DNA from: Hydrogenophaga pseudoflava
GTDB taxonomy: Bacteria > Pseudomonadota > Gammaproteobacteria > Burkholderiales > Burkholderiaceae_C
Reading direction: 5' to 3'
Length of the DNA stretch: 64,000 nt
Assembly: GCF_031020795.1 (NCBI RefSeq)
Contig: NZ_JAVHJP010000003.1
Coordinates: 675,408 to 739,407 of the forward strand
The position numbers were made by a program, and so were the translations under genes. Shown here one piece after another: positions 1 through 64,000 of this stretch (the first letter of the stretch is position 1; each line of letters begins with the position of its first letter). The notes below the pieces were generated by a model. The model was given only the letters and a program-made list of their open reading frames with translations, searched no databases and was not told where the DNA came from.

Positions 1-1
1 C

Positions 2-682
2 GCGCAGATGACCTACGCCGATCTGGCGGCCGCGATGGGCATGGCCGAATCGAGCGTCAAGCGCATGCTGGCCAAGGGCGACATGTCGCTCTCGCGGGTG
101 GACGAGGTCTGCCGCGCACTCAAGATCGACTTCGCCGAACTCGCGCGCCGCGTGGCCGACGCGCAGCCGCTGCTGAAGGAGATGACGGCCGAACAGGAGC
201 GTGCGGTGGTGGCCGACAAGAAGCTGCTGCTGGTGGCGATCTGCGTGCTCAGCCAGTGGACGCTGGAGCAGATCACCGCCACCTACCGGCTGACCGAGGC
301 CGAGTGCGTGAAGTACCTCGCGCAGCTGGACCGCATCGGCATCATCGAGCTGCGCCCGCTCAACCGCTACCGCCTCAAGCTCGCCAAGACCTTCCGCTGG
401 CGCCCGCACGGCCCGGTGATGAACTACTTCCGCGAGCATGCCCTGCTCGACTACTTCGCAGGCGGCTTCGATGGCAGCGGCGAAGGCCTGATGCTGGTGC
501 ACGGCTCGGTCAGCCGCGCGCTGGCGCCGGTGTTCCTGGAACGCCTGCAGCGCGTGGCGCAGGACTTCGCGCAGCAGCACCAGACCGACCAGAAACTGGC
601 CCCGAAAGACCGCGAGGGCTACACGCTGGTGCTGGCGATGCGCAGCTGGGAATTTGAGGCCTTCAGCACGCTGCGCCGCTGA
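2..682 (+). CDS. XRE-family HTH transcriptional regulator, 5' end outside window
   Basis: The frame is open to the window edge; the first ATG is at base 8, but codons before it (Ala-Gln) continue the frame, so the true start probably lies upstream. The visible residues begin inside an XRE/lambda-repressor-type helix-turn-helix (Tyr-Ala-Asp-Leu-Ala...Met-Ala-Glu-Ser-Ser-Val-Lys-Arg), roughly residues 3-50. A second helical/winged segment follows near residues 80-125 (LEQITATYRLTEAE). The C-terminal third has no family I recognise. It probably regulates transcription in the cytoplasm; targets are unknown. The next gene on the same strand starts 79 bases downstream. Confidence 0.75.
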   Translation, partial: AQMTYADLAAAMGMAESSVKRMLAKGDMSLSRVDEVCRALKIDFAELARRVADAQPLLKEMTAEQERAVVADKKLLLVAICVLSQWTLEQITATYRLTEAECVKYLAQLDRIGIIELRPLNRYRLKLAKTFRWRPHGPVMNYFREHALLDYFAGGFDGSGEGLMLVHGSVSRALAPVFLERLQRVAQDFAQQHQTDQKLAPKDREGYTLVLAMRSWEFEAFSTLRR

Positions 683-761
683 CGGCGCCACCCGCGGCGC
701 GGTCGGGCTGGCATGATGTCGGGCTTGCCCGGAACCCGGGCTGTTTCATTTCTGCTTCTCC

Positions 762-1589
762 ATGAACGCTCCCGCCGACCACGACACGCCTTCCAAAGCC
801 GCCGCCGCGCCTGTTGAAAGCCCCGCCCCGCAGCCCGCCGATGGCGAACGTTCCCCGCGCCGCAACGAGCGGCCACGCGGCGGGCGCAATCGTGGGAATC
901 AAGGCGGCCGCAACGGCGGCGGCCAGCGCCCGCAGGGCCCGGGCCGAACCAATGCCGAGCGCCCGGCCCAGGCGGCACCTGCGCGCCAGCACCCGGTGCT
1001 GGACCAGCTGGCCACGCTGCACCCCGCGCTGTTCGGCGAGACGCCCCGACCGCTCAAGCGCGGCATCTTTGAAGACCTGCTCGCCGCCCACCCCGGCGTG
1101 CTGGAGAAGGACAGCCTGAAGGCCGCACTGGCGCTGCACGCGCGCTCCACCCGCTACCTCACGGTCATCGCCTCGGGCCAGCAGCGCCACGACCTTGCGG
1201 GCCAACCGGTCGAGGCGCTGACGCCCGAGCAGGTGCACCACGCCTTGATCGAGGTCTTCCGCCGCCGCGGTGCGCGCAGCCGCGAAGACCTGCGCCCCAA
1301 ACTGCGCCAGCGCATTCTCAAAGCCTACGAAGCTTCAGGCCTGTCGCCCGACGAGTACCTGCAGCGCATGCACGGGCGCGACGAAGAGGTGAACCAGCTC
1401 ACCCGCGACGCCCTGGCCGAGGTCAGCGCCCGCGCCGCGCGCGAGGACGCGCTGCTGCGCGCCTACGAAGCCAGCGGCAAGAACATCAACGAGTTCGCCG
1501 ACATGTACGGCCTGCATGTGCTCGACGCCAACCGCTCGCTGGAGCGCGCCCGCGCGCGGCAGGCGGCCGCCCTCAAGCCGGCGCCGTGA
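762..1589 (+). CDS. ProQ/FinO-family RNA chaperone
   Basis: 275 aa. Residues 1-75 are a disordered Ala/Pro/Arg/Gly-rich leader with RGG-like patches (RGGRNRGNQGGRNGGG), suited to RNA binding. Residues about 76-185 match the ProQ/FinO fold (LFGETPRPLKRGIFEDLL, RYLTVIASGQQRHDLAG, signature basic residues). The C-terminal extension carries two copies of AYEASG (residues 188-193 and 234-239) in similar helical contexts. ProQ proteins bind structured sRNAs and mRNA 3' ends and act after transcription. The stop codon overlaps the end of the convergent FIST gene by 17 bases. The family is clear; orthology to E. coli ProQ is not implied, since Burkholderiales carry several such proteins. Confidence 0.88.
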   Translation: MNAPADHDTPSKAAAAPVESPAPQPADGERSPRRNERPRGGRNRGNQGGRNGGGQRPQGPGRTNAERPAQAAPARQHPVLDQLATLHPALFGETPRPLKRGIFEDLLAAHPGVLEKDSLKAALALHARSTRYLTVIASGQQRHDLAGQPVEALTPEQVHHALIEVFRRRGARSREDLRPKLRQRILKAYEASGLSPDEYLQRMHGRDEEVNQLTRDALAEVSARAAREDALLRAYEASGKNINEFADMYGLHVLDANRSLERARARQAAALKPAP

Positions 1590-2853
1590 ACACCGTCAGC
1601 ACGCCGGTGTAGCCGTAGAGCTGCTGGTGTGCGATCTCGCCGCCGGCGAAGAAGCCGACCAGCGGTACGTCACCCAGCGCACGGCGCACGATCTGCAGTT
1701 CGGCGCTGGGCGCACCGAAGTGCAGGCCGCCCCGGCCCGAGCAGCTCACGTAAAGGGCGCCCACGATGTGGCGTGCCACCACCGGCTCGGGGTCGGCCGA
1801 CACCATGCTGGTGCCCATGCCCAGGGTTTCGGGCTCCAGCTCTTCACGTATTTCGCTGCACACGCGGATCAGGTCGGCGCGGGCGGCCTGGACATGCCGC
1901 TCGCAGAAGGCGAGCCGCGCGCCCAGCGGAGGGTGTTCGGCCACGGCCACGCCGCGGCGGGCCGGGTCCAGCCCGATGATGTGGCGCACCATCACCTCAG
2001 GGCCGAACTGGCCACGCGCATGACCCTGGGCCGGCGCGTCTGCCGGCCGGTGCTGTGGCAGCGTCAGCCCGACCAGGGTGCGGCGCAGCCGCTCCATGGC
2101 CTGCTGGGGCTGCGCCAGCGACACGCCCAGCTCGCGCAGCAGCACGTCCAGCGCGGGTTCTCCATCAAGCTCCAGCACCAGGTTGCCATCGACGGCGGTG
2201 ACCGAGCGCTCGCGGTCGATGGGCTGCGCGCCCTGGGTCACGCGGGAGATCAGCTCGACCTCGGGACCAAAGGCCACCCCGCTGATGCCGCCACTGAACA
2301 CTCCCCCCACCGCCCCCTGCCCCCGCAGGTGGCCGGCGCTGCTGGCGGCGAACTGCACACTGGCCGAACGGCTGCCCACCAGGCCACCGAACACATAGCC
2401 CGATTGCGTGCGGTCCGCGACCTCGGCCACCAGCTCGCCCAGATCGTGGGAGCCCGGGTCGGCGTGCAGCAGCGCGGTGTGCGCGACAAAACCTGAGGGT
2501 TCGACACCACTGGCCGGCAGCGGTGCGACGCCGCTGAAGACACGGTACTGATCGGGACTCAGATCGCAGAGCATGACCGCCAGAGCGGGCTCGTCGAAGT
2601 ACTCGACGTTGTTGGCCGCGATGCCGACCCCCACGGTGCCGGACCAGTCGGTGACCTCGGGCAGCTCGGCGCTCAGGTGGTCGAGGATGGCCTGCGCCTG
2701 GCCGGCGTAGTGGTCGGTGATGTAGAGCAGACCGAGCGACGGCGTGGCAGCGTAGGCCGGCAGGGCCATCTGCGCGCGCAGCTGGGCCAGCACCAGGGCC
2801 GCGGCCATGCGCCACTGCGGGTGCGTCGCGTGGGCGTAGGGGAACAGCTTCAT
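1573..2853 (-). CDS. FIST-domain signal transduction protein (FIST N + FIST C)
   Basis: 426 aa from the ATG giving MKLFPYAHATHP; a second in-frame ATG four codons upstream (2865) gives MGPA and is less likely. The body matches the FIST_N domain (about residues 30-230: GLLYITDHYAGQAQAILDHL, SGTVGVGIAANNVEYFDEPA) followed by FIST_C (about 240-400), with no membrane segment. FIST domains are predicted sensors of small ligands, possibly amino acids, and often sit with chemotaxis or signalling proteins; here no partner is adjacent. It follows phaM on the same strand after 23 bases and may be the last gene of the crotonase-phaM-FIST unit. It ends overlapping the ProQ gene tail to tail. Confidence 0.85.
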   Translation of the reverse strand: MKLFPYAHATHPQWRMAAALVLAQLRAQMALPAYAATPSLGLLYITDHYAGQAQAILDHLSAELPEVTDWSGTVGVGIAANNVEYFDEPALAVMLCDLSPDQYRVFSGVAPLPASGVEPSGFVAHTALLHADPGSHDLGELVAEVADRTQSGYVFGGLVGSRSASVQFAASSAGHLRGQGAVGGVFSGGISGVAFGPEVELISRVTQGAQPIDRERSVTAVDGNLVLELDGEPALDVLLRELGVSLAQPQQAMERLRRTLVGLTLPQHRPADAPAQGHARGQFGPEVMVRHIIGLDPARRGVAVAEHPPLGARLAFCERHVQAARADLIRVCSEIREELEPETLGMGTSMVSADPEPVVARHIVGALYVSCSGRGGLHFGAPSAELQIVRRALGDVPLVGFFAGGEIAHQQLYGYTGVLTVFTAPA

Positions 2854-2876
2854 GGCAGGGCCCATTCTTCTGGTGT

Positions 2877-3941
2877 TCAGCGGCGGCGCGGGGCCTTTTT
2901 GGCCGCAGCCTTGCGGACGGCGGTTTTCTTCCCGGCGGGAGTCTTGGCGGCGGGCGACTTCTTCGCCGACGTGCCGGCTGCCGGCAGGAAACCGGGAAAG
3001 AACGCGGTGGGCATGGGCCAGTCGCCCGCGCCGAGGGGCTGGGCCGGCGTGGCCGGCGCCGCCTTGGCGGCCGGCTTTTTCACCACCGCCTTGGCGGAGG
3101 CCGGGGCACGGCTGGTCTTCGGCGCCACCTTTCGGCCGGACGATGGCTTATTCGCCGGCGATGGGCCTCCGGTGACGGCGCGCACCGCCGCAGAGCCCAT
3201 ACCGGCCGCGCGGCCGACATTGCGCGCCACGGTATCGCCCACGCTGCGCCCGGCTTTCGTGGCCATGTCGGTGGCGGTCTTGACCGCCTGTTCGGTCAGC
3301 CCGCTGGCGACGTTGCGCGTGGCATCGAGCGCGCCCTGCTTGGCCATGTCCTTCATGGCCGTGCTGGCGATCTGCTGGAACTGCTGCGAAAGCGCGCCCC
3401 ACCAGGCCATGGGGTCGACCACCCCCGACGCCGCTTCAGGCGCAGGCGCCGCCTCCGCGGCCGGTTTGCGCGGCTTGCGCGCAGCGGGCGCCGGGGCCGG
3501 CTCGGGCGCTGGCGGCTCGGCAGCGGGGTTGCCATAGGTGCGCTCGGGAATCTCGAGTCCCGCGAACTGCGTCGGCACCTTGCCGGTCAGACCCGACACC
3601 GTGTCGGCCGCCTTGAGCTTGAGCGCGTTGGCCACATCGCCCAGGTTGAAGTTCATGGCCTTGAGCGTGGCCAGTGACATCTTCTGCACCTCCAGCGCCT
3701 GGATGGTCGCGCCCAGCGCCTTGGCGTTCTGGTCCAGCCAGAACTGCACCGCCTTGAGTTCCTCGATGCGCTTTTCCAGGTCCTCGACGTTGAAGGTCGG
3801 CGCCACCCAGTGGCCCAGGTTGGGCATCTGAGGCAGGCTTTTGCCCAGCCCCTGCGCGACACCGTCGGCGGCCTGCCCCGCGAGGTTCTGCAGGAACTCG
3901 AAACCGGGAACGAACTTGCCGAATCCGCTCGCATCGCTCAT
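2877..3941 (-). CDS. phaM: PhaM-type polyhydroxyalkanoate granule-associated protein
   Basis: 354 aa from ATG 3941, preceded by a good ribosome site (AGGAG, 6 nt spacing); the frame stays open upstream but that part reads as noise. Residues 1-95 match the PhaM/PHB granule domain (GFEFLQNLAGQA, PTFNVEDLEKRIEELKAVQF, LDQNAKALGATIQALEVQKM). The middle is Pro/Ala-rich and the last about 90 residues are Lys/Ala-rich with PAKKA-like repeats, as in histone H1-like tails. In Cupriavidus necator PhaM binds PHB synthase, activates it, and tethers granules to the nucleoid through such a tail. It lies 22 bases after a crotonase gene. PHA synthase itself is not in this window. Confidence 0.88.
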   Translation of the reverse strand: MSDASGFGKFVPGFEFLQNLAGQAADGVAQGLGKSLPQMPNLGHWVAPTFNVEDLEKRIEELKAVQFWLDQNAKALGATIQALEVQKMSLATLKAMNFNLGDVANALKLKAADTVSGLTGKVPTQFAGLEIPERTYGNPAAEPPAPEPAPAPAARKPRKPAAEAAPAPEAASGVVDPMAWWGALSQQFQQIASTAMKDMAKQGALDATRNVASGLTEQAVKTATDMATKAGRSVGDTVARNVGRAAGMGSAAVRAVTGGPSPANKPSSGRKVAPKTSRAPASAKAVVKKPAAKAAPATPAQPLGAGDWPMPTAFFPGFLPAAGTSAKKSPAAKTPAGKKTAVRKAAAKKAPRRR

Positions 3942-3963
3942 GGCAGTCTCCTGTTGGAAGGGA

Positions 3964-4803
<840 letters not shown>

Positions 4804-4912
4804 CGTTGTTTCTCCTGTGATTTCCGGAAAGTGAAGCCGTCGATTCTGCGGGGGAATGCCGTGTTTTCCGACGGGGATTTCCCCTTGGCAACGGGTTTGA
4901 ACGGCGGCGGGC

Positions 4913-4926
4913 TTGACGCCGATCAA
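4913..4926 (+). promoter_or_regulatory. FNR/ANR-type box upstream of the dksA-like gene
   Basis: TTGAC-GCCG-ATCAA matches the FNR consensus TTGAT-N4-ATCAA in 9 of 10 positions. Placing the site centre at -41.5 predicts a start near 4961, with CACCAT (4949-4954) in the -10 position, as in class II FNR promoters. That start is 49 bases before the ATG at 5010. The expected output is oxygen-limitation control of the dksA-like gene and its follower. The match is seen in the sequence; the regulation is inferred. Confidence 0.55.
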
Positions 4927-5009
4927 GGCGGGCGCACACCGTCGGGCGCACCATGAAAACGTGCTCTCCGGAGCCGACCGCTTCAGTACCCACACCAGAG
5001 GAGAACCGC

Positions 5010-5396
5010 ATGAACACCCCCGTTTCCGACACTTTCCGCCAGCAGCTGCAGGCCATGCGCGCCGACGTGATCGCCCAGTTGCGGGCACAGCGAGGCGGCA
5101 AGATCGGCCGCGCCGAGGCCGCGGCCAACGCGCGCGAGACCGAGAGCGACGACTGGGCACAGGCCGACGCCGAACGCGATCTGGCGTTTGCACTGGAAGA
5201 GCGCGAATCGGCCGAACTGGTGGCCATTGACGGAGCGCTGCAACGCGTGGCCGACGGCAGCTACGGCCTGTGCGTGGACTGCGGCACCTCCATCGCCACC
5301 GCCCGCCTGCACGCCAACCCGGTGGCCCTGCGCTGTGTGGCCTGCCAGGACAAGGCCGAACACACCCGCGGCGCCGCCAAGCCGGCCGGCTACTGA
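5010..5396 (+). CDS. TraR/DksA-family C4 zinc-finger protein
   Basis: 128 aa from ATG 5010 behind AGAGGAGAACCGC; an upstream in-frame ATG at 4953 lacks a site and would overlap the predicted promoter -10. The N-terminal half is a charged coiled coil with acidic residues ([13 protein letters not shown]), and the C-terminal half a C4 zinc finger with Cys88, Cys91, Cys109 and Cys112. DksA/TraR proteins insert a coiled coil into the RNA polymerase secondary channel and work with ppGpp. This one is shorter than housekeeping DksA (about 150 aa), so it is probably an accessory paralogue. An FNR-type box lies upstream and a small eRF1-like gene follows after 36 bases, suggesting a two-gene stress unit. 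Confidence 0.85.
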
Positions 5397-5432
5397 TTCC
5401 TTGTTTCCTTTCTTTTTTCAGGAGAGCTTTGC

Positions 5433-5810
5433 ATGACCACATTTCACGCCGTCGTCTGGATGGACCACAGCCAGGCCCATGTGCTGATGTTCGACCGGGA
5501 GCACGTGGATGCCCAGCGCGTCAAGGCGCGCCAGCAGCACACGCCCAAGCACGGCCACGTCGGCGCCGACAAGGACTTCTTCAAGGCCATCGCCGCCTCG
5601 CTTGAAGGCGTGTCCGAGGTGCTGCTGACCGGCCCGGCCAACGCCAAGATCGAGTTCCGCGACTGGTGCAAGCACAACGCCCACGCGGTCGACAAGGCCG
5701 TGGTCGACGTGGTCAACAGCGACCACCCCACCGACGCGCAGCTGGTCGCCATGGCGCGCCAGTACTTCCTGAAGTACGACCAGCAGGCCGGCGACCCGAC
5801 GCAGCGCTGA
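5433..5810 (+). CDS. Small eRF1-domain-3-like ('translational machinery') protein
   Basis: 125 aa; AGGAGAG lies upstream of ATG 5433. The sequence begins with [17 protein letters not shown] and later has [14 protein letters not shown] and [23 protein letters not shown], the pattern of short bacterial proteins annotated as translational machinery components because they resemble the C-terminal (domain 3) part of eRF1/Pelota. No catalytic motif is evident. The molecular role is not established to my knowledge. It follows the dksA-like gene and probably shares its FNR-type promoter. A VOC gene follows after 12 bases. Confidence 0.65.
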
Positions 5811-5822
5811 TATCCTGAGGGC

Positions 5823-6257
5823 ATGACCCAGACCACGCTGCCCACACGAAGCCTGTTCCACTTCGCCTTCCATGTCACCGACCTGGGCGAGGCCCGGCGC
5901 TTCTATGGCGGCGTGCTGGGCTGCACCGAAGGCCGCAGCACCGACACCTGGGTCGATTTCGACTTCTTCAGCCACCAGATCTCGCTGCACCTGGGCGAGC
6001 CCTTCAAGACCACGCGCACCGGCCGGGTGGGTGACCACCTGGTGCCCATGCCGCACTTCGGCCTGGTGCTGCTGCTGCCCGAATGGCGCGCGCTGGCCGG
6101 GCGCCTGACCGCGGCGGGCATGGACTTCGTGCTGCCGCCGCAGGTGCGCTTTGAAGGCCAGCCGGGCGAGCAATGGACCATGTTCTTCTGCGACCCCTTC
6201 GGCAACCCGATCGAGGTCAAGGGCTTCGCCAGCACCGAAGCCCTCTTCGCCGCCTGA
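5823..6257 (+). CDS. VOC-family (glyoxalase/dioxygenase-fold) protein
   Basis: 144 aa, ATG 5823 with GAGGG just upstream. It is one VOC unit: FHFAFHVTDLGEARRFYGGVLGC at the start, YxxHLGE in the middle, and FFCDPFGNPIEVKGF at the end. The typical metal ligands are visible: an N-terminal His (HFAFHV), a central His (SLHLGE) and the terminal Glu (NPIEVK). Members bind a divalent metal and include glyoxalases, dioxygenases and resistance proteins; the substrate cannot be told. It sits 12 bases after the eRF1-like gene and 5 bases before the AdoMet decarboxylase gene, so it may belong to either unit. Confidence 0.85.
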   Translation: MTQTTLPTRSLFHFAFHVTDLGEARRFYGGVLGCTEGRSTDTWVDFDFFSHQISLHLGEPFKTTRTGRVGDHLVPMPHFGLVLLLPEWRALAGRLTAAGMDFVLPPQVRFEGQPGEQWTMFFCDPFGNPIEVKGFASTEALFAA

Positions 6258-6262
6258 GTTCC

Positions 6263-6646
6263 GTGAACGGCCTGCACCTGACCGCCGACCTGCGCGGCTG
6301 CCGCTGCGAGCAGGCCTGGCTGACCGACGCCGAGCGGCTGCTGGCCGCCTGCGCGCAGCGGGTACAGGCCAGCGGCCTGCAGGCCGTGGCGCAGCTGGGC
6401 CACCGCTTCCCGGACACGCCGCAGGGCCCGGGCGGCGTCACCGCCACGGTGCTGCTGGCCGAGTCTCACCTGTGCGTGCACACCTGGCCCGAGTCGCGCA
6501 GCGTGAGCCTGGACGTGTACGTCTGCAACTTCGGCGCCGACCATTCGACGCGCGCGCAGCAGCTGATGGACGCGCTGCTGGTGCTGTTCGCACCGGCCGA
6601 GGTCGTCCGGCGTGCGGTCGAGCGCGGCGTGGCGCCCGCCGCCTGA
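6263..6646 (+). CDS. speD: S-adenosylmethionine decarboxylase, prokaryotic SpeD/SpeH class
   Basis: 127 aa from a GTG at 6263 (MNGLHLTADLRGC...). The frame is open further upstream but overlaps the VOC gene and has no homology there. The self-cleavage and catalytic motif AESHLCVHTWPE gives pyruvoyl-precursor Ser68 and His73, with Cys88 in DVYVCNFG, so all expected catalytic residues are present. The pro-enzyme cuts itself before Ser68 and supplies decarboxylated AdoMet, the aminopropyl donor. It is convergent with, and 9 bases from, the operon holding an aminopropyltransferase (8235-9791), making a donor/transferase pair. Confidence 0.92.
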   Translation: MNGLHLTADLRGCRCEQAWLTDAERLLAACAQRVQASGLQAVAQLGHRFPDTPQGPGGVTATVLLAESHLCVHTWPESRSVSLDVYVCNFGADHSTRAQQLMDALLVLFAPAEVVRRAVERGVAPAA

Positions 6647-6655
6647 TCCTCCCGT

Positions 6656-8227
6656 TCAGCCGCGCAGCCGACGCGCGATGCGCTCACCGGCCAGATGGCC
6701 GCGTGTGAAGGCCTCTTCAAACACCGAGTACCCGGCCCAGTCGGCGTGGGCGAACGCCAGCCGGTCGTCGTGCCACGGCCCCTCGTACAGCGATCCGGGC
6801 GCCGGGATGGCCATCGCATGGCCGTAGCGCGTCACCGCCACCTCGCGCACCCGCCCCGGCAGGTCCGGGTGCGGCAGCGACAGCTCGGCCAGCGCCCGGT
6901 CGCGCCAGTGGGTCCAGGGCCGCTCCAGCAGCGCCCGGCGCGCGTCCGGCTCGTCGCCCAGCGGCAGGTACCAGGTCCACACGCGCGGCCCGGCCACCCG
7001 CTGCAGCGACTGGTGGCTGGCATCCACATAGCCCAGACCGGCGGTGCCGAAGGTCACGTTGTCCCAAGCCGGGTGGGCACCGCCGCGGTCCTTGGGGGCG
7101 TCGTCCAGCAGCAGGTTGACCACGGCCCAAGGCGCCGTCCGCAGACCGGCCGCCCGCGCCGACACCACCGGCGGCTGCGGATCGATCACGCGCCGGGCGA
7201 TGAACACCGGCAGCGCCACCACCGCCGCGCGGGCCTGCCACCGGGTGATCCGCCCGTCGTCCAGGGAGACGCTGTCGACCGCCACGCCCTGGCGCCCCGG
7301 CGCGACGCGCAGCACGCCCTGCCCCGTGCGCAGCCGCTCGCCCAGCCCCGCCGCCAGCCGCTGCACCAGCCAGGCGTTGCCCTCTGGCCACGTCAGCAGG
7401 GGCTCGGCCTCGCCCTCGTCACCCGGTGCGGGAAAGCCGTGGCGGCTCGCGAAGTAGTGGATGCCGGCCCAGGCCGACACGCTCGCGGCACCGGCGCCGT
7501 AGTCGTCGCGGCAGGCGTAGTCGAGGTACCAGCGCAGCTGCGGATCGGTCAGGCCATGGCCATCGAGCCACTGCGCAAAGCTCTGCCCCCATAGCGCGCG
7601 CACGGTGTCGGTCACCGGCAGGCGCACGGCCGGCATGGCGTAGCGCTGCACGCGCCGGGCCTCGTCGATCAGGCGGCTCAGGCGCCGGTACTGGTCCAGC
7701 GTGGACGCCGCCACGCCGTCCAGCGGCAGCAGGCCGTCGTGCCAGGCGCCGTTCCAGTACAGACGCTCCTGCGGGCTGTGGCAGAGGTGGCGCTCGTCGT
7801 AGGTCCAGCGGCCGGCCACCCGCCGGCGCAGGCCGATCTGTTCCAGCCAGTCCTGCAGTTCGGGCGCGTCGTCCGAGGGGACGGGCAGGTAGTGCGCGCC
7901 CAGCGGGCAGGCCAGACCGCCCAGGCGCCCGGCGCGCGCATTGCCGCCGGCCTCGGGCTCCAGCTCCAGCAGCGCGAAGTCCTCGACCCCCGCGAGCGTC
8001 AACGCCCGCGCCGCCGCCAGCCCGGCCACACCGCCACCGAGCACCAGCACGTCGGTGCGGCGTTGTGCGGCCGGCTGGGCCAGCGCGGCATCGCGCCAGC
8101 GGTGGCCGCGCGCCGGGTCGGGGCCGGTGAACCCACCGGGGATGTCGCGCGGCATCGGCTGGCAGCCCGCAAGCCCCGCGCCCGCCGCCCCGAGCCAGCC
8201 CAGGCAGTCGCGCCGCGTCAGTGCCAT
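6656..8227 (-). CDS. Exported FAD-dependent amine-oxidase-like oxidoreductase (Tat/lipoprotein signal)
   Basis: 523 aa. Residues 3-22 form a twin-arginine-like signal (LTRRDCLGWLGAAGAG) ending in LAGC, a possible lipobox. An FAD Rossmann motif follows at about 58-95 (VLVLGGGVAGLAAARA, LLELEPEAGGNARAG). The C-terminal end EGPWHDDRLAFAHADWAGYSVFEEAFTRGHLAGERIARRL is the second FAD-contacting motif of amine/polyamine oxidases. It starts 7 bases after the aminopropyltransferase stop and is the last gene of the DUF4178-DUF350-PABS operon. A polyamine or modified amine as substrate is inferred from its neighbours, not from residues. It acts on the outer face of the inner membrane if the signal is used. 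Confidence 0.85.
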   Translation of the reverse strand: MALTRRDCLGWLGAAGAGLAGCQPMPRDIPGGFTGPDPARGHRWRDAALAQPAAQRRTDVLVLGGGVAGLAAARALTLAGVEDFALLELEPEAGGNARAGRLGGLACPLGAHYLPVPSDDAPELQDWLEQIGLRRRVAGRWTYDERHLCHSPQERLYWNGAWHDGLLPLDGVAASTLDQYRRLSRLIDEARRVQRYAMPAVRLPVTDTVRALWGQSFAQWLDGHGLTDPQLRWYLDYACRDDYGAGAASVSAWAGIHYFASRHGFPAPGDEGEAEPLLTWPEGNAWLVQRLAAGLGERLRTGQGVLRVAPGRQGVAVDSVSLDDGRITRWQARAAVVALPVFIARRVIDPQPPVVSARAAGLRTAPWAVVNLLLDDAPKDRGGAHPAWDNVTFGTAGLGYVDASHQSLQRVAGPRVWTWYLPLGDEPDARRALLERPWTHWRDRALAELSLPHPDLPGRVREVAVTRYGHAMAIPAPGSLYEGPWHDDRLAFAHADWAGYSVFEEAFTRGHLAGERIARRLRG

Positions 8228-8234
8228 GGACCCT

Positions 8235-9791
8235 TCACTTCGAGACCTTTCCCCACTCCGTCTCGTACGTGTGCACCAACACCTGGTTCGACAGCCGGTT
8301 CACCTCGGCCGGCACGCGTGCCATGTCGGCGGGGAAATTGAACAGCAGCGGCAGCGAGTCGGGGGTCAGGAAACGCAATCCATCGGGCAGCGGCGTGACG
8401 GCGGGCGTGAAGGGTCGGTGGCTGGCGACGATGAAGCCCCACTCGCCGAAGCTGGGCACGTGCGCGTGGTACGGCGCGGTGCGCAGCCCGGCCGCCTCGA
8501 TCGTGGTCGCCACCGTCCAGTAGCTCCGGCGCGCCACCAGCGGCGAGGTGGTCTGCACCACGGCAAACCCGCTGGCCGACAGGCGCCGCGACAGCAGCGC
8601 ATAGAAGGATTCGGTGTAGAGCTTGCCGACCGAAAAGTTGGTCGGGTCGGGAAAGTCGACCACGATCACATCGAACATGTCGGAGCCCTCTTCGAGCCAG
8701 CGAAAGGCGTCGGCGTTGACGACCTCGACCCGGGGCGAACGCAGCGCGTCGGCGTTGAGCCTGCGCAGCGCCGCATCGCCGGAGAACAGCCGGGTCATGG
8801 CCGGGTCCAGCTCCACCAGGGTCACCTTGTCCACGCCCGGGTAGCGCAGGATCTCGCGCACCGCCATGCCGTCGCCGCCGCCGAGCACCGCCACGCGCCG
8901 CGGCGCGCCGCCACCGCGCGCGTAGGCCGACATCACCGGGTGCACCAGGGCCTCGTGGTAGCGGTACTCGTCGCTCTCGGCGAACTGCAGGTTGCCGTTG
9001 AGGAACAGGCGGTGGCCCTGGGCGCCCCGCGTGAGCACGATGCGCTGCCAGGGCGAGGTCTCGGCCAGCACCACCTTGTCCTCGAAGAAACGGTCTTCGG
9101 CGGCGGTGGTGATGCGGTCGGCCAGCGCCCAGGCCACCAGCAGCGCCAGCAACACCAGCACCGCCGCCGCCGCATGCGCCACCCGGGCACGGATCTCGTG
9201 CCGGAACAGCCACAACGCCCAGAAGGCCACGGCCGCGTTCATCAGGCCGAACAGCAGGCCGGTGCGCGCCAGGCCCAGCTGCGGCACCAGCCAGAGCGGG
9301 AAGGCGATCGACACCGCCAGCGCGCCCAGGTAGTCGAAGGTGAGCACCTGCGACACCAGGTCCTTGAGCACCACATGGCGGCGCAGGATGCGCATCACCA
9401 GCGGGATCTCCAGCCCCACCAGCGTGCCCACCAGCAGCACCAGGCCATACAGCAGACCGCGAAACGCGCCGGGCAGGTAGGCGTTGGCCAGGAACAGCAA
9501 CGCCGGCAGCAGCCCGCCGATCAGCGCGATCAGCAGCTCGATGCGCAGGAACTGGGCCGGCAGCTGGCGCTCGACGTGGCGCGAGAGCCAGCTGCCGATG
9601 CCCATGGCGAACAGGTAGGTGCCGATGACGGTGGAAAACTGCAGCACCGAGTCGCCCAGCACATAGGACGCCAGCGCCGCCGCCGCGAGCTCGTACACCA
9701 GGCCGCAGGCGGCCACGAGAAAGACGCTGGCCAGCAGCGCAATCTCGACCGGGCCCGGTGCCGGAGCCGGCCGTGCTTCGGTGGCCGGCAC
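8235..9791 (-). CDS. Membrane-embedded polyamine aminopropyltransferase (spermidine synthase-like)
   Basis: 518 aa from a GTG at 9791, one base after the DUF350 stop (TGA-c-GTG), suggesting translational coupling; a TTG at 9815 inside DUF350 is the alternative. Residues 15-225 hold about seven hydrophobic segments. Residues 235-500 are the PABS domain: DEYRYHEALVHP (271-285), AdoMet loop GGGDG (304-308), acidic Glu328 in VELDP, and catalytic DFPDP with Asp379 and Asp382. It should transfer an aminopropyl group from decarboxylated AdoMet to an amine. The membrane part sets it apart from soluble SpeE. The donor-making speD gene lies at the far end of the cluster. Confidence 0.88.
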   Translation of the reverse strand: MPATEARPAPAPGPVEIALLASVFLVAACGLVYELAAAALASYVLGDSVLQFSTVIGTYLFAMGIGSWLSRHVERQLPAQFLRIELLIALIGGLLPALLFLANAYLPGAFRGLLYGLVLLVGTLVGLEIPLVMRILRRHVVLKDLVSQVLTFDYLGALAVSIAFPLWLVPQLGLARTGLLFGLMNAAVAFWALWLFRHEIRARVAHAAAAVLVLLALLVAWALADRITTAAEDRFFEDKVVLAETSPWQRIVLTRGAQGHRLFLNGNLQFAESDEYRYHEALVHPVMSAYARGGGAPRRVAVLGGGDGMAVREILRYPGVDKVTLVELDPAMTRLFSGDAALRRLNADALRSPRVEVVNADAFRWLEEGSDMFDVIVVDFPDPTNFSVGKLYTESFYALLSRRLSASGFAVVQTTSPLVARRSYWTVATTIEAAGLRTAPYHAHVPSFGEWGFIVASHRPFTPAVTPLPDGLRFLTPDSLPLLFNFPADMARVPAEVNRLSNQVLVHTYETEWGKVSK

Positions 9792-9792
9792 G

Positions 9793-10014
9793 TCAGCCGT
9801 GGATCGCCGCGGCAACGATGATCGAGATGCCGAGCGACATGGCCGCGACCACCAGACCCAGCGCCATGTTGCGGTTCTCGACCAGCTCTTTCCAGAGGTC
9901 GTAGGGCGTGAGCTTGTCGATCACGATGAAGCTGATCCAGAACACCACCACGCCGATCAGCGCGAACAGGATCGAGCCCAGAAACGCCGCGGGCCTCAGC
10001 CATTCAATGTCCAT
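9793..10014 (-). CDS. DUF350 small membrane protein
   Basis: 73 aa with two hydrophobic helices (about 10-31 and 48-71) and a short polar loop (KLTPYDLWKELVENRNMAL). This is one DUF350 hairpin; longer family members have several. AGGAG lies 9 bases before ATG 10014. DUF350 proteins such as YjfL recur beside polyamine synthases, PspA-like proteins and DUF4178 proteins, but their function is unknown. It lies between the DUF4178 gene (39 bases upstream) and the aminopropyltransferase (start one base after its stop). Confidence 0.85.
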   Translation of the reverse strand: MDIEWLRPAAFLGSILFALIGVVVFWISFIVIDKLTPYDLWKELVENRNMALGLVVAAMSLGISIIVAAAIHG

Positions 10015-10053
10015 CTTGTTTCTCCTGTCGTAAAACGTTTGCGGGTCCGGCGC

Positions 10054-11547
10054 TCATTTGTGCCAGCCACCACTGGAGCTGCCGCCGTAGGAGCCCCCAC
10101 CCCAGCGACCGGAGGTCGAGCTGCAGTTTTCGACCTGGGGATCACAGTCGTCGCAGCCCCGCTCGAGCATCACCACGAAAAGAATGACGAGCACGAGCAA
10201 GACGACCTTGCCGATCGACCAGCTGTCGCTGCTCACGGGCGTGGCATCGCCGCGCTTGAACAGGTCCTTCTTCTGGTCCAGCTTGAACGCCTTGGCAACC
10301 AATGCACTGTCCAGCCGCTCGCCGACCGACCAGGTCCATTCGTCCCGCGACTTCTCCAGCGACAGCAGGTGGCCGCCCTGCGCGTAGTCCGAGTTCTCGG
10401 TGATCTGCCCGCGTTCGACCTTCCAGTAGAACTCGCCGGCCACGTACTGGGTCTCGGCGCGGTAGCTGTACTGCAGCTGGTAGCGCTTGCCCAGGTAGGT
10501 GGCGCTCTTGCCGCCGGACGCCACCTTGGGTGCGCCGGTGGCGGGTTTGACCAGGCTCCAGCCGTCTTCGGCGTCCACCAGGAACTGGAAGCCTTCCTTG
10601 CGGTTGTACAGCAGGTACTCCTGCCAGCCGAACACCTCGTCCTCGCCCGGCTCGGTGCCGCTGCGGTGCTGGTAGCCCACCACCTGCCAGGACGCGCCGA
10701 GCAGCTGACCCACCGTGCCCAGCGGGATCAGCGGCCGCACCGGCTCGTCCTGGATGGCATGTTTCAGCTCGCCACCGATGCCGGCCGACAGGTCGATCAG
10801 CGCGTCGCACGAAGGGCAGCTCATGCTCTTCGTGGTTTCGAGCTTCACCTCCAGCCGCGCCGCGCAGTTCGGGCAGTTGAAGTGGCGCCCCTCGTCCTTG
10901 CGCACCGCGTCGCCGGCCAGGCCCGTGAGCCTGAGTTCGTCGAGCGCGACCTGCGCGCCCAGCCATACCGCGGGCGGCTCGCTGGCGTAGTCGATGCTGC
11001 AGACCGAACCGGTGTCGTTGCGCAGCTCGACCACACCGAACACCTGGCCGGGCTTCGGCAGGTGGGAGAGTTCGCCCTGCGCCGCGAGCACCGAGGCCTC
11101 GGTGACCGCACTGACGGCAAAGGTCTCGCCGCCCAGCACATGGCTGCGACCGACGCGCCAGTCCTTGAAGGCCGGCAGGCCACCGGAAACCTTGCGCGGC
11201 ACGCTGAAGACGAAGCTGCCGTTGTCCTCGCTCAGGCTGCCCAGGCTCTGGTCGTCGAACACCGCCTGCCACTCGGTCCAGCGCGCCGCGGCGTTGCCCA
11301 ACTGCAGGCGGCCGACGAGGGTGAAGGGTTTGCCGCGCCACTGGCCGGCGGCGCCGATCTTCAGCGGGCTGTAGTCGGTGAACTCGTCGGCAATGCGGCC
11401 CAGCCAGGCCAGCGCATCGGCGGTGCGCACCACACTGGAATGGCAGTAGGCGCAGACCGCGTGGGTGGATTGGGCGCTCTGGAAAGCGACGGGCGCGCCG
11501 CAACCCGGGCACGGTGCTTCGTAGCGGCGCTGGATTCCCTCAGCCAT
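10054..11547 (-). CDS. DUF4178 protein with two zinc ribbons, one TM helix and a Cys/Gly-rich tail
   Basis: 497 aa from ATG 11547 (GTG codons just upstream are weaker choices). A zinc ribbon uses Cys13, Cys16, Cys32 and Cys35; a first DUF4178-like beta domain follows (about 50-205); then a second ribbon CPNC...CPSC (about 223-247); then a second DUF4178 domain (about 275-420, GASWQVVGYQHRSG, GWQEYLLYN, GKRYQLQYSY). A TM helix (KVVLLVLVILFVVML) near 447-462 precedes a tail with four Cys in twelve residues and Gly/Ser-rich repeats. This looks membrane-anchored by its C-terminus. It is the first gene of the polyamine operon. The activity of DUF4178 is unknown. Confidence 0.85.
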   Translation of the reverse strand: MAEGIQRRYEAPCPGCGAPVAFQSAQSTHAVCAYCHSSVVRTADALAWLGRIADEFTDYSPLKIGAAGQWRGKPFTLVGRLQLGNAAARWTEWQAVFDDQSLGSLSEDNGSFVFSVPRKVSGGLPAFKDWRVGRSHVLGGETFAVSAVTEASVLAAQGELSHLPKPGQVFGVVELRNDTGSVCSIDYASEPPAVWLGAQVALDELRLTGLAGDAVRKDEGRHFNCPNCAARLEVKLETTKSMSCPSCDALIDLSAGIGGELKHAIQDEPVRPLIPLGTVGQLLGASWQVVGYQHRSGTEPGEDEVFGWQEYLLYNRKEGFQFLVDAEDGWSLVKPATGAPKVASGGKSATYLGKRYQLQYSYRAETQYVAGEFYWKVERGQITENSDYAQGGHLLSLEKSRDEWTWSVGERLDSALVAKAFKLDQKKDLFKRGDATPVSSDSWSIGKVVLLVLVILFVVMLERGCDDCDPQVENCSSTSGRWGGGSYGGSSSGGWHK

Positions 11548-11583
11548 GGGCACCACCGGCGGTCGTCACCGCCTCGCGCTGTA

Positions 11584-11623
11584 CAAAAGGAATCGGCCGC
11601 ACCGTTCGCATGGTGCGGCCGAT
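11584..11623 (-). terminator. Rho-independent terminator of the FAH-family gene
   Basis: A perfect 12-bp stem (11592-11603 with 11612-11623, ATCGGCCGCACC arms) closes an 8-base loop. On the minus strand it is followed by TCCTTTTGT, a short T tract. It lies downstream of the hydrolase gene ending at 11744 and 37 bases upstream of the DUF4178 start, so it insulates the two units. The same stem read on the plus strand has no T tract. Confidence 0.7.
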
Positions 11624-11648
11624 CATAAGTGCGCCGCAGTTGCGGAAC

Positions 11649-11744
11649 GTGGGGGCCGATGAATCCAGCGCCGGGCCGCCCCCAAGCTGGATTCGCGCCC
11701 CCTCGGGGGGCAGCGACCCGCGCCAGCGGCGGAGCGTGGGGGCC
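11649..11744. repeat. GC-rich dispersed intergenic repeat, copy A
   Basis: A GC-rich element with internal symmetry: 9-bp inverted arms GAATCCAGC (11661-11669) and GCTGGATTC (11686-11694), a CCCCCTCGGGGGG core, and the direct repeat GTGGGGGCC at both ends (11649-11657, 11736-11744). Its reverse complement shares the order of C-run, GCG-rich palindrome, GTC and C-run/AGGGGGC with copies at 15431 and 39961. It lies between a stop codon and the terminator, as REP/ERIC-like elements do. Confidence 0.6.
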
Positions 11745-12754
11745 TATTTGTTCAGGGGTGCAATCTTCTGGTCGATCGCACCAAAGATGCTCTGGCCGTC
11801 CTTGCCCTTCATCTCGATGCGGATGGTGTCGCCGAACTTCATGTAGTCGGTCGAGGGCTTGCCATCCAGGATGGTCTCGATGGCACGCTTCTCGGCGATG
11901 CAGGAGTAGCCCTTGGGCCAGTCCTTCTTGCCGTCCACCTCGACGCCGCGGTTGCTCACGGTGCCCGAGCCGACGATGGAGCCGGCGCGCACGTTGCGGG
12001 TCTTGCCGATGTGCGCGATCAGCTGGCCGAAGTGGAAGGTCATGTCGGGGCCGGCGTCGCACATGCCGACCTTGCGACCGTTCCAGGTGCTCTGCATGGT
12101 CAGGTGCACGCGGCCACCCTGCCAGGCGTCGCCCAGTTCGTCGGGTGTCACCGCCACCGGACTGAAGGCGGTGGCCGGCTTGCTCTGGAAGAAGCCGAAA
12201 CCCTTGGCCAGTTCGGCGGGAATCAGGTTGCGCAGGCTCACGTCGTTGGCCAGCATCAGCAGGCGCACGCCGTCCAGCGCCTGCTCGGGCGTGGCGCACA
12301 TCGGCACGTCGCCGGTGACCACGGCGATCTCGGCCTCGAAGTCAATGCCGTAGTCCTCGCTGGGCACGACCACGTCGTCGCAGGGGCCGATGAAGTCATC
12401 GCTGCCACCCTGGTACATCAGGGGGTCTTCATAGAAGCTGTGCGGCACCTCGGAGTTGCGGGCGGCACGCACCAGTTCGACGTGGTTGATGTAGGCCGAG
12501 CCGTCGGCCCACTGGTAGGCGCGCGGCAGCGGCGCCATGCACATGGCCGGATCGAAGGGGAAGGCGTGGCGGGCCTTGCCCTGGTTGAGCGTCACATACA
12601 GGTCCTGCAGCTGGGGCGCCAGGAAGTTCCAGTCGTCCAGCACCTGCTGCAGCCTGGTGGCGATGCCCGTCGCATAATGGGCGGTCGTCAGGTCGCGCGA
12701 GACGACCACGAGTTGTCCGTCACGCGAGCCGTCTTTGTAGGTGGCGAGTTTCAT
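11744..12754 (-). CDS. Fumarylacetoacetate hydrolase (FAH) family protein
   Basis: 336 aa; ATG 12754 behind GCAGGAGACTCGC. The FAH fold signatures are DDFIGPCDDVVVPSEDYGIDFEAEIAVVTGDVP (metal-binding Asp/Glu cluster DFEAE) and VRAGSIVGSGTVSNRG. The N-terminal extension (MKLATYKDGSRDGQLVVVSRDL) fits the roughly 330-aa bacterial subgroup. Members cleave fumarylacetoacetate or related 2,4-dioxo acids with Mg2+. True fumarylacetoacetase is possible, but no homogentisate gene lies nearby. A divergent IclR regulator and an operator-like palindrome lie upstream, typical of aromatic or keto-acid catabolism. Confidence 0.85.
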   Translation of the reverse strand: MKLATYKDGSRDGQLVVVSRDLTTAHYATGIATRLQQVLDDWNFLAPQLQDLYVTLNQGKARHAFPFDPAMCMAPLPRAYQWADGSAYINHVELVRAARNSEVPHSFYEDPLMYQGGSDDFIGPCDDVVVPSEDYGIDFEAEIAVVTGDVPMCATPEQALDGVRLLMLANDVSLRNLIPAELAKGFGFFQSKPATAFSPVAVTPDELGDAWQGGRVHLTMQSTWNGRKVGMCDAGPDMTFHFGQLIAHIGKTRNVRAGSIVGSGTVSNRGVEVDGKKDWPKGYSCIAEKRAIETILDGKPSTDYMKFGDTIRIEMKGKDGQSIFGAIDQKIAPLNK

Positions 12755-12789
12755 GCGAGTCTCCTGCGGGTTGTGGGGGTTACATGATT

Positions 12790-12807
12790 ACGAATAGTGA
12801 AATTCGT
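12790..12807. promoter_or_regulatory. Palindromic operator between the FAH and IclR genes
   Basis: ACGAAT-N6-ATTCGT, with perfect 6-bp arms, lies in the only AT-rich part of the 144-base divergent intergenic region. It is 36 bases from the hydrolase ATG and 92 from the regulator ATG. IclR dimers bind palindromes of about this size, so it probably carries joint control of both genes. No binding data are available. Confidence 0.5.
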
Positions 12808-12898
12808 TAACCTATACGTAAAAATCGCATTCTAGTTCACCGCGCACGTTTGCGTGTGAAAGCCCCTCATTCCCCCAGCGCTCCCGACCGTTGCCCCG

Positions 12899-13777
12899 AT
12901 GCCCGCCGCGAAAAACACCGCCCCCCAGGCCACCACCCGACGCGACACCACCGAAACGGACACCGACCACCTGCGCGCCGGCATCCAGTCGGTGGAGGTC
13001 GGGTTCGAGCTGCTCAACGCGCTGTCGCAGGCGCCCGGCGCCCTGATGCTGCGCGACCTGGCGGCCGCCGCCGGGATGAGCGCGGCCAAGGCGCACCGCT
13101 ACCTCGTGAGCTTCCAGCGCATGGGCCTGGTGATGCAGGACCCGGTGAGCACCCGCTACGACCTGGGCCCGGCCTCGCTGCGCCTGGGGCTGGCCAGCCT
13201 GAGCCGGCTCGACGCCGTGAAGCTGGCGCGCGACCGCATCCCGGCCTTGCTGTCCGAGACCGGCCACACGCTGGCCATCGCCGTCTGGGGCAACCAGGGG
13301 CCGACCATGGTGCACTGGGCCGAGGCCCCGCAGACCGTGCCCGTCACCCTGCGCCTGGGCGACGTGATGCCGCTGCTGACCTCGGCCACCGGTCGCTGTT
13401 TTGCCGCATTCATGGGTCAGGAAGGCCGCGACGCCCAGCGCATCGCCCCCATGATCCGCGAGGAACTGGCCCGGGTGAAGAAACTGCCCCGCAACGGACT
13501 GCCGCTGGAAGACGTGCCGCAGACCCTGCAGGACGTGCAGGACCTGCTTGACGAAACCCGCGCCCAGGGTCTGGGCCGGGTGGTGCACAGCCTGCTGCCC
13601 GGGGTCGGCGGGTTCTGCGCACCGGTGTTCGACGCCCAGGGCCGGCTGGCGCTGGGCCTGGTGGTGCTGGGCTCGGTGGCGACGCTGGACACCGACTGGA
13701 ACGGCGCACCCGCCCAGGCGCTTCGGCGCTGTGCCCGCCAGCTCAGCGCCGATCTGGGGCATCGGCCGACGCCATGA
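12899..13777 (+). CDS. IclR-family transcriptional regulator
   Basis: 292 aa. The N-terminal winged helix is at about 28-90 (GIQSVEVGFELLNALSQAPGALMLRDLAAAAGMSAAKAHRYLVSFQRMGLV), and the C-terminal effector domain at about 105-285, with the usual GRCFAAFMG and GGFCAPVFDAQGRLALGLVVLG. The first 25 residues are a polar leader. Divergent from the FAH-family gene with a palindrome between them, so it is likely its local regulator, sensing a small acid. Its stop overlaps the next start by 4 bases (ATGA), so the DUF3108 gene is translationally coupled. Confidence 0.9.
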   Translation: MPAAKNTAPQATTRRDTTETDTDHLRAGIQSVEVGFELLNALSQAPGALMLRDLAAAAGMSAAKAHRYLVSFQRMGLVMQDPVSTRYDLGPASLRLGLASLSRLDAVKLARDRIPALLSETGHTLAIAVWGNQGPTMVHWAEAPQTVPVTLRLGDVMPLLTSATGRCFAAFMGQEGRDAQRIAPMIREELARVKKLPRNGLPLEDVPQTLQDVQDLLDETRAQGLGRVVHSLLPGVGGFCAPVFDAQGRLALGLVVLGSVATLDTDWNGAPAQALRRCARQLSADLGHRPTP

Positions 13778-14994
13778 CCGCTGCCGTGCCGCACCTTCCT
13801 GTCGAACGCTCTGCACCGCGCCGGCGCGTGCTGTTCGCGCTGGGCGCGGGCGTGCTGCTGGCGCATCTCAGCCTTCTCAGCGGCGGCCTCTCCGGCCTGT
13901 CGCTGGACATGTTCACCGCGCCCGCGGCCGACCCCGCCACGGCGCCCGATCCAGGCGGCGCACCGCCACCGCCGGCGCTGACCGCGGCCGCAAGTCAGGA
14001 GTTGCCACCGCCCGTGCGCAGCAGCCGTGTGCGCTGGATCGTGCCCAAGCCGCCCGCGCCCGAACCGGCACCGCCCCCACCCAAGGCGGAGAAACCGCCA
14101 CCTCCGCCACCGCCGGTGGAGCCCCCCGTGGTCGAGCCCCCTGCCGAACCGCCTGCCGCGCCACCACCGGTCGATGTGGCGGTGGCGCCCCCGCCGGAGC
14201 CCCCCGCGCCGCCCCCTGTCGAGGCCGCGCCCGCCAGCCCGCCCGCGCCGGTGTCGGACCTGCCCCCAGCCGCCGAAGTCGCCGCCAGCACGGTCCAGGG
14301 CCCGGGCGCGGGGCCGGCCGACGCGGCACTGCCGCCGGCGGTCCCGCCGCCGGGCGCCGACCTGCGGTTCTCTGCCACGTCGCTCTCCAAGGGGAAGACC
14401 TACAACGGCTCTGCGCAGCTGGAATGGTCACCCGACGGCCGGCAGTACGAGGCCCGGCTGACCGTGCGTGTGATGGTGTTCACCGTGCTCTCGCAGAGCA
14501 GCAAGGGGCAGCTCAACACCAAGGGTCTGGTGCCCGACCGCTTCACCGACCAGCGCCGCAGCAGCGAACGGGCGACGCACTTCGACCGCGAGGGCCAGCG
14601 GCTGCGCTTCAGCAACAACGCGCCGGACGCCCCGCTGCTGCCCGGCGCGCAGGACCGCCTGTCGGTGAATTTCCAGCTCTCCGCGCTGTTCAACGCCCGG
14701 CCCGAGGCCTACACCGAAGGCAAGCTGCTGCGCCTGCCCGTCAGCAGTGTGGACACCTCGGAGGTCTGGCTGTTCCAGGTGGGTCCGGTCACCAACGAAA
14801 CCCTGCCCGCCGGCGAGACGCAGACCGTGCGGCTCACCCGCTCGCCACGCAAGGAATACGACCGCAAGGTGGAGGTCTGGCTGATGCCGGCCCATGCCCA
14901 CCTGCCCGGGCGCATCCGCATCACCGAGCCCAACGGCGACTACCTGGACATGCTGCTGCAGGACTTCCCGCCACCACGGAACGACCCACCGTGA
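13774..14994 (+). CDS. DUF3108 protein with TM anchor and long proline-rich linker
   Basis: 406 aa. Residues 1-18 are basic, about 19-40 a TM anchor (LFALGAGVLLAHLSLLSGGL), and about 55-195 a Pro/Ala/Glu-rich linker (KPPAPEPAPPPPKAEKPPPP) like the periplasm-spanning part of TonB. About 200-400 is the DUF3108 beta-rich domain (LRFSATSLSKGKTYNGSAQLEW, KVEVWLMPAHAHLPGRIRITEPNGDYLDMLL). It is probably inner-membrane anchored with the folded domain near the outer membrane. Function unknown. It overlaps the IclR gene by ATGA, although the two roles look unrelated. Confidence 0.8.
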   Translation: MTAAVPHLPVERSAPRRRVLFALGAGVLLAHLSLLSGGLSGLSLDMFTAPAADPATAPDPGGAPPPPALTAAASQELPPPVRSSRVRWIVPKPPAPEPAPPPPKAEKPPPPPPPVEPPVVEPPAEPPAAPPPVDVAVAPPPEPPAPPPVEAAPASPPAPVSDLPPAAEVAASTVQGPGAGPADAALPPAVPPPGADLRFSATSLSKGKTYNGSAQLEWSPDGRQYEARLTVRVMVFTVLSQSSKGQLNTKGLVPDRFTDQRRSSERATHFDREGQRLRFSNNAPDAPLLPGAQDRLSVNFQLSALFNARPEAYTEGKLLRLPVSSVDTSEVWLFQVGPVTNETLPAGETQTVRLTRSPRKEYDRKVEVWLMPAHAHLPGRIRITEPNGDYLDMLLQDFPPPRNDPP

Positions 14995-15063
14995 TGACAC
15001 GAAATGTGCCCAAAAACACACGTATCTTGAAACTTCGGCCCACAGGACCATCTAAATCTACAA

Positions 15064-15092
15064 CGGGCCTGAAGCCCGGCGGCGAATTGCCG
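15064..15092 (+). other. Two small stem-loops upstream of the DUF3567 gene
   Basis: CGGGC-CTGAA-GCCCG (15064-15078) is followed at once by CGGC-GAATT-GCCG (15080-15092). A TATAAG (15094-15099) next to them could be a -10 element, 45 bases before the start codon, in which case the stem-loops are operator DNA rather than RNA. The 149-base gap from 14995 to 15143 holds nothing else that I can identify apart from a TTGAAA about 18 bases before TCTAAA (a weak promoter candidate). Confidence 0.3.
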
Positions 15093-15143
15093 ATATAAGT
15101 GTCAACAGGCGCACCGTTTCGCCCTGTGGAAGGAAATACAGCC

Positions 15144-15428
15144 ATGCACATGCTCTACGACTCCGATGCCTTTGCGGTGGTCCACATCCTGGCCAATGCC
15201 CCGGAAGACGGGGAAGCGCAGCGCCTTCTGGGCCCCCAGATTCCCCGCCACGGTTTTGAAATCGTCGACAAGCGCTCGGGCAAGGAGGTCTACCTCGACG
15301 GCTCCTGGGCCGAGATGTTTCAGGAACAGATCCACGCCTGGCAACAGAACACGCCCTCCCAGGAAGAGGTGGAAGACACGCTCGAAGGTTATGCCTCGCT
15401 GGCCCAGATGCCGGTGGTGATGCACTGA
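15144..15428 (+). CDS. DUF3567 protein (Burkholderiales-specific small protein)
   Basis: 94 aa from ATG 15144 behind GAAGGAAATACAGCC; the upstream frame (from 15099) has no site. The sequence MHMLYDSDAFAVVHI...RHGFEIVDKRSGKEVYLDGSWAEMF is the DUF3567 pattern, a small acidic cytoplasmic protein found in Burkholderiales. I know no function for it. A strong terminator follows at 15532-15564, so it seems to be monocistronic, with its own leader. Confidence 0.8.
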   Translation: MHMLYDSDAFAVVHILANAPEDGEAQRLLGPQIPRHGFEIVDKRSGKEVYLDGSWAEMFQEQIHAWQQNTPSQEEVEDTLEGYASLAQMPVVMH

Positions 15429-15430
15429 AC

Positions 15431-15511
15431 GCCCCCCGCGCCGCGCCTGTGGCGCGTCACCCTCCAGGGGGCGGCGCTGGCGGCCTGGCAAAGCCAGTTC
15501 CGCGGCGCCCT
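15431..15511. repeat. GC-rich dispersed intergenic repeat, copy B
   Basis: It begins 3 bases after the DUF3567 stop. The order is C-run, GCGCCGCGCC, TG, GGCGCGTCACCC, CCAGGGGGC, then GGCAAAGCCAGTTCCGCGGCG. About 28 consecutive bases at its 5' part match copy C (39961) with one difference, and the 3' part keeps AGCC-GTTCC-CGGC. It can fold into a GC-rich hairpin. It sits between a stop codon and a terminator, like copy A. Confidence 0.65.
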
Positions 15512-15531
15512 CAACCAGACAAAGCCTCCTT

Positions 15532-15564
15532 CGAACGCCCGGCACCCGCCGGGCTTCGTTTTTT
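15532..15564 (+). terminator. Strong rho-independent terminator after DUF3567
   Basis: The stem GCCCGGC/GCCGGGC (15537-15543 with 15548-15554) has the loop ACCC and is extended by CGAA/TTCG at its base; TTTTTT follows at 15559-15564. It ends transcription of the DUF3567 gene and lies 7 bases from the convergent AbrB-type gene end. Confidence 0.8.
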
Positions 15565-15570
15565 GGGCGC

Positions 15571-16674
15571 TCAGTCCTTCTGTCTCGCCATCCACCAGCG
15601 GTACAGCGGCTCGGCCAGGATCAGGACCGCCACCAGGCGGCAGACCTGGAAGGCCGTCACCATGGGAACGCCCAGTTGCAGCACTTTCGCGGTGATGGAC
15701 ATCTCGGCGATGCCACCCGGCGAGGTGCCCAGCACCATGGTCGCGGGGTGCAGACCGGTCAGCCAGGACATCAGGAAGGCGAAGCCGGCGCACAGGCCCA
15801 TCATGACCAGGCTGGCCGCCGCCACCGAGCCCAGCCAGCGCGGCGCGGTGTGCACGAAGGCCGGGTTGAAGCGAACACCCAGGCTCACCCCGATCATCAG
15901 CTGCGCCGCGGCGCTCAGACCCGGCGGTATCGCCGACAGCGTCACGTCCGAGAGGGTCATCACCATGGTCACCACCAGGGCCCCCATGAACCAGGGGTTG
16001 GCCCGGCCCAGCCGGCGCATCAGCCAGGCCCCGGCCAGCGTCAGCGCGCCCAGCAGCGCCAGTCCGGCCGGCTGCACCTCGCGCACGCCCGGAGGCACCG
16101 GTTCCAGACCGCTGACGCCCCAGGCCTGCATGGCAAACGGAATCGTCACCGTGACCAGCAGCACCCGCAGGCTGTGCGCGGCCGCCACCAGGTCGGTGCG
16201 CGCGCCGTGGCGCTCGGCGATCAGGGTCATCTCCGAGGCGCCACCGATGGCGCTGGCGAAGTAGGTCGTGGTGTGCAGCTGCTGCGGGCTCAGGTGCTCC
16301 AGCCGCGCCCCGTGCACCCGCCGCAGCCACGCCCCAAAGCCCAGGCCGAGCGCGAGCGACCAGGCGATGCCCAGGGCGATGGCCCACCACAGCCCCACCA
16401 CCAGCGCACCCACGGCGGGCGTGAAGTACAGGCCCAGCGCGGTGCCGATCACCCACTGCCCGGCGTTGCGCAGCGGCACCCAGCTCGCGGTGGGCGCTCC
16501 GAACACGGACAGCAGCGCCGTCGCCACCAGCGGGCCGATCATCCAGGGAATGGGTGTGTGCAGCCACACACACAGCCGCGCCGCCGCAAAGGCGAGGACC
16601 AGGGTGAACAGCACACGAACGGGGAAGCGCGCGCCCGGCGCGGGCGGGGTGTCGGGATCGGTCAGAGGCGGCAC
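15571..16674 (-). CDS. AbrB-family (PF05145) membrane protein, putative transporter
   Basis: 367 aa from a GTG at 16674 (VPPLTDPDTPPAPG). The frame runs further upstream but would cross the divergent ChaN-like gene. About ten hydrophobic segments cover the whole protein. Two related halves each contain a signature: FASAIGGASEMTLIAERHGARTDLVAAAHSLR in the first and LGTSPGGIAEMSITAKVLQLGVPMVTAFQVCRL in the second, as expected for the duplicated AbrB membrane domain once annotated as ammonia monooxygenase. The substrate is unknown. It is not related to the DNA-binding AbrB of Bacillus. Confidence 0.8.
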   Translation of the reverse strand: MPPLTDPDTPPAPGARFPVRVLFTLVLAFAAARLCVWLHTPIPWMIGPLVATALLSVFGAPTASWVPLRNAGQWVIGTALGLYFTPAVGALVVGLWWAIALGIAWSLALGLGFGAWLRRVHGARLEHLSPQQLHTTTYFASAIGGASEMTLIAERHGARTDLVAAAHSLRVLLVTVTIPFAMQAWGVSGLEPVPPGVREVQPAGLALLGALTLAGAWLMRRLGRANPWFMGALVVTMVMTLSDVTLSAIPPGLSAAAQLMIGVSLGVRFNPAFVHTAPRWLGSVAAASLVMMGLCAGFAFLMSWLTGLHPATMVLGTSPGGIAEMSITAKVLQLGVPMVTAFQVCRLVAVLILAEPLYRWWMARQKD

Positions 16675-16731
16675 ATCGGGAGCGCCGGCGCGGGGCGCAG
16701 TCAGACAGGGGAGGACGCGTAGTATCGGGCC

Positions 16732-17565
16732 ATGATCTGTCGACCCGCTGTCATGCGCCGCCTGGCGCTCCTCCTGCTCGGGGCCGGCCTGGCCACCGGT
16801 TGCGCACACCGGCCGGGACCACCCGCCGACCTGGAGGGGCTGCTGCCCACCCCGCTGCTGCTGTTGGGAGAGCTGCACGACGCGCCCGAGCACCAGGCCC
16901 TGCAGGCGGACACCGTGCGCCAGCTAGCGGGCCGCGGGGAACTGGCGGCTGTGGTGCTGGAGATGGTCGAACAGGGCCGTGACACCCGCCGCCTGCCGCC
17001 CGACGCGAACGAGGCCCAGGTGCGCGAAGCGCTGGACTGGACCGGCGACCGCAACGCCAGCGCCTGGCCCTGGGCGGTCTACGGGCCGGTGGTCATGGCC
17101 GCGGTGCGCGATGGGGTGCCGGTGCTCGGCGGCAATCTGCCGCGAGCCCAGATGCGCGCCGCGATGGGCGATGCCGCGCTGGACGCCGTGCTTCCCGAGG
17201 TGGCGCTGCAGCGCCAGCGCGAGGCGATCCGCGACGGCCACTGCGGGCTGCTGCCCGACACCCAGATCGGACCCATGACCCGTGTCCAGCTTGCCCGCGA
17301 CCGTGCGATGGCGCGGACCGCGGTGGCGGCGCTGGCGCCCGGAAAGACCGTGCTGCTGATCGCGGGCAACGGCCATGTGCAGCGCGACCTCGGGGTGCCC
17401 CGCCACCTGCCGCCGGGCCAGTCGCACCGGGTGGTGATGGCGCTCGCACGCGACGCGGCCGCCGCACCCGTGGCCGACCCGGCGCAGGCCGACCGGATCT
17501 GGCTCACGCCCGCCCGGCCCGAGAAGGACCACTGCGCCGAGATGCGCCAGCAGATGGGGCGATGA
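16732..17565 (+). CDS. ChaN-like haem-binding lipoprotein
   Basis: 277 aa (ATG 16732; MRRLALLLLG at 16753 is an alternative start nearer the signal peptide). The hydrophobic signal RRLALLLLGAGLATGC ends in a lipobox-like Cys near residue 24. The following domain matches ChaN/haem-binding uptake proteins (LLLLGELHDAPEHQALQADTVRQLA, VVLEMVEQGRD, VLLIAGNGHVQRDLGVPRHL). In Campylobacter ChaN binds haem at the cell surface. No haem receptor is nearby, so the role is inferred from the family only. Confidence 0.8.
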   Translation: MICRPAVMRRLALLLLGAGLATGCAHRPGPPADLEGLLPTPLLLLGELHDAPEHQALQADTVRQLAGRGELAAVVLEMVEQGRDTRRLPPDANEAQVREALDWTGDRNASAWPWAVYGPVVMAAVRDGVPVLGGNLPRAQMRAAMGDAALDAVLPEVALQRQREAIRDGHCGLLPDTQIGPMTRVQLARDRAMARTAVAALAPGKTVLLIAGNGHVQRDLGVPRHLPPGQSHRVVMALARDAAAAPVADPAQADRIWLTPARPEKDHCAEMRQQMGR

Positions 17566-17578
17566 GCGCGAGGGCCGC

Positions 17579-18646
17579 TCAGCGGCCTTCGAGCGACGCC
17601 ACGATGTACAGCACGATGAGCGCGGCGACCACCGCCAGCGCGATCTTGACCCAGCTCTTGGGATACTCGCCCGCCACCTGCCCCGTGGCGCCATTCACCA
17701 CCACCTGGTAGTCCTTCGCGCCGTAACGGTAGCCGACCAGCCAGACGGGCAGCAGCACGTGCTTGAAGGTCTGGCGGGCGAAGCTCGGAGAAACCTGCAG
17801 GTTGCGGTGGGTGTCGGCGCGGATGTCCTGCGCGCACATGCGCCGGATCGCCTCCACCATGCGCTCACGCCCACGCTGCGCCGCGGCCACCAGGTCCAGC
17901 TGGTAGCGCTCCACCGTCCAGCCGCTGAGGTAACCAGGGTCGTAAGGCTTGAGCCGCTCGGACGCGGTGGGAAACGGTTCGACCGCCTCCACCAGGCGGG
18001 GGTGCACGCCCCGGGAGCCACAGACCAGGGTGTCGTCAAAAGAGTGCCGCACCTGGCCGCTGACCGGAAACCAGCGCACCTGCCGCTCGCCCTTCTGGTT
18101 CTGGTAGTACTCGCCACCCTCTGCGGTGTAGCGTGCGTCGATCTCGGCGTCGAAGGTCCAGTACGGCAGGTAGACGCCCTTGACCGTGTCGGTGAGCGCT
18201 CTGCCGCCCAGGTTGTTGGGTGCCCAGAAACGCGACTTGTACCAGCTGCGCAGCTTGTCGCGCGCGGCGGGTTCACTGATGTCGAACGGGAGCAGGCTCT
18301 CGGGCCGGATGATGTCGCCGGTCTCCTCGAAGGCCACCAGCGCGGTCGAACCACAGAAATCGCAGGCCTTGCCTTGCTGGGCACTCGTGAAGGTGCTGAT
18401 GGCCTGGCAATGCTGGCAGCGCACCGGACGGCGTTCATCCTGCCAGCCGCGCGCGCTCTGCGGCACCGCCTGCAGCGCCGCGACCAGATCGTGCTCGACG
18501 ATCTCGCCATCGGCCTGCACCTCGTAGGGCGACTCGGTGCCGCAGTAGGCGCAGACCAGCGCCTTCCTGGCAGGGTTCCACTGCGCCTCGCCGCCGCAAG
18601 CCGGACAGGCCAGCTTCTGGCGGGCGGTGACTTCGTTCAGCTGCAT
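17579..18646 (-). CDS. Double zinc-ribbon (TFIIB-type) protein with C-terminal TM helix
   Basis: 355 aa. Two zinc ribbons are visible: CPACG/CAYCG (Cys15, 18, 32, 35) and CQHC/CDFCG (about 78-97). A middle domain follows (YLPYWTFDAEIDARYTAEGGEYY, VRWFPVSGQVRHSFDDTLVCGSRG), and then a C-terminal TM helix (VKIALAVVAALIVLYIVASL). The N-terminal ribbon resembles that of the DUF4178 protein at 10054-11547. Such proteins are usually encoded with SPFH and DUF4178 proteins; here the SPFH gene ends only 13 bases upstream. Function unknown; probably a membrane-associated scaffold. Confidence 0.75.
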   Translation of the reverse strand: MQLNEVTARQKLACPACGGEAQWNPARKALVCAYCGTESPYEVQADGEIVEHDLVAALQAVPQSARGWQDERRPVRCQHCQAISTFTSAQQGKACDFCGSTALVAFEETGDIIRPESLLPFDISEPAARDKLRSWYKSRFWAPNNLGGRALTDTVKGVYLPYWTFDAEIDARYTAEGGEYYQNQKGERQVRWFPVSGQVRHSFDDTLVCGSRGVHPRLVEAVEPFPTASERLKPYDPGYLSGWTVERYQLDLVAAAQRGRERMVEAIRRMCAQDIRADTHRNLQVSPSFARQTFKHVLLPVWLVGYRYGAKDYQVVVNGATGQVAGEYPKSWVKIALAVVAALIVLYIVASLEGR

Positions 18647-18659
18647 GCGGGCGGCGTGA

Positions 18660-19745
18660 TCAACCCTTCAGGAATTCGTCGAGCGCCGCTTGCGGCACGC
18701 GCCATTGGCTGCCGATCTTGCGGCCCTTGAGGTTGCCCGCCTCCAGCTCCTGCAGCACGTCGGCCGGGCTCACACCCAGGGCCTCGGCCACCTGCTCGGG
18801 CGTCATCAGCGCGATCGGCGCGGCGGCCGGGGCCGCTGCGGCAGCAGCGGGCGCCTGCGGCACCAGACCCGGCATCGATGGCGCCTGGGCGGCGCCACCG
18901 GCCATGCCCTGCATCATCGACTGGCCCATGGCCAGGCCGGCCGCCAGTTCGGCGCCGATGCCGGCCGTGCCCGCCTTGCCTTCGGCCAGGGCGTTGCCCA
19001 TGTTGTATTTGATGTAGTCGTTGAGGTTGCCGATGGCGGTCATGGAGCCACGCTTGTCGATCGCCTGCTCCAGTTCCGGCGGCACCGACACGTTTTCGAC
19101 CACAAAGGCGGTCAGCTCGATGCCGTACTTCTCGCGCGTGGCGACGTTGATCGGCTCCAGCAGCGCCTCACCGAGTTCGCCGTAGCGCGTGGCCACGTCC
19201 AGCGCCGGCACCTTGGCCTTGGCCAGGGTCTCGCTGAACACGCTCACCAGCCGCGAGCGCATCACGTCGTTGAACTCGTCCAGGCGGAAGTGGTGGTCGG
19301 TGCCCGCCACCTCCTTGAGGAACTTGACCGGGTCGACGATCTTGAAGTCGTAGGTGCCGAAGGCACGCATGCGCACCACGCCGAAGTCGGCGTCGCGCAT
19401 CATCACCGGGTTGGACGTGCCCCACTTGTTGCCGGTGAAGACGCGCGTGACGACATAGTAGACATCGGCCTTGAACGGGGTCTGGAACTTGTACTTCCAG
19501 CCCAGCAGGTCCGACAGGATCGGGATGTTCTCGGTCTTGAGCGTGTGGCGGCCCGGCCCCAGCGTGTCGGCGAACTGGCCGACGTAGACGAATTGCGCCA
19601 CCTGGCTCTCACGGACGATCAGCTGGGCCTCGTTCTTGATCTGCTTGTCGTCGTCCGGGAAGCGGTACGACAGCGTGTCGCGCGAGTCGTCGGTCCACTC
19701 GATGACGTCGATGAACTGGCGGTTCAGGAAATCCATGATGGCCAT
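18660..19745 (-). CDS. SPFH-domain ('virion core protein'-like) protein with C-terminal excisionase-type HTH
   Basis: 361 aa; ATG 19745 after AAGGAGGCTCCGC. Residues about 20-230 form an SPFH/band-7-like domain (ESQVAQFVYVGQFADTLGPGRHTLKTENIPIL, ELTAFVVENVSVPPELEQAIDKRGSM). About 245-305 is Gly/Ala/Met/Pro-rich and low complexity. Residues 313-361 form a MerR/excisionase-like winged HTH (LMTPEQVAEALGVSPADVLQELEAGNLKGRKIG). This small domain may bind a partner rather than DNA. It lies 13 bases upstream of the zinc-ribbon gene and the two form an operon. Confidence 0.8.
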   Translation of the reverse strand: MAIMDFLNRQFIDVIEWTDDSRDTLSYRFPDDDKQIKNEAQLIVRESQVAQFVYVGQFADTLGPGRHTLKTENIPILSDLLGWKYKFQTPFKADVYYVVTRVFTGNKWGTSNPVMMRDADFGVVRMRAFGTYDFKIVDPVKFLKEVAGTDHHFRLDEFNDVMRSRLVSVFSETLAKAKVPALDVATRYGELGEALLEPINVATREKYGIELTAFVVENVSVPPELEQAIDKRGSMTAIGNLNDYIKYNMGNALAEGKAGTAGIGAELAAGLAMGQSMMQGMAGGAAQAPSMPGLVPQAPAAAAAAPAAAPIALMTPEQVAEALGVSPADVLQELEAGNLKGRKIGSQWRVPQAALDEFLKG

Positions 19746-19781
19746 GCGGAGCCTCCTTGCGGCGGAAAGGGTGGACGGGTG

Positions 19782-21122
19782 TCAGGCGTGGCGCTTGATC
19801 GCGTCGGCCAGCACATTGACCATGGTATCAATCTGCTCGCGCTCGACGATGTAGGGCGGCGCGAACACCAGGTTTTCGCCCGCGTTGCGCACCAGCACGC
19901 CGCGGTGGTAGCAGTCCAGGAAGATGTCGTAGGCCCGCTTGCCCGGCAGGCCGGGGATGGACGCCAGTTCGATGCCGACCGCCAGCCCCAGGCTGCGGAT
20001 GCCGATGACGTTGGGCAGGCCCTTGATCGCGCTGTGGGCGGCGTCGCCCAGCACCGGACCCATCTCGCCGGCGCGGGCGAACAGGTTTTCCTGCTGGAAC
20101 AGCTCCAGCGTGGCAATGGCCGCGGCGCAGGCCACCGGGTGGCCGGAGTAGGTGTAGCCGTGGAAGAACTCGATGGCGTGTTCCGGCGCGCTGCCGTGGG
20201 CATTCATCATGGCGTTGTAGATGCGGTCGCTGCAGACCACACCACCCATGGGGATCACGCCGTTGGTGACCGCCTTGGCGAAGTTCAGCATGTCGGGCTG
20301 CACGCCGTAGTAATCGGAGGCGAAGGGCCTGCCCAGGCGGCCGAAACCGGTGATGACCTCGTCGAAGATCAGCAGGATGCCGTGTTTGTCGCAGATCTCG
20401 CGCAGGCGCTTGAGGTAGCCCTGCGGCGGGATGTACCAGCCCGCGCTGCCGGCCACCGGCTCGACGATCACGGCCGCCACATTGCTCGGGTCGTGCAGCG
20501 GCAGGATGCGGTTTTCCAGCTCCAGCAGCGGGTCCTCGTTCCACACCGGTTCTTCGTTGTGGATGTAGGCATGGTTCACCGGGTCGTGGATGAAGCGCAG
20601 GTGGTCCACGCGCGGCAGCAGCGCGGCACCGTAGACCTTGCGGTTGGCGGGAATGCCGCCCACGCTCATGCCACCAAAGTTCACGCCGTGGTAGCCGCGT
20701 TCGCGACCGATGAAGAGGTTGCGGTGGCCTTCGCCGCGCGCGCGGTGGTAGGCCAGGGCCACCTTCAGCGAGGTGTCCGCCGCCTCGGAGCCGGAGTTGC
20801 AGAACAGCACCTTGTTGAGGTCGCCCGGCGCCATGGCCGCGATCATCTCGGCGGCGCGGAAGGCCTTGTCGTTGCTGACGCTGAAGGCGGTCGAGTAGTC
20901 CAGCGTGTCCAGCTGGGCCTTGATGGCTTCGTTGATGGGCTTGCGGTTGTGTCCCGCACCCACGCACCACAGGCTGGAAATGCCGTCGATGACCTGGCGG
21001 CCGTCGTGCGTGGTGAAGTGCATGCCGTCGGCGCCGACGAAGACGCGCGGGTCTTTCTGGAAAGCCCGGTTGGGCGTGAAGGGCAACCACTGGTTGTCCA
21101 TGCGGAAGTCGTTGTAGGCCAT
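19782..21122 (-). CDS. Class III omega-aminotransferase (beta-alanine/omega-amino acid:pyruvate type)
   Basis: 446 aa from ATG 21122 with GGAG upstream; the frame extends upstream without homology. It is a PLP fold type I enzyme: VLFCNSGSEAADTSLKVA (phosphate site), RGYHGVNFGGMSVGG, IFDEVITGFGR with Asp254, and PLP-binding Lys283 in NFAKAVTNGVIPMGG. The length and the N-terminus (AYNDFRMDNQWLPFTPNRAF) match the omega-amino acid:pyruvate group, which acts on beta-alanine, putrescine or other omega-amines. The SPFH gene follows 36 bases downstream. A link to polyamine breakdown is possible but not shown. Confidence 0.88.
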   Translation of the reverse strand: MAYNDFRMDNQWLPFTPNRAFQKDPRVFVGADGMHFTTHDGRQVIDGISSLWCVGAGHNRKPINEAIKAQLDTLDYSTAFSVSNDKAFRAAEMIAAMAPGDLNKVLFCNSGSEAADTSLKVALAYHRARGEGHRNLFIGRERGYHGVNFGGMSVGGIPANRKVYGAALLPRVDHLRFIHDPVNHAYIHNEEPVWNEDPLLELENRILPLHDPSNVAAVIVEPVAGSAGWYIPPQGYLKRLREICDKHGILLIFDEVITGFGRLGRPFASDYYGVQPDMLNFAKAVTNGVIPMGGVVCSDRIYNAMMNAHGSAPEHAIEFFHGYTYSGHPVACAAAIATLELFQQENLFARAGEMGPVLGDAAHSAIKGLPNVIGIRSLGLAVGIELASIPGLPGKRAYDIFLDCYHRGVLVRNAGENLVFAPPYIVEREQIDTMVNVLADAIKRHA

Positions 21123-21163
21123 GGGGGTCTCCGGAGCAGGGGGAAGCAAAACACGATACCAGT

Positions 21164-22756
21164 TCAGTACACGACGCCCAGGGCCACTTTGCCCACCGTT
21201 GGCAATCCCGCTGCCGTCCAGGCCGGCAGGCCACCCCGGTACCAGTAGACCTGCGTGTAGCCGGCCTGCACCGCCCGCAGCGAGGCATTCGCCGACAGCC
21301 AGCCCGCGCGCGCGCCGCCGTAGAACACCAGTGGCTGTTCGGGATCGGGGGCGGCGGCACGGACCAGTCCTTCGAAGCGCTGGTGGACGGCGGCCTCCTG
21401 GGTGGCGTCGTCGAAGGAGGCCCCTGCGCCCAGCAGGGCGAACGCCCCGGGCACCATGCCGTGGTCGGGCGAAACGTCCACCAGGACCGGACGTTTGGCC
21501 TCCTTGAGCATCTGCATCAGCCCGGCCGTGTCGATCCGCGTCACACCGTGCAGTTTGCAAGGTGCCGCGGTGTCGTAGGCCTCTTTTTCCATCGCTGTGC
21601 GCTTCGAGGCCTCGCCGCTGCAGAAGTCGGTCTTTTCCTCCGTCAGGGCCGTGGCAGAGGGGGACGGCAGCTGCGACAGGGCTTCCCGCGTCTGTTGCGC
21701 CTGCCGCTCGAACAGGGGCCGGAGGTCCTGGTCGTCCAGCGTGAGCAAGCGGCAGAGCCTGGGCTTCCTATCGAACTGGTTGCACCCCAGAAGCGCTTGC
21801 GCTACCGCTTGCAGAGGGTCGTGAGCCATGTACGCAACATGCATCCGTGACGCGGCACCACCCGAGATCCCCTCATCCCAGGCGATGGCCTTGTGCAGGG
21901 GCGCCATCGAATAGGTCTTGAGAAACTTTTCCAGTTCCGGGCAGTTCCGCTTGGGGCACAACACCGGGCTGAACTCGTCCCTCCACGCATCGAGATTGAA
22001 GGGTGTGTCTTTCACGACTTGGCCGAAGTGCCTCAGCTGAAGCTTCATCGACTCCGGCAGGTCAATAGACACAGTCTCGCGCCTCGTCACCAACCCGAGG
22101 GTGAACGCATCCTTGCCTTCCTGCGGTTTGCAGGTCGCGGGCATATAGGCGTTGAGACACAGCGTGGCCCGGCTGGCTTCGGCTGGGTTGCGCTCGATCT
22201 CTCGCAGCACAAGAAAACCACGGGGATCCTTGAGACCATAGATCGCCTCGTTGATCAGTCCATCGTTCATGGACTCGCCGATCTGGCGACGGAAAGCCGC
22301 ATAGAGAGCGGGCCCGACGCCGAACCCCAGCCTGCCCGAGTCGGCGTTGTAGCCGCCGTGAATGCCCAGCAGGGTGCTGCCCGGGTTCCGTCCCGTCCCG
22401 AAACTGCGGGTCTTCCCAGCCACAAACAGCACCGAGCAGGCCGACAGACAACTGCCCACGGCCACCGTGTGCAGCCCCGCCTCCCGGATCGCTTCCCCCA
22501 CCGTCAGCGCGGTCCAGAGTTCGCCCCCCGGCGACTCCACCAGCACCAGCCGCCGCAGCCCGGGCTGCGCCAGCTGAGCCTTGAACGACTGGAAATCGTC
22601 GCCGCCGACCTCCCCGGTCGCAAACAGCGTGTCCCCCACCCGCTCCAGGGTCATGGCCCCCGCCGCCAGATGCGCCAGCAGCACCAGCCCGGCCAGCCAC
22701 CCCTTCCATTTTCCCAACACCTGATGCACCACCGTCGACCCTCCATCGCCCATCAT
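21164..22756 (-). CDS. Exported ClpP-like serine protease domain fused to a degenerate rhodanese domain
   Basis: 530 aa from ATG 22756 (GTG 22768 also possible). Residues 15-34 form a signal/TM segment. About 40-200 is ClpP/crotonase-like: VLVESPGGELWTAL supplies the oxyanion loop and GSCLSACSVLFVAG the putative Ser nucleophile, as in COG3904-type periplasmic proteins. A Cys-containing middle region follows (CPKRNCPELEKF). Residues about 420-520 look like a CXXCW-type rhodanese (VLVDVSPD..., QVYWYRGGLPAW), but the active-site loop reads FYGGARAGWLS, with both cysteines gone. Codon choice looks less GC-biased than in its neighbours. Function unknown; divergent from purU. Confidence 0.7.
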   Translation of the reverse strand: MMGDGGSTVVHQVLGKWKGWLAGLVLLAHLAAGAMTLERVGDTLFATGEVGGDDFQSFKAQLAQPGLRRLVLVESPGGELWTALTVGEAIREAGLHTVAVGSCLSACSVLFVAGKTRSFGTGRNPGSTLLGIHGGYNADSGRLGFGVGPALYAAFRRQIGESMNDGLINEAIYGLKDPRGFLVLREIERNPAEASRATLCLNAYMPATCKPQEGKDAFTLGLVTRRETVSIDLPESMKLQLRHFGQVVKDTPFNLDAWRDEFSPVLCPKRNCPELEKFLKTYSMAPLHKAIAWDEGISGGAASRMHVAYMAHDPLQAVAQALLGCNQFDRKPRLCRLLTLDDQDLRPLFERQAQQTREALSQLPSPSATALTEEKTDFCSGEASKRTAMEKEAYDTAAPCKLHGVTRIDTAGLMQMLKEAKRPVLVDVSPDHGMVPGAFALLGAGASFDDATQEAAVHQRFEGLVRAAAPDPEQPLVFYGGARAGWLSANASLRAVQAGYTQVYWYRGGLPAWTAAGLPTVGKVALGVVY

Positions 22757-22818
22757 TTTTTGACGCACGGGATTTCACCATATGGGCCATCGGCCTCCCT
22801 GCGACAATTCGGCCGACC

Positions 22819-23667
22819 ATGATCCATACCTACGTCCTCACCCTCTCCTGCCAGGACCGCCCCGGCATCGTGCACGCCGTCTCGGGGTTTCTGCTGGAGC
22901 GCGGCGGCAACATCGAGGAAGCCGCCCAGTACAACGACCACGGCACCGGCCTGTTCTTCATGCGGGTGCAGTTCACCTGCGACCGGCTGACGCAGGACGA
23001 GCTGCGCACGCACCTGGCGGCGTTCGCCGAGCCGTTTGCCATGCGCTGGAGCTTGAACCCGCTGGCCGAGCCGATGAAAACCGTGCTCTTCGTCAGCAAG
23101 GAAGGCCACTGCCTGAACGACCTGCTGTTCCGCTGGAAGAGCGGCCTGCTGCGGCTGGACATCCGCGCCATCGTCAGCAACCACCGCGACTTCTACCAGC
23201 TGGCCGCCAGCTACAACGTGCCCTTCCACCACATCCCGCTGACGGCCGCCACCAAGGCGCAGGCCGAGGCGAAACAGCTGGAGGTGATCCGCAGCGAGGG
23301 TGCCGAGTTGGTGGTGCTGGCGCGTTACATGCAGATCCTCTCGGACAAGCTGTGCCGCGAACTCTCGGGCCAGGCGATCAACATCCACCACAGCTTCCTG
23401 CCCAGCTTCAAGGGTGCCAAGCCGTACTACCAGGCGCACGACCGCGGCGTGAAGCTGATCGGCGCCACCGCCCACTACGTGACGGCCGACCTGGACGAGG
23501 GCCCGATCATCGAGCAGGACGTGGCCCGTGTGGACCACACCGACACGGTGGAAGACCTGACCGCGCTGGGCCGCGACACCGAGAGCCAGGTGCTGGCGCG
23601 CGCGGTGAAGTGGCACAGCGAGCACCGCGTGCTGCTCAACGGCCACAAGACCGTGGTCTTCAAATAA
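22819..23667 (+). CDS. purU: Formyltetrahydrofolate deformylase
   Basis: 282 aa. An N-terminal ACT domain (about 1-80: YVLTLSCQDRPGIVHAVSGFLLERGGNIEEAAQY) is followed by a formyltransferase-like hydrolase domain (about 85-282: VLFVSKEGHCLNDLLFRW, INIHHSFLPSFKGAKPYYQA, GATAHYVTADLDEGPIIEQD). The conserved Asn/His/Asp triad is carried by INIHHSFLPSF and DEGPII. It converts 10-formyl-THF to THF and formate. A GcvA-like LysR gene follows after 5 bases, consistent with one-carbon/glycine control. Confidence 0.93.
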   Translation: MIHTYVLTLSCQDRPGIVHAVSGFLLERGGNIEEAAQYNDHGTGLFFMRVQFTCDRLTQDELRTHLAAFAEPFAMRWSLNPLAEPMKTVLFVSKEGHCLNDLLFRWKSGLLRLDIRAIVSNHRDFYQLAASYNVPFHHIPLTAATKAQAEAKQLEVIRSEGAELVVLARYMQILSDKLCRELSGQAINIHHSFLPSFKGAKPYYQAHDRGVKLIGATAHYVTADLDEGPIIEQDVARVDHTDTVEDLTALGRDTESQVLARAVKWHSEHRVLLNGHKTVVFK

Positions 23668-23672
23668 TCCAG

Positions 23673-24542
23673 ATGACGATCAGGATTCCGCCCATCCAGT
23701 GTCTGCTGACGTTTGAAGCGCTGGCGCGCCTGCGCAGCGTGACGCAGACGGCGGACGAGCTGTGCGTGACACCGAGCGCGGTGAGCCACCGCATCAAGCA
23801 GCTCGAACAGATCCTGGGCACCAAGCTGTTCGGGCGGGCGGATTTTTCCCTGACCACCGAGGGCAGCGAGTACCTGGCGCAGGTGCGCGAAGGCCTGGCC
23901 TCGCTGCAGAAGTTTCCGAGCAGCGCCGCCTCACCGGGCCGGCGCAAGCTGCGGCTGGCGGTGACGCCGACCTTCGCGCGCTCGGTGCTGCTGCCGCGCC
24001 TCAAGCAGTTCTCCGACGCCTACCCCGAGATCGATCTGACGCTGCAGGTCAGCATCCCGCTGCTGGACGTGGTGGCCGAGGACGCCGACCTGACGGTCCG
24101 CTTCGGCACCGGCCGCTATGCCGACGTGGAGCACGTGTGCCTGATGAAAGACGAGGTCACACCGTTGGCCTCGCCGGCCTTCGTGCGCGAACACGGGCCG
24201 TTCGAGACCCCGCAGGAACTGGAAGGCGAGCCGTTGCTGCGCAGCCCGCTGGAGCCCTGGCGCACCTGGTTCGCCGCGCACGACCTGGACTGGCCCGAGC
24301 CGGTGGACGGCTCGCAGTTCAACGACATCGGCCTGATGTGCGACGCCGCCGCCGCCGGCATGGGCGTGGCCCTGGTGCGCATGAAGCTGGCGGCGCCCTG
24401 GCTGGAGAACGGCACCCTGGTGCCGCTCTATCCGCGCCACGTGCCCAGCCCGCACGCGCACTACCTGTGCTGGCGCACCGGCACCATGGACCGCTGGGAG
24501 TGCGCCGCCTTCGCCGAGTGGCTGCGCAACTCGCTCAGCTGA
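23673..24542 (+). CDS. LysR-family regulator, GcvA-like
   Basis: 289 aa from ATG 23673, 5 bases after the purU stop and so probably co-transcribed. The N-terminal HTH is at about 5-65 (IQCLLTFEALARLRSVTQTADELCVTPSAVSHRIKQLEQILGTKLFGR). The effector domain at about 95-285 follows the GcvA group pattern (RKLRLAVTPTFARSVLLPRLKQFSDAYPEIDLTLQVS, FNDIGLMCDAAAAGMGVALVR). GcvA-type proteins sense glycine or purines, fitting the purU partner; this is inference. Its stop directly abuts the convergent hsp20 stop. Confidence 0.9.
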   Translation: MTIRIPPIQCLLTFEALARLRSVTQTADELCVTPSAVSHRIKQLEQILGTKLFGRADFSLTTEGSEYLAQVREGLASLQKFPSSAASPGRRKLRLAVTPTFARSVLLPRLKQFSDAYPEIDLTLQVSIPLLDVVAEDADLTVRFGTGRYADVEHVCLMKDEVTPLASPAFVREHGPFETPQELEGEPLLRSPLEPWRTWFAAHDLDWPEPVDGSQFNDIGLMCDAAAAGMGVALVRMKLAAPWLENGTLVPLYPRHVPSPHAHYLCWRTGTMDRWECAAFAEWLRNSLS

Positions 24543-24971
24543 TCACTCGACGTTCAGCCGCTGGCCGGCCAGCGCCAGCTTCTTGGGCAGCGTCAGCGTC
24601 AGCACCCCGTTCTCGTACTTCGCTTTCGACTTCTCGTTGTCGATGTCGGCGGCCAGCTGGAAGCTGCGGGCGACGGCGCCGTAGTAGCGCTCGGTGCGCA
24701 GCACCTTCTCGTCCTGGCTCTGGCTGTCCTGTTGCTTGATCTCGGCGCGCAGGGTCACCACGCTGCCCTCGACGGTCACGTGGATGTCTTCCTTGGCCAC
24801 GCCAGGCACCTCGGCCACCACGGTGTAGGCCGCCGGCGTTTCCTTCACGTCGATCTTGATCTGCGAAGGCGACGGCAGGCTGTCACCGTGCAACGGACGG
24901 ACATAGAAACCGGGGGCGACATCCTTGAAAAAGTCGTCGAAGAGACCGGAACGGGCGATCAGATGGTTCAT
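24543..24971 (-). CDS. Hsp20/alpha-crystallin family small heat-shock protein
   Basis: 142 aa from ATG 24971; TTCAGGAG with 8-nt spacing favours this over the GTG three codons upstream. The N-terminal arm (LFDDFFKDVAPGFYVRPL) is followed by the alpha-crystallin domain at about 38-130 (KIDVKETPAAYTVVAEVPGVAKEDIHVTVEGSVVTLRAEI, YGAVARSFQLAADIDNEKSKAKYENGVLTLTLPK). It is an ATP-independent holdase. An FNR-type palindrome lies 106 bases upstream, so oxygen limitation may control it as in other betaproteobacteria. Confidence 0.92.
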   Translation of the reverse strand: MNHLIARSGLFDDFFKDVAPGFYVRPLHGDSLPSPSQIKIDVKETPAAYTVVAEVPGVAKEDIHVTVEGSVVTLRAEIKQQDSQSQDEKVLRTERYYGAVARSFQLAADIDNEKSKAKYENGVLTLTLPKKLALAGQRLNVE

Positions 24972-25076
24972 GGCGTTCACTCCTGAAGGTGGGGTTGGAT
25001 TCCAGGGGGCCGGTCATCACCGTCCCCGTGCCAGACACATGGAATCGGATTCGGCGCTTTTCAAGCCCCCTTGGGT

Positions 25077-25090
25077 TTGACGCGCGTCAA
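25077..25090. promoter_or_regulatory. FNR/ANR-type palindrome between hsp20 and the GlcD-like gene
   Basis: TTGAC-GCGC-GTCAA is a perfect palindrome that matches the FNR consensus in 8 of 10 positions. At -41.5 it would place an hsp20 transcript start near 25042, leaving a 70-base leader before ATG 24971. The GlcD-like gene starts 78 bases to the other side, so control of that gene, or of both, is possible. The same core type occurs at 4913-4926. Confidence 0.5.
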
Positions 25091-25167
25091 TGCCGCTCAA
25101 GTCCTCTCACACCGGGCTGCAAGTTTCTTCAATGCGCAACCGGCCTGCCCGCCGTACACTGCCGCGC

Positions 25168-26670
25168 ATGAACGCCCCCACCGCCCCTGCCGAAGTCACC
25201 CGCGCCGAGCGCGCCGCCCGTCAGGCCGAGGTGGTGCGCGCCCTGCAGGCCGTGCTGCCGGCCCACGCCCTGCTCTGGCAGACCGAGGACACCGTGCCCT
25301 ACGAGTGCGACGGCCTGACCGCCTACCGCCAGCGTCCGCTCGTGGTCGCCCTGCCCGAGACCGAGGCGCAGGTGGCGGCGGTGCTCAAGGCCTGCCATGC
25401 GCTGGGCACTCCGGTGGTCGCGCGCGGCGCCGGCACCGGGCTCTCGGGCGGCGCGATGCCGCACGCGATGGGCGTGACCCTGTCGCTGGCCAAGTTCAAC
25501 CGCATCCTGTCGGTCGACGCCCGCTCCCGCACCGCCGTGGTCCAGGCGGGCGTGCGCAACCTCGCCATCAGCGAGGCCGCCGCGCCGCACGGCCTGTACT
25601 ACGCGCCCGACCCGAGCAGCCAGATCGCCTGCACCATCGGTGGCAACGTGGCCGAGAACTCGGGTGGCGTGCACTGCCTCAAGTACGGCCTGACGGTGCA
25701 CAACGTGCTGCAGGTGCGCGGTTTCACCGTCGAAGGCGATCCCGTCACGTTCGGTGGCACCGCACTGGACACCCCCGGGCTGGACCTGCTGTCGCTGGTG
25801 ATCGGCAGCGAAGGCATGCTGGCGGTGGTCACCGAAGTGGTGGTCAAGCTGGTGCCCAAACCCATGCTCGCGCGCTGCATCATGGCCAGCTTCGACGACA
25901 TCCAGAAGGCCGGCGATGCGGTGGCCTCGGTCATCGCGGCCGGCATCATCCCGGCCGGGCTGGAGATGATGGACAAGCCCATGACCGCGGCGGTCGAGGA
26001 CTTCGTGAAAGCCGGCTATGACCTGAACGCCGAAGCCATCCTGTTGTGCGAGAGCGATGGCACGCCCGAGGAGGTGGAAGAGGAAATCGGCCGCATGAGC
26101 GCGGTGCTGCGCGGTTGCGGCGCCACCGCCATCGCGGTGAGCCGAGACGAGGCCGAGCGCCTGCGCTTCTGGAGCGGCCGCAAGAACGCCTTCCCGGCCT
26201 CGGGCCGCATCAGCCCCGACTACATGTGCATGGACTCGACCATCCCGCGCAAGCGCCTGGCGGACATCCTGATCGCCATCGGCGAGATGGAGAAGAAATA
26301 CGGCCTGCGCTGCGCCAACGTGTTCCACGCCGGCGACGGCAACCTGCACCCGCTGATCCTGTTCGACGCCAACGACCCCGACCAGCTGCGCCGCTGCGAG
26401 CTGTTTGGCGCCGACATCCTGGAAACCAGCGTCGCCATGGGTGGAACGGTGACGGGAGAGCACGGCGTGGGCGTGGAAAAAGTCAACAGCATGTGCGTTC
26501 AGTTTTCGGTGGAGGAAAACGCGCAGATGTTCGCTGTCAAACAGGCATTTGATACCAAAGAGCTACTGAACCCCGGCAAAGTCATCCCGACCCTGCAACG
26601 TTGTGCCGAATACGGAAAGATGCTGGTGCGCGGAGGCCAGCTCACCCACCCGGATTTGCCCCGTTTCTGA
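25168..26670 (+). CDS. FAD-linked oxidase, GlcD-like (glycolate/D-lactate dehydrogenase subunit)
   Basis: 500 aa from ATG 25168; the upstream frame has no homology. A PCMH-type FAD domain is at about 45-230 (PVVARGAGTGLSGGAMPHAMG, IACTIGGNVAENSGGVHCLKYG, VIGSEGMLAVVTEVVVKLVPKP). The C-terminal oxidase domain at about 260-490 has NVFHAGDGNLHPLIL and GGTVTGEHGVGVEKVNSM. This matches the GlcD subunit of glycolate oxidase or D-2-hydroxyacid dehydrogenases. No glcE or glcF follows, so it may use electron-transfer partners encoded elsewhere. Confidence 0.88.
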   Translation: MNAPTAPAEVTRAERAARQAEVVRALQAVLPAHALLWQTEDTVPYECDGLTAYRQRPLVVALPETEAQVAAVLKACHALGTPVVARGAGTGLSGGAMPHAMGVTLSLAKFNRILSVDARSRTAVVQAGVRNLAISEAAAPHGLYYAPDPSSQIACTIGGNVAENSGGVHCLKYGLTVHNVLQVRGFTVEGDPVTFGGTALDTPGLDLLSLVIGSEGMLAVVTEVVVKLVPKPMLARCIMASFDDIQKAGDAVASVIAAGIIPAGLEMMDKPMTAAVEDFVKAGYDLNAEAILLCESDGTPEEVEEEIGRMSAVLRGCGATAIAVSRDEAERLRFWSGRKNAFPASGRISPDYMCMDSTIPRKRLADILIAIGEMEKKYGLRCANVFHAGDGNLHPLILFDANDPDQLRRCELFGADILETSVAMGGTVTGEHGVGVEKVNSMCVQFSVEENAQMFAVKQAFDTKELLNPGKVIPTLQRCAEYGKMLVRGGQLTHPDLPRF

Positions 26671-26722
26671 CCGTCAGATTTCACGTCTGTGCCCCGTCCC
26701 CCTGCGGTAAAGTGGGTCTGCG

Positions 26723-29700
26723 ATGAGCGCAATCCACCCGTTCACTGGGAATACCGCCAGAAAGGCACCTGAAGAAGACCAGGTGTCCGCCCGTGAGCGC
26801 GCGCTCGAAGCCGAAGTTCAGGCCTTGCGCGCCGAGCTGGCCCAGCTGCGGCGCCCGGCCCCGACGCCCGGCCTGGGCAACGGCGCCCGGAGCGAACCGG
26901 CGGACACCTACAGTGCGCTGCTGGCGGTCCTCAACAGCGTCTTCCCCATCGGCATGTTCCGCGTGGCCGCGGACGGCGCGCTGCAGCACGTCGATCCGAT
27001 GATGCAGCAGATATTCGGTCTGCAGCCACAGGAATTCACCGGTTTCGGATGGATGCGCTGCGTGCATCCGGACGACCTGCCCCTGGTGCAGGCGCGCTGG
27101 AACGAGGGTGTGGCGAGCGGCAAGGCAAGCAGCCTGGAGTTCCGCATCGTCCATCCGGACAGCGAGGCCATCACCCACGTGGTGGCCCGAAACATGCCCC
27201 AGTTCGACGAACAGGGCCGGATGAGCGGCCAGCTGGGTTTTGTGCAGGACATCAGCCAGCTGCGCAAACTGGAGGCCGAAGCCCGCATCAAGGACGAACT
27301 CAACCGCCAGATCATTGCCAGCAGCCCCGACTGCACCAAGGTGCTGGACATGCAGGGCCATGTGCTCCAGATGACCGCCCGCGGCTGCAAGCTGGTGGAG
27401 GTCGACGATTTCGAGCAGGTGCGGGGCAGCGACTGGACCTCCTGGTGGCCCGAGGAAGGCCAGCGCCTTGCGCGCGAGGCGCTCGAGCAGGCGCGCAACG
27501 CCGGCAGTGCGCGCTTTGTGGCCTTCGGCAACACCTTCAAAGGGACGCCCAAGTGGTGGGACACCGTGGTCTCGCCGATCACCGACAGCGACGGCCAGCC
27601 CGTGATGCTGCTGGCGGTGTCGCGCGACATCACCGAGACCCACGCGCAGCAGGACCAGATCCGGCAACTCAACAGCGACCTGGAGTCGCGCGTCCAGGAA
27701 CGGACCAGCCAGCTGGCGGCGGTCAACGAGCGGCTGCGACAGACGCTGCAGGACGCCCAGACGCTCTACAACAAGGCGCCCTGTGGCTACCACTCGGTGG
27801 ACGCCGACGGACTCTTCGTCCTCATCAACCAGACCGAGCTGGACTGGCTGGGCTACACGCGGGAGGAGGTCATCGGCAAGATGACCTTTCGCGATCAGGT
27901 GCTCCCCGCGGACCTTCCCATGATCAAGGACCGGCTGCAGCGCCTGATCCGAGGCGAAAAGCTGGAATCGACCGAAGTGCGCCTGCGCCGCCGCGACGGC
28001 TCGACCTTCGTGGCGCTGCTCAGCAGCACGGCCGTGGTCGATGAGCAGGGACGTTTTGTCCGCACCAACAACACCCTGGTGGACATTTCGGCACGCAAGC
28101 TGGCCGAACACGCCTTGCAGGCGCAACGCAGCTTCCTTCAGACCGTCACCGACACGGTGCCGGTGCAGCTGGCCTTCTACGACCGCGACCTGATCTGCCG
28201 CTTCGCCAATGCCAGCTACGCCCGCTGGCTGGGCGCCGAGCCAGCCAGCCTGATCGGTCTGCACCTGCGCGACATCGCCAGGCCCGAGAACTTTGCTTCG
28301 GCTGGCGCGCGCCTGGAAGCCGCACTGCGCGGCGAACCGCAGCACTTCGAAGGTCTGCGCCAGTTCCCGGACGGCCATGCGTTCTACGCCAGCATTGAGT
28401 ACACCCCGTACCGCGAGAACGGTCAGGTGCAGGGACTGATCATCCAGATGGTCGACATCACCGAGCGCAAGGCGTCCGAAGATCGTGTGCAGAACACCAA
28501 CCAGCAGCTGGCCGACGCCCTGCAGCGCGCGCAGGCGCTCTACAACCAGGCGCCCTGCGGATACCACTCGCTCAATGCCGACGGCTTCTACGAGTCGATC
28601 AACGACACCGAACTGCAGTGGCTGGGCTACGAGCGCAGCGAGGTCATCGGCCAGTTGAGCTACCGCGATGTGGTGTTGCCTTCACGCGTGCCGTTGCTGG
28701 AAGACCGCATGGAACGGCTGATCCGCGAAGGCACGTTGACCGGTGCCGAGTACGAGATGCGGCGCAAGGACGGCTCGGTGTTCCATGCGCTCCTGTCATC
28801 GGCGGCCGTGCGCGACGAGCAGGGCCGTTTCCTGCGCAGCAACACCACGGTGGTGGACATCACCCAGCGCAAGCAGGCCGAGCTGGCGCTGCAGGAGAAC
28901 CAGCGCTTCCTGCAGACGGTGACCGACCATGTGCCCGGTGTGATCGCCTACCTGGACGCCATGCTCCGGTTCCGGTTTGCCAACGAGGAGCATCGCCGCA
29001 TCTATGGCCTGGACCCGGCGCGCATCCTGGGTCTGCACATCAGCGAGTGCCTGCCAGCCGCCATCTGGCAGGAAGTGCAGGCGTGGTACCGCGCCGCGCT
29101 CGACGGACAGCCCCAGCAATACGAAGCCTGGCGCCTCACCGCAGACGGCGAGGAGATCTACGTCCGGGCCACCTTGCTGCCGGACATCTACGAGGGCCTG
29201 GTGCAGGGCCTCATCGTCCAGATCATCGACATCACCGAACGCAAACGCATCGAAGAACGCGTGCACCAGCTCAACGACGAGCTGGAGATGCGGATCCGCG
29301 AACGCTCGATGGAGCTGCTGGAGAGCGAGCAGCGCTTCCGCCTGATGGCGGACAACCTGCGCGACTACAGCATCTTCTTCCTGGACGCCCAGGGCTGCAT
29401 CACCGACTGGACCGACAGCGCCCAGCGCATGGAAGGCTATTCGCCCTCCGAGATGCTCGGACAGCACTACGCCAAGCTTCTGCAGCCGGACAACCCTGAC
29501 GAGGCCTCGAACATCGCCGCGCAGATGCTGCGCATGGCGGCGTCCCGGGGCCAGCACGAGCTGCACACCTGGCAGACGCGCAAGGACGGTTCGCGCTACT
29601 GGGCCCACTCGATCCTGATCGCCTTGCGGGACGACAGCGGCGAGTTGCGCGGCTTCTCCAAGATCAGCCGCGACATGACCGATGCCAAGCGGCTGGACGA

Positions 29701-30502
29701 CCTGATGCGCAACATCAACGACGAACTGGAGAACCGGGTCGTCGAGCGCACCGAGCAGCTGCTGGCCGCCAACAAGGACCTGGAGTCCTTCTCCTACTCG
29801 GTCTCGCACGACCTGCGCTCGCCGCTGCGCCACATCTCCAGTTTCGTGAGCCTGCTGGAAGAGCATCTGGCCGACAAGGGCGACGACACCACGCTGCGTT
29901 ACCTGGGCACGATCGGCAACTCGGCGCGCCACATGAGCCAGCTCATCGACGGTCTGCTGGCGTTCTCCCGCCTGGGCCGCTCGGCGGTCAACGTCATGCC
30001 GGTGGACTTCACCATGCTGGTCGAGGCGGTGGTCAGCCAGATCGCGCACGACACCGAGGGCCGCGTGGTTGACTGGGTGGTGGCACCCGATCTGCCGGTG
30101 GTCCAGGGCGACGCGCTGCTGCTGCGCGAGGTCTGGGCCAACCTGCTGGGCAACGCCTTCAAGTACACCCGTCCCCGCGAACGCGCCCGCATCGAGGTCG
30201 GCTGGAGCGTCGACCCCGCCGTGGGCTACACCTTCTACGTCAAGGACAACGGCGTCGGTTTCGACACCAAGTACGCACAGAAGCTGTTCGGCGTGTTCCA
30301 GCGCCTGCACCGGGCCTCGGAGTTCGAAGGCACCGGCATCGGACTGGCCCTCACGCGGCGCATCCTTGAACGCCACGGTGGTAGCATTTGGGCCGAAAGC
30401 CAACAAGGGGAAGGCAGCACGTTCCACTTCTCGCTGCCTTTTGAAGGCTGCAGCCCGTCAGACTCGTCGCACGACTCCATACCTTCCGTCCTGGAACCAT
30501 GA
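26723..30502 (+). CDS. Soluble multi-PAS hybrid-type sensor histidine kinase (about seven PAS domains)
   Basis: 1259 aa with no membrane helix, so cytoplasmic. The order is: coiled coil (about 20-45), PAS1 (70-185), PAS2 (195-310), coiled coil, PAS3 (347-465), PAS4 (472-590), PAS5 (605-720), PAS6 (730-845), PAS7 (870-985), HisKA with His1029 (SYSVSHDLRSPLRH), HATPase with the N box (NLLGNAFKYT, near 1143), DNGVGFD and GTGIGLAL. PAS3-4 and PAS5-6 are an internal duplication of 258 residues. Kinases ending SYSVSHDLRSPLRH are the phytochrome-like class. It overlaps the next receiver gene by ATGA, its likely partner. Confidence 0.88.
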   Translation: MSAIHPFTGNTARKAPEEDQVSARERALEAEVQALRAELAQLRRPAPTPGLGNGARSEPADTYSALLAVLNSVFPIGMFRVAADGALQHVDPMMQQIFGLQPQEFTGFGWMRCVHPDDLPLVQARWNEGVASGKASSLEFRIVHPDSEAITHVVARNMPQFDEQGRMSGQLGFVQDISQLRKLEAEARIKDELNRQIIASSPDCTKVLDMQGHVLQMTARGCKLVEVDDFEQVRGSDWTSWWPEEGQRLAREALEQARNAGSARFVAFGNTFKGTPKWWDTVVSPITDSDGQPVMLLAVSRDITETHAQQDQIRQLNSDLESRVQERTSQLAAVNERLRQTLQDAQTLYNKAPCGYHSVDADGLFVLINQTELDWLGYTREEVIGKMTFRDQVLPADLPMIKDRLQRLIRGEKLESTEVRLRRRDGSTFVALLSSTAVVDEQGRFVRTNNTLVDISARKLAEHALQAQRSFLQTVTDTVPVQLAFYDRDLICRFANASYARWLGAEPASLIGLHLRDIARPENFASAGARLEAALRGEPQHFEGLRQFPDGHAFYASIEYTPYRENGQVQGLIIQMVDITERKASEDRVQNTNQQLADALQRAQALYNQAPCGYHSLNADGFYESINDTELQWLGYERSEVIGQLSYRDVVLPSRVPLLEDRMERLIREGTLTGAEYEMRRKDGSVFHALLSSAAVRDEQGRFLRSNTTVVDITQRKQAELALQENQRFLQTVTDHVPGVIAYLDAMLRFRFANEEHRRIYGLDPARILGLHISECLPAAIWQEVQAWYRAALDGQPQQYEAWRLTADGEEIYVRATLLPDIYEGLVQGLIVQIIDITERKRIEERVHQLNDELEMRIRERSMELLESEQRFRLMADNLRDYSIFFLDAQGCITDWTDSAQRMEGYSPSEMLGQHYAKLLQPDNPDEASNIAAQMLRMAASRGQHELHTWQTRKDGSRYWAHSILIALRDDSGELRGFSKISRDMTDAKRLDDLMRNINDELENRVVERTEQLLAANKDLESFSYSVSHDLRSPLRHISSFVSLLEEHLADKGDDTTLRYLGTIGNSARHMSQLIDGLLAFSRLGRSAVNVMPVDFTMLVEAVVSQIAHDTEGRVVDWVVAPDLPVVQGDALLLREVWANLLGNAFKYTRPRERARIEVGWSVDPAVGYTFYVKDNGVGFDTKYAQKLFGVFQRLHRASEFEGTGIGLALTRRILERHGGSIWAESQQGEGSTFHFSLPFEGCSPSDSSHDSIPSVLEP
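27761..29308 (+). repeat. Intragenic tandem duplication of a PAS pair (774-bp unit)
   Basis: Unit 1 runs from about 27761 and unit 2 from about 28535, an offset of 774 bases or 258 codons. The two PAS starts read TLYNKAPCGYHSVDADG and ALYNQAPCGYHSLNADG; the second PAS of each pair shares FLQTVTD-VP and ARILGLHIS/ASLIGLHLR. The match is in frame over the whole unit, with diverged residues throughout, so the duplication is not recent. Confidence 0.75.
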
Positions 30503-30984
30503 ACAAGAACGCCGAAGCCATCCTGCTGGTCGAAGACAACCCGGACGACGCAGAACTGACCAAACTGGCGCTGGCCCGCCACGGACTGGACGGGCGTGTG
30601 ACCCACGTTTCCGACGGCATGCAGGCGCTGGACTACCTGTACCGGCGCGACGGTTTTGCGGACCGCCCGGGCGGCAACCCCGTGCTGGTGCTGCTGGATC
30701 TGAAGATGCCCTTGCTCGACGGCATCGGTGTGCTCAAGGAAATCAAGGGCTCGGACACGCTGCACAACATTCCGGTGGTGGTGCTGACCTCGTCCACCGA
30801 ACCGAGCGACCTGCAACGTGCCTACGAGGCGGGCACCAACGCCTACATCGCCAAACCCACCGAATTCGCGCAGTTCCTCAGCGCGATGAAGCACGTCTGC
30901 GAGTTCTGGATCAACATCAACCAGACCGCCCCGCAGTCGCCCAGCGCCGGCGTGCGCTCCACCTCGTTCGGCGACCTGCACTGA
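30499..30984 (+). CDS. Single-domain response regulator (receiver only)
   Basis: 161 aa, starting inside the kinase stop (ATGA). The receiver domain is at about 7-135: acidic pocket Glu12-Asp13, phospho-acceptor Asp67 (VLLDLKMP), switch Thr97/Ser98 (LTSSTEP) and Lys119 (YIAKP). The C-terminal tail (FWININQTAPQSPSAG...) has no output domain. This is the Rcp1-like group that pairs with phytochrome-type kinases. It may pass phosphate on or act through protein contacts. The gene order makes the long PAS kinase its cognate donor. Confidence 0.93.
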   Translation: MNKNAEAILLVEDNPDDAELTKLALARHGLDGRVTHVSDGMQALDYLYRRDGFADRPGGNPVLVLLDLKMPLLDGIGVLKEIKGSDTLHNIPVVVLTSSTEPSDLQRAYEAGTNAYIAKPTEFAQFLSAMKHVCEFWININQTAPQSPSAGVRSTSFGDLH

Positions 30985-31015
30985 CGGGCGCCGCCCGCGG
31001 CGGCACACCCACCGG

Positions 31016-32836
31016 CTACCAGGTGTCGATGCAGCCGCGTGCGGGCGGCACCGCAACCCGTGCGCTGTCCAGCCCCCGGACCAGCCAAGCCCGCGTCTCG
31101 GCCGGATCGATCACCGCATCGATCTCCAGGGTACTGGCCATCTCGGTCGCGGTCCCCCGCGCCACCATCTGCGCCAGCAGGCGCTGGAACAGGGCCTCGC
31201 GCTCGGCCCCTTCGGACGCTGCCTCCAGCTCCTTGCGGTAGCCCAGCCGCACCGCGCCCTCCAGCCCCATGGCGCCGAATTCGGCCGATGGCCAGGCCAC
31301 CGTGAAGACCGGCGCGTGAAAGCCGCCGGCGGTCATGGCCATAGCCCCCAGGCCATAGCCCTTGCGCATCACCACCGCAAACACCGGCACGCGCAGGTGG
31401 GCCGCGCGCACGAACAGGCGACTGACGTGGCGCACCTGGGCGGTGGCTTCTGTGGCCGGGCCGACCATGAAGCCCGGTGTGTCCACCAGACTGACCAGGG
31501 GCAGGCCGTGCGCGTCGCACAGCTGCATGAAGCGCGCCGCCTTGTCTGCGGCGTCGGCATCGATCGCGCCGCCCTGGTGCAAGGGGTTGTTCGCCATCAG
31601 GCCCACCGGCCGGCCTTCGATGCGCGCCAGGGCCGTGTGGACGCCGGCACCGAAACCGGTGCGCAGGGGCAGCAGGCTACCCGCATCCACCAGCCCCGCC
31701 ATCGCGGCCCGGCTGTCGTAGGCGCGCACCCGGTTCTCTGGCACCACCTCGCGCAGGGCCCGGGCGTCGGGGGCGGTCCAGTCGGCGGTGCGGCCCTGGA
31801 AGAACGAGAGGTAGTGCTTCGCGGCAGCCACCGCCGCCGTCTCGTCGTCCACCAGGATGTCGATCACACCGTTGGCGTGCTGCACTTCCGACGGGCCAAT
31901 CTGCTCGGGCCGGTACACGCCGAGGCCACCGCCTTCGACCATGGCGGGACCGCCCATGCCGATGTTGCTTTCGCGCGTGGCAATGACCACATCGCTGCAG
32001 CCCAGCAGGGCCGCATTGCCAGCAAAGCAGCGGCCGGCCGCGATGCCCACCACGGGCACCTGCCCGGACAGTCGGGCGAACGCGGCAAAGGTGCCGACGT
32101 GCAGGCCCGCAACGACCGGCATGTCGGTGTCGCCAGGGCGGCCGCCACCGCCTTCGGCGAACAGGACCACCGGCAGGCGCTGCGCCAGCGCGATGCCCAG
32201 AAGACGGTCGGTCTTGGCGTGGTTGCGCATGCCCTGCGTGCCGGCCAGGACGGTGGCGTCGTAGGCCATGACCACAGCACGTGATCGTTCCACGCCGAAT
32301 GCGTCGCCATTGACCGAGCCGATGCCGGTCACCATGCCGTCGGCCGGCGTGTTCGCGATCAGGTCCTCGGCGCTGCGGCGACTTCGCTGCGCCGCCACCG
32401 CGAGCGCGCCGTATTCGATGAACGAGCCGTCGTCGCACAGGTCGGCGATGTTCTCGCGGGCGGTGCGCAGACCCAGGGCATGGCGTTTGGCCACGGCCTC
32501 GGGGCGTGCGACATCCAGAAGAAAGCGCTCGCGTTCGCGCAGCCGGGCCAGATCGGCCCGTTCGGTGGCGCTGGCGGCCACGGCCGGTGCGGCGACGCCC
32601 GGGGTAAAGGGTTCGGCGGCCGCCGGCCCGAGCACCAGCAAGGCATCTCCCTCCTGCACCGCATCGCCCACGGCGCACAACACCTCGACGACCCGGGCGT
32701 CGGCCACGGCCCGCAGCTCGTGCTCCATCTTCATGGCCTCGACGATCACAAGCGGATCGCCGGCCCGCACCGTGTCCCCGGGAGACACGCACAGCTCGAC
32801 GACCTGGGACTGCAATGGGGCGCAAAAGGGAGTCAT
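31016..32836 (-). CDS. Biotinyl domain fused in front of an acyl-CoA carboxyltransferase
   Basis: 606 aa from ATG 32836. Residues about 1-75 form a biotinyl/lipoyl domain with the biotin-lysine motif VEAMKMEH. About 85-600 is a carboxyltransferase of the propionyl/acetyl-CoA carboxylase type, both halves present (TDRLLGIALAQRLPVVLFAEGGGGRPGDTD, PLVSLVDTPGFMVGPATEATAQVRHVS, VVMRKGYGLGAMAMTAGGFH, AEFGAMGLEGAVRLGYRKE). No biotin carboxylase is encoded in or next to it, so the enzyme needs that subunit from elsewhere. PutA lies 55 bases upstream on the same strand. Its acyl-CoA substrate cannot be told. Confidence 0.85.
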   Translation of the reverse strand: MTPFCAPLQSQVVELCVSPGDTVRAGDPLVIVEAMKMEHELRAVADARVVEVLCAVGDAVQEGDALLVLGPAAAEPFTPGVAAPAVAASATERADLARLRERERFLLDVARPEAVAKRHALGLRTARENIADLCDDGSFIEYGALAVAAQRSRRSAEDLIANTPADGMVTGIGSVNGDAFGVERSRAVVMAYDATVLAGTQGMRNHAKTDRLLGIALAQRLPVVLFAEGGGGRPGDTDMPVVAGLHVGTFAAFARLSGQVPVVGIAAGRCFAGNAALLGCSDVVIATRESNIGMGGPAMVEGGGLGVYRPEQIGPSEVQHANGVIDILVDDETAAVAAAKHYLSFFQGRTADWTAPDARALREVVPENRVRAYDSRAAMAGLVDAGSLLPLRTGFGAGVHTALARIEGRPVGLMANNPLHQGGAIDADAADKAARFMQLCDAHGLPLVSLVDTPGFMVGPATEATAQVRHVSRLFVRAAHLRVPVFAVVMRKGYGLGAMAMTAGGFHAPVFTVAWPSAEFGAMGLEGAVRLGYRKELEAASEGAEREALFQRLLAQMVARGTATEMASTLEIDAVIDPAETRAWLVRGLDSARVAVPPARGCIDTW

Positions 32837-32891
32837 GGCGGCATTGTTCCGCCGGCCCCTGTGCCCCGGGGTCAAGCACGCGACAGCCGGT

Positions 32892-35855
32892 TCATCCCGC
32901 GAACAGCGCCACGTTGCCGCCGGCGGCGGTGGTGTTGATGGTCAGCGTCTGCTCGGCGCAGAAGCGCAGCAGGTAGTTCGGCCCACCCGCCTTGGGGCCG
33001 GTGCCGCTCAGGCCCTCGCCGCCGAAGGGCTGCACGCCCACCACGGCCCCGATCATGTTGCGGTTGACATAGACGTTGCCCACGCGCGCCGCGGCGGCCA
33101 GCGCCTGGGCGCGGCTGTCGATGCGGGTCTGGATGCCCAGCGTCAGCCCGTAGCCCAGGGCGTTGATCTGGCGAATCACCTCCGTGGGGTCGCCACCCCA
33201 GCGCACCACCTGCAGCACCGGGCCGAAGATCTCCTGCGCCACCTCGCTGATCGACCCGACCTCGAACATCTGCGGCGCGACCAGGTTGGGCAGCGCTTGC
33301 GCCGGGGGCGCCTCGGCCAACAAGGCCCTGGCACTGCCGCGCAGCCGCGCGACGTGGCGCTGGATGTTGTCAAAGGCCTCGGCGTCGATCACCGGGCCGA
33401 GGTCGGTGGCGAGCTGCGACGGGTCACCGGCCACCAGTTCCTTGGCCGCGCCCTGGAGCATCTCGATCACGCCGTCGGCAATCGCCTCGTGCACGCACAG
33501 CAGGCGCAGCGCCGAGCAGCGCTGGCCCGCGCTGCGGAAAGCGCTCTGCATCACCGCGTCGGCCACCTGCTCGGGCAGGGCCGTGCTGTCCACCAGCATG
33601 GCGTTGATGCCACCGGTCTCGGCGATCAGCGGCACGATGGGGCCGTCCTTGGCCGCCAGCGCACGCTGGATGATCTTGGCCACCTGGGTCGATCCGGTGA
33701 ACACCACGCCGGCCACGCCGGGCGCCGCCACCAGCGCGGCGCCCACGGTCTCGCCGGGACCGTGCAGCAGCTGCAGGGCATCGGCCGGGATGCCGGCGGC
33801 GTGCAGCAGCTTGACCGCTTCCATCGCCACGGCCGGCGTCTGTTCGGCCGGTTTGGCCAGCACGGTGTTGCCCGTGGCCAGCGCGGCCGCCACCTGGCCC
33901 ATGAAGATGGCCAGCGGGAAGTTCCAGGGGCTGATGCAGACCCAGGCGCCACGGCCTTCCAGACGCAGCGTGTTGCTCTCGCCCGTGGGACCGGGCAGGG
34001 TCTGCGGCGCCTGGATGCGCTCGGCTTCGTTGGCGTAATAGCGCAGAAAGTCCACCGCCTCGCGCACCTCGGACACGGCGTCGCCCCAGGTCTTGTGCGC
34101 CTCTTTGACCAGCAGGGCACAGAAGCGCGGCAGAGCCGATTCGAGCGCGTCGGCAGCGAAGCGCAGCACGGCGGCCCGCTGCGCCACCGGTGTGTGGTTC
34201 CAAGCAGCGAAGGCGGCGACGGCGCGGGCCACCGCCTCGGTGGCCTGGTCGGCGCGGGCTTCGGGCACCACCGGCACGGTGCAGGCCGCGTGCGCCGCCA
34301 GCAGTTCGTCGCGTTGCGCGATCACCGTCAGGTCGCGGCCGCTGCTGTTGGCGCGCGTGGGGCCGTACAGCTCGGGCGGCAACGGCAGCGAAGCCTGCGG
34401 CTCCAGCCGCATCGGTGAAACCAGCAGCTCGTCCATGCCCACCGACTCGTCGGCCAGCTGGTGGACGAAGGACGAGTTGGCGCCGTTCTCCAGCAGGCGG
34501 CGCACCAGGTAGGCCAGCAGGTCGCGGTGCGCGCCCACCGGGGCGTAGACGCGGCAGCTGACCAGCGGGTTTTTCAGCACCTCGCGGTAGATGCCTTCGC
34601 CCATGCCGTGCAGGCGCTGCAACTCGAACGGAACGGCCTTGCGCGAGGCCATCTGCAGGATGGCCGCGATGGTGCCGGCGTTGTGCGTGGCGAACTGCGG
34701 GAAGATCGCATCCGGCGCGTCCAGCAGCGCCTTGGCGCAGGCCAGGTAGCTCACGTCGGTGTGGTGCTTGTGGGTGAACACCGGGTAGGCGGGCAGGCCC
34801 TGTTCTTGCGCGCGCTTGATCTCGGCGTCCCAGTAGGCGCCCTTGACCAGGCGACACATGAAGCGGATCCTGTATTGCCGGGCCAGCGCCGCGATGTGCG
34901 CGATCAGCTCCACCGCGCGGGTCTGGTAGGCCTGCATGGCCAGGCCCAGACCCTGCCACTGGGGGGAGTGTTCGGCCACCAGCGCCGCGAGCGCCTCGAA
35001 CACGTCCAGCGAGAGTTCGAGCCGGTCCACCTCTTCGGCGTCGATGGTCAGGTTCAGGTTGGCCGCCGCGGCCGCGCGGCACAGCGTCCACACGCGCGGC
35101 ACCAGCTCGTTCATCACGCGCTCGTACTGCGCGTCCTCGTAACGCGGGTGCAGGGCGCTGAGCTTGATGGAAATGCCGTCGTTCTGCGCCGGGTGACGTG
35201 CCGGGTCCGCGCCCCGGGCGATGGCGGCGATGGCGTTTTCATAGCTGGCCTGGTAGCGCAAGGCATCGGCCTGGGTGCGGGCGCCCTCGCCCAGCATGTC
35301 ATAACTGAACTGCAAATTGGGTTGTTTCTTGCGCGCTGCCGACGCTTCCTTCATGCCCTCGGCAATTGTCTGACCCAGCACGAACTGGCGGCCCAGCAGC
35401 TGCACCGCGCGCAGCGTGGCGGCCACCACGGTGCGGGCGCCCAGCTTGGCCATCAGCCCGGGCTCATGGCCGGACTCGGGCAGGAAGTGCTTGGACATGG
35501 CGATGGCGGTGGACGACAGGCGCGCCAGTGTCGAATCGGCGGCGCCATCGAAGTCCGCCCGGCCCAGCTGGTCGGCCGTGAGCGCGATCGCCGTTTCGGC
35601 ATCGGGCACGCGCAGCAGGGCTTCGGCCAGCCGCATCAGGGCCAGGCCCTCGGCGCTGGAAATCGGGTACTCCTTGAGCAGGCTTTCCATGGCCCAGAAA
35701 GGCGGCGGGTTGTCGCGGACCGCGCGCACCCAGGGCGCGGCCACCTGGGCGGCGGCGGCCCAGTCCAGCGCGCCCTGCAGCGCGGCCAGGCGCTGGGCGA
35801 CGGTCTCGGCCTCGGGCCGGTAAGGAAAGGGCAGGCGGTCGGTGCTGCGCGGCAT
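32892..35855 (-). CDS. putA: Bifunctional proline dehydrogenase / glutamate-semialdehyde dehydrogenase PutA
   Basis: 987 aa from ATG 35855 (MPRSTDRLPF); the frame extends 29 codons upstream without homology. The proline dehydrogenase barrel is at about 110-460 (YENAIAAIARGADPA, GISIKLSALHPRYEDAQYERV, FMCRLVKGAYWDAEIKRAQEQGL). The aldehyde dehydrogenase is at about 500-980 (WVCISPWNFPLAIFMGQVAAAL, GVVFTGSTQVAKII, ETGGINAMLVDST, SAGQRCSALRLLCV with the catalytic Cys). There is no N-terminal RHH DNA-binding domain, so this is the enzyme-only short form. A divergent Lrp regulator, 105 bases away, should control it. Confidence 0.95.
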   Translation of the reverse strand: MPRSTDRLPFPYRPEAETVAQRLAALQGALDWAAAAQVAAPWVRAVRDNPPPFWAMESLLKEYPISSAEGLALMRLAEALLRVPDAETAIALTADQLGRADFDGAADSTLARLSSTAIAMSKHFLPESGHEPGLMAKLGARTVVAATLRAVQLLGRQFVLGQTIAEGMKEASAARKKQPNLQFSYDMLGEGARTQADALRYQASYENAIAAIARGADPARHPAQNDGISIKLSALHPRYEDAQYERVMNELVPRVWTLCRAAAAANLNLTIDAEEVDRLELSLDVFEALAALVAEHSPQWQGLGLAMQAYQTRAVELIAHIAALARQYRIRFMCRLVKGAYWDAEIKRAQEQGLPAYPVFTHKHHTDVSYLACAKALLDAPDAIFPQFATHNAGTIAAILQMASRKAVPFELQRLHGMGEGIYREVLKNPLVSCRVYAPVGAHRDLLAYLVRRLLENGANSSFVHQLADESVGMDELLVSPMRLEPQASLPLPPELYGPTRANSSGRDLTVIAQRDELLAAHAACTVPVVPEARADQATEAVARAVAAFAAWNHTPVAQRAAVLRFAADALESALPRFCALLVKEAHKTWGDAVSEVREAVDFLRYYANEAERIQAPQTLPGPTGESNTLRLEGRGAWVCISPWNFPLAIFMGQVAAALATGNTVLAKPAEQTPAVAMEAVKLLHAAGIPADALQLLHGPGETVGAALVAAPGVAGVVFTGSTQVAKIIQRALAAKDGPIVPLIAETGGINAMLVDSTALPEQVADAVMQSAFRSAGQRCSALRLLCVHEAIADGVIEMLQGAAKELVAGDPSQLATDLGPVIDAEAFDNIQRHVARLRGSARALLAEAPPAQALPNLVAPQMFEVGSISEVAQEIFGPVLQVVRWGGDPTEVIRQINALGYGLTLGIQTRIDSRAQALAAAARVGNVYVNRNMIGAVVGVQPFGGEGLSGTGPKAGGPNYLLRFCAEQTLTINTTAAGGNVALFAG

Positions 35856-35960
35856 GGCGGGTCTCTGAAACGGGACAAGTTGGTGAATGCCCGAAGTCTG
35901 AAGAAGCCAAAGACGAATTTTTCTCTGATTTTTCGGTTTCAACCGGATAATTCACTACCC

Positions 35961-36455
35961 ATGAGCGAGACTACCCCCGATCTCGACCGCATCGACCTGC
36001 GCATCCTGAACGTTCTGCAGGCCGACGGACGCATCTCCAACCTCAAGCTGGCCGAGGCGGTGGCCCTCTCACCCACCGCCGTGCTGGCGCGCACCCAGCG
36101 GCTGCAGCGCGACGGCTACATCCTGGGCTACGAGGCGCGGCTGAACCCGCTCAAACTCGGGCGCGGGATGCTGGTCTTTGTCGAGGTGCTGCTCGACCGC
36201 ACCACGCCCAACGTGTTCAACGAGTTCAAGGCCGCGGTGCAGGTGCGCGACGAGATCCTGGAGTGCCACATGGTGGCCGGCGGTTTCGACTACCTGATCA
36301 AGACCCGCATGGCCGACATGGCCGCCTTCCGCGACTTCGCCGGCAGCGTGCTGTGGCAGCTGCCCGGCGTGCGCGAGACGCGCACCTACGCGGTGATGGA
36401 AGAGGTCAAGAACAGCAGCCGGCTGCCGCTGCGGGGCATCGGCGGCGCACAATAG
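35961..36455 (+). CDS. Lrp/AsnC-family regulator, likely proline-responsive
   Basis: 164 aa; ATG 35961. The N-terminal HTH is at about 9-60 (DRIDLRILNVLQADGRISNLKLAEAVALSPTAVLARTQRLQRDG), and a RAM/ACT ligand domain at about 70-150 (GRGMLVFVEVLLDR, ECHMVAGGFDYLIKTRMADM). It is divergent from putA across a 105-base, AT-rich region, the arrangement of PutR-type activators. A GATAAT (35946-35951) so close to the ATG could be a -10 element giving a nearly leaderless transcript; this is weak evidence. Confidence 0.9.
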   Translation: MSETTPDLDRIDLRILNVLQADGRISNLKLAEAVALSPTAVLARTQRLQRDGYILGYEARLNPLKLGRGMLVFVEVLLDRTTPNVFNEFKAAVQVRDEILECHMVAGGFDYLIKTRMADMAAFRDFAGSVLWQLPGVRETRTYAVMEEVKNSSRLPLRGIGGAQ

Positions 36456-36483
36456 AACGATTCTTCACCCACCGGAGTTCTTC

Positions 36484-37029
36484 ATGCGCGCCCCGTCCCG
36501 TCTGCTGACCTGCCTGCTGCTGTGTTCCGCCAGCGCCTTCGCCCAGACCACCGCTCCCGGCCTGTGGGCCATCCAGAACAAGGTGGGCGGCAACCCGGAG
36601 ATGGACAAGGCCATGGCCGAGATGCAGAAGCAGCTGGCCGCCATGCCGCCCGCGCAGCGCAAGCAGATGGAGGCCATGATGGGCCAGAACGGCATGAGCG
36701 TCGGGGCCGGCGGCGCCGTGACCGTCAAGGTGTGCATCACCCCCGAGATGGCCGCCAAGTCCGAGCTGCCCAGCCACACCGAGGGCGACTGCACCTCGAC
36801 CATCACCTCGCGCACGGGCAACACCCTGAAGTCGAAGTTCGCCTGCAAGAACCCGCCGACCACCGGCGAAGGCACCTACACCTTCAGTGGGGACAAGGCC
36901 TTTGCCACCAAGATGGTCATGCAGTCCACCCGCAACGGCAAGCCCGAGACCATGACCATGGAAGGCCAGGGCAAGTGGCTCTCGGCCGACTGCGGCAACG
37001 TCAAGCCGATCCAGCCGCCGAAGCAGTGA
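36484..37029 (+). CDS. DUF3617 periplasmic protein
   Basis: 181 aa; the GGAG site is in CACCGGAGTTCTTC, just before ATG 36484. Signal peptide at 1-20 (LLTCLLLCSASAFA|Q). The mature part begins TTAPGLWAIQNKVGG and contains a Met/Ala/Lys-rich helix (MDKAMAEMQKQLAAM) and paired Cys in VCITPEMAAK, GDCTSTITS, FACKN and SADCGN, fitting the DUF3617 pattern of small periplasmic proteins. Function unknown. Its end overlaps the convergent yggS end by 29 bases. Confidence 0.82.
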   Translation: MRAPSRLLTCLLLCSASAFAQTTAPGLWAIQNKVGGNPEMDKAMAEMQKQLAAMPPAQRKQMEAMMGQNGMSVGAGGAVTVKVCITPEMAAKSELPSHTEGDCTSTITSRTGNTLKSKFACKNPPTTGEGTYTFSGDKAFATKMVMQSTRNGKPETMTMEGQGKWLSADCGNVKPIQPPKQ

Positions 37030-37735
37030 CCGGTTCCTTGCGCGGCCGGTGACCGAAGATGGCCCGGCCCACGCGCACCATCGTGGACCCCTCGGCCACC
37101 GCTGGCTCCAGGTCGTCGCTCATGCCCATGGACAGCACGTCGAGCGACAGGCCCTGATCCACCAGGCCCTGCTGCAGTCCACGGACCTGCCGGAACGCCG
37201 AGCGCTGGACCATCGGATCCTCGCTCGGCTCGGGGATGCACATCAGCCCCCGCAGGCGCAGACGGGGCAAGGCCGCCACTGCATGGGCCAGCGCGGGCAG
37301 CTCGTCCGGCGCAACACCCGACTTGTTTGCGCCGCCGTCGACATTCACCTGAAGACAGACCTGCAGCGGCGCGCGGTCCTCGGGACGCTGTTCGGACAGG
37401 CGCTGCGCGATCTTGAGGCGGTCCACCGAATGCACCCAATCGAAGTGGGTGGCCACCAGCCGTGTCTTGTTGCTCTGGACCGGTCCGATGCAGTGCCATT
37501 CCAGGGTTTGCCCCGGGAGCAGCGCCCGCATGGCCAACACCTTCTCGACCCCCTCCTGGATGTAGTTCTCACCAAAGGCACGTTGTCCGGCGGCCACCGC
37601 GGCGGCCACATCGTCCGGTCCGAATGTCTTGGAAACCGCCAGCAATGTGACGGTCTTCACATCGCGTCCGGCCGCCGCGCACGCCCTGGCGACACGCTCC
37701 CGCACTTGTTGGAGATTGCCTTCAATCGTCGTCAT
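37001..37735 (-). CDS. yggS: YggS/PLPBP-family pyridoxal-phosphate homeostasis protein
   Basis: 244 aa from ATG 37735 (MTTIEGNLQQVRERV). An alanine-racemase-like N-terminal barrel with PLP-binding Lys36 (LLAVSKTFGPDD), FGENYIQEGVEKV, EWHCIGPVQSNKTRLVA and LSMGMSDDLEPAVAEGSTMVRVG. The protein has no enzyme activity and controls free PLP and amino-acid balance. In many proteobacteria it sits beside pilT, as here (divergent, 38-base gap). Confidence 0.93.
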   Translation of the reverse strand: MTTIEGNLQQVRERVARACAAAGRDVKTVTLLAVSKTFGPDDVAAAVAAGQRAFGENYIQEGVEKVLAMRALLPGQTLEWHCIGPVQSNKTRLVATHFDWVHSVDRLKIAQRLSEQRPEDRAPLQVCLQVNVDGGANKSGVAPDELPALAHAVAALPRLRLRGLMCIPEPSEDPMVQRSAFRQVRGLQQGLVDQGLSLDVLSMGMSDDLEPAVAEGSTMVRVGRAIFGHRPRKEPVTASAAGSA

Positions 37736-37773
37736 AATCAGTCTGCTACACCAACACTGCACGGGACCACGGG

Positions 37774-38817
37774 ATGGATATCACCCAACTGCTCGCCTTC
37801 AGCGTCAAGAACAAAGCCTCCGACCTCCACCTCTCGGCCGGGCTGCCACCCATGATACGGGTGCATGGGGATGTCAGGCGCATCAACGTCGAGCCGCTGG
37901 ACCACAAGATGGTGCACAGCATGGTGTACGACATCATGAACGACAGCCAGCGCAAGCAGTATGAGGAGTTCATGGAGTGCGACTTCTCGTTCGAGATCGA
38001 AGGCCTGGCGCGTTTCCGTGTCAACGCCTTCAACCACAACCGCGGTGCCGGCGCGGTGTTCCGGACGATTCCGAGCAAGATCCTCACACTGGAACAGCTC
38101 AACGCGCCCAAGATCTTTGCGGATCTGGCGCTGCGCCCGCGCGGTCTGGTGCTGGTGACGGGTCCGACCGGCTCAGGCAAGTCGACCACGCTCGCCGGCA
38201 TGGTCAACCACCTCAACGAGACGGAGTACGGCCACATCCTGACCGTGGAAGACCCGGTGGAGTTCGTGCACGAATCCAAGAAGTGCCTGGTCAACCAGCG
38301 AGAGGTCGGGCCGCACACCCTGTCATTCTCCAATGCCCTGCGCTCGGCATTGCGCGAAGACCCCGACGCGATCCTTGTGGGCGAAATGCGCGACCTGGAA
38401 ACCATCCGCCTGGCGATGACCGCGGCCGAAACCGGCCACCTGGTGTTCGGCACGCTGCACACATCGAGCGCCGCCAAGACCATCGACCGGATCATCGACG
38501 TGTTCCCGGCAGAAGAAAAAGACATGGTCCGGGCGATGCTGTCGGAATCGCTGGTGGCCGTGATCTCACAGACCCTGTGCAAGGTCAAGGACGGCAGCGG
38601 CCGGGTGGCGGCGCACGAGATCATGATCGGCACCAGCGCCATCCGCAACCTGATCCGCGAAGCCAAGGTGGCCCAGATGTATTCGGCGATCCAGACCGGC
38701 CAGAACGTCGGCATGCAGACACTCGACCAGAACCTGGCCGAGCTGGTCAAGCGCAACGTCATCAGTCCGGCCGAGGCGCGCAGCAAGGCCAAGATTCCCG
38801 AGAATTTCCCAGGGTAA
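37774..38817 (+). CDS. pilT: Type IV pilus retraction ATPase PilT
   Basis: 347 aa. A PAS-like N-domain and a RecA-like core with Walker A at 130-137 (GPTGSGKS), Asp box (ILTVEDPVEF), Walker B (DAILVGEMRD) and His box (LVFGTLHT). The C-terminal AIRNLIRE motif needed for retraction is present (about 288-295). A hexameric motor at the inner-membrane pilus base, which depolymerises pilin. PilU follows after 6 bases. Confidence 0.97.
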   Translation: MDITQLLAFSVKNKASDLHLSAGLPPMIRVHGDVRRINVEPLDHKMVHSMVYDIMNDSQRKQYEEFMECDFSFEIEGLARFRVNAFNHNRGAGAVFRTIPSKILTLEQLNAPKIFADLALRPRGLVLVTGPTGSGKSTTLAGMVNHLNETEYGHILTVEDPVEFVHESKKCLVNQREVGPHTLSFSNALRSALREDPDAILVGEMRDLETIRLAMTAAETGHLVFGTLHTSSAAKTIDRIIDVFPAEEKDMVRAMLSESLVAVISQTLCKVKDGSGRVAAHEIMIGTSAIRNLIREAKVAQMYSAIQTGQNVGMQTLDQNLAELVKRNVISPAEARSKAKIPENFPG

Positions 38818-38823
38818 ACAATC

Positions 38824-39960
38824 ATGGAACGCGATCAGGCATCGAAATTCATCAACGACCTGCTCAAGCTGATGCTCAGCCGCGGCGGCAGCGACCTCTT
38901 CATCACGGCCGACTTCCCGCCCGCCATCAAGGTGGACGGCAAGGTGGTGAAGGTCTCGCCCCAGCCGCTCAACGGCGTGCACACGCTGGCCCTGGCGCGC
39001 GCCATCATGAACGACAAGCAGGCGGCCGAGTTCGAGCGCACCAAGGAGTGCAACTTCGCGATCTCGCCCCCGGCCATCGGCCGTTTCCGCGTCAGCGCTT
39101 TTGTCCAGCAGGGCAAGGTCGGCATGGTGATGCGGACGATTCCTGCGGTGCTGCCCACCATCGATTCGCTGAACCTGCCCCAGGTGCTCAAGGACATCAC
39201 GCTGTCCAAGCGCGGCCTGTGCATCGTGGTCGGCGCGACCGGCTCGGGCAAGTCGACCTCGCTGGCCGCCATGGTCGACTGGCGCAACGAGAACACCCAC
39301 GGTCACATCATCACGATCGAGGACCCGGTCGAGTTCATCCACGCCCACAAGAACTGCGTGATCACGCAGCGCGAAGTCGGGCTGGACACCGACGACTGGG
39401 GCGTGGCGCTGAAGAACACGCTGCGGCAGGCGCCTGATGTGATCCTGATGGGCGAGATCCGGGACCGCGAGACCATGGAGTACGCGATCCAGTTTTCCGA
39501 GACCGGCCACCTGTGTCTGGCCACCCTGCACGCCAACAGCGCCAACCAGGCCCTGGACCGGATCATCAACTTCTTCCCCGAGGACCGCCGGCCGCAGCTG
39601 CTGATGGACCTGTCGCTGAACCTGCGGGCGCTGGTGTCGCAGCGCCTGGTGCCGCGCCAGGACAACAAGGGCCGGCACGCGGCCGTGGAGATCATGCTCA
39701 ACTCCCCGCTGATCGCCGACCTGATCTTCAAGGGCGAGGTCGCCGAGATCAAGGAGATCATGAAGAAGAGCACCAACATCGGCATGCAGACCTTCGACCA
39801 GGCGCTGTTCGACGCTTTCGAGGCGAACATCATCAGCTACGAAGATGCGCTGCGCAACGCCGACTCGCTCAACGACCTGCGGCTGCAGATCAAGCTCAAC
39901 AGCCAGCGCGCCAAGACGCAGGACCTGGCGGCGGGCACCGAACACCTCACGATCGTTTGA
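38824..39960 (+). CDS. pilU: PilT-dependent retraction ATPase PilU
   Basis: 378 aa. Same fold as PilT: Walker A GATGSGKS near 137-144, TIEDPVEFIHAHKNCVITQREVGLDT, Walker B DVILMGEIRD and His-box CLATLHANS. The PilU-type insertion DDWGVALKNTLRQ and longer tail set it apart from PilT, and the AIRNLIRE motif is replaced (NSPLIADLIFKGEV). It assists PilT in forceful retraction. The operon ends here; repeat copy C follows directly. Confidence 0.95.
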   Translation: MERDQASKFINDLLKLMLSRGGSDLFITADFPPAIKVDGKVVKVSPQPLNGVHTLALARAIMNDKQAAEFERTKECNFAISPPAIGRFRVSAFVQQGKVGMVMRTIPAVLPTIDSLNLPQVLKDITLSKRGLCIVVGATGSGKSTSLAAMVDWRNENTHGHIITIEDPVEFIHAHKNCVITQREVGLDTDDWGVALKNTLRQAPDVILMGEIRDRETMEYAIQFSETGHLCLATLHANSANQALDRIINFFPEDRRPQLLMDLSLNLRALVSQRLVPRQDNKGRHAAVEIMLNSPLIADLIFKGEVAEIKEIMKKSTNIGMQTFDQALFDAFEANIISYEDALRNADSLNDLRLQIKLNSQRAKTQDLAAGTEHLTIV

Positions 39961-40043
39961 CCACCCCCGCGCCGCGCCTGCGGCGCGTCACCCCCTCAAG
40001 GGGGCAATGCCTGTGGCCCGGCGGAGCCGGTTCCACGGCATTT
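39961..40043. repeat. GC-rich dispersed intergenic repeat, copy C
   Basis: It starts at the base after the pilU stop. The first 28 or so bases (C-run, GCGCCGCGCCTG, CGGCGCGTCACC) match copy B with a single change, followed by CCCTCAAGGGGGC and a variable loop, then GGAGCCGGTTCCACGGC. Copies B and C both begin at or within 3 bases of a stop codon. It fills most of the 121-base gap before the dehydrogenase gene. Confidence 0.65.
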
Positions 40044-40081
40044 CTCGACCGACGCCCTTTCACTTCGCCGGATGACTTCAC

Positions 40082-40984
40082 ATGAGCAGCATCGCCCCCA
40101 AAACCTACGAATCCGTCGCGCCGAAGAAGGTCGCTTTTCTTGGTCTGGGTGTGATGGGCTTTCCCATGGCCGGGCACTTGGCGAAGGCAGGGCATGCGGT
40201 GACGGTGTACAACCGCTCGCCGGCCAAGGCGCAGGCCTGGGTGACCGAGTTCGGCGGGGCGTCCCGGCCCACGCCGCGTGAGGCCGTGGCGGGCGCCGAC
40301 ATCGTGTTCTGCTGCGTCGGCAACGACGACGATCTGCGCTCGGTCGTGCTCGGTGCGGACGGGGCATTCGCCGGCATGGCGACGGGTGCCATCTTCGTGG
40401 ACCACACCACCGCGTCGGCCGATGTGGCGCGCGAGCTGTACGGCGCAGCCCGGAGCCTCGGACTGGCCTCCGTTGATGCCCCCGTGTCGGGCGGCCAGGC
40501 GGGTGCGCAGAATGGTGTGCTCACGGTGATGTGCGGTGGTGACCCCGCTGCATTCGAAGCGGTCCGGCCCGTGGCGATGGCGTACTCGCGCGCCTTCACG
40601 CTCATGGGCGAGAGTGGCGCCGGCCAGCTCACCAAGATGGTCAACCAGATCTGCATCGCAGGACTGGTCCAGGGCCTGTCCGAGGCCATCGCCTTCGGCC
40701 AGAAGGCCGGTCTGGACATGAACCAGGTGCTGGACGTGATCGGCAAGGGCGCAGCCCAGAGCTGGCAGCTCGACAACCGCGGCAAGACCATGGTGGCCGA
40801 CAAGTTCGACTTCGGCTTTGCCGTCGACTGGATGCGCAAGGACCTGGGCCTGGTGCTCGACGAAGCCAAGCGCAACGGTGCGCGCCTGCCGGTCACCGCT
40901 TTGGTGGACCAGTTCTACGCCGACGTGCAGGCCATGGGCGGAAACCGGCTGGACACCTCCAGCCTGATCAAACGCTTGAAGTGA
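40082..40984 (+). CDS. NAD(P)-dependent beta-hydroxyacid dehydrogenase (HIBADH family)
   Basis: 300 aa. Rossmann motif KVAFLGLGVMGFPMAGHLAKAG (about 16-37), substrate signature VDAPVSGGQAGAQNGVLTVM (131-150), and catalytic Lys185 in GAGQLTKMVNQI. This is the 3-hydroxyisobutyrate/tartronate-semialdehyde/6-phosphogluconate-like family, cytoplasmic, about the usual 290-300 aa. No partner gene indicates the substrate. Confidence 0.9.
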   Translation: MSSIAPKTYESVAPKKVAFLGLGVMGFPMAGHLAKAGHAVTVYNRSPAKAQAWVTEFGGASRPTPREAVAGADIVFCCVGNDDDLRSVVLGADGAFAGMATGAIFVDHTTASADVARELYGAARSLGLASVDAPVSGGQAGAQNGVLTVMCGGDPAAFEAVRPVAMAYSRAFTLMGESGAGQLTKMVNQICIAGLVQGLSEAIAFGQKAGLDMNQVLDVIGKGAAQSWQLDNRGKTMVADKFDFGFAVDWMRKDLGLVLDEAKRNGARLPVTALVDQFYADVQAMGGNRLDTSSLIKRLK

Positions 40985-40990
40985 CCACCC

Positions 40991-41008
40991 CCTGCACCGC
41001 GGTGCAGG
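40991..41008. other. Perfect 18-bp palindrome between convergent genes
   Basis: CCTGCACCGCGGTGCAGG lies between the dehydrogenase stop (40984) and the dolP-like stop (41018). It can form a short stem with no T tract on either side (AAAACT on plus, GGGTGG on minus). It may act as a bidirectional pause or stop, or simply be a compact remnant of the repeat family. Confidence 0.4.
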
Positions 41009-41017
41009 AAAACTGCC

Positions 41018-41644
41018 TCAGGACTTGGGCGCGATGCGCGCCAGTTCTTCCTCGCTGATGATCTCCAGCAGACGGACCACGCGCTGGGCGCCCTTGGTGG
41101 TGCGGGCCACCTGGGTGGCGATGTCGGCCTCGCGCTGGGTCACGCGCCCCATCAGGAACACGGTGCCGCGTTCGGAGACCACCTTGAAGGCGTTGGCCGA
41201 GATCTGCTTGGTGTCGATCAGGCTGGCCTTGACCTTGCCGGTCAGCAGCGTGTCCTCGGCCTTTTCGGTGAAGCTCGGGCTGTTGGCCACGTCCAGCTCG
41301 TTGTGGACCACGGCCACGTTCTCGACCTGCTTGACGATGGATTCGGCCAGTTCCTTGTCGCGGGCGTTGCCGACTTCGCCGGTCAGCAGCGCACGGCGGT
41401 TGTAGCTGGTGACGCTGATGCGCGCGCGCGACCCCATCTGGTCGCGCAGGCGGTTGGCGGCGCGCAGCTCGATGCCCTGGTCGTCCAGCTGAGCGCCCGA
41501 ACTGCGGCGGTCACCCACCACCATGGCGCCGGTCAGCGCCGCGCCGCCCACCGCCAGCGGCGCACAGGCCGACAGCGTGGCGGCGGCAGCGGCCACACTC
41601 AGGACAGCGAGGGACAGGCGGCCACGGGAAACAATGGTTTTCAT
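41018..41644 (-). CDS. dolP: Double BON-domain outer-membrane lipoprotein, DolP-like
   Basis: 208 aa; the start overlaps the diaA stop by ATGA. Signal peptide at 1-26 with lipobox LSAC (LAVLSVAAAAATLSACAPL). Two BON domains: about 60-125 (GIELRAANRLRDQMGSRARISVTSYNRRALLTGEVGNARD) and about 140-205 (VKASLIDTKQISANAFKVVSERGTVFLMGRVTQREADIAT). DolP (YraP) supports outer-membrane integrity. The order rsmI/yraN-diaA-dolP matches the E. coli cluster, which supports the assignment. Confidence 0.88.
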   Translation of the reverse strand: MKTIVSRGRLSLAVLSVAAAAATLSACAPLAVGGAALTGAMVVGDRRSSGAQLDDQGIELRAANRLRDQMGSRARISVTSYNRRALLTGEVGNARDKELAESIVKQVENVAVVHNELDVANSPSFTEKAEDTLLTGKVKASLIDTKQISANAFKVVSERGTVFLMGRVTQREADIATQVARTTKGAQRVVRLLEIISEEELARIAPKS

Positions 41645-42261
41645 GCGGGGTTCTCCGTTTCATTGGACAGGGCTTCGGGCAGGCCCAGCAGCTGGGCATC
41701 CACACCGTCGCAGATGCAGTGCAGCACCAGATGATGCACCTCGAGAATCCGTGCCGGCACCTCGTGCGGCACGCAGATGTGGACGTCGGTATCGCGCAGC
41801 ATCTGGGCCAGCCGCCCGCCGCGCGCGCCGGTGAGCGCCACCACGGTCATGTCGCGCTCGTGCGCGGCTTCGACCGCCGCGATGACGTTCTGCGAGTTGC
41901 CCGAGGTCGAGAGCACGAGCAGCACGTCGCCGGCCTGGCCCAAAGCGCGCACCTGGCGCGAGAACACGGCGCGCACGTCGAAGTCGGTGGCCAGCGCGGT
42001 CAGCACCGAGGCGTCGGCCGAGAGTGAGAACGCGGCCAGTTCGGGCCGCTCACGCTCGTGTCGCCCCACGAAGCTGGCGGCAAACAGCTGCGCCGCCGCC
42101 GCGGAGGCCCCGTTGCCGCAGGACAGCACCTTGCCGCCGCCGGTGACACTGGCCAGCACCGCCGCCGTGGCGGCTTCCACCATGGGCGCGAGCGCCTGGG
42201 CACATTGGTATTTGAGGTCGGCGCTGTCGATGAACTGTTGCTGGATGCGTTGCAGGAGCAT
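41641..42261 (-). CDS. diaA: SIS-domain protein, DiaA/GmhA-like
   Basis: 206 aa; ATG 42261 after GCAGGAG. SIS fold: LSCGNGASAAAAQLFAASFVG, LSTSGNSQNVIAAVEAA, and VHHLVLHCICDGVDAQLLG near the end. Sequence motifs do not separate phosphoheptose isomerase from DiaA, the DnaA-binding initiation factor; the yraN-diaA-dolP gene order favours DiaA. It overlaps dolP by 4 bases, so the two are translationally coupled. Confidence 0.8.
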   Translation of the reverse strand: MLLQRIQQQFIDSADLKYQCAQALAPMVEAATAAVLASVTGGGKVLSCGNGASAAAAQLFAASFVGRHERERPELAAFSLSADASVLTALATDFDVRAVFSRQVRALGQAGDVLLVLSTSGNSQNVIAAVEAAHERDMTVVALTGARGGRLAQMLRDTDVHICVPHEVPARILEVHHLVLHCICDGVDAQLLGLPEALSNETENPA

Positions 42262-42288
42262 GGGGCGATGATAGCGGCGCGCAGAGTA

Positions 42289-42705
42289 TCAAAAGGTACC
42301 CGATGCATCAAAGGCCGCACGCAGCCACTGGATGTCCGGGGCCTCCGTGCCGTCCCGCGCACCCTGGATCAGGACCACGTCGAAACGGCATGCAGGCTCC
42401 GATCCCAGCCGCAGCAGAAAGTGCCGTGCGGCGAACACGATGCGCCGCTGCTTGACGCCCGTGATGCTGGCGCCCGCCCCGCCGCGGCTGGCACTGGCCC
42501 GCTGACGCACCTCGACGAAGACCACCGTGCCATCGGGCTCACGCATAATCAGATCGATCTCGCCGCCGCCGCGGCCGGGTGTGCGGAAATTGCGCTGCAC
42601 CAGCCGCAGCCCGTGCCGCTGCAGATGTCGCAGGGCAGCGTCCTCGGCCGCATCGCCGCGCTGCTTGGTCGTGACCGAAGCCCCCTGTTTCCGGGAATCC
42701 CACAT
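42289..42705 (-). CDS. yraN: YraN/UPF0102 endonuclease-like protein
   Basis: 138 aa from ATG 42705, with GGGAGGG 8 bases upstream. A restriction-endonuclease-like fold: GDAAEDAALRHLQRHGLRLVQRNFRTPGRGGGEIDLIMREPDGTVVFVEVRQRAS, with the D-(x)n-ExR motif intact (EIDLI...VFVEVRQR). Possible nuclease in DNA repair or recombination; no proven role. Its start codon shares base 42705 with the divergent rsmI start. Confidence 0.88.
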   Translation of the reverse strand: MWDSRKQGASVTTKQRGDAAEDAALRHLQRHGLRLVQRNFRTPGRGGGEIDLIMREPDGTVVFVEVRQRASASRGGAGASITGVKQRRIVFAARHFLLRLGSEPACRFDVVLIQGARDGTEAPDIQWLRAAFDASGTF

Positions 42706-43622
42706 TGTCCGCACCCTCCCCTTCCCTGCTGGCCGCCGCCCGTGACATGGCGGGGCAGCAGCATTATCCGCAGGGCGCGCTCTACATGGTCGCCACGCCG
42801 ATCGGCAACCTGGCCGACATCGGCTTGCGCGCGCTGCACGTGCTGGACCTGGTGGACTGCATCGCCTGCGAGGACACGCGCCACACCGCCACCCTGCTGC
42901 AAAGCTACGGTCTGCACAAGCCGCTGCTGGCGCTGCACGAACACAACGAGGCCGAGGCCGCGCAGACCGTGGTGCAGCGCCTGCGCGACGGGCAGCGTGT
43001 GGCCTATGTGAGCGACGCTGGCACGCCGGGGGTGAGCGATCCGGGCGCGCGCCTGTGCGCCGCGGTGTGCGCCGCCGGCCTGCGCGCGCTGCCCCTGCCG
43101 GGCGCCAGCAGCATCACGGCGCTGTTGAGCGTGGCCGGCACGGGTGGCCACGACGGCCGTTTTGTCTTCACGGGCTTCCTCTCGCCCAAAGCCAGCGAGC
43201 GCCAGCGCGAGGTGCAGGAAATCGGTGCCGACCCGCGCGCCTGTGTGCTGCTGGAGGCCCCGCACCGCATCGAAGCCCTGGCGCGCGATCTGGCTGCGCT
43301 GGGCGAACGGCCGCTCACGGTCGGCAGGGAACTCACCAAGCAGTTCGAGGAGGTGGCGCAGGTCTTGGCCGGTGATTTCCCCGCGTGGCTGGGCGCGGGC
43401 GCCCACCGCACGCGCGGGGAGTTCGTACTGCTGGTCCACCCCGCACCCAAGGCAGAAACGGACGATGGCATCGGCGCCGACACCCTGCGCACGCTCGACC
43501 TGCTGCTGGCCGAACTGCCCGTCAAGACCGCGGTGAAGCTGTGCGCGGAGATCAGCGGCGCACCGCGCAACGCGCTGTACCAGGCCGCCCTGGCCCGGCG
43601 CCAGGGCGCGCAGAACGACTGA
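42705..43622 (+). CDS. rsmI: 16S rRNA (cytidine-1402-2'-O)-methyltransferase RsmI
   Basis: 305 aa from a TTG at 42705 (MSAPSPSLLAAARD); ATG 42747 is a shorter alternative without a clear ribosome site, while GGGAAT precedes the TTG. Tetrapyrrole-methylase fold: GALYMVATPIGNLADIGLRAL (about 25-45), IACEDTRHTATLL, VAYVSDAGTPGVSDPGARL and GFLSPKASERQRE. It methylates C1402 of 16S rRNA with AdoMet. In E. coli lpoA lies between it and yraN; here that gene is missing. Confidence 0.93.
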   Translation: MSAPSPSLLAAARDMAGQQHYPQGALYMVATPIGNLADIGLRALHVLDLVDCIACEDTRHTATLLQSYGLHKPLLALHEHNEAEAAQTVVQRLRDGQRVAYVSDAGTPGVSDPGARLCAAVCAAGLRALPLPGASSITALLSVAGTGGHDGRFVFTGFLSPKASERQREVQEIGADPRACVLLEAPHRIEALARDLAALGERPLTVGRELTKQFEEVAQVLAGDFPAWLGAGAHRTRGEFVLLVHPAPKAETDDGIGADTLRTLDLLLAELPVKTAVKLCAEISGAPRNALYQAALARRQGAQND

Positions 43623-43628
43623 GGCGGC

Positions 43629-43955
43629 TCAGCGCAGGCGCTGCAGCGGCGACTCGGCGCCCGGGCGCTCGCCCACCTCGGTGGCGTCCACATCGACCAC
43701 GTCGCCCGGCGCCGTGCGGCCCGGCCACATGCCCTGGGTGTAGCGCTGAGACTGCTCGCGCATGCGCGAAAACATCATCAGCGGGGCGGGCTTGCGCCCG
43801 GTGATCAGCGACCAGAACGACACCCCCAGCACCGCCACGAGGGCCGCCAGCAGGAAACTCAATACAAAAACCAGCGCGGCCAGCACCAGGACCAGCTTGA
43901 GGGCGCCACGGAGGATTCGGGACAACAGATCGGACACAGGATTCATGTGGGGCAT
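43629..43955 (-). CDS. Small membrane protein of unknown function
   Basis: 108 aa from ATG 43955 (a second ATG at 43946; neither has a clear ribosome site). Residues about 16-50 form one long or two short hydrophobic helices (LKLVLVLAALVFVLSFLLAALVAVLG), followed by a basic patch (RKPAPLMMFSRMREQ) and an acidic tail (DVVDVDATEVGERPGAESP). I recognise no family. It ends 6 bases from the convergent rsmI stop, and its start faces the DUF502 gene. Confidence 0.6.
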   Translation of the reverse strand: MPHMNPVSDLLSRILRGALKLVLVLAALVFVLSFLLAALVAVLGVSFWSLITGRKPAPLMMFSRMREQSQRYTQGMWPGRTAPGDVVDVDATEVGERPGAESPLQRLR

Positions 43956-44031
43956 CAGATAGGGACATTCTGCGCGTTTGCAAGTTCCGTCCGATCAACC
44001 GGTTGTCGCCAGCCGCTGCTATGCTGAATCC

Positions 44032-44661
44032 ATGAAACCGCCCGCCCCAGCGCCTGAGCCGCGCCCTCCGCTCCTGAGCCGCCTGTCGCAGTACTTCTTC
44101 CGCGGCCTGATTACCTTCCTGCCGCTGGCTATCACGGTCTACGTGCTGGTGATCTTCATCACCTGGACCGAGCGCACCGCGATGCAGCTGCTGCGCCCGC
44201 TCACCGGCGAGTTCTACCTGCCCGGCCTGGGCATCGCGCTGGGCGCATTCCTGATCCTCGCCCTGGGCGGGCTGATGTCGATGCGCGCCACCGGCAGGCT
44301 GCTGTCCCTGGTCGAGCTGCCCTTCACGAACCTGCCGGTGGTCAAGAGCATCTACTCCTCGCTCAAGAATTTCGCCGACTACTTCGCGCCGCACGAACAG
44401 GACGCGCAGCAGGTGGTGCTGCTGAAGATGCCCGGGCACGAGCTGAGCACGGTCGGGCTGGTCACGCGACAGAACATGAAGGGTCTGCCGCGGGGTCTGG
44501 CCGAACTGGAGGACCAGGTCGCGGTCTACCTGCCCATGGGCTACATGATCGGCGGCTACACCGTGTTCGTTCCCCGCAGCTGGACCACGCCGGTGGACAT
44601 GTCGGTCGAAGAGGCCATGCGTCTGGCCCTGATCGCTTTCATGTCCTCGGGCAAATCATGA
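44032..44661 (+). CDS. DUF502 membrane protein
   Basis: 209 aa. Two TM helices (about 24-46, GLITFLPLAITVYVLVIFITW; and 65-88, LGIALGAFLILALGGLMSM), followed by the family motifs FTNLPVVKSIYSSLKNFADYF and VYLPMGYMIGGYTVFVPRSWTTPVDMSVEEAMRLALI. DUF502 proteins are widespread inner-membrane proteins with no proven function. It overlaps the following acyltransferase gene by ATGA. Confidence 0.88.
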   Translation: MKPPAPAPEPRPPLLSRLSQYFFRGLITFLPLAITVYVLVIFITWTERTAMQLLRPLTGEFYLPGLGIALGAFLILALGGLMSMRATGRLLSLVELPFTNLPVVKSIYSSLKNFADYFAPHEQDAQQVVLLKMPGHELSTVGLVTRQNMKGLPRGLAELEDQVAVYLPMGYMIGGYTVFVPRSWTTPVDMSVEEAMRLALIAFMSSGKS

Positions 44662-47336
44662 GCATCCGCCACCTCGACGCCCTCTTTTCGCCGGCTTCGG
44701 TGGCGGTGTTCGGCGCCTCCGAGCGGGCTGCGAGCGTGGGCTCGACGGTGTGGCGCAACCTGTCCAGCGGGTTCAAGGGCCGGCTTTATCCGGTCAACCC
44801 CAAGCACCGCCACATCGGCGACGCGCGGGCCTATGCCAGCGTCGCCGCACTGCCCGAGGCGCCGGACCTGGCCGTCATCTGCACCCCGGCCGCCACCGTG
44901 CCCGACCTGATCGCACAACTCGGCGAACGCGGCACGCGCGCAGCGGTGGTGGTCACCGCGGGCCTGAACAAGGCCCTCAAACAGGCCATGCTGGACGCCG
45001 CGAGGCCCCACACGCTGCGCATCCTCGGCCCCAATTGCATCGGCATGCTGGTGCCGCACCTGGGCCTGAACGGCAGCTTCGCCCACATCGGCGCCCAGCC
45101 CGGCGAGCTGGCCTTCGTGTCGCAGTCGGGCGCCCTGGTCACGGCCATGCTGGACTGGGCCTCGGCGCGCGGCATCGGTTTCTCGCACTTCGTCTCGCTG
45201 GGCGAACATGCGGACGTCGACTTCGGCGACATGCTCGATTTCCTGGGCAGCGACCCGCGCACGCGCGCCATCCTGCTCTACATAGAAAGCATCGACGAGA
45301 GCCGCAAGTTCATGTCGGCGGCGCGCGCCGCCGCGCGCAACAAGCCGGTGATCGTGGTCAAGGCCGGGCGCTCGGCCGCGGGACAGGCCGCGGCCGCCTC
45401 GCACACCGGCGCGCTCGCCGGGTCGGATGCGGTGTTCGACGCCGCGATCGCGCGCGCGGGCATGCTGCGCGTGCTCACGCTGGACGACCTGTTTCTGGGC
45501 GCCGAGACGCTGGCGCGCTTCCGGGACGGGCCGTCGGAGCGGCTGGTGGTGCTGACCAACGGCGGTGGCGCCGGCGTGATGGCGGCCGACGAAGCCGCCG
45601 CCCACGACGTGCCCCTGGCACCGCTGGCCGAGCCCCTGCTCGCGCGGCTGGACGCGGTGCTGCCTGCCCACTGGTCGCGCGCCAACCCGGTGGACATCAT
45701 CGGCGACGCGCCGGCCGCACGTTATGTCGCAGCGCTGGACGCTCTGGCGAGCGACCCGGCCAGCGCGGTGCTCTTCATCCACGCCCCCACCGCCATCGTG
45801 CCCAGCCGCGACATTGCGCAGGCGGTGCTGCCGTTCGTGTCGGCCCGGCCGCGGCGTGTGCTCGGCTGCTGGCTGGGCGACAGCGCGGTGGCGCAGGCGC
45901 GCCAGGCCTTCCGCGACGCCGGCGTGCCCGACTACGCCACGCCCGAGGACGCGGTGCGCGCCTTCGCCCTGCTGCGCCGCTACCGCCGGCACCAGACCGA
46001 ACTGCTGCAGACACCGCCGGCGCGCGACGCGTCGCACGCCATGGATCTGCCGGCCGTGCGGGCGGTCGTGGAGACGGTGCTCGCCGAGGGCCGCGAGCTG
46101 CTCACAGAACCCGAAGCCAAGGCCTTCCTGGCCGCCGCCGGCCTGCCGGTGGTGCCCACGCGGGTGGTCGGGCCGAGCGCCGCGGAGGCCGAAGCCGCGG
46201 CCGAGGCGCTGGGCTACCCGGTGGTGCTCAAGATCCTCTCGCACACCATCACGCACAAGAGCGACGTGGGCGGCGTGCGGCTGAACATCGGCGGCGCGAG
46301 CGAGCTGGCCGAGGTCTGCACATCCATGCTGCAGCGCGTGCGCGAGCTGCGGCCCGACGCCGATGTGCAGGGCTTCACCGTGCAGCCCATGGTGCGCAAG
46401 AAGCACGCGCACGAGTTGATCGTGGGGGCCAGTGTCGACCCCCTGTTCGGCCCGGTGATCCTGTTCGGCGCGGGCGGCACGGCGGTGGAGGTGCTGGCCG
46501 ACCGCGCGCTGGCGCTGCCGCCGCTGAACACGCCGCTGGCGCTGGCCCAGATCGAGCGCACCCGCATCCACCGCCTGCTCCAGGGCTACCGCGACGAGCC
46601 GGCGGCCGACATCGACGCGGTGGCGCGCGTGCTGGTGGGCGTCTCGCAGCTGCTGGCCGAGGTGCCCGAGATCGCCGAGCTGGACATCAACCCGCTGCTG
46701 ACCAACCACGAGGGCGCCATCGCGCTGGACGCGCGGGTGCGGGTCTCGGCTGCCCGTCCGGCCGGCGCGGCGAACTTCGCCATCCAGCCCTACCCGGTCG
46801 AGCTGGTCGAGACCTGGGACTGGAAAGGTCAGACCGTCACCCTGCGGCCGATCCGGCCGGAAGACGAGCCCCAGCACCGCGCCTTCCTGGAAAGGCTGGA
46901 CCCCGAAGACATCCGCCTGCGCGTGTTCCACAGCCGGCGCCACATCGAGCACAGCGAGCTCGCGCGACTGACCCAGATCGATTACGCGCGCGAAATGGCC
47001 TTCATCGCCACCCGGCCGCTGGACGGCGGCGGCGAGGAAACGCTGGGTGCGGTGCGGGTGGTGATCGACCCGGACAACCGCGACGCCGAGTTCGGTGTCA
47101 TCGTGCGCAGCGACCTCAAGGGCGGCGGCCTGGGGCGCCGGCTGATGGACAAGATGACCGCACACCTGCGCCAGCGCGGCACGCAGCGCCTGGTAGGCAC
47201 CGTGCTGCGGGAAAACACCGGCATGCTGGAACTTGCGCGCGCGCTGGGTTTCCAAGAAAGCGCCGCCCCCGGCGAACCGGACGACCGCAGCCTGCGCTTC
47301 GTCTCGCTGGACCTGCAGCCCCCGTCCCGCGCCTGA
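44658..47336 (+). CDS. Pat-type bifunctional NDP-forming acyl-CoA synthetase-like / GNAT acetyltransferase
   Basis: 892 aa. Layout: CoA-binding domain (about 5-100, SVAVFGASERAASVGSTVWRNL), succinyl-CoA-synthetase-like flavodoxin part (about 150-450, FVSQSGALVTAMLDWASARG, AASHTGALAGSD), ATP-grasp (about 480-700, GYPVVLKILSHTITHKSDVGGV), and GNAT domain (about 725-885, LRPIRPEDEPQHRAFLERL, LKGGGLGRRLMDKMTAHLRQRG, VLRENTGMLELARALGF). In enterics PatZ acetylates lysines of acetyl-CoA synthetase and other proteins. Coupled to the DUF502 gene. Confidence 0.9.
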   Translation: MSIRHLDALFSPASVAVFGASERAASVGSTVWRNLSSGFKGRLYPVNPKHRHIGDARAYASVAALPEAPDLAVICTPAATVPDLIAQLGERGTRAAVVVTAGLNKALKQAMLDAARPHTLRILGPNCIGMLVPHLGLNGSFAHIGAQPGELAFVSQSGALVTAMLDWASARGIGFSHFVSLGEHADVDFGDMLDFLGSDPRTRAILLYIESIDESRKFMSAARAAARNKPVIVVKAGRSAAGQAAAASHTGALAGSDAVFDAAIARAGMLRVLTLDDLFLGAETLARFRDGPSERLVVLTNGGGAGVMAADEAAAHDVPLAPLAEPLLARLDAVLPAHWSRANPVDIIGDAPAARYVAALDALASDPASAVLFIHAPTAIVPSRDIAQAVLPFVSARPRRVLGCWLGDSAVAQARQAFRDAGVPDYATPEDAVRAFALLRRYRRHQTELLQTPPARDASHAMDLPAVRAVVETVLAEGRELLTEPEAKAFLAAAGLPVVPTRVVGPSAAEAEAAAEALGYPVVLKILSHTITHKSDVGGVRLNIGGASELAEVCTSMLQRVRELRPDADVQGFTVQPMVRKKHAHELIVGASVDPLFGPVILFGAGGTAVEVLADRALALPPLNTPLALAQIERTRIHRLLQGYRDEPAADIDAVARVLVGVSQLLAEVPEIAELDINPLLTNHEGAIALDARVRVSAARPAGAANFAIQPYPVELVETWDWKGQTVTLRPIRPEDEPQHRAFLERLDPEDIRLRVFHSRRHIEHSELARLTQIDYAREMAFIATRPLDGGGEETLGAVRVVIDPDNRDAEFGVIVRSDLKGGGLGRRLMDKMTAHLRQRGTQRLVGTVLRENTGMLELARALGFQESAAPGEPDDRSLRFVSLDLQPPSRA

Positions 47337-47369
47337 ACCGGTGGCGGGCCGCCTCTTTTGGAGCCCGCC

Positions 47370-48011
47370 ATGCCAACCACCCCGCTGTCCGCGCGCCGCG
47401 CGCTGCTCAAAGGCGGCGCCGGCCTGATCGCCGCCACCGCCACACCCGCCTGGCTCACGCCCGCCCTGGCCCAGGGCAAGGATCTGCGCCCCACGCCCGC
47501 CCAGACCGAAGGCCCCTACTACCCGGTGGCGTTTCCCGCCGACACCGACTTCGACCTGCTGCGCAACGGCGCTGCCGCCTACGGCAAGGGACAGCCGGCC
47601 TGGGTCATGGGCACCGTCACCGACACGCGCGGCACACCGCTGGCTGGCGGCGTGATCGAGATCTGGCAGTGCGACCAGGACGGTCACTACCACCACCCCG
47701 GCGACGGCGGCAAGGCCGACCCCGCGTTCCAGGGCTTCGGCAAGGTCACGCTGGGCAGGGACGGTGGCTACCGCTTCCGCACCCTCCAACCCGCGCCCTA
47801 CAGCGGCCGCACGCCGCACATCCACGTGAAGATCAAGCTGGGCGGCCGGGAACTGCTGACCACTCAGTTCTATGTGCAGGGCGACCCGGGCAACGCGCGC
47901 GACTTCCTGTGGCGGCGCCTGGGCGAGGAGGGGCAGGCGGCGCTGACGCGTCCCTTTGTAAAGGGTTCGGATGGGCTGAAGGCGGAATACGCGGTGGTGG
48001 TCGAGACATGA
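47370..48011 (+). CDS. Exported intradiol ring-cleavage dioxygenase-like protein
   Basis: 213 aa from ATG 47370 (TGGAGCCCGCC upstream). Residues 9-37 form a twin-arginine-like signal (ARRALLKGGAGLIAATATP) cut near ALAQG. The catalytic domain begins with TEGPYYP and has IEIWQCDQDGHYHHPGD, GYRFRTLQPAPYSGRTPHIHVKIKLGG. The Tyr/Tyr/His/His iron ligands of protocatechuate 3,4-dioxygenases can be placed at GHYHH, YRFRT and PHIHV. The substrate is unknown and no aromatic pathway genes are adjacent. Such exported members often act on secreted or extracellular aromatics. Confidence 0.85.
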   Translation: MPTTPLSARRALLKGGAGLIAATATPAWLTPALAQGKDLRPTPAQTEGPYYPVAFPADTDFDLLRNGAAAYGKGQPAWVMGTVTDTRGTPLAGGVIEIWQCDQDGHYHHPGDGGKADPAFQGFGKVTLGRDGGYRFRTLQPAPYSGRTPHIHVKIKLGGRELLTTQFYVQGDPGNARDFLWRRLGEEGQAALTRPFVKGSDGLKAEYAVVVET

Positions 48012-48055
48012 CCCCACGAATCCGTGCGTGACGCGCCCGCCCCTAAGCTCGGCGC

Positions 48056-49102
48056 ATGGATTCCCTGTCCCAAATCGTCCTCGGCTCGGCGGTCGCCATC
48101 GCCGCCATGGGTCGCCGCACCTCGGTGTGGAAGGCCGCCACCTGGGGCGCGATCGCCGGCACCCTGCCCGACCTGGACGTGGTCATCGACCACGGCGATG
48201 CCCTGCTCAACATGGTGCTGCACCGCGCGGAAAGCCACTCCTTGTTCTGGCTCACGCTGTTCGCACCGCTGCTGGCCTGGGGGGTGTCGCACCTCCACCG
48301 CGAAGGCCACCTTTTCAGGCACTGGACCCTCGCACTGTGGCTGGTGCTCATCACGCACCCGCTGCTGGACGCGATGACGGTCTACGGCACCCAGCTGCTC
48401 CTGCCGTTCACCAACCGCCCCTTTGGCGTGGGCAGCGTGTTCATCATCGACCCGGCCTACACCCTGCCGCTGCTGGTGTGCGTGGCCGCCGCGCTGCGCA
48501 TGAAGGACACCACCCGTGGCCTGCACTGGAACGCGGTCGGGCTGGTGCTGTCCACCGCCTACCTCGCCTGGAGCGCCCTCGCGCAAACCCATGTGGCGCT
48601 GCAGGCCAGGGCCTCACTGCGCGACCAGGGCTTCGCGGCCGAGCGGGTGCTGGTGACACCGGCGCCGTTCCAGACGCTGCTCTGGCGCGTGGTCGCCCTG
48701 CCGGACGACCCGGCCAACCCCCACTTCCTCGAGGCCTATGTCTCGCTGTTCGACGGCCCGGCACCGGTGCGGTTCGCGGCGCATGACCGGGGCGCCGCGC
48801 TGATGGCCCGCCACGGCCAGGCCGCTCCGGTGGCGCGGCTCACGGCCTTCGCCGGCGGCTTCGTGAAGCTGTCCACCACGCCGCAAGGCCAGCTGCGCAT
48901 CACCGACCTGCGCATGGGCCAGGAGCCGGACTACGTGTTCAACTTCGACCTCGGCGCACCGGGCGCCGTGGGTTCGGTGCGGCCCACCCAGGTGAGCCAG
49001 CGGCCGCCGGTGGGGCCTGCGCTGCGCTGGATCGGCCAGCGGATGTGGGGGCTGGAGGTGGCGCCGCCGTGGCCGGGCACGGTCAGGCCATCAGCAGGGT
49101 GA
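48056..49102 (+). CDS. YdjM-like inner-membrane metal-dependent hydrolase family protein
   Basis: 348 aa. The N-terminal half has about four TM helices, with the family pattern QIVLGSAVAIAAMGRR, LPDLDVVIDHGDALLNMVLHRAESHS and ITHPLLDAMTVYGTQLLLPFT (His/Asp ligands H-x3-ESH, THPLLDA). The C-terminal part (about 180-348) is soluble and variable. The family is also called LexA-binding inner-membrane-associated hydrolase. Role unproven. Its last 20 bases overlap the convergent CopD-like gene. Confidence 0.82.
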   Translation: MDSLSQIVLGSAVAIAAMGRRTSVWKAATWGAIAGTLPDLDVVIDHGDALLNMVLHRAESHSLFWLTLFAPLLAWGVSHLHREGHLFRHWTLALWLVLITHPLLDAMTVYGTQLLLPFTNRPFGVGSVFIIDPAYTLPLLVCVAAALRMKDTTRGLHWNAVGLVLSTAYLAWSALAQTHVALQARASLRDQGFAAERVLVTPAPFQTLLWRVVALPDDPANPHFLEAYVSLFDGPAPVRFAAHDRGAALMARHGQAAPVARLTAFAGGFVKLSTTPQGQLRITDLRMGQEPDYVFNFDLGAPGAVGSVRPTQVSQRPPVGPALRWIGQRMWGLEVAPPWPGTVRPSAG

Positions 49103-49553
49103 AGGCGATGATGACGACACCGATGGCGAGATTGACGCCGACCCAGGTGCGGATCGAAGCCAGCGCCGCACCACCGGCCGGCCAGTCCCGGGCGGCCACG
49201 GCCTTGTCCAGGCGCCTGTAGAGCGCGAAGCGGATGTGGGCGAAGATGGCCATCATCAGCACGCCCAGCGCGGCCATCAGGGTCCAGTCCAGCGGCATGT
49301 TGAACGCCAGCCCGGCCTGCACGCTTTCCTTCGCGGCGCGGCCGATCATCCAGCCGCCCGTCACCAGCACCACCAGCACCGCACCCACCACAGCACGGAA
49401 GAAGCGCTGCAGGGCCCCGTGCATGAGCGGGATGCTCTGCGGCGGCGGCAGCTGCATCGCGGCCGGGCGCAGGAAGAAGGCAGCGAACACCATGCCGCCG
49501 ACCCAGACGACGATGGACAGCACGTGCAGCAGTTTGAGGGTGGCGTAGAGCAT
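49083..49553 (-). CDS. CopD-family small membrane protein
   Basis: 156 aa from ATG 49553 with AGGAG upstream (GTCAGGAGACCCC). The longer frame upstream belongs to the shadow of dinG. Four TM helices: LKLLHVLSIVVWVGGMVFAAFFL, VVGAVLVVLVTGGWMIG, WTLMAALGVLMMAIFAHIRFAL and GVNLAIGVVIIAFTLLM, with the typical first-helix His and the WVGGM motif. CopD-like proteins are linked to copper or haem uptake; here function is inferred from the family only. It is 17 bases downstream of dinG. Confidence 0.85.
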   Translation of the reverse strand: MLYATLKLLHVLSIVVWVGGMVFAAFFLRPAAMQLPPPQSIPLMHGALQRFFRAVVGAVLVVLVTGGWMIGRAAKESVQAGLAFNMPLDWTLMAALGVLMMAIFAHIRFALYRRLDKAVAARDWPAGGAALASIRTWVGVNLAIGVVIIAFTLLMA

Positions 49554-49570
49554 GGGGTCTCCTGACGGGG

Positions 49571-51871
49571 TCATCGGTTGACGTCGGACAGCATACCGCC
49601 CGCGTCGCGCCGCTGCAGCCGGTACGGCGGCAGGCCCTTGAGCATGCGGCGGCCGTAGCTCTGGCGCAGCAGGCGCGCGTCGTAGCAGATGACCACGGCC
49701 TCGTCGGTCTCGGTGCGCAGCGCGCGGCCGGTCCACTGCAGCAGGCGCGCGCCGGTGGCCGGCACCACGAGTTCGCTGAAGGGGTCGCGGCCCTGGGCCT
49801 TGAGCCAGTCGGCGCGCGCCTGGCCGACCGGGTCGCTGGGCGAGGCGAACGGCAGCTTGGTGATGAACACCCACTCGCAGAGTTCGCCCGGCAAGTCCAG
49901 GCCTTCTCCGAACGACTGCAGTCCGAACAGGATCGAGGCGCCGCCGTCGGCCACGCGCTCGGCATGCCGCCTGAGCAGCTGGGTGCGCGAGGACTCGCCC
50001 TGCACCAGCACCTTCTCGCGCAGGTCGCTGTTCGCGCCGCGCTCCAGCAGGTCCTGTGCGCGCTTCATCAGCGCCTTGGAGGTGAACAGCACCAGCGCGC
50101 CTCGCTTCACGTGGCGAAGGTCGTCCATCAGCAGGTCGAGCATCTCGCGCGAGTAGCCCTCGACGTCTTTCGGGTCGTTCTGCGTCTGCACCACGACCAG
50201 CCGGCCCTGCGTCGCGTGGTCGAAGGGGCTCTGCACCTCGCGCGCGCTCACGTCCTCGTCGAAGGCGAGGCCGCTTTCGTGCAGGAAGTGGTCGAAGCCG
50301 CCGCAGGTGACCAGCGAGGCCGAGGTCGCGACCGCGGCGCGCACCTTGCTCCACAGGTGGGCGCGCAGCAGGCCGCCGGGGTTGAGCGGGCAGGCGTGGG
50401 CGCTGAGCGTGACCAGGCCGTTCTGGATGCCGGCCTCGAGCCACTTGGCCAGCGGCGCCTGGCCGTCCACCGGGGCCTGCAGCCAGAGCTCGGCCGTGGC
50501 GGCCATGTGCTGCAGGCGAGGCGCAAACGTGCCGATGCGGCTGTAGAGCTGGGCGCAGCGCGGTGCATCGCCGGGGTCGTCGCGCGCCAGCACCTTGAGC
50601 TGCGCCGCGATCAGTTCGAATTCCTTGAGCAGGGCGCCGGCCCGGCTGGCGATCTGGCCCACGGTCTCGGCCCAGTCGGCCGGCAGCAGGCCGCCTTCGA
50701 GCCGCTCGGTGGCGTTGGGCACGTTGAACTCGAAGCCGGCCCCGCCGTCGCGGCCGTTGCGCGGGCGCATGCCGCCCTGCTTGCCCGAGAGCGCCAGCCA
50801 CTCGGGCGATTCGGCCAGCCGCGCCATCGCGCGGCGCGCCAGCTCGGCCTGCGCGGCCTTGAGCTCGCGCGCCAGGGTCGCCACGTCGACGCCCAGCGGG
50901 TGGGCAATCGCGCCGGCCACGTCGGTCACGGCGCGGGGCAGCTTGTCCAGCCAGCCGCCGCGCATCAGGTCCATGCTCTCGGTGAACTGGCCCTGGGCCA
51001 CGGACCCGAGGTGGTGCGCCTCGTCGAACACCAGATAGCAGTCGGACGGGTCGGGCAGCGCGTGCAAACCCAGCGTCGAGAGCAGCAGGTCGTGGTTGAC
51101 CACGATCACCTGCGACTGCGCCAGCCTGGCGCGCGAGCGGTAGTAGCTGCAGCCGTTGTAGCTGGGGCAGTGGCGCGCGGTACAGGTGTGGCGCTCGGCC
51201 GCCACCGGGGTCCACACGTCGCCCTCGGGCGGCTCGGCCAGGCGGTCGCGGTCGCCGTCCCAGTCGCCGCTGTCGAGCATCTGGCCCCAGCGCTCATAGA
51301 TCCGTCCGCGTTCGGCCCACACGCGCTCCAGCGCGTCGCCCCGGGGCTTGTCGTCCGGCTCGTCGCCGAACAGGTCCGAGGTGGCGACGTCGCCACCGGC
51401 CATCTGGTCGAGCTTGAGACGGCAGACGTAGCGCCCGCGCCCCTTGGCCAGCGTGAACACGAAGGGCTGGGGCAGCACCGCGGCCAGCGCCGGCAGGTCC
51501 TTGGCGATCAGCTGCTCCTGCAGCGCCACGGTGGCGGTGGAGATCATCACGCGTTTGCCCTGCGCCAGCGCCAGCGGGATCACGGTCGAGGCGTAGGCGG
51601 CCGACTTGCCGACCCCGGTGCCGGCCTGCACCACCGCGATGGCGCGCGGGCCGGCGGGCGGCGGGTCTTCCCCTTTCTCGGGTTTGGCGGGCCAGTCGAC
51701 CACGCTCAGGGTTTCGGCGATGTGCGCCGCCATTTCGCGCTGGCCGGCGCGCGCGCGAAAACCGTCCAGCCGCGAGACCACATGGTCGAACGCCCCCAGC
51801 GCCAGCGCCTCGCGCGCCAGCGGGCCGCGCGGCGGGCTGGCGGGGTCGAAGGAGGTGTCGGAATCGGGCAT
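49571..51871 (-). CDS. dinG: ATP-dependent DNA helicase, DinG family (4Fe-4S XPD-like)
   Basis: 766 aa from ATG 51871 (MPDSDTSFDP). Walker A is VQAGTGVGKS (81-90). The iron-sulphur cluster cysteines are seen in RYVCRLKLD and HTCTARHCPSYNGC. Walker B is VFDEAHHLGS, and the motif VI arginine finger is LLQWTGRALRTETDE. It unwinds forked DNA and R-loops 5'-3' and is often SOS-linked; I see no LexA box upstream. The long C-terminal region shows no exonuclease domain. Confidence 0.92.
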   Translation of the reverse strand: MPDSDTSFDPASPPRGPLAREALALGAFDHVVSRLDGFRARAGQREMAAHIAETLSVVDWPAKPEKGEDPPPAGPRAIAVVQAGTGVGKSAAYASTVIPLALAQGKRVMISTATVALQEQLIAKDLPALAAVLPQPFVFTLAKGRGRYVCRLKLDQMAGGDVATSDLFGDEPDDKPRGDALERVWAERGRIYERWGQMLDSGDWDGDRDRLAEPPEGDVWTPVAAERHTCTARHCPSYNGCSYYRSRARLAQSQVIVVNHDLLLSTLGLHALPDPSDCYLVFDEAHHLGSVAQGQFTESMDLMRGGWLDKLPRAVTDVAGAIAHPLGVDVATLARELKAAQAELARRAMARLAESPEWLALSGKQGGMRPRNGRDGGAGFEFNVPNATERLEGGLLPADWAETVGQIASRAGALLKEFELIAAQLKVLARDDPGDAPRCAQLYSRIGTFAPRLQHMAATAELWLQAPVDGQAPLAKWLEAGIQNGLVTLSAHACPLNPGGLLRAHLWSKVRAAVATSASLVTCGGFDHFLHESGLAFDEDVSAREVQSPFDHATQGRLVVVQTQNDPKDVEGYSREMLDLLMDDLRHVKRGALVLFTSKALMKRAQDLLERGANSDLREKVLVQGESSRTQLLRRHAERVADGGASILFGLQSFGEGLDLPGELCEWVFITKLPFASPSDPVGQARADWLKAQGRDPFSELVVPATGARLLQWTGRALRTETDEAVVICYDARLLRQSYGRRMLKGLPPYRLQRRDAGGMLSDVNR

Positions 51872-51957
51872 GGAAATGGCGGGCAAAGCGCGATTCTCCC
51901 AGAGGCCCGCGCGGCCCCGCGACACAATGGCCGCGAAGCCACATTCAGGAGGATTCC

Positions 51958-53022
51958 ATGGCCCGCACCGCCACCCGCCGACCCACGCCCCGACGCCGCA
52001 TCGATCTCGCCCTGCAGGGCGGCGGCTCGCACGGCGCCTTCACCTGGGGGGTGCTCGACCGCCTGCTCGAAGAGGAGTGGCTGGAGATCGCGGGCGTCAG
52101 CGGCACGAGCGCGGGTGCGATGAACGCCGTGGCGCTGGCGGCCGGCCTGATGGAGGGCGGCCGCGTGGGCGCGCAGGCCGCGCTGCGGCGCTTCTGGGAA
52201 AAGGTGGCGGACGCCTCGCCATTCGCCCCACTGGCCGGGCTGTTCGGCGCCGGCAACCCCTGGCTGCGGCCCTGGATCACCCCCTGGCACCGGGTGGCCC
52301 AGGCCCTGGGCAGCCAGTTCTCGCCCTACCAGCTCAACCCGCTGAACCTCAACCCGCTGCGCGACATCCTGGAGCGCACGATCGACTTCGACCGGGTGCG
52401 CGGCTGCCACCGCACCCAGCTCTTCATCGCAGCCACCCATGTCGCCACCGGCGAGCTGCGCGTGTTCCAGCAGAACGAACTCACCGCCGACATGGTGCTG
52501 GCCTCGGCCTGCCTGCCGCTCCTGTTCCAGGCGGTGGAGATCGACGGCGAGGCCTACTGGGACGGCGGCTACGCGGGCAACCCGACCCTGATGCCGCTGA
52601 TCAGCGACACCGACGCCGACGACCTGCTGCTGGTGCCGATCAACCCCAGCCGGCGCGAGTCCGTGCCGACCCAGGCCAGCGACATCCTCGACCGCACCAA
52701 CGAAGTCACCTTCAACGCCAGCCTGCTCAAGGAGCTGCGCACCATCGCACTGATCAAGGAGCTGCTGGACGACGTGGGCCGGCCCGACGCCTGCTACCGG
52801 CGGCCGCTGTTCCGTCGCATCGACGACCTCCGCCTGCACCGGCTGGACGCCGACGCGGCGCTGTCGCCGTTCGGCGCCTGGAGCAAGCTGCAGACCGGGC
52901 GCGGCCTGCTGCTGGAGCTGCACCGCATCGGCCGCCAGGCGGCGGACGACTGGCTGCTCGCCCACGGCAAGGACATCGGCCTGCGCTCGACCTGCCAGCT
53001 GCCACCGACGCATTCGGGCTGA
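51958..53022 (+). CDS. Patatin-like phospholipase
   Basis: 354 aa; TTCAGGAGGATTCC immediately precedes ATG 51958. Patatin fold: oxyanion GGGSHGAFTWGVLDRL, nucleophile Ser51 in GVSGTSAGAMN (GxSxG), and the catalytic dyad partner Asp202 in YWDGGYAGNP. There is no signal peptide, so a cytoplasmic lipid acyl hydrolase is expected; some relatives occur at PHA granules. It is divergent from dinG, with an 86-base gap. Confidence 0.9.
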   Translation: MARTATRRPTPRRRIDLALQGGGSHGAFTWGVLDRLLEEEWLEIAGVSGTSAGAMNAVALAAGLMEGGRVGAQAALRRFWEKVADASPFAPLAGLFGAGNPWLRPWITPWHRVAQALGSQFSPYQLNPLNLNPLRDILERTIDFDRVRGCHRTQLFIAATHVATGELRVFQQNELTADMVLASACLPLLFQAVEIDGEAYWDGGYAGNPTLMPLISDTDADDLLLVPINPSRRESVPTQASDILDRTNEVTFNASLLKELRTIALIKELLDDVGRPDACYRRPLFRRIDDLRLHRLDADAALSPFGAWSKLQTGRGLLLELHRIGRQAADDWLLAHGKDIGLRSTCQLPPTHSG

Positions 53023-53031
53023 GGCGGCGCC

Positions 53032-55125
53032 TTACCGGGGGTCTGGCGCGGAGTCCAGGAACTGCCGCACCGGCTCCAGCGGCAGGCTGAAGCAGAAGGT
53101 CGCACCCTGGCCGACCACGCCTTCGCCACGCACGCTGCCGCCATGGCGCTGCAGGATGCGCTGCACACTGGCCAGCCCAACGCCCGTGCCCTCGAACTCG
53201 TCCAGCCGGTGCAGCCGCTTGAAGGGCTGGAACAGCTGGTCGGCGTAGGCCATGTCGAAGCCCGCGCCGTTGTCGCGCACACAGAAATTCAGCATGCCGT
53301 CGGCCTCTTCCAGCCCGAAGAACTCGATGTGCGCCGCCTCGGTGCGGCCGGTGTACTTCCAGGCGTTGCCCAGCAGGTTCTGCATCACCACCGTCATCAG
53401 GACGGGGTCGGCCTGTGCCGACAAACCCTCGGCAATCTCCCAGCGCACCTGGCGCGCCGGGTCGGTCTGCTCCAGCTCCCGCGCCACCGAACGCGCCAGC
53501 TCGCTGAGGTTGACATGCTGCGTGCGCAGTTCGGCCCGGCTCTGCTGCGCCATCGACAGCAGATCGTTGATCAGCAGCCCCATGCGGCGCGCGCTGCTCT
53601 GGATGCGCTGGAGCGCGTCCAGTCCGTCGTCGCTGAGCTTGTCCGCATCGCTCTCCTGCAGCAGGCTCGCAAAGCCGTGGATGCTGCGCAGCGGCGTGCG
53701 CAGATCGTGCGAGACCGAATAGGTGAACGACTCCAGGTCGCGGTTGAGCATGGTCAGCTCGCGCGTGCGCGTCTTCACCCGCCGCTCCAGTTCGGTGTTG
53801 AGCTGCTCCAGCGCGCGCTGCGCCTCGCGCAGCTCGCTGATGTCCTGGAGGGTGCCGCTGTAGGACCTTTCATGCGCGACCGGATCGCGCTGCGCGAGCA
53901 GGCGCACCCAGCGCACGCTGCGGTCGGGCCGCACGATGCGGTGCACCTGGTCGATGTCCGCGTGCTCGGCCCGCGAGCGGGCAATCGCCGCCTCCAGCGT
54001 GCCTCGGTCCTCCGGATGCACCTGCTGCCAGTAGCCGTCGAAGCCGGGCTTGAACACCGCCGGGTCCTGGCCGAAGATGCGGAAGACCTCCTGCGACCAG
54101 CCCATCACCCCGCTGTCGGGGTTGTAGGTCCAGTGGCCCACGCGCGCCAGGCGCTGCGCCACCTCCAGCCGCTGCTGGCTCGCCCGCGCCTCGTCCTGAC
54201 GACGCTCTAGGTTTCTCAGCAGCCAGCCGATCCAGGCACCCACCGCGAGCAGCGCCATCGACAGCAGCGCCGTCAGCAGCAACGCCCGGCGGCGCGTGTT
54301 TTCCAGCGGGGCCAGCACCGAGGCCTGCGACAGGCCGACCACCACGACCACGCCGCTGCCGGGCAGGCGCTGCCAGCCGAACAGCCGCGGCACGCCATCG
54401 ACGGCGCCGCCGATCCGGTATGTTCCGCGATGGGCCGTGGGGTTCTGCAGAAAGGGCCTTTCGGGCGGCAGGTTCTGGCCCATGGCTGCGGCGTTGTCCA
54501 GGCTGCGCGCCAGGAACGAGCCACCCGGGTGCACCAGGGCCACCAGGTCGTTGTCCGAGAGCGCCAGCCGCCCCAGCAGCCGGGCCAGGTGCTCGGACGA
54601 CACGTTGAAGTGCACCGCCCCCGCAAACGCCCCGTCCCGGAACATCGGCCGCCCCACGATGATCTGCCACTGCCCGGTCAGCCGCGAGCGCACCGGCTCG
54701 CCCACCACCAGCCGGTCGCTGCCCTGGCGCAGGGCCTGGAAATGGGGCCGGTCGCCGACGAAAGTGCCCGGAACGACCCCCAGGCTGTTGTGGATCACCG
54801 TGCCGCCGGCATCAATCACCGACAGGTGGGACACCAGGCCCTTGGGCAGGCCGGCGAGCACCTCCTGCTCCACCTCGTCAAAGGCTGCGCGGGACTTGGG
54901 CCAGGCCGAGCGAAGACCCAGCAGCCCCAGGTCCAGCACCGCCAGGCTGCTCTCCATCTGCCCCGCCATGGCGTTGGCCAGCTGCTGGCTGCGCAGCTGC
55001 GCGCGCTCCAGCATCTGGTCGCGCAACTGCCCCTGCAGTTGCAGGCTCAGCCCCCAGAGCAGCAGCACGGCCAGCGCTGTGAACAGCGCCACGGCCGTGA
55101 CCATGGATCGCAGGCGAGAAATCAA
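53032..55125 (-). CDS. Membrane Cache-PAS sensor histidine kinase, copy 1
   Basis: 697 aa from a TTG at 55125 (MISRLRSMVT); an ATG at 55188 is possible but lacks a ribosome site. The TTG is supported by the paralogue next to it (695 aa). TM1 at about 9-28, extracytoplasmic dCache-like domain at about 30-275 (GLVSHLSVIDAGGTVIHNSLG, GDRPHFQAL, LTGQWQIIVGRPMF), TM2 at about 283-305, PAS at about 325-435, HisKA with His in SYSVSHDLRTPLRS, then HATPase (NLLGNAWKYTG, DNGAGFDM, GTGVGLAS). No receiver is present. A response regulator for it is not in the vicinity. Confidence 0.85.
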   Translation of the reverse strand: MISRLRSMVTAVALFTALAVLLLWGLSLQLQGQLRDQMLERAQLRSQQLANAMAGQMESSLAVLDLGLLGLRSAWPKSRAAFDEVEQEVLAGLPKGLVSHLSVIDAGGTVIHNSLGVVPGTFVGDRPHFQALRQGSDRLVVGEPVRSRLTGQWQIIVGRPMFRDGAFAGAVHFNVSSEHLARLLGRLALSDNDLVALVHPGGSFLARSLDNAAAMGQNLPPERPFLQNPTAHRGTYRIGGAVDGVPRLFGWQRLPGSGVVVVVGLSQASVLAPLENTRRRALLLTALLSMALLAVGAWIGWLLRNLERRQDEARASQQRLEVAQRLARVGHWTYNPDSGVMGWSQEVFRIFGQDPAVFKPGFDGYWQQVHPEDRGTLEAAIARSRAEHADIDQVHRIVRPDRSVRWVRLLAQRDPVAHERSYSGTLQDISELREAQRALEQLNTELERRVKTRTRELTMLNRDLESFTYSVSHDLRTPLRSIHGFASLLQESDADKLSDDGLDALQRIQSSARRMGLLINDLLSMAQQSRAELRTQHVNLSELARSVARELEQTDPARQVRWEIAEGLSAQADPVLMTVVMQNLLGNAWKYTGRTEAAHIEFFGLEEADGMLNFCVRDNGAGFDMAYADQLFQPFKRLHRLDEFEGTGVGLASVQRILQRHGGSVRGEGVVGQGATFCFSLPLEPVRQFLDSAPDPR

Positions 55126-55230
55126 GACACCCCCTGTTGCGTCCGCGCAAGACGGTGACCCCTCGGCTCTGGCGGCGGGTGGCCCCATCGGACATGTATC
55201 GATTTGTACTCTTTTTTGGCCGGTCTGGGT

Positions 55231-57318
55231 TCACCAGGCTGTCACGGGCGCCAACGCAGGCGCCTTGGGCAGAGAAAAATAGAACGCGGCGCCCTGCCCC
55301 ACCACGCCTTCACCGCGCACCTGCCCGCCGTGGCGGCGGACCACCCGGCTGACAGTGGCCAGGCCCACGCCCGAGCCCTCGAACTCGTGGTGGGCGTGCA
55401 GGCGCCGGAAGGGCTGGAACAGCTGGGCGGCGTAGGCCATGTCGAAGCCCGCGCCGTTGTCGCGCACGCAGAAGGTCACAAGGCCGTCGGCGCTGTGTGT
55501 CCGGCTCAGGCTGATGCGCGGCTGCGGCGTCTGCCCGGTGTACTTCCAGGCGTTGCCCAGCAGGTTCTGCAGCACCACCCGCATCAGGCCCGGGTCGGCC
55601 ATGGCGTGCAGACCCTCCTCGATGTCCCAGTCCACCTCGCGCCCGGGTTCCGCGCGGTGCAGGTCGGCCGCCAGCTGCAGAGCCAGCTCGCTCAGGTCCA
55701 CCCGTGCCAGGTTCATCTTCGCGCGACCCAGGTGCGCCAGCGACAGCAGGTCGGTGATGAGCTGGCCCATGCGGCGCGAACCGTCCTGGATGCGCCGCAG
55801 GTGCCGGCGGCCGGCGTCGGAGAGCCGGTCCGACTCCTCCTCTTCCAGCACGCAGGCAAAGCCGTGGATGCTGCGCAGCGGCGTGCGCAGATCGTGCGAG
55901 ACGCTGTAGGCAAAGGCTTCCAGTTCTCGGTTGGCCTGGGCCAGTTCGCCGGTCCGCCGGCTCACACGCGACTCCAGCTCCTCGTTCAGCTGCTGCAGGG
56001 CCAGCTGCGCTTCCCGCACCTCGGTGATGTCCAGCACCGTGCCCATGCTGCGCACCGGGCGGTCGCCTTCGTATTCGGTCACTCCGCGCTCGCGCACGTA
56101 CTTGATGCGCCCCCCGGGCAGCAGCAGGCGGTGCACCACGTTGTAGGTCCGGCGGTCGCGGATCGAGGCGTCGAACGCCTGCTGCACCATCCGCCGGTCG
56201 TCCGGATGCACCCACTCCAGGAAACGCTCGAACGAGGGCTGCACTATGGCGGGGTCGACTTCGAAGATGCGGTACACCTCGTCGGACCAGTGCAGCCGGC
56301 CGGTGGCCAGATCGCACTCCCAGCTCCCCAGGCCCGCCAGTTGCTGGGCCTCCTTCAGCCCTGCCTCGCTGCGCGCCAGCGCGCGCTGGTCGCGGGTCAT
56401 GCGCAGCTGGTCGCGCACGATCACGCCCCCAAAACCGAGCAGCAGCAGGGACAGCACCCCGGTGACCAGCAGGTTGCGTCGCAGCGCCGGCGCCAGCGGC
56501 GCCAGCACCGAGTCGTCGGCCAGACCGACCGACACCACCAGCCCCGAGTCGGGCAGGCGGTGCCAGCCGTAGGTGCGCGGTGCGTGATCCACCACGTCGC
56601 CCACGCGGTAGGTACCGTGCAACAGCGTCGGCAGCGCCCGGTAGGGCCTGTCGGCCGGCACCTGCTTGCCCATCGACGCCTCGTTGCCTTCGCTGCGCGC
56701 GAGGTAGTGTCCGTCCGGGTGCACCAGCGACACGACGTCCTGGTCCGACAGTTCCAGCTTGCCCAGCTCGCGGGCGAGGTACACCGACTCCACCACCATG
56801 TAGATGACCCCGTCGAAACGCCCCTGGCGCAGCATGGGCCTGTCCACTGCGAACACCCAGCGCCCGGTCAGGCGCGAACGCACCGTGGCCGACACCCGCA
56901 TCGCGTCGGGGCCCTGGCTCGCCACCCGGAAACTGTCGCGGTCGCCCACATAGCGGCCGGTCTCCAGCCCCAGGCTGTTGTAGACCAGATGGCCACTCGC
57001 GTCGGCCACCGACACGTGCGAGACCAGGCCCGGCGGCAGACTGGCCAGGGCGTCCTTGGTCAGCACGTCGAAGCGCTCACGCGGCTCGCGCGCCCAGTGG
57101 TCTCGCAGCGTCCTGAGCGTGACGTCCATCGTGCTCAGATGCGCCCGCACCTGGCCGGCCATCGCATCGGCCACATGCAGGCTGCGCTGCTCGGCCTGCA
57201 GCAGCACCTGCTCGCGCAGCTGGTTCTGGGCGCGCAGCGCCTGCCACCACAACACCCCGGCCGCGACCACGGTGAACAGCGCCACCAGCAGCGCAAAGGA
57301 GCGGGAAAGCGCCTTCAA
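55231..57318 (-). CDS. Membrane Cache-PAS sensor histidine kinase, copy 2
   Basis: 695 aa from a TTG at 57318, with GAGG and 8-nt spacing upstream (GTGAGGGCGTTCCG); a GTG further upstream is weaker. The same layout as copy 1: TM1, dCache-like domain (GLVSHVSVADASGHLVYNSLG, GDRDSFRVASQ, LTGRWVFAVDRPML), TM2 (LLVTGVLSLLLLGFGGVIV), PAS (about 325-435), HisKA (AYSVSHDLRTPLRS), HATPase (NLLGNAWKYTGQ, DNGAGFDM, GSGVGLAT). The two genes lie in tandem, 105 bases apart, with many identical motifs, so they arose by duplication and then split in ligand or output. Confidence 0.85.
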   Translation of the reverse strand: MKALSRSFALLVALFTVVAAGVLWWQALRAQNQLREQVLLQAEQRSLHVADAMAGQVRAHLSTMDVTLRTLRDHWAREPRERFDVLTKDALASLPPGLVSHVSVADASGHLVYNSLGLETGRYVGDRDSFRVASQGPDAMRVSATVRSRLTGRWVFAVDRPMLRQGRFDGVIYMVVESVYLARELGKLELSDQDVVSLVHPDGHYLARSEGNEASMGKQVPADRPYRALPTLLHGTYRVGDVVDHAPRTYGWHRLPDSGLVVSVGLADDSVLAPLAPALRRNLLVTGVLSLLLLGFGGVIVRDQLRMTRDQRALARSEAGLKEAQQLAGLGSWECDLATGRLHWSDEVYRIFEVDPAIVQPSFERFLEWVHPDDRRMVQQAFDASIRDRRTYNVVHRLLLPGGRIKYVRERGVTEYEGDRPVRSMGTVLDITEVREAQLALQQLNEELESRVSRRTGELAQANRELEAFAYSVSHDLRTPLRSIHGFACVLEEEESDRLSDAGRRHLRRIQDGSRRMGQLITDLLSLAHLGRAKMNLARVDLSELALQLAADLHRAEPGREVDWDIEEGLHAMADPGLMRVVLQNLLGNAWKYTGQTPQPRISLSRTHSADGLVTFCVRDNGAGFDMAYAAQLFQPFRRLHAHHEFEGSGVGLATVSRVVRRHGGQVRGEGVVGQGAAFYFSLPKAPALAPVTAW

Positions 57319-57541
57319 CGGAACGCCCTCACGCGACGACCCAGGCGCCACACGGGGCGCGTTGCTGCAATGCACCAATCCACAACGACGGTCTCTGTAT
57401 GTATGAAGGGCCACCTTCCAGGCGGGTGGCAGGCTTGCACGATTCTGGCGCGCGGACCTTACGCGCAGCCAATACCAGCGTCTGCATCCCGTTCATTTCG
57501 TCACGGAGCGCCGCAAGTTGAGCAGCCGGCGCCCGCCGGGC

Positions 57542-58582
57542 TCAGTGGCCGTGCCGGTGGTGCAGGTCGGGCGCGTGCGGGTGGGTGTGGCGCAGCGGTG
57601 CATGGTGATGCGGGTGGCTGTGCGCGCCCTCGGGCATCACCTCGTGGGTGTGGCTGTGGTGCCCGTCGTCGTGGGTGTGGGCGTGTTCGTGGTCCAGCGC
57701 CTCGTGCGCGTGTTCGTGCCCGTGGTCTTCGGCCAGGTGCACCAGCACGCCCGCCACCATCAGTGCACCGCCCACCAGCAGCAGCACGCTGGCCGAGCGT
57801 TCGCCCAGCGCGAACGCACCGAGCGCGCCGATGAAAGGCGCGAAGGCGAACACCGAGCCGGTGCGCGCGGCGCCGAAATGGCGCTGCGCCAGCAGGTAGA
57901 AGCGCAGGCTCAGGCCGTAGCCGGTGGCGCCCACGGCCAGCAGCGCCAGCGCCGCGGGCCACCCTGGCCGCGGCTCGCCCCAGGCCAGCGCCAGCGCGCT
58001 CGTGACCGCCGCTCCCAGCGCCGCCTTGGCCAGCACCACCTGGCCCGGGTCGCGGTCGGCCACGCCGCGCGAAAGCGTGTTGTCCACGCCCCAGGCCACC
58101 GTGGCCACGGCCACCGCCAGCAGGCCGAGCAACTGCACCTGGCCCGTGAGGCCCTGGTCGATCACCAGCAGCGCGCCGCCGGCCAGCAGCAGGGCCACCG
58201 CCGACTTCACCCGACCGTCCAGCACCTCGCCGTACCAGCGCCAGGCCAGCACCGCCGTGAACACGGCTTCGAGCGTGAGCAGCAGCGAGGCGCTGGCGCC
58301 ACTGGTGCGCTGCAGCCCCCAGGCCAGTGCCACCGGCCCGAGCACCGCACCCGCCGCCACCATGGCCAGCAGGCGCGGAGCATCGCTGCGGCGCAGGGGC
58401 GCCTCCACCTGGGCGCCGCGCCGCTGCAGCAGCGCCACCAGCGCCGCGCCCGCGTACAGCAGGGCGGCCGTGGAAAACGGCCCCAGCCCCAGGCCGAAGC
58501 GCTGCACCAGCGGCGTGCTCAGGCCGAACAGGGCCGCGGCCAGCAGGGCCAGCAGGCCGCCGCGCAGAACGGGCGAGGCCAT
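57542..58582 (-). CDS. DMT/EamA transporter with a histidine-rich C-terminal tail (CnrT-like)
   Basis: 346 aa from ATG 58582 (a GTG at 58591 overlaps the previous stop as GTGA and is the alternative). Ten TM helices in two EamA halves cover about 8-281 (TSGASASLLLTLEAVFTAVLAW). Residues 282-346 carry 25 histidines, e.g. DHEHAHTHDDGHHSHTH, a soft-metal-binding tail. DMT proteins with such tails (CnrT, NreB-adjacent) occur in nickel/cobalt resistance of Cupriavidus; exporter function is inferred. It is the last of five co-directional genes. Confidence 0.82.
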   Translation of the reverse strand: MASPVLRGGLLALLAAALFGLSTPLVQRFGLGLGPFSTAALLYAGAALVALLQRRGAQVEAPLRRSDAPRLLAMVAAGAVLGPVALAWGLQRTSGASASLLLTLEAVFTAVLAWRWYGEVLDGRVKSAVALLLAGGALLVIDQGLTGQVQLLGLLAVAVATVAWGVDNTLSRGVADRDPGQVVLAKAALGAAVTSALALAWGEPRPGWPAALALLAVGATGYGLSLRFYLLAQRHFGAARTGSVFAFAPFIGALGAFALGERSASVLLLVGGALMVAGVLVHLAEDHGHEHAHEALDHEHAHTHDDGHHSHTHEVMPEGAHSHPHHHAPLRHTHPHAPDLHHRHGH

Positions 58583-58587
58583 GGCGT

Positions 58588-58938
58588 TCACTGGCCGGTG
58601 TGGTTGGCGACGATGAAATTGCCCGGCTGGGAGAAAAAGATGTAGAGCGTCTGCTTGCCGGCGTCGGCGACAGCCGGGTTCTTGAAGCTGACTTTCCACT
58701 CCTTGCCCTTCTTGCCGTCGATCAGTTCCAGCTTGTCCTGCGGGACCGCCTGCCAGGAGGCGTCGAGCTTGCCCGCCTTGACCAGGGCGGCCTTGCGTTT
58801 GGCCGCGCAATCGGTGACCACGGCTTCGGTGGCGGGCTTGCTGCCGTGGAAGTGGCAGTTGCCGCCCGCGTCGGCCACGGCGGCGGGCGCGGCGAACAAG
58901 GTCGAGACCAGGGTGGAGATGGTGAAAAGGGCTTTCAT
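58588..58938 (-). CDS. Small exported protein, DUF6488-like
   Basis: 116 aa from ATG 58938 (CAAGGATTGCCC upstream). Signal peptide at 1-20 (LFTISTLVSTLFAAPAAVA|D). The mature part has one Cys-His-Phe-His motif (GGNCHFHGSKP) and ends VADAGKQTLYIFFSQPGNFIVANHTG. The pattern resembles small proteins of the DUF6488 group, by recall. Role unknown; the CHFH motif and the context suggest metal binding in the periplasm. It overlaps or abuts the transporter gene. Confidence 0.65.
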   Translation of the reverse strand: MKALFTISTLVSTLFAAPAAVADAGGNCHFHGSKPATEAVVTDCAAKRKAALVKAGKLDASWQAVPQDKLELIDGKKGKEWKVSFKNPAVADAGKQTLYIFFSQPGNFIVANHTGQ

Positions 58939-58981
58939 GGGCAATCCTTGGAGGTGCTGAAACAGTGACAGGAACAGAGCA

Positions 58982-59770
58982 TCAGAGGCCGTCGCGGCTC
59001 GGATCTTCGGTGTTTTCAACATCGAGGTCCTCGTGCGCGTGGCGGTGTTCGGCGGCCGGGAAGCGGAAGCTGTCCGGGTCGGCGTCGTGCTGGTAGCCGT
59101 GCAGCTGCACGAACAGCAGGTAGACCCCGGCGTAGAACAGGGCCAGGTTGGCCATGTAGGCAAAGCGCTTGAACGAGGCCCGGTGCCGCCACAGCGCCAG
59201 CAGACCGACCATCACCACCAGCGCCGCGATCTGGCCCAGCTCCACGCCGACGTTGAAGCTCAGGATGCGCCAGAGCATCTGCATCGGGTCGTCGCCCAGC
59301 GGCAGCTGCTGCAGCCGGGTCGACAGGCCGAAGCCGTGCAGCAGGCCGAAGCCGAACACCATCCACAGCAGGTTGGGCGACGCCATCTGGAAGTGTTTCT
59401 GGAAGCCGCCGTTGTTGTCGAAGGCCTTGTACATCACGCTCAGCGCAATGATGGCGTCGATCAGGAAGTAGTTCCAGGTGATCTGGAAGAAGGTCGCGGC
59501 GATCAGCGTGATGCAGTGTCCCAGCGTGAAGATCGAGACGAACTTCACCACGTCCTTGAACGAGGCCAGGAAGAACACCACGCCGAAGAGGAACAGCAGG
59601 TGGTCGTAGCCGGTGAGCATGTGGCTGGCGCCCAGGCCCACGTACTGGAGATGACCGCCGTCCAGCATGCGCTGACGGTCTTCGTCGGAAATGCCGTGGG
59701 CCAGGGCCACGAGCGGGGTGAGGGTCGCGAGCAGCGCAGCGGCCGCCCGCCCCGGAGAGGGAAGGTTCAT
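58982..59770 (-). CDS. HupE/UreJ-like nickel/cobalt permease family protein
   Basis: 262 aa from ATG 59770 (GGAATCTC upstream). Signal at 1-24 ending ALAHG. Six to seven TM helices follow, with family motifs YVGLGASHMLTGYDHLLFLFGVVFF, FTLGHCITLIAA, and LLHGFGLSTRLQQLPLGDD. The tail is His/Asp/Glu-rich (HRHAHEDLDVENTEDPSRD). HupE and UreJ import Ni2+ for hydrogenase and urease; neither enzyme is encoded in this window. A perfect palindrome lies between it and the upstream His-rich gene. Confidence 0.85.
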   Translation of the reverse strand: MNLPSPGRAAAALLATLTPLVALAHGISDEDRQRMLDGGHLQYVGLGASHMLTGYDHLLFLFGVVFFLASFKDVVKFVSIFTLGHCITLIAATFFQITWNYFLIDAIIALSVMYKAFDNNGGFQKHFQMASPNLLWMVFGFGLLHGFGLSTRLQQLPLGDDPMQMLWRILSFNVGVELGQIAALVVMVGLLALWRHRASFKRFAYMANLALFYAGVYLLFVQLHGYQHDADPDSFRFPAAEHRHAHEDLDVENTEDPSRDGL

Positions 59771-59801
59771 GAGATTCCGGAAATGAGGATTGAAGCCACA
59801 T

Positions 59802-59821
59802 GACCGGCCTGCAGGCCGGTC
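59802..59821. other. Perfect 20-bp palindrome upstream of the HupE-like gene
   Basis: GACCGGCCTGCAGGCCGGTC has no mismatch. It lies 27 bases after the stop of the His-rich gene and 31 bases before the HupE-like start, on the transcribed minus strand. It can form a hairpin without a T tract, or act as a protein site. It could separate expression of the upstream and downstream halves of the metal cluster. Confidence 0.45.
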
Positions 59822-59848
59822 GGTCCACACAGCGCGCCCGCAGGGGCG

Positions 59849-60244
59849 TCAGGCGGTGGCCCGGGGCGGGCGCAGCAGACCGTCGAGGTCTGCAGAGACG
59901 GGCAGCGCCTCACCCCACGCCGGAGGGGCGCCCGCGGGCGAGGTGAGCGGCAACATGGCCGACGCCACCGGAAGCCCCGGGGACTGCATGCCCTCGGCGG
60001 CGTGCGAGTGGTGGGGGCCGGGTTCGCTGTCGTCCTGGGCGTCGACGATCAGCAAGCTTGCATCCACCTCGTGGCCCTGCCCGTCGTGAGACGAGAGGTG
60101 CTGGTGGTGACCATGATCGAGCGCGTGCGCCACCTCGTGCGACAGGCGCTCGGCCTGTTCGGCCCGCTGGGCGGGCAGCGCCCAGGCCACGGACTGCAAC
60201 AGCAGTCCGAACAGCAGGAGCCAGGTGGTCAGGGCGGATTTCAC
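59849..60244 (-). CDS. Small exported histidine-rich protein
   Basis: 131 aa from a GTG at 60244; AGGG is close but too near to be a good site, and CATAAAAT just upstream could be a -10 giving a near-leaderless transcript. Signal peptide at about 1-23 (LTTWLLLFGLLLQSVAWA|L). The mature part has His clusters HALDHGHHQHLSSHDGQGHE (about 40-60) and PHHSHAAEG (about 77-85), then an acidic/Pro tail. No known family; probably a periplasmic metal-buffering protein. The cluster order is ALDC-like, His-rich, HupE, DUF6488-like, DMT. Confidence 0.65.
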   Translation of the reverse strand: MKSALTTWLLLFGLLLQSVAWALPAQRAEQAERLSHEVAHALDHGHHQHLSSHDGQGHEVDASLLIVDAQDDSEPGPHHSHAAEGMQSPGLPVASAMLPLTSPAGAPPAWGEALPVSADLDGLLRPPRATA

Positions 60245-60324
60245 AGCCCTGGATTTTATGGGTGCAAGGCCAGCCGATGCCACCGCAAGGCCAGTGCTGG
60301 CCTCACGCCTGTCCGGCCCCACCA

Positions 60325-61083
60325 CTACTTCAGCGGCACCCAGAGCATCGATCCGGCGCGCACCGTGTACTGGTCCACATGTCCGGAGACGTTCATCCCG
60401 TCGTCGATGTAGTGAAGGTGAAAGCGCTCGCCCGCGTGCGACACCACGCCCTCCAGCTGGGCACCGCTGTAGACCCCGACCAGCTGACCACTGGCCTGCG
60501 GGTTGCGAAACACCGTCTGGCCCGATGCCTGATTGGCGTGGCCACTGACGTGGCTGCCGTGGCCGCCGTCTCCCTGTGGCGTGTGCCCGCCAGCAGCAGC
60601 CACCGGCTTCTCGCCGGTCACCACATGCCAGATCAGGTGCGAATAGCCACCCGTCACACGAAACACGAAGGGCTGTTCCAGATCGAGCTTCCGCGCCCGC
60701 GCCTGCTCCTGGACGAAGACCTCGAACTGCGGCTGGCCCATGGTCGCCGGCACTGGCACTTGCGCCCACCCGCTCACCCGTGCGCTCGCCCAGAGCGTGG
60801 CAGAGGCCTGCGCACCCGGCGGTTGCACCCGGCCCTGCGGGTCCGAACCGTGACTCACCAGCACACGCCCGTCGATCTGGATCACCTCGCCCCTGAGGTC
60901 CGCCAGCGCGCCCACGCCCCAGCCCCCTGGCACACCCTCCAGTGGCGACAACGCCACCTGACCGGCCGCCTGGCCCGAACGCATCATCTGCGTGAAGTTG
61001 CCGTGGTGCTGAAACCCCATGGGCTGCGCCCAGGCCAGCCCCGCAACCAGGGCCAGCGCGCCCAGCCAATGTCTCTTGATCAT
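60325..61083 (-). CDS. Exported acetolactate-decarboxylase-fold protein (BudA-like)
   Basis: 252 aa from ATG 61083 with GGAAGG and 7-nt spacing. Signal peptide at 1-19 (LGALALVAGLAWA|Q). The body aligns by eye with BudA: LADLRGEVIQIDGRVLV (ELDGELI in BudA), QPFVFRVTGGYSHLIWHVV, QLVGVYSGAQLEGVVSHAGERFHLHYIDDG. The zinc triad His222, His224 and His235 (HLHY...SGHV) is retained, and Glu66 could match the catalytic Glu. A His-rich insert (163-189, GGHTPQGDGGHGSHVSGHAN) is not in cytoplasmic BudA. An enzymatic role outside the cytoplasm is unclear. First gene of the metal operon. Confidence 0.7.
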   Translation of the reverse strand: MIKRHWLGALALVAGLAWAQPMGFQHHGNFTQMMRSGQAAGQVALSPLEGVPGGWGVGALADLRGEVIQIDGRVLVSHGSDPQGRVQPPGAQASATLWASARVSGWAQVPVPATMGQPQFEVFVQEQARARKLDLEQPFVFRVTGGYSHLIWHVVTGEKPVAAAGGHTPQGDGGHGSHVSGHANQASGQTVFRNPQASGQLVGVYSGAQLEGVVSHAGERFHLHYIDDGMNVSGHVDQYTVRAGSMLWVPLK

Positions 61084-61150
61084 CCCCACACCTTCCTTTG
61101 TTGATCGGGTTCCGCAGAGGCGCCAGTGTGGTCTGGCGAGACCCCGATGA

Positions 61151-61168
61151 ATATGATTGATGTCATAT
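61151..61168. promoter_or_regulatory. Crp/Fnr-type operator between the metal operon and its regulator
   Basis: ATATGA-TTGATG-TCATAT has perfect 6-bp arms and a 6-bp spacer, the geometry of Crp-family sites (TGTGA-N6-TCACA). It lies 13 bases before the regulator ATG (61182) and 67 bases before the ALDC-like ATG (61083) in the 98-base divergent region. It is likely an operator for the regulator itself, able to control both directions. Confidence 0.55.
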
Positions 61169-61181
61169 CCCTGCCGCCGCC

Positions 61182-61787
61182 ATGCCCGCACCGCCCCCAC
61201 TCGACCGCTTGCTCCCGCCATCCTTGCACCCCTTGTGCAAGGGCCAGTCCCACCCAGCGGGCGCGTCGCTGTTCCTCAGCGGGCACAAGCCACGCTGGAT
61301 GTACTTTGTGAACGAAGGCGAGGTGGTGCTGGAACGGCACGGAGAAAACGGCGAAACCGCCTCCCTTCAGCGTTGCCAGCACGGTTTTGTTGGTGAGGCC
61401 AGCCTCACCTCCGGCCGCTACCACTGCGACGCGCGAACCACCCGACCCACCACCGTCACGCGCATCCCCGTCGAAGCCTTGCGCCAGGCGCTCAGGGACG
61501 ACCGGGATTTTTCCGAGCGCTGGATCGCGATGCTCAGCGGCGAAGTGCGCAGACTGCGCCTGAGCAATGAACGCCTGAGCTTGCCCAAAGTGCAGGACCG
61601 GCTCCTGCACCTCATCGAAACCGAAGGCAGCCAGGGCCGCTACACACTCGACTGCACGCTCAAGCAACTGGCCCGGCAACTGGCCGTCACCCACGAAGCG
61701 CTGTACCGGGCGCTGGCCGAGCTGGAACGGGGGCAGCGGATCGAGCGCGATGGGGGCGCGATCCTCCTGCGCAAGGCAAGGCCTTGA
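61182..61787 (+). CDS. Crp/Fnr-family transcriptional regulator
   Basis: 201 aa. cNMP-like sensor domain (about 15-105: WMYFVNEGEVVLERHGENGETASLQRCQHGFVGEASLTSG) and winged HTH (about 135-195: TLDCTLKQLARQLAVTHEALYRALAELERG). The N-terminal FNR cysteine cluster is absent, so it is not an oxygen-sensing FNR. The usual cAMP-binding Arg/Ser set is not evident. Divergent from the metal operon with a Crp-type palindrome between them; it is likely the local regulator. The signal is unknown. Confidence 0.88.
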   Translation: MPAPPPLDRLLPPSLHPLCKGQSHPAGASLFLSGHKPRWMYFVNEGEVVLERHGENGETASLQRCQHGFVGEASLTSGRYHCDARTTRPTTVTRIPVEALRQALRDDRDFSERWIAMLSGEVRRLRLSNERLSLPKVQDRLLHLIETEGSQGRYTLDCTLKQLARQLAVTHEALYRALAELERGQRIERDGGAILLRKARP

Positions 61788-61832
61788 GAATCTTGGCTGC
61801 GCTCTCGATCCGGCCGGTGCAGCCAGCCCGAA

Positions 61833-62507
61833 TCAATACAGCGCCGCGAACTTCTCGATCAGGGGTGTCGGCCCGGCCACGATCAGGTGGTCGCCCGGCT
61901 TGATCTCGGTCTCGGGCTTGGCGTAGATGAAGTCCTGATGCCGCCGCTTGATGCCCACCACCGTGATGCCGTGCTTCTTGCGCACGTTCGACACCGCCAG
62001 GATCTTGTTGTGCGTCTCCATCGGCGCGCGGGTCTTGGCAATCGCGAAACCGTCGTCGAACTCGATGAAGTCCATCATCTTGCCCGTCACCAGGTGCGCC
62101 ACGCGCTCGCCCATGTCGGCCTCGGGGTAGATCACGTGGTGCGCGCCCACCCGCTCGGCGATGCGGCCGTGCTGCGGGCTGTTGGCCTTGGCCCAGATGT
62201 CCTTCATGCCCATCTGCGCCAGGTTCAGCACTGTCAGCACGCTGGCCTCCAGGTTGGCACCAATGCTCACCACCGCGTGGGAGAAGTCGGTCACCGACAG
62301 CTGCTGCAGCGCGACCAGTTCGGTCGAATCGGCCTTCACCACATGGGGCAGCTCGTGCGCGAGGTCCTGCACCACCTCCTCGCTGGCGTCCATGGCCAGC
62401 ACCTCGTGGCCCGCGGCCACCAGCGAGCGCGCCACGGCGGCACCAAAACGCCCCAGCCCGATGACGACCACGCTGTCGCCCTTTTTCAGTTTGGAATCAG
62501 CCAACAA
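61833..62507 (-). CDS. trkA: TrkA-type potassium channel regulatory subunit (KTN/RCK)
   Basis: 224 aa from a TTG at 62507 (GAGGAGAAACCGA just upstream is a good site). RCK-N Rossmann fold (VVVIGLGRFGAAVARSLVAAGHEVLAMDASEE, about 13-125), then RCK-C (about 140-222: NKILAVSNVRKKHGITVVGIKRR, PGDHLIVAGPTPLIEKF). NAD(H)/ATP binding gates the TrkH partner encoded directly upstream, which it overlaps by 11 bases. Confidence 0.9.
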   Translation of the reverse strand: MLADSKLKKGDSVVVIGLGRFGAAVARSLVAAGHEVLAMDASEEVVQDLAHELPHVVKADSTELVALQQLSVTDFSHAVVSIGANLEASVLTVLNLAQMGMKDIWAKANSPQHGRIAERVGAHHVIYPEADMGERVAHLVTGKMMDFIEFDDGFAIAKTRAPMETHNKILAVSNVRKKHGITVVGIKRRHQDFIYAKPETEIKPGDHLIVAGPTPLIEKFAALY

Positions 62508-63837
62508 TCGGTTTCTCCTCTGGGTAACGGTAGGCCCGGGGCACCTGGTTCATCGCCAGCGCCAGCGCCAGCGTGACCACGCCCACGCGTCCCGCGTACA
62601 TGAGCGCAATGATCACGCCCTGCGCGCCGGGCGGCAGCTCGGCCGTGATGCCGGTGGACAGGCCCACCGTGGCAAACGCCGACACCACTTCAAACATCAG
62701 TTTCTCCAGCGGCAGGTGGTCGGCCAGCGGAATGATGAGCAGCAGGCCCAGCGACACCGCCGCGCCACTGAGCACCAGGACCGACAGCGCCTGGCGCTGC
62801 ACCTGGGTGCCGATGCGCCGCCCGCGCAGCTCCACATCGGCCCGGCCCCGGATCTCGCTCCAGACGATCAGCAGCAGCAGGAACACCGTGGTCACCTTCA
62901 CGCCACCCGCCGTGCCCGCACTGCCGCCGCCGATGAACATCCACACGCAGTGCAGCACCAGCGACTCCAGCTCCAGTGCGCCGATGTCGACCGCGTTGAA
63001 GCCCGCGGTGCGCGCCGAGACCGAGGTGAACAGCGCCGCCAGCCACTGGTCCACAAACCCCAGAGGGCCAAGCGTCCTGGGGTTGTTGTGCTCCACCAGC
63101 CACAGCGCCAGCGTGCCCAGCAGCACCAGCGCCGCAGACCCCCAGACCGTGAGCGTGGTGTGGATCGACCAGCGCGTGTGCCGCTTGCGGCGGTTGGCCC
63201 ACAGCTCGGTGATCACCGGAAACCCCAGCCCGCCCACCACGATGGCCAGCATCAGCGGACCCAGCACCCAGCCGTCGGTCACATGGCGCATCACGCTGTC
63301 GGGCCAGGTGGAGAAACCCGCGTTGTTGTAGGCCGAGACCGAATGGAAGGCGCCCTGCCACAGCGCCTCGCGCCAGCCCAGGCCCATGGTCATGGCGAAG
63401 CGCGCCGCCAGCCACAAGGCCACCACGCCTTCGACCACCACCGTCACCACCAGCACCATGCGCGCCACCGAACGCACATCGCCCAGCGACAGCGCGTGCG
63501 TTTCCGACTGCAGCAACAGCCGCGTGCGCAGCTTCATGTGCCCGCCGATCAGCAGACCCATCAGGGTGGCCGACGTCATCATGCCGAAGCCGCCCAGCTG
63601 GAACAGCGCCATCACCAGCCCCTGGCCCAGCGGGCTCCAGTAGGTGCCCGTGTCCACCACCACCAGCCCGGTCACGCACACCGCCGACGTGGCGGTGAAC
63701 AGGGCCGTCAGCCACGGCGCGCTCTCGCCACTGGCGCTGGCCCAGGGCAGCATCAGCAGCAGCGTGCCCACGCCGATGGTGGCCAGAAACGCCAGTGCCA
63801 GCACGGCGGCCGGGTGGGTGGGCAGGTGGTTCTTCAT
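62497..63837 (-). CDS. trkH: TrkH-family potassium transporter
   Basis: 446 aa from ATG 63837 (MKNHLPTHPAAV; GTG four codons upstream is less likely). Four M1-P-M2 repeats with pore-loop glycines TSAVCVTGLVVVDTG, VSAYNNAGFSTW, SARTAGFNAVDI and AFATVGLSTGITAE. Inner-membrane K+ uptake with the TrkA subunit just downstream. A typical KtrB/TrkH length. Confidence 0.93.
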   Translation of the reverse strand: MKNHLPTHPAAVLALAFLATIGVGTLLLMLPWASASGESAPWLTALFTATSAVCVTGLVVVDTGTYWSPLGQGLVMALFQLGGFGMMTSATLMGLLIGGHMKLRTRLLLQSETHALSLGDVRSVARMVLVVTVVVEGVVALWLAARFAMTMGLGWREALWQGAFHSVSAYNNAGFSTWPDSVMRHVTDGWVLGPLMLAIVVGGLGFPVITELWANRRKRHTRWSIHTTLTVWGSAALVLLGTLALWLVEHNNPRTLGPLGFVDQWLAALFTSVSARTAGFNAVDIGALELESLVLHCVWMFIGGGSAGTAGGVKVTTVFLLLLIVWSEIRGRADVELRGRRIGTQVQRQALSVLVLSGAAVSLGLLLIIPLADHLPLEKLMFEVVSAFATVGLSTGITAELPPGAQGVIIALMYAGRVGVVTLALALAMNQVPRAYRYPEEKPIVG

Positions 63838-63894
63838 GGGACGTTGCACGGGCGGTCAGCGAGTCTAGCCGGTCATGGCACGACAATCCGGCCG

Positions 63895-64000
63895 ATGCAC
63901 CCACACACCGCCGCCCCTGCAAAGCTGCCCGCCGCCATCTGGGTGCTGGGCTTCGTGAGTCTGCTCATGGACATCTCGTCCGAGATGATCCACAGCCTGC
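63895..64000 (+). CDS. MFS transporter, N-terminal fragment (cut by window edge)
   Basis: Only 35 codons are visible from ATG 63895: MHPHTAAPAKLPAAIWVLG...VSLLMDISSEMIHSL. The phrase VLGFVSLLMDISSEMIHSL is typical of the start of a well-known MFS subfamily. It is divergent from trkH, 57 bases apart. The gene continues beyond the window. Confidence 0.65.
   Translation, partial: MHPHTAAPAKLPAAIWVLGFVSLLMDISSEMIHSL

Follow-up and report, generated by a model that had tools for sequence, protein, structure and literature searches.

Gene content of the locus

Five genes lie in a row on the minus strand of the window (the whole 64,000-nucleotide stretch of the Hydrogenophaga pseudoflava genome analyzed here), with a regulator gene divergent from them. 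In the direction of transcription they encode an exported protein with an acetolactate decarboxylase (ALDC) fold (60325..61083; PF03306, 51.7 bits against a cutoff of 25), a His-rich exported peptide with a GTG start and LLRPP at its end (59849..60244), a HupE_UreJ_2 permease with a signal peptide, an H-x5-DH motif and a His-containing end (58982..59770; PF13795, 173.8 bits, cutoff 24.5), a small exported protein in which an N-terminal HxH takes the form CHFH (58588..58938), and a CnrT-like DMT/EamA inner-membrane exporter with a His-rich C-terminal tail of 65 residues (57542..58582; PF00892, 78.8 bits, cutoff 28.2). The small CHFH protein bears the family name DUF6488 because its match to PF20098 (86.2 bits, cutoff 27) lies above the cutoff. 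The intergenic gaps, in the same order, are exactly 80, 78, 43 and 5 bases. The divergent gene, on the plus strand (61182..61787), encodes a Crp/Fnr-family regulator that matches PF00027 (48.8 bits, cutoff 27.5) and PF13545 (27 bits), giving a cNMP-binding fold and a Crp helix-turn-helix; its residues C19 and C82 are conserved, and it does not reach the equivalog cutoffs for FtrB. A preliminary description of this DNA had reported five same-strand genes with these gaps and a divergent Crp gene, and the coordinates bear this out in full; its count of 25 His among the last 65 residues of the DMT protein was reproduced, and the profile scores place its family calls (ALDC fold, HupE/UreJ-like, DMT, Crp-type) all above cutoff. 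Next to the last four genes of the row lies a tandem pair of sensor histidine kinase genes of a single type (53032-57414), whose homologues also flank these four genes in several congeners. Within the window the four genes have no metal sensor gene beside them, a point that counts against the resistance reading given below.

Two probable neighboring transcription units

The preliminary description proposed that all five genes and the Crp-family gene form one metal-buffering operon, and a search for their co-occurrence in other genomes was the check it set. Their common strand and short gaps favor this, as do the zinc-binding nature of the ALDC fold and a His-rich linker in the ALDC-like protein, and no terminator was seen between the ALDC-like gene and the His-rich peptide gene, so that read-through from the former is possible (a scan for consensus promoters and terminators returned no promoter and two terminators only, which is the chance level). 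In the neighborhood search, however, the five-gene set failed and the last four genes survived as a set. Close homologues of the ALDC-like gene occur in 4 of about 67 congeneric genomes, and only one of these four, that of the window, also has the other genes, where chance predicts 0.8. DUF6488, by contrast, is found in 14 of the about 67, in every case with an adjacent HupE orthologue (78-97%; hypergeometric P ~1.5e-13), and the order of the four genes recurs in many congeners, more than chance would give. We refer to these four genes, of which the peptide gene is the first, as the cassette; the ALDC-like gene, the operator described below and the Crp-family gene are its neighbors and not its members.

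The regulatory sequences divide the locus at the same place. The Crp-family gene is kept with the ALDC-like gene in congeners lacking the cassette; it is divergent from it in two (G030 and G047), and in a third (G014) it is divergent from a gene for a metallo-beta-lactamase (MBL) fold protein that is directly followed by the ALDC-like gene. In all four loci, the window included, the space between the Crp-family gene and its divergent neighbor contains a palindrome, ATATGA-N5/6-ATCATA, that varies slightly from locus to locus. The operator in the window, ATATGA-N6-TCATAT (61151..61168), is common to the Crp-family and ALDC-like genes, and a pattern search of the 5 Mb genome found this as its single perfect match, with none 5' of the His-rich peptide gene. 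The cassette has a promoter-like element of its own: a -10-like TAAAAT on the minus strand (60253..60258) lies just 5' of the GTG, and in nearly all cassette loci, including the window, the peptide start is preceded at a distance of 12-14 bases by TA(A/G)AAT or a near match to it; in the window this hexamer occurs only twice in 64 kb with both strands counted. (At L061 and L066, where the gene caller picked a later start, the element precedes the true start.) This spacing suggests that transcription may begin near the GTG and that the message could perhaps be leaderless. Co-occurrence, operator and promoter evidence, together with the MBL-fold, OsmC and rhodanese genes that accompany other ALDC-like loci, lead us to reject a single five-gene operon under the Crp-family regulator, a reading to which we would give very little credence. 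We conclude that the ALDC-like gene and its regulator are a separate divergent unit that lies upstream of the cassette by happenstance, and that the cassette is probably transcribed from its own promoter.

The ALDC-like protein is probably zinc-binding, to judge from its residues: H222, H224, H235 and E66 are invariant in seven homologues, and in an alignment to 5xne the zinc triad HxH-x10-H and the GE motif of acetolactate decarboxylase are kept with the same spacing. All 14 significant Foldseek matches of its structure model are ALDC or ALDC-like chains; because the model is of low confidence (pLDDT 52.6), we draw on the consistency of these matches and on no structural detail. The likeness to acetolactate decarboxylase lies in this fold and the equally spaced triad, whereas the window protein is exported, carries its His-rich linker and scores below the enzyme equivalog cutoff (TIGR01252, 44.3 vs 180.65). 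In four other genomes the ALDC-like gene adjoins a gene for an exported MBL-fold hydrolase (L007:2016-3682, L008:1085-2755, L010:4339-5951 and G592:C44:14305-15252), and genes for OsmC, rhodanese, a sigma-54 regulator or a PLP enzyme lie near some of these loci (OsmC, rhodanese and the PLP enzyme being named by eye from translations). A thiol or sulfur role for the ALDC-like protein may be taken from this as a lead only. The more remote relatives of ALDC within the order (L112-L114) had no gene context in common with the window.

Composition and variants of the cassette

The exporter of the cassette is homologous over its full length, tail included, to CnrT of Cupriavidus metallidurans plasmid pMOL28 (39% over 342 aa, E 3e-44), and the two have an HPHxPDxHHRHxH end in common, which strengthens the CnrT lead of the preliminary description. 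The pMOL28 operon, cnrYXHCBAT, thus includes a CnrT with a similar His-rich tail; it also has the CnrCBA pump and the CnrYXH sensor, neither of which is in the window cassette, and unlike the cassette it has no HupE or DUF6488 gene annotated. There is no RND gene in the cassette neighborhood and hence no linkage to CnrCBA, which bears on the type of operon and not on the protein, and nothing in the window genome comes close to CnrA (best match 32%).

Many congeners, and a second genus of the family (L088), preserve the succession of His-rich peptide, HupE, DUF6488 and exporter, and the exporters are interchangeable. Of the 14 congeners, 10 have a CnrT-like gene directly after HupE-DUF6488, two (G057 and G023) have a cation diffusion facilitator (CDF) gene there, and one (G034) has no exporter; in the remaining one (G043) the contig ends at this point. 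Both CDF proteins match PF01545, and that of G057, the one on which this test was run, passes the equivalog cutoff for the Co/Ni exporter DmeF (NF033827, 362.6 bits vs 250); no CnrT match at 1e-40 was found in either genome. In C. metallidurans the export of Ni(II) is assigned to DmeF, CnrT and CnrCBA (PMC11647595), so that putting DmeF in the place of CnrT trades one exporter of nickel/cobalt for a second. In other congeners CnrT-like genes also occur on their own, and two genomes (G027 and G054) whose flanks align at 92% and 91% differ before CnrT by some 1.7 kb that hold the peptide, HupE and DUF6488 genes, from which it follows that these three were gained or lost together.

Several related arrangements were observed. 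In G062 (L131:6727-9510) the genes for a metal-sensing repressor (PF02583), a homologue of HupE (43%), a protein without a named family and CnrT stand in one row, which is likely a regulated sister of the cassette. The protein without a name belongs to a family of 172-219 aa with LPAEY/LPSEY-x-DPTG near the start, encoded between HupE and CnrT or DUF6488 (L128:9820-10449, L131:7706-8365, L100:6885-7403, L141:8624-9223), with 31-38% identity across lineages and no match in a Pfam search. CnrT-like or cassette genes adjoin chromate resistance genes at L137:5997-8712 and L066:5802-12977; in L066 a ChrB-type gene also has an MBL gene next to it.

At each locus examined, a HupE gene lay a short way upstream of DUF6488. 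The N-terminal HxH is kept in most members, and the cysteines of CHFH are lineage-specific. Its structure model has one helix and four strands (pLDDT 78) and gave no significant fold match in the PDB, nor was one found by sequence (plasmid sequences were left out of the structure-model alignments); no paper mentioning DUF6488 was found in the literature searched. The His-rich peptide matched no Pfam or NCBIfam family, and homologues (42-67%) were found in nine congeneric loci and by inspection in three more; short exported His-rich ORFs also precede HupE in several distant loci, which does not imply homology. In one distant genome a PII-like DUF3240 protein is encoded before HupE-DUF6488 (L093:9241-9552), and in L095 a short ORF resembling it lies before HupE. 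CzcI of the czc determinant, which damps Czc (PMC9045368), is likewise a short exported His-rich protein encoded early in a metal efflux operon, but it has no detectable homology to the peptide, and this identification was rejected (hhalign probability 3%).

In a phylum sample of 14 loci from outside our own set, HupE lies beside DUF6488 in all 14, and seven have a CnrA-like gene nearby. On the Comamonas and Acidovorax plasmids pYAZ2 and pEP1, a CnrCBA-like pump (CnrA 78%) is followed by HupE-DUF6488 and then by the gene for an MFS protein whose tail contains His, and these loci also hold a ZIP-family/zinc permease gene. An RcnA/RcnR-like pair faces HupE-DUF6488 in Sulfurospirillum; a CnrA-like gene, NikR and a chromate gene are near it in Manganitrophus; and on pYGP1 of Sphingobium YG1 HupE and DUF6488 are downstream of an MFS gene and a CusA/CzcA pump. 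In these neighborhoods DUF6488, an uncharacterised family, accompanies nickel/cobalt exporters in several bacterial phyla.

Proposed function of the cassette

We propose that the four genes are a nickel/cobalt resistance cassette, with a probability of about 0.8 for the reading as a whole, in which the metal, the direction of transport and the binding roles are predicted from the gene families. CnrT would carry Ni(II), and possibly Co(II) as well, out of the cytoplasm into the periplasm and so lower cytoplasmic nickel and cobalt, the 25-His tail binding the ion as a collecting site; the exported peptide and DUF6488 may bind, buffer or hand over periplasmic metal; and the HupE-type permease would serve resistance, through export, metal holding or controlled re-entry, in place of ordinary high-affinity uptake. 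The suggestion of the preliminary description that the locus handles and buffers metal is thus well supported for the four cassette genes, through exporter homology, exporter swap and linkage, but does not extend to the ALDC-like gene and the Crp-family regulator. The cassette is new in its composition and is built on known kinds of exporter.

The least comfortable element of this proposal is the permease, as characterised HupE proteins are nickel or cobalt importers and are an odd fit in a resistance operon. The window HupE, the sole PF13795 protein in the genome, has a signal peptide, matches a HupE/UreJ profile and carries an H-x5-DH (HMLTGYDH, at residue 50), which we take to be the HupE/UreJ motif. 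It differs from the HupE/UreJ nickel permeases in belonging to PF13795 and not PF04955 (13.4 bits, below the cutoff of 23), and in its company, which is that of exporters and not of genes for hydrogenase or urease. The sequence FHGxAHGxE, presumably the classical HupE motif, is absent from it, the closest stretch being FGLLHGFGLS. Both directions of transport are represented within a single family in NicO, whose NiCoT members are importers and whose RcnA members are exporters.

One could envision that the cassette supplies nickel to a hydrogenase or urease, with HupE importing the metal, the His-rich proteins delivering it and the DMT protein acting as a safety valve. HupE/UreJ permeases do import nickel (PMC4284471, PMC11247825), but exporters are the neighbors of HupE-DUF6488 across phyla, and the expression of a related cluster is the opposite of that of an uptake gene. 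In Sphingobium sp. ba1 a cluster containing NreB, a CnrCBA-type pump and HupE/UreJ is not expressed in LB and is switched on strongly by nickel, and hupE/ureJ shows the highest up-regulation observed under nickel (PMC5557971). That cluster resembles the cassette in grouping a HupE_UreJ gene, a short His-rich ORF with a GTG start and nickel exporters (PMC5557971), although its exporters are NreB and an RND pump where the window has CnrT. DUF6488 is not named in that report; the ba1-like cluster of pYGP1 carries it, as does the window cassette, with an additional gene for a 199-aa protein between HupE and DUF6488 that the window lacks, and judging from this layout DUF6488 is probably among the nickel-induced genes of ba1. 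The genomic company of HupE and this induction by nickel point, by analogy, to a role in resistance; the HupE lead of the preliminary description gains from the exporter linkage elsewhere, and we regard a nickel-supply function as unlikely. That the cassette handles copper or zinc is highly improbable, given that CnrT, DmeF and RcnA-type neighbors belong to nickel/cobalt families, despite the zinc permease gene of the plasmid loci and the copper-type context (a DUF411/CusF protein) near the HupE-DUF6488 pair of G034, which has no adjacent exporter (L067:7100-9021).

Returning to the resistance cassette, a broader and more tentative proposal, which we consider less likely than not, is that the peptide, HupE_UreJ_2 and DUF6488 constitute an accessory module of general use in nickel/cobalt efflux and tied to no particular exporter; in it, DUF6488 would be a new periplasmic metal carrier, HupE would run outward or act as a valve, and the whole could plug into CnrT, DmeF, NreB-like, RcnA or CnrCBA exporters.

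The resistance reading gives DUF6488 a concrete and testable place in nickel/cobalt resistance. It is also relevant to a paradox, namely that within a resistance cluster the gene responding most strongly to nickel should encode what is taken for a nickel importer. Should the module enable an exporter of the inner membrane to function with no transenvelope pump, this would be a simpler means of tolerating nickel, available to environmental bacteria and carried on resistance plasmids.
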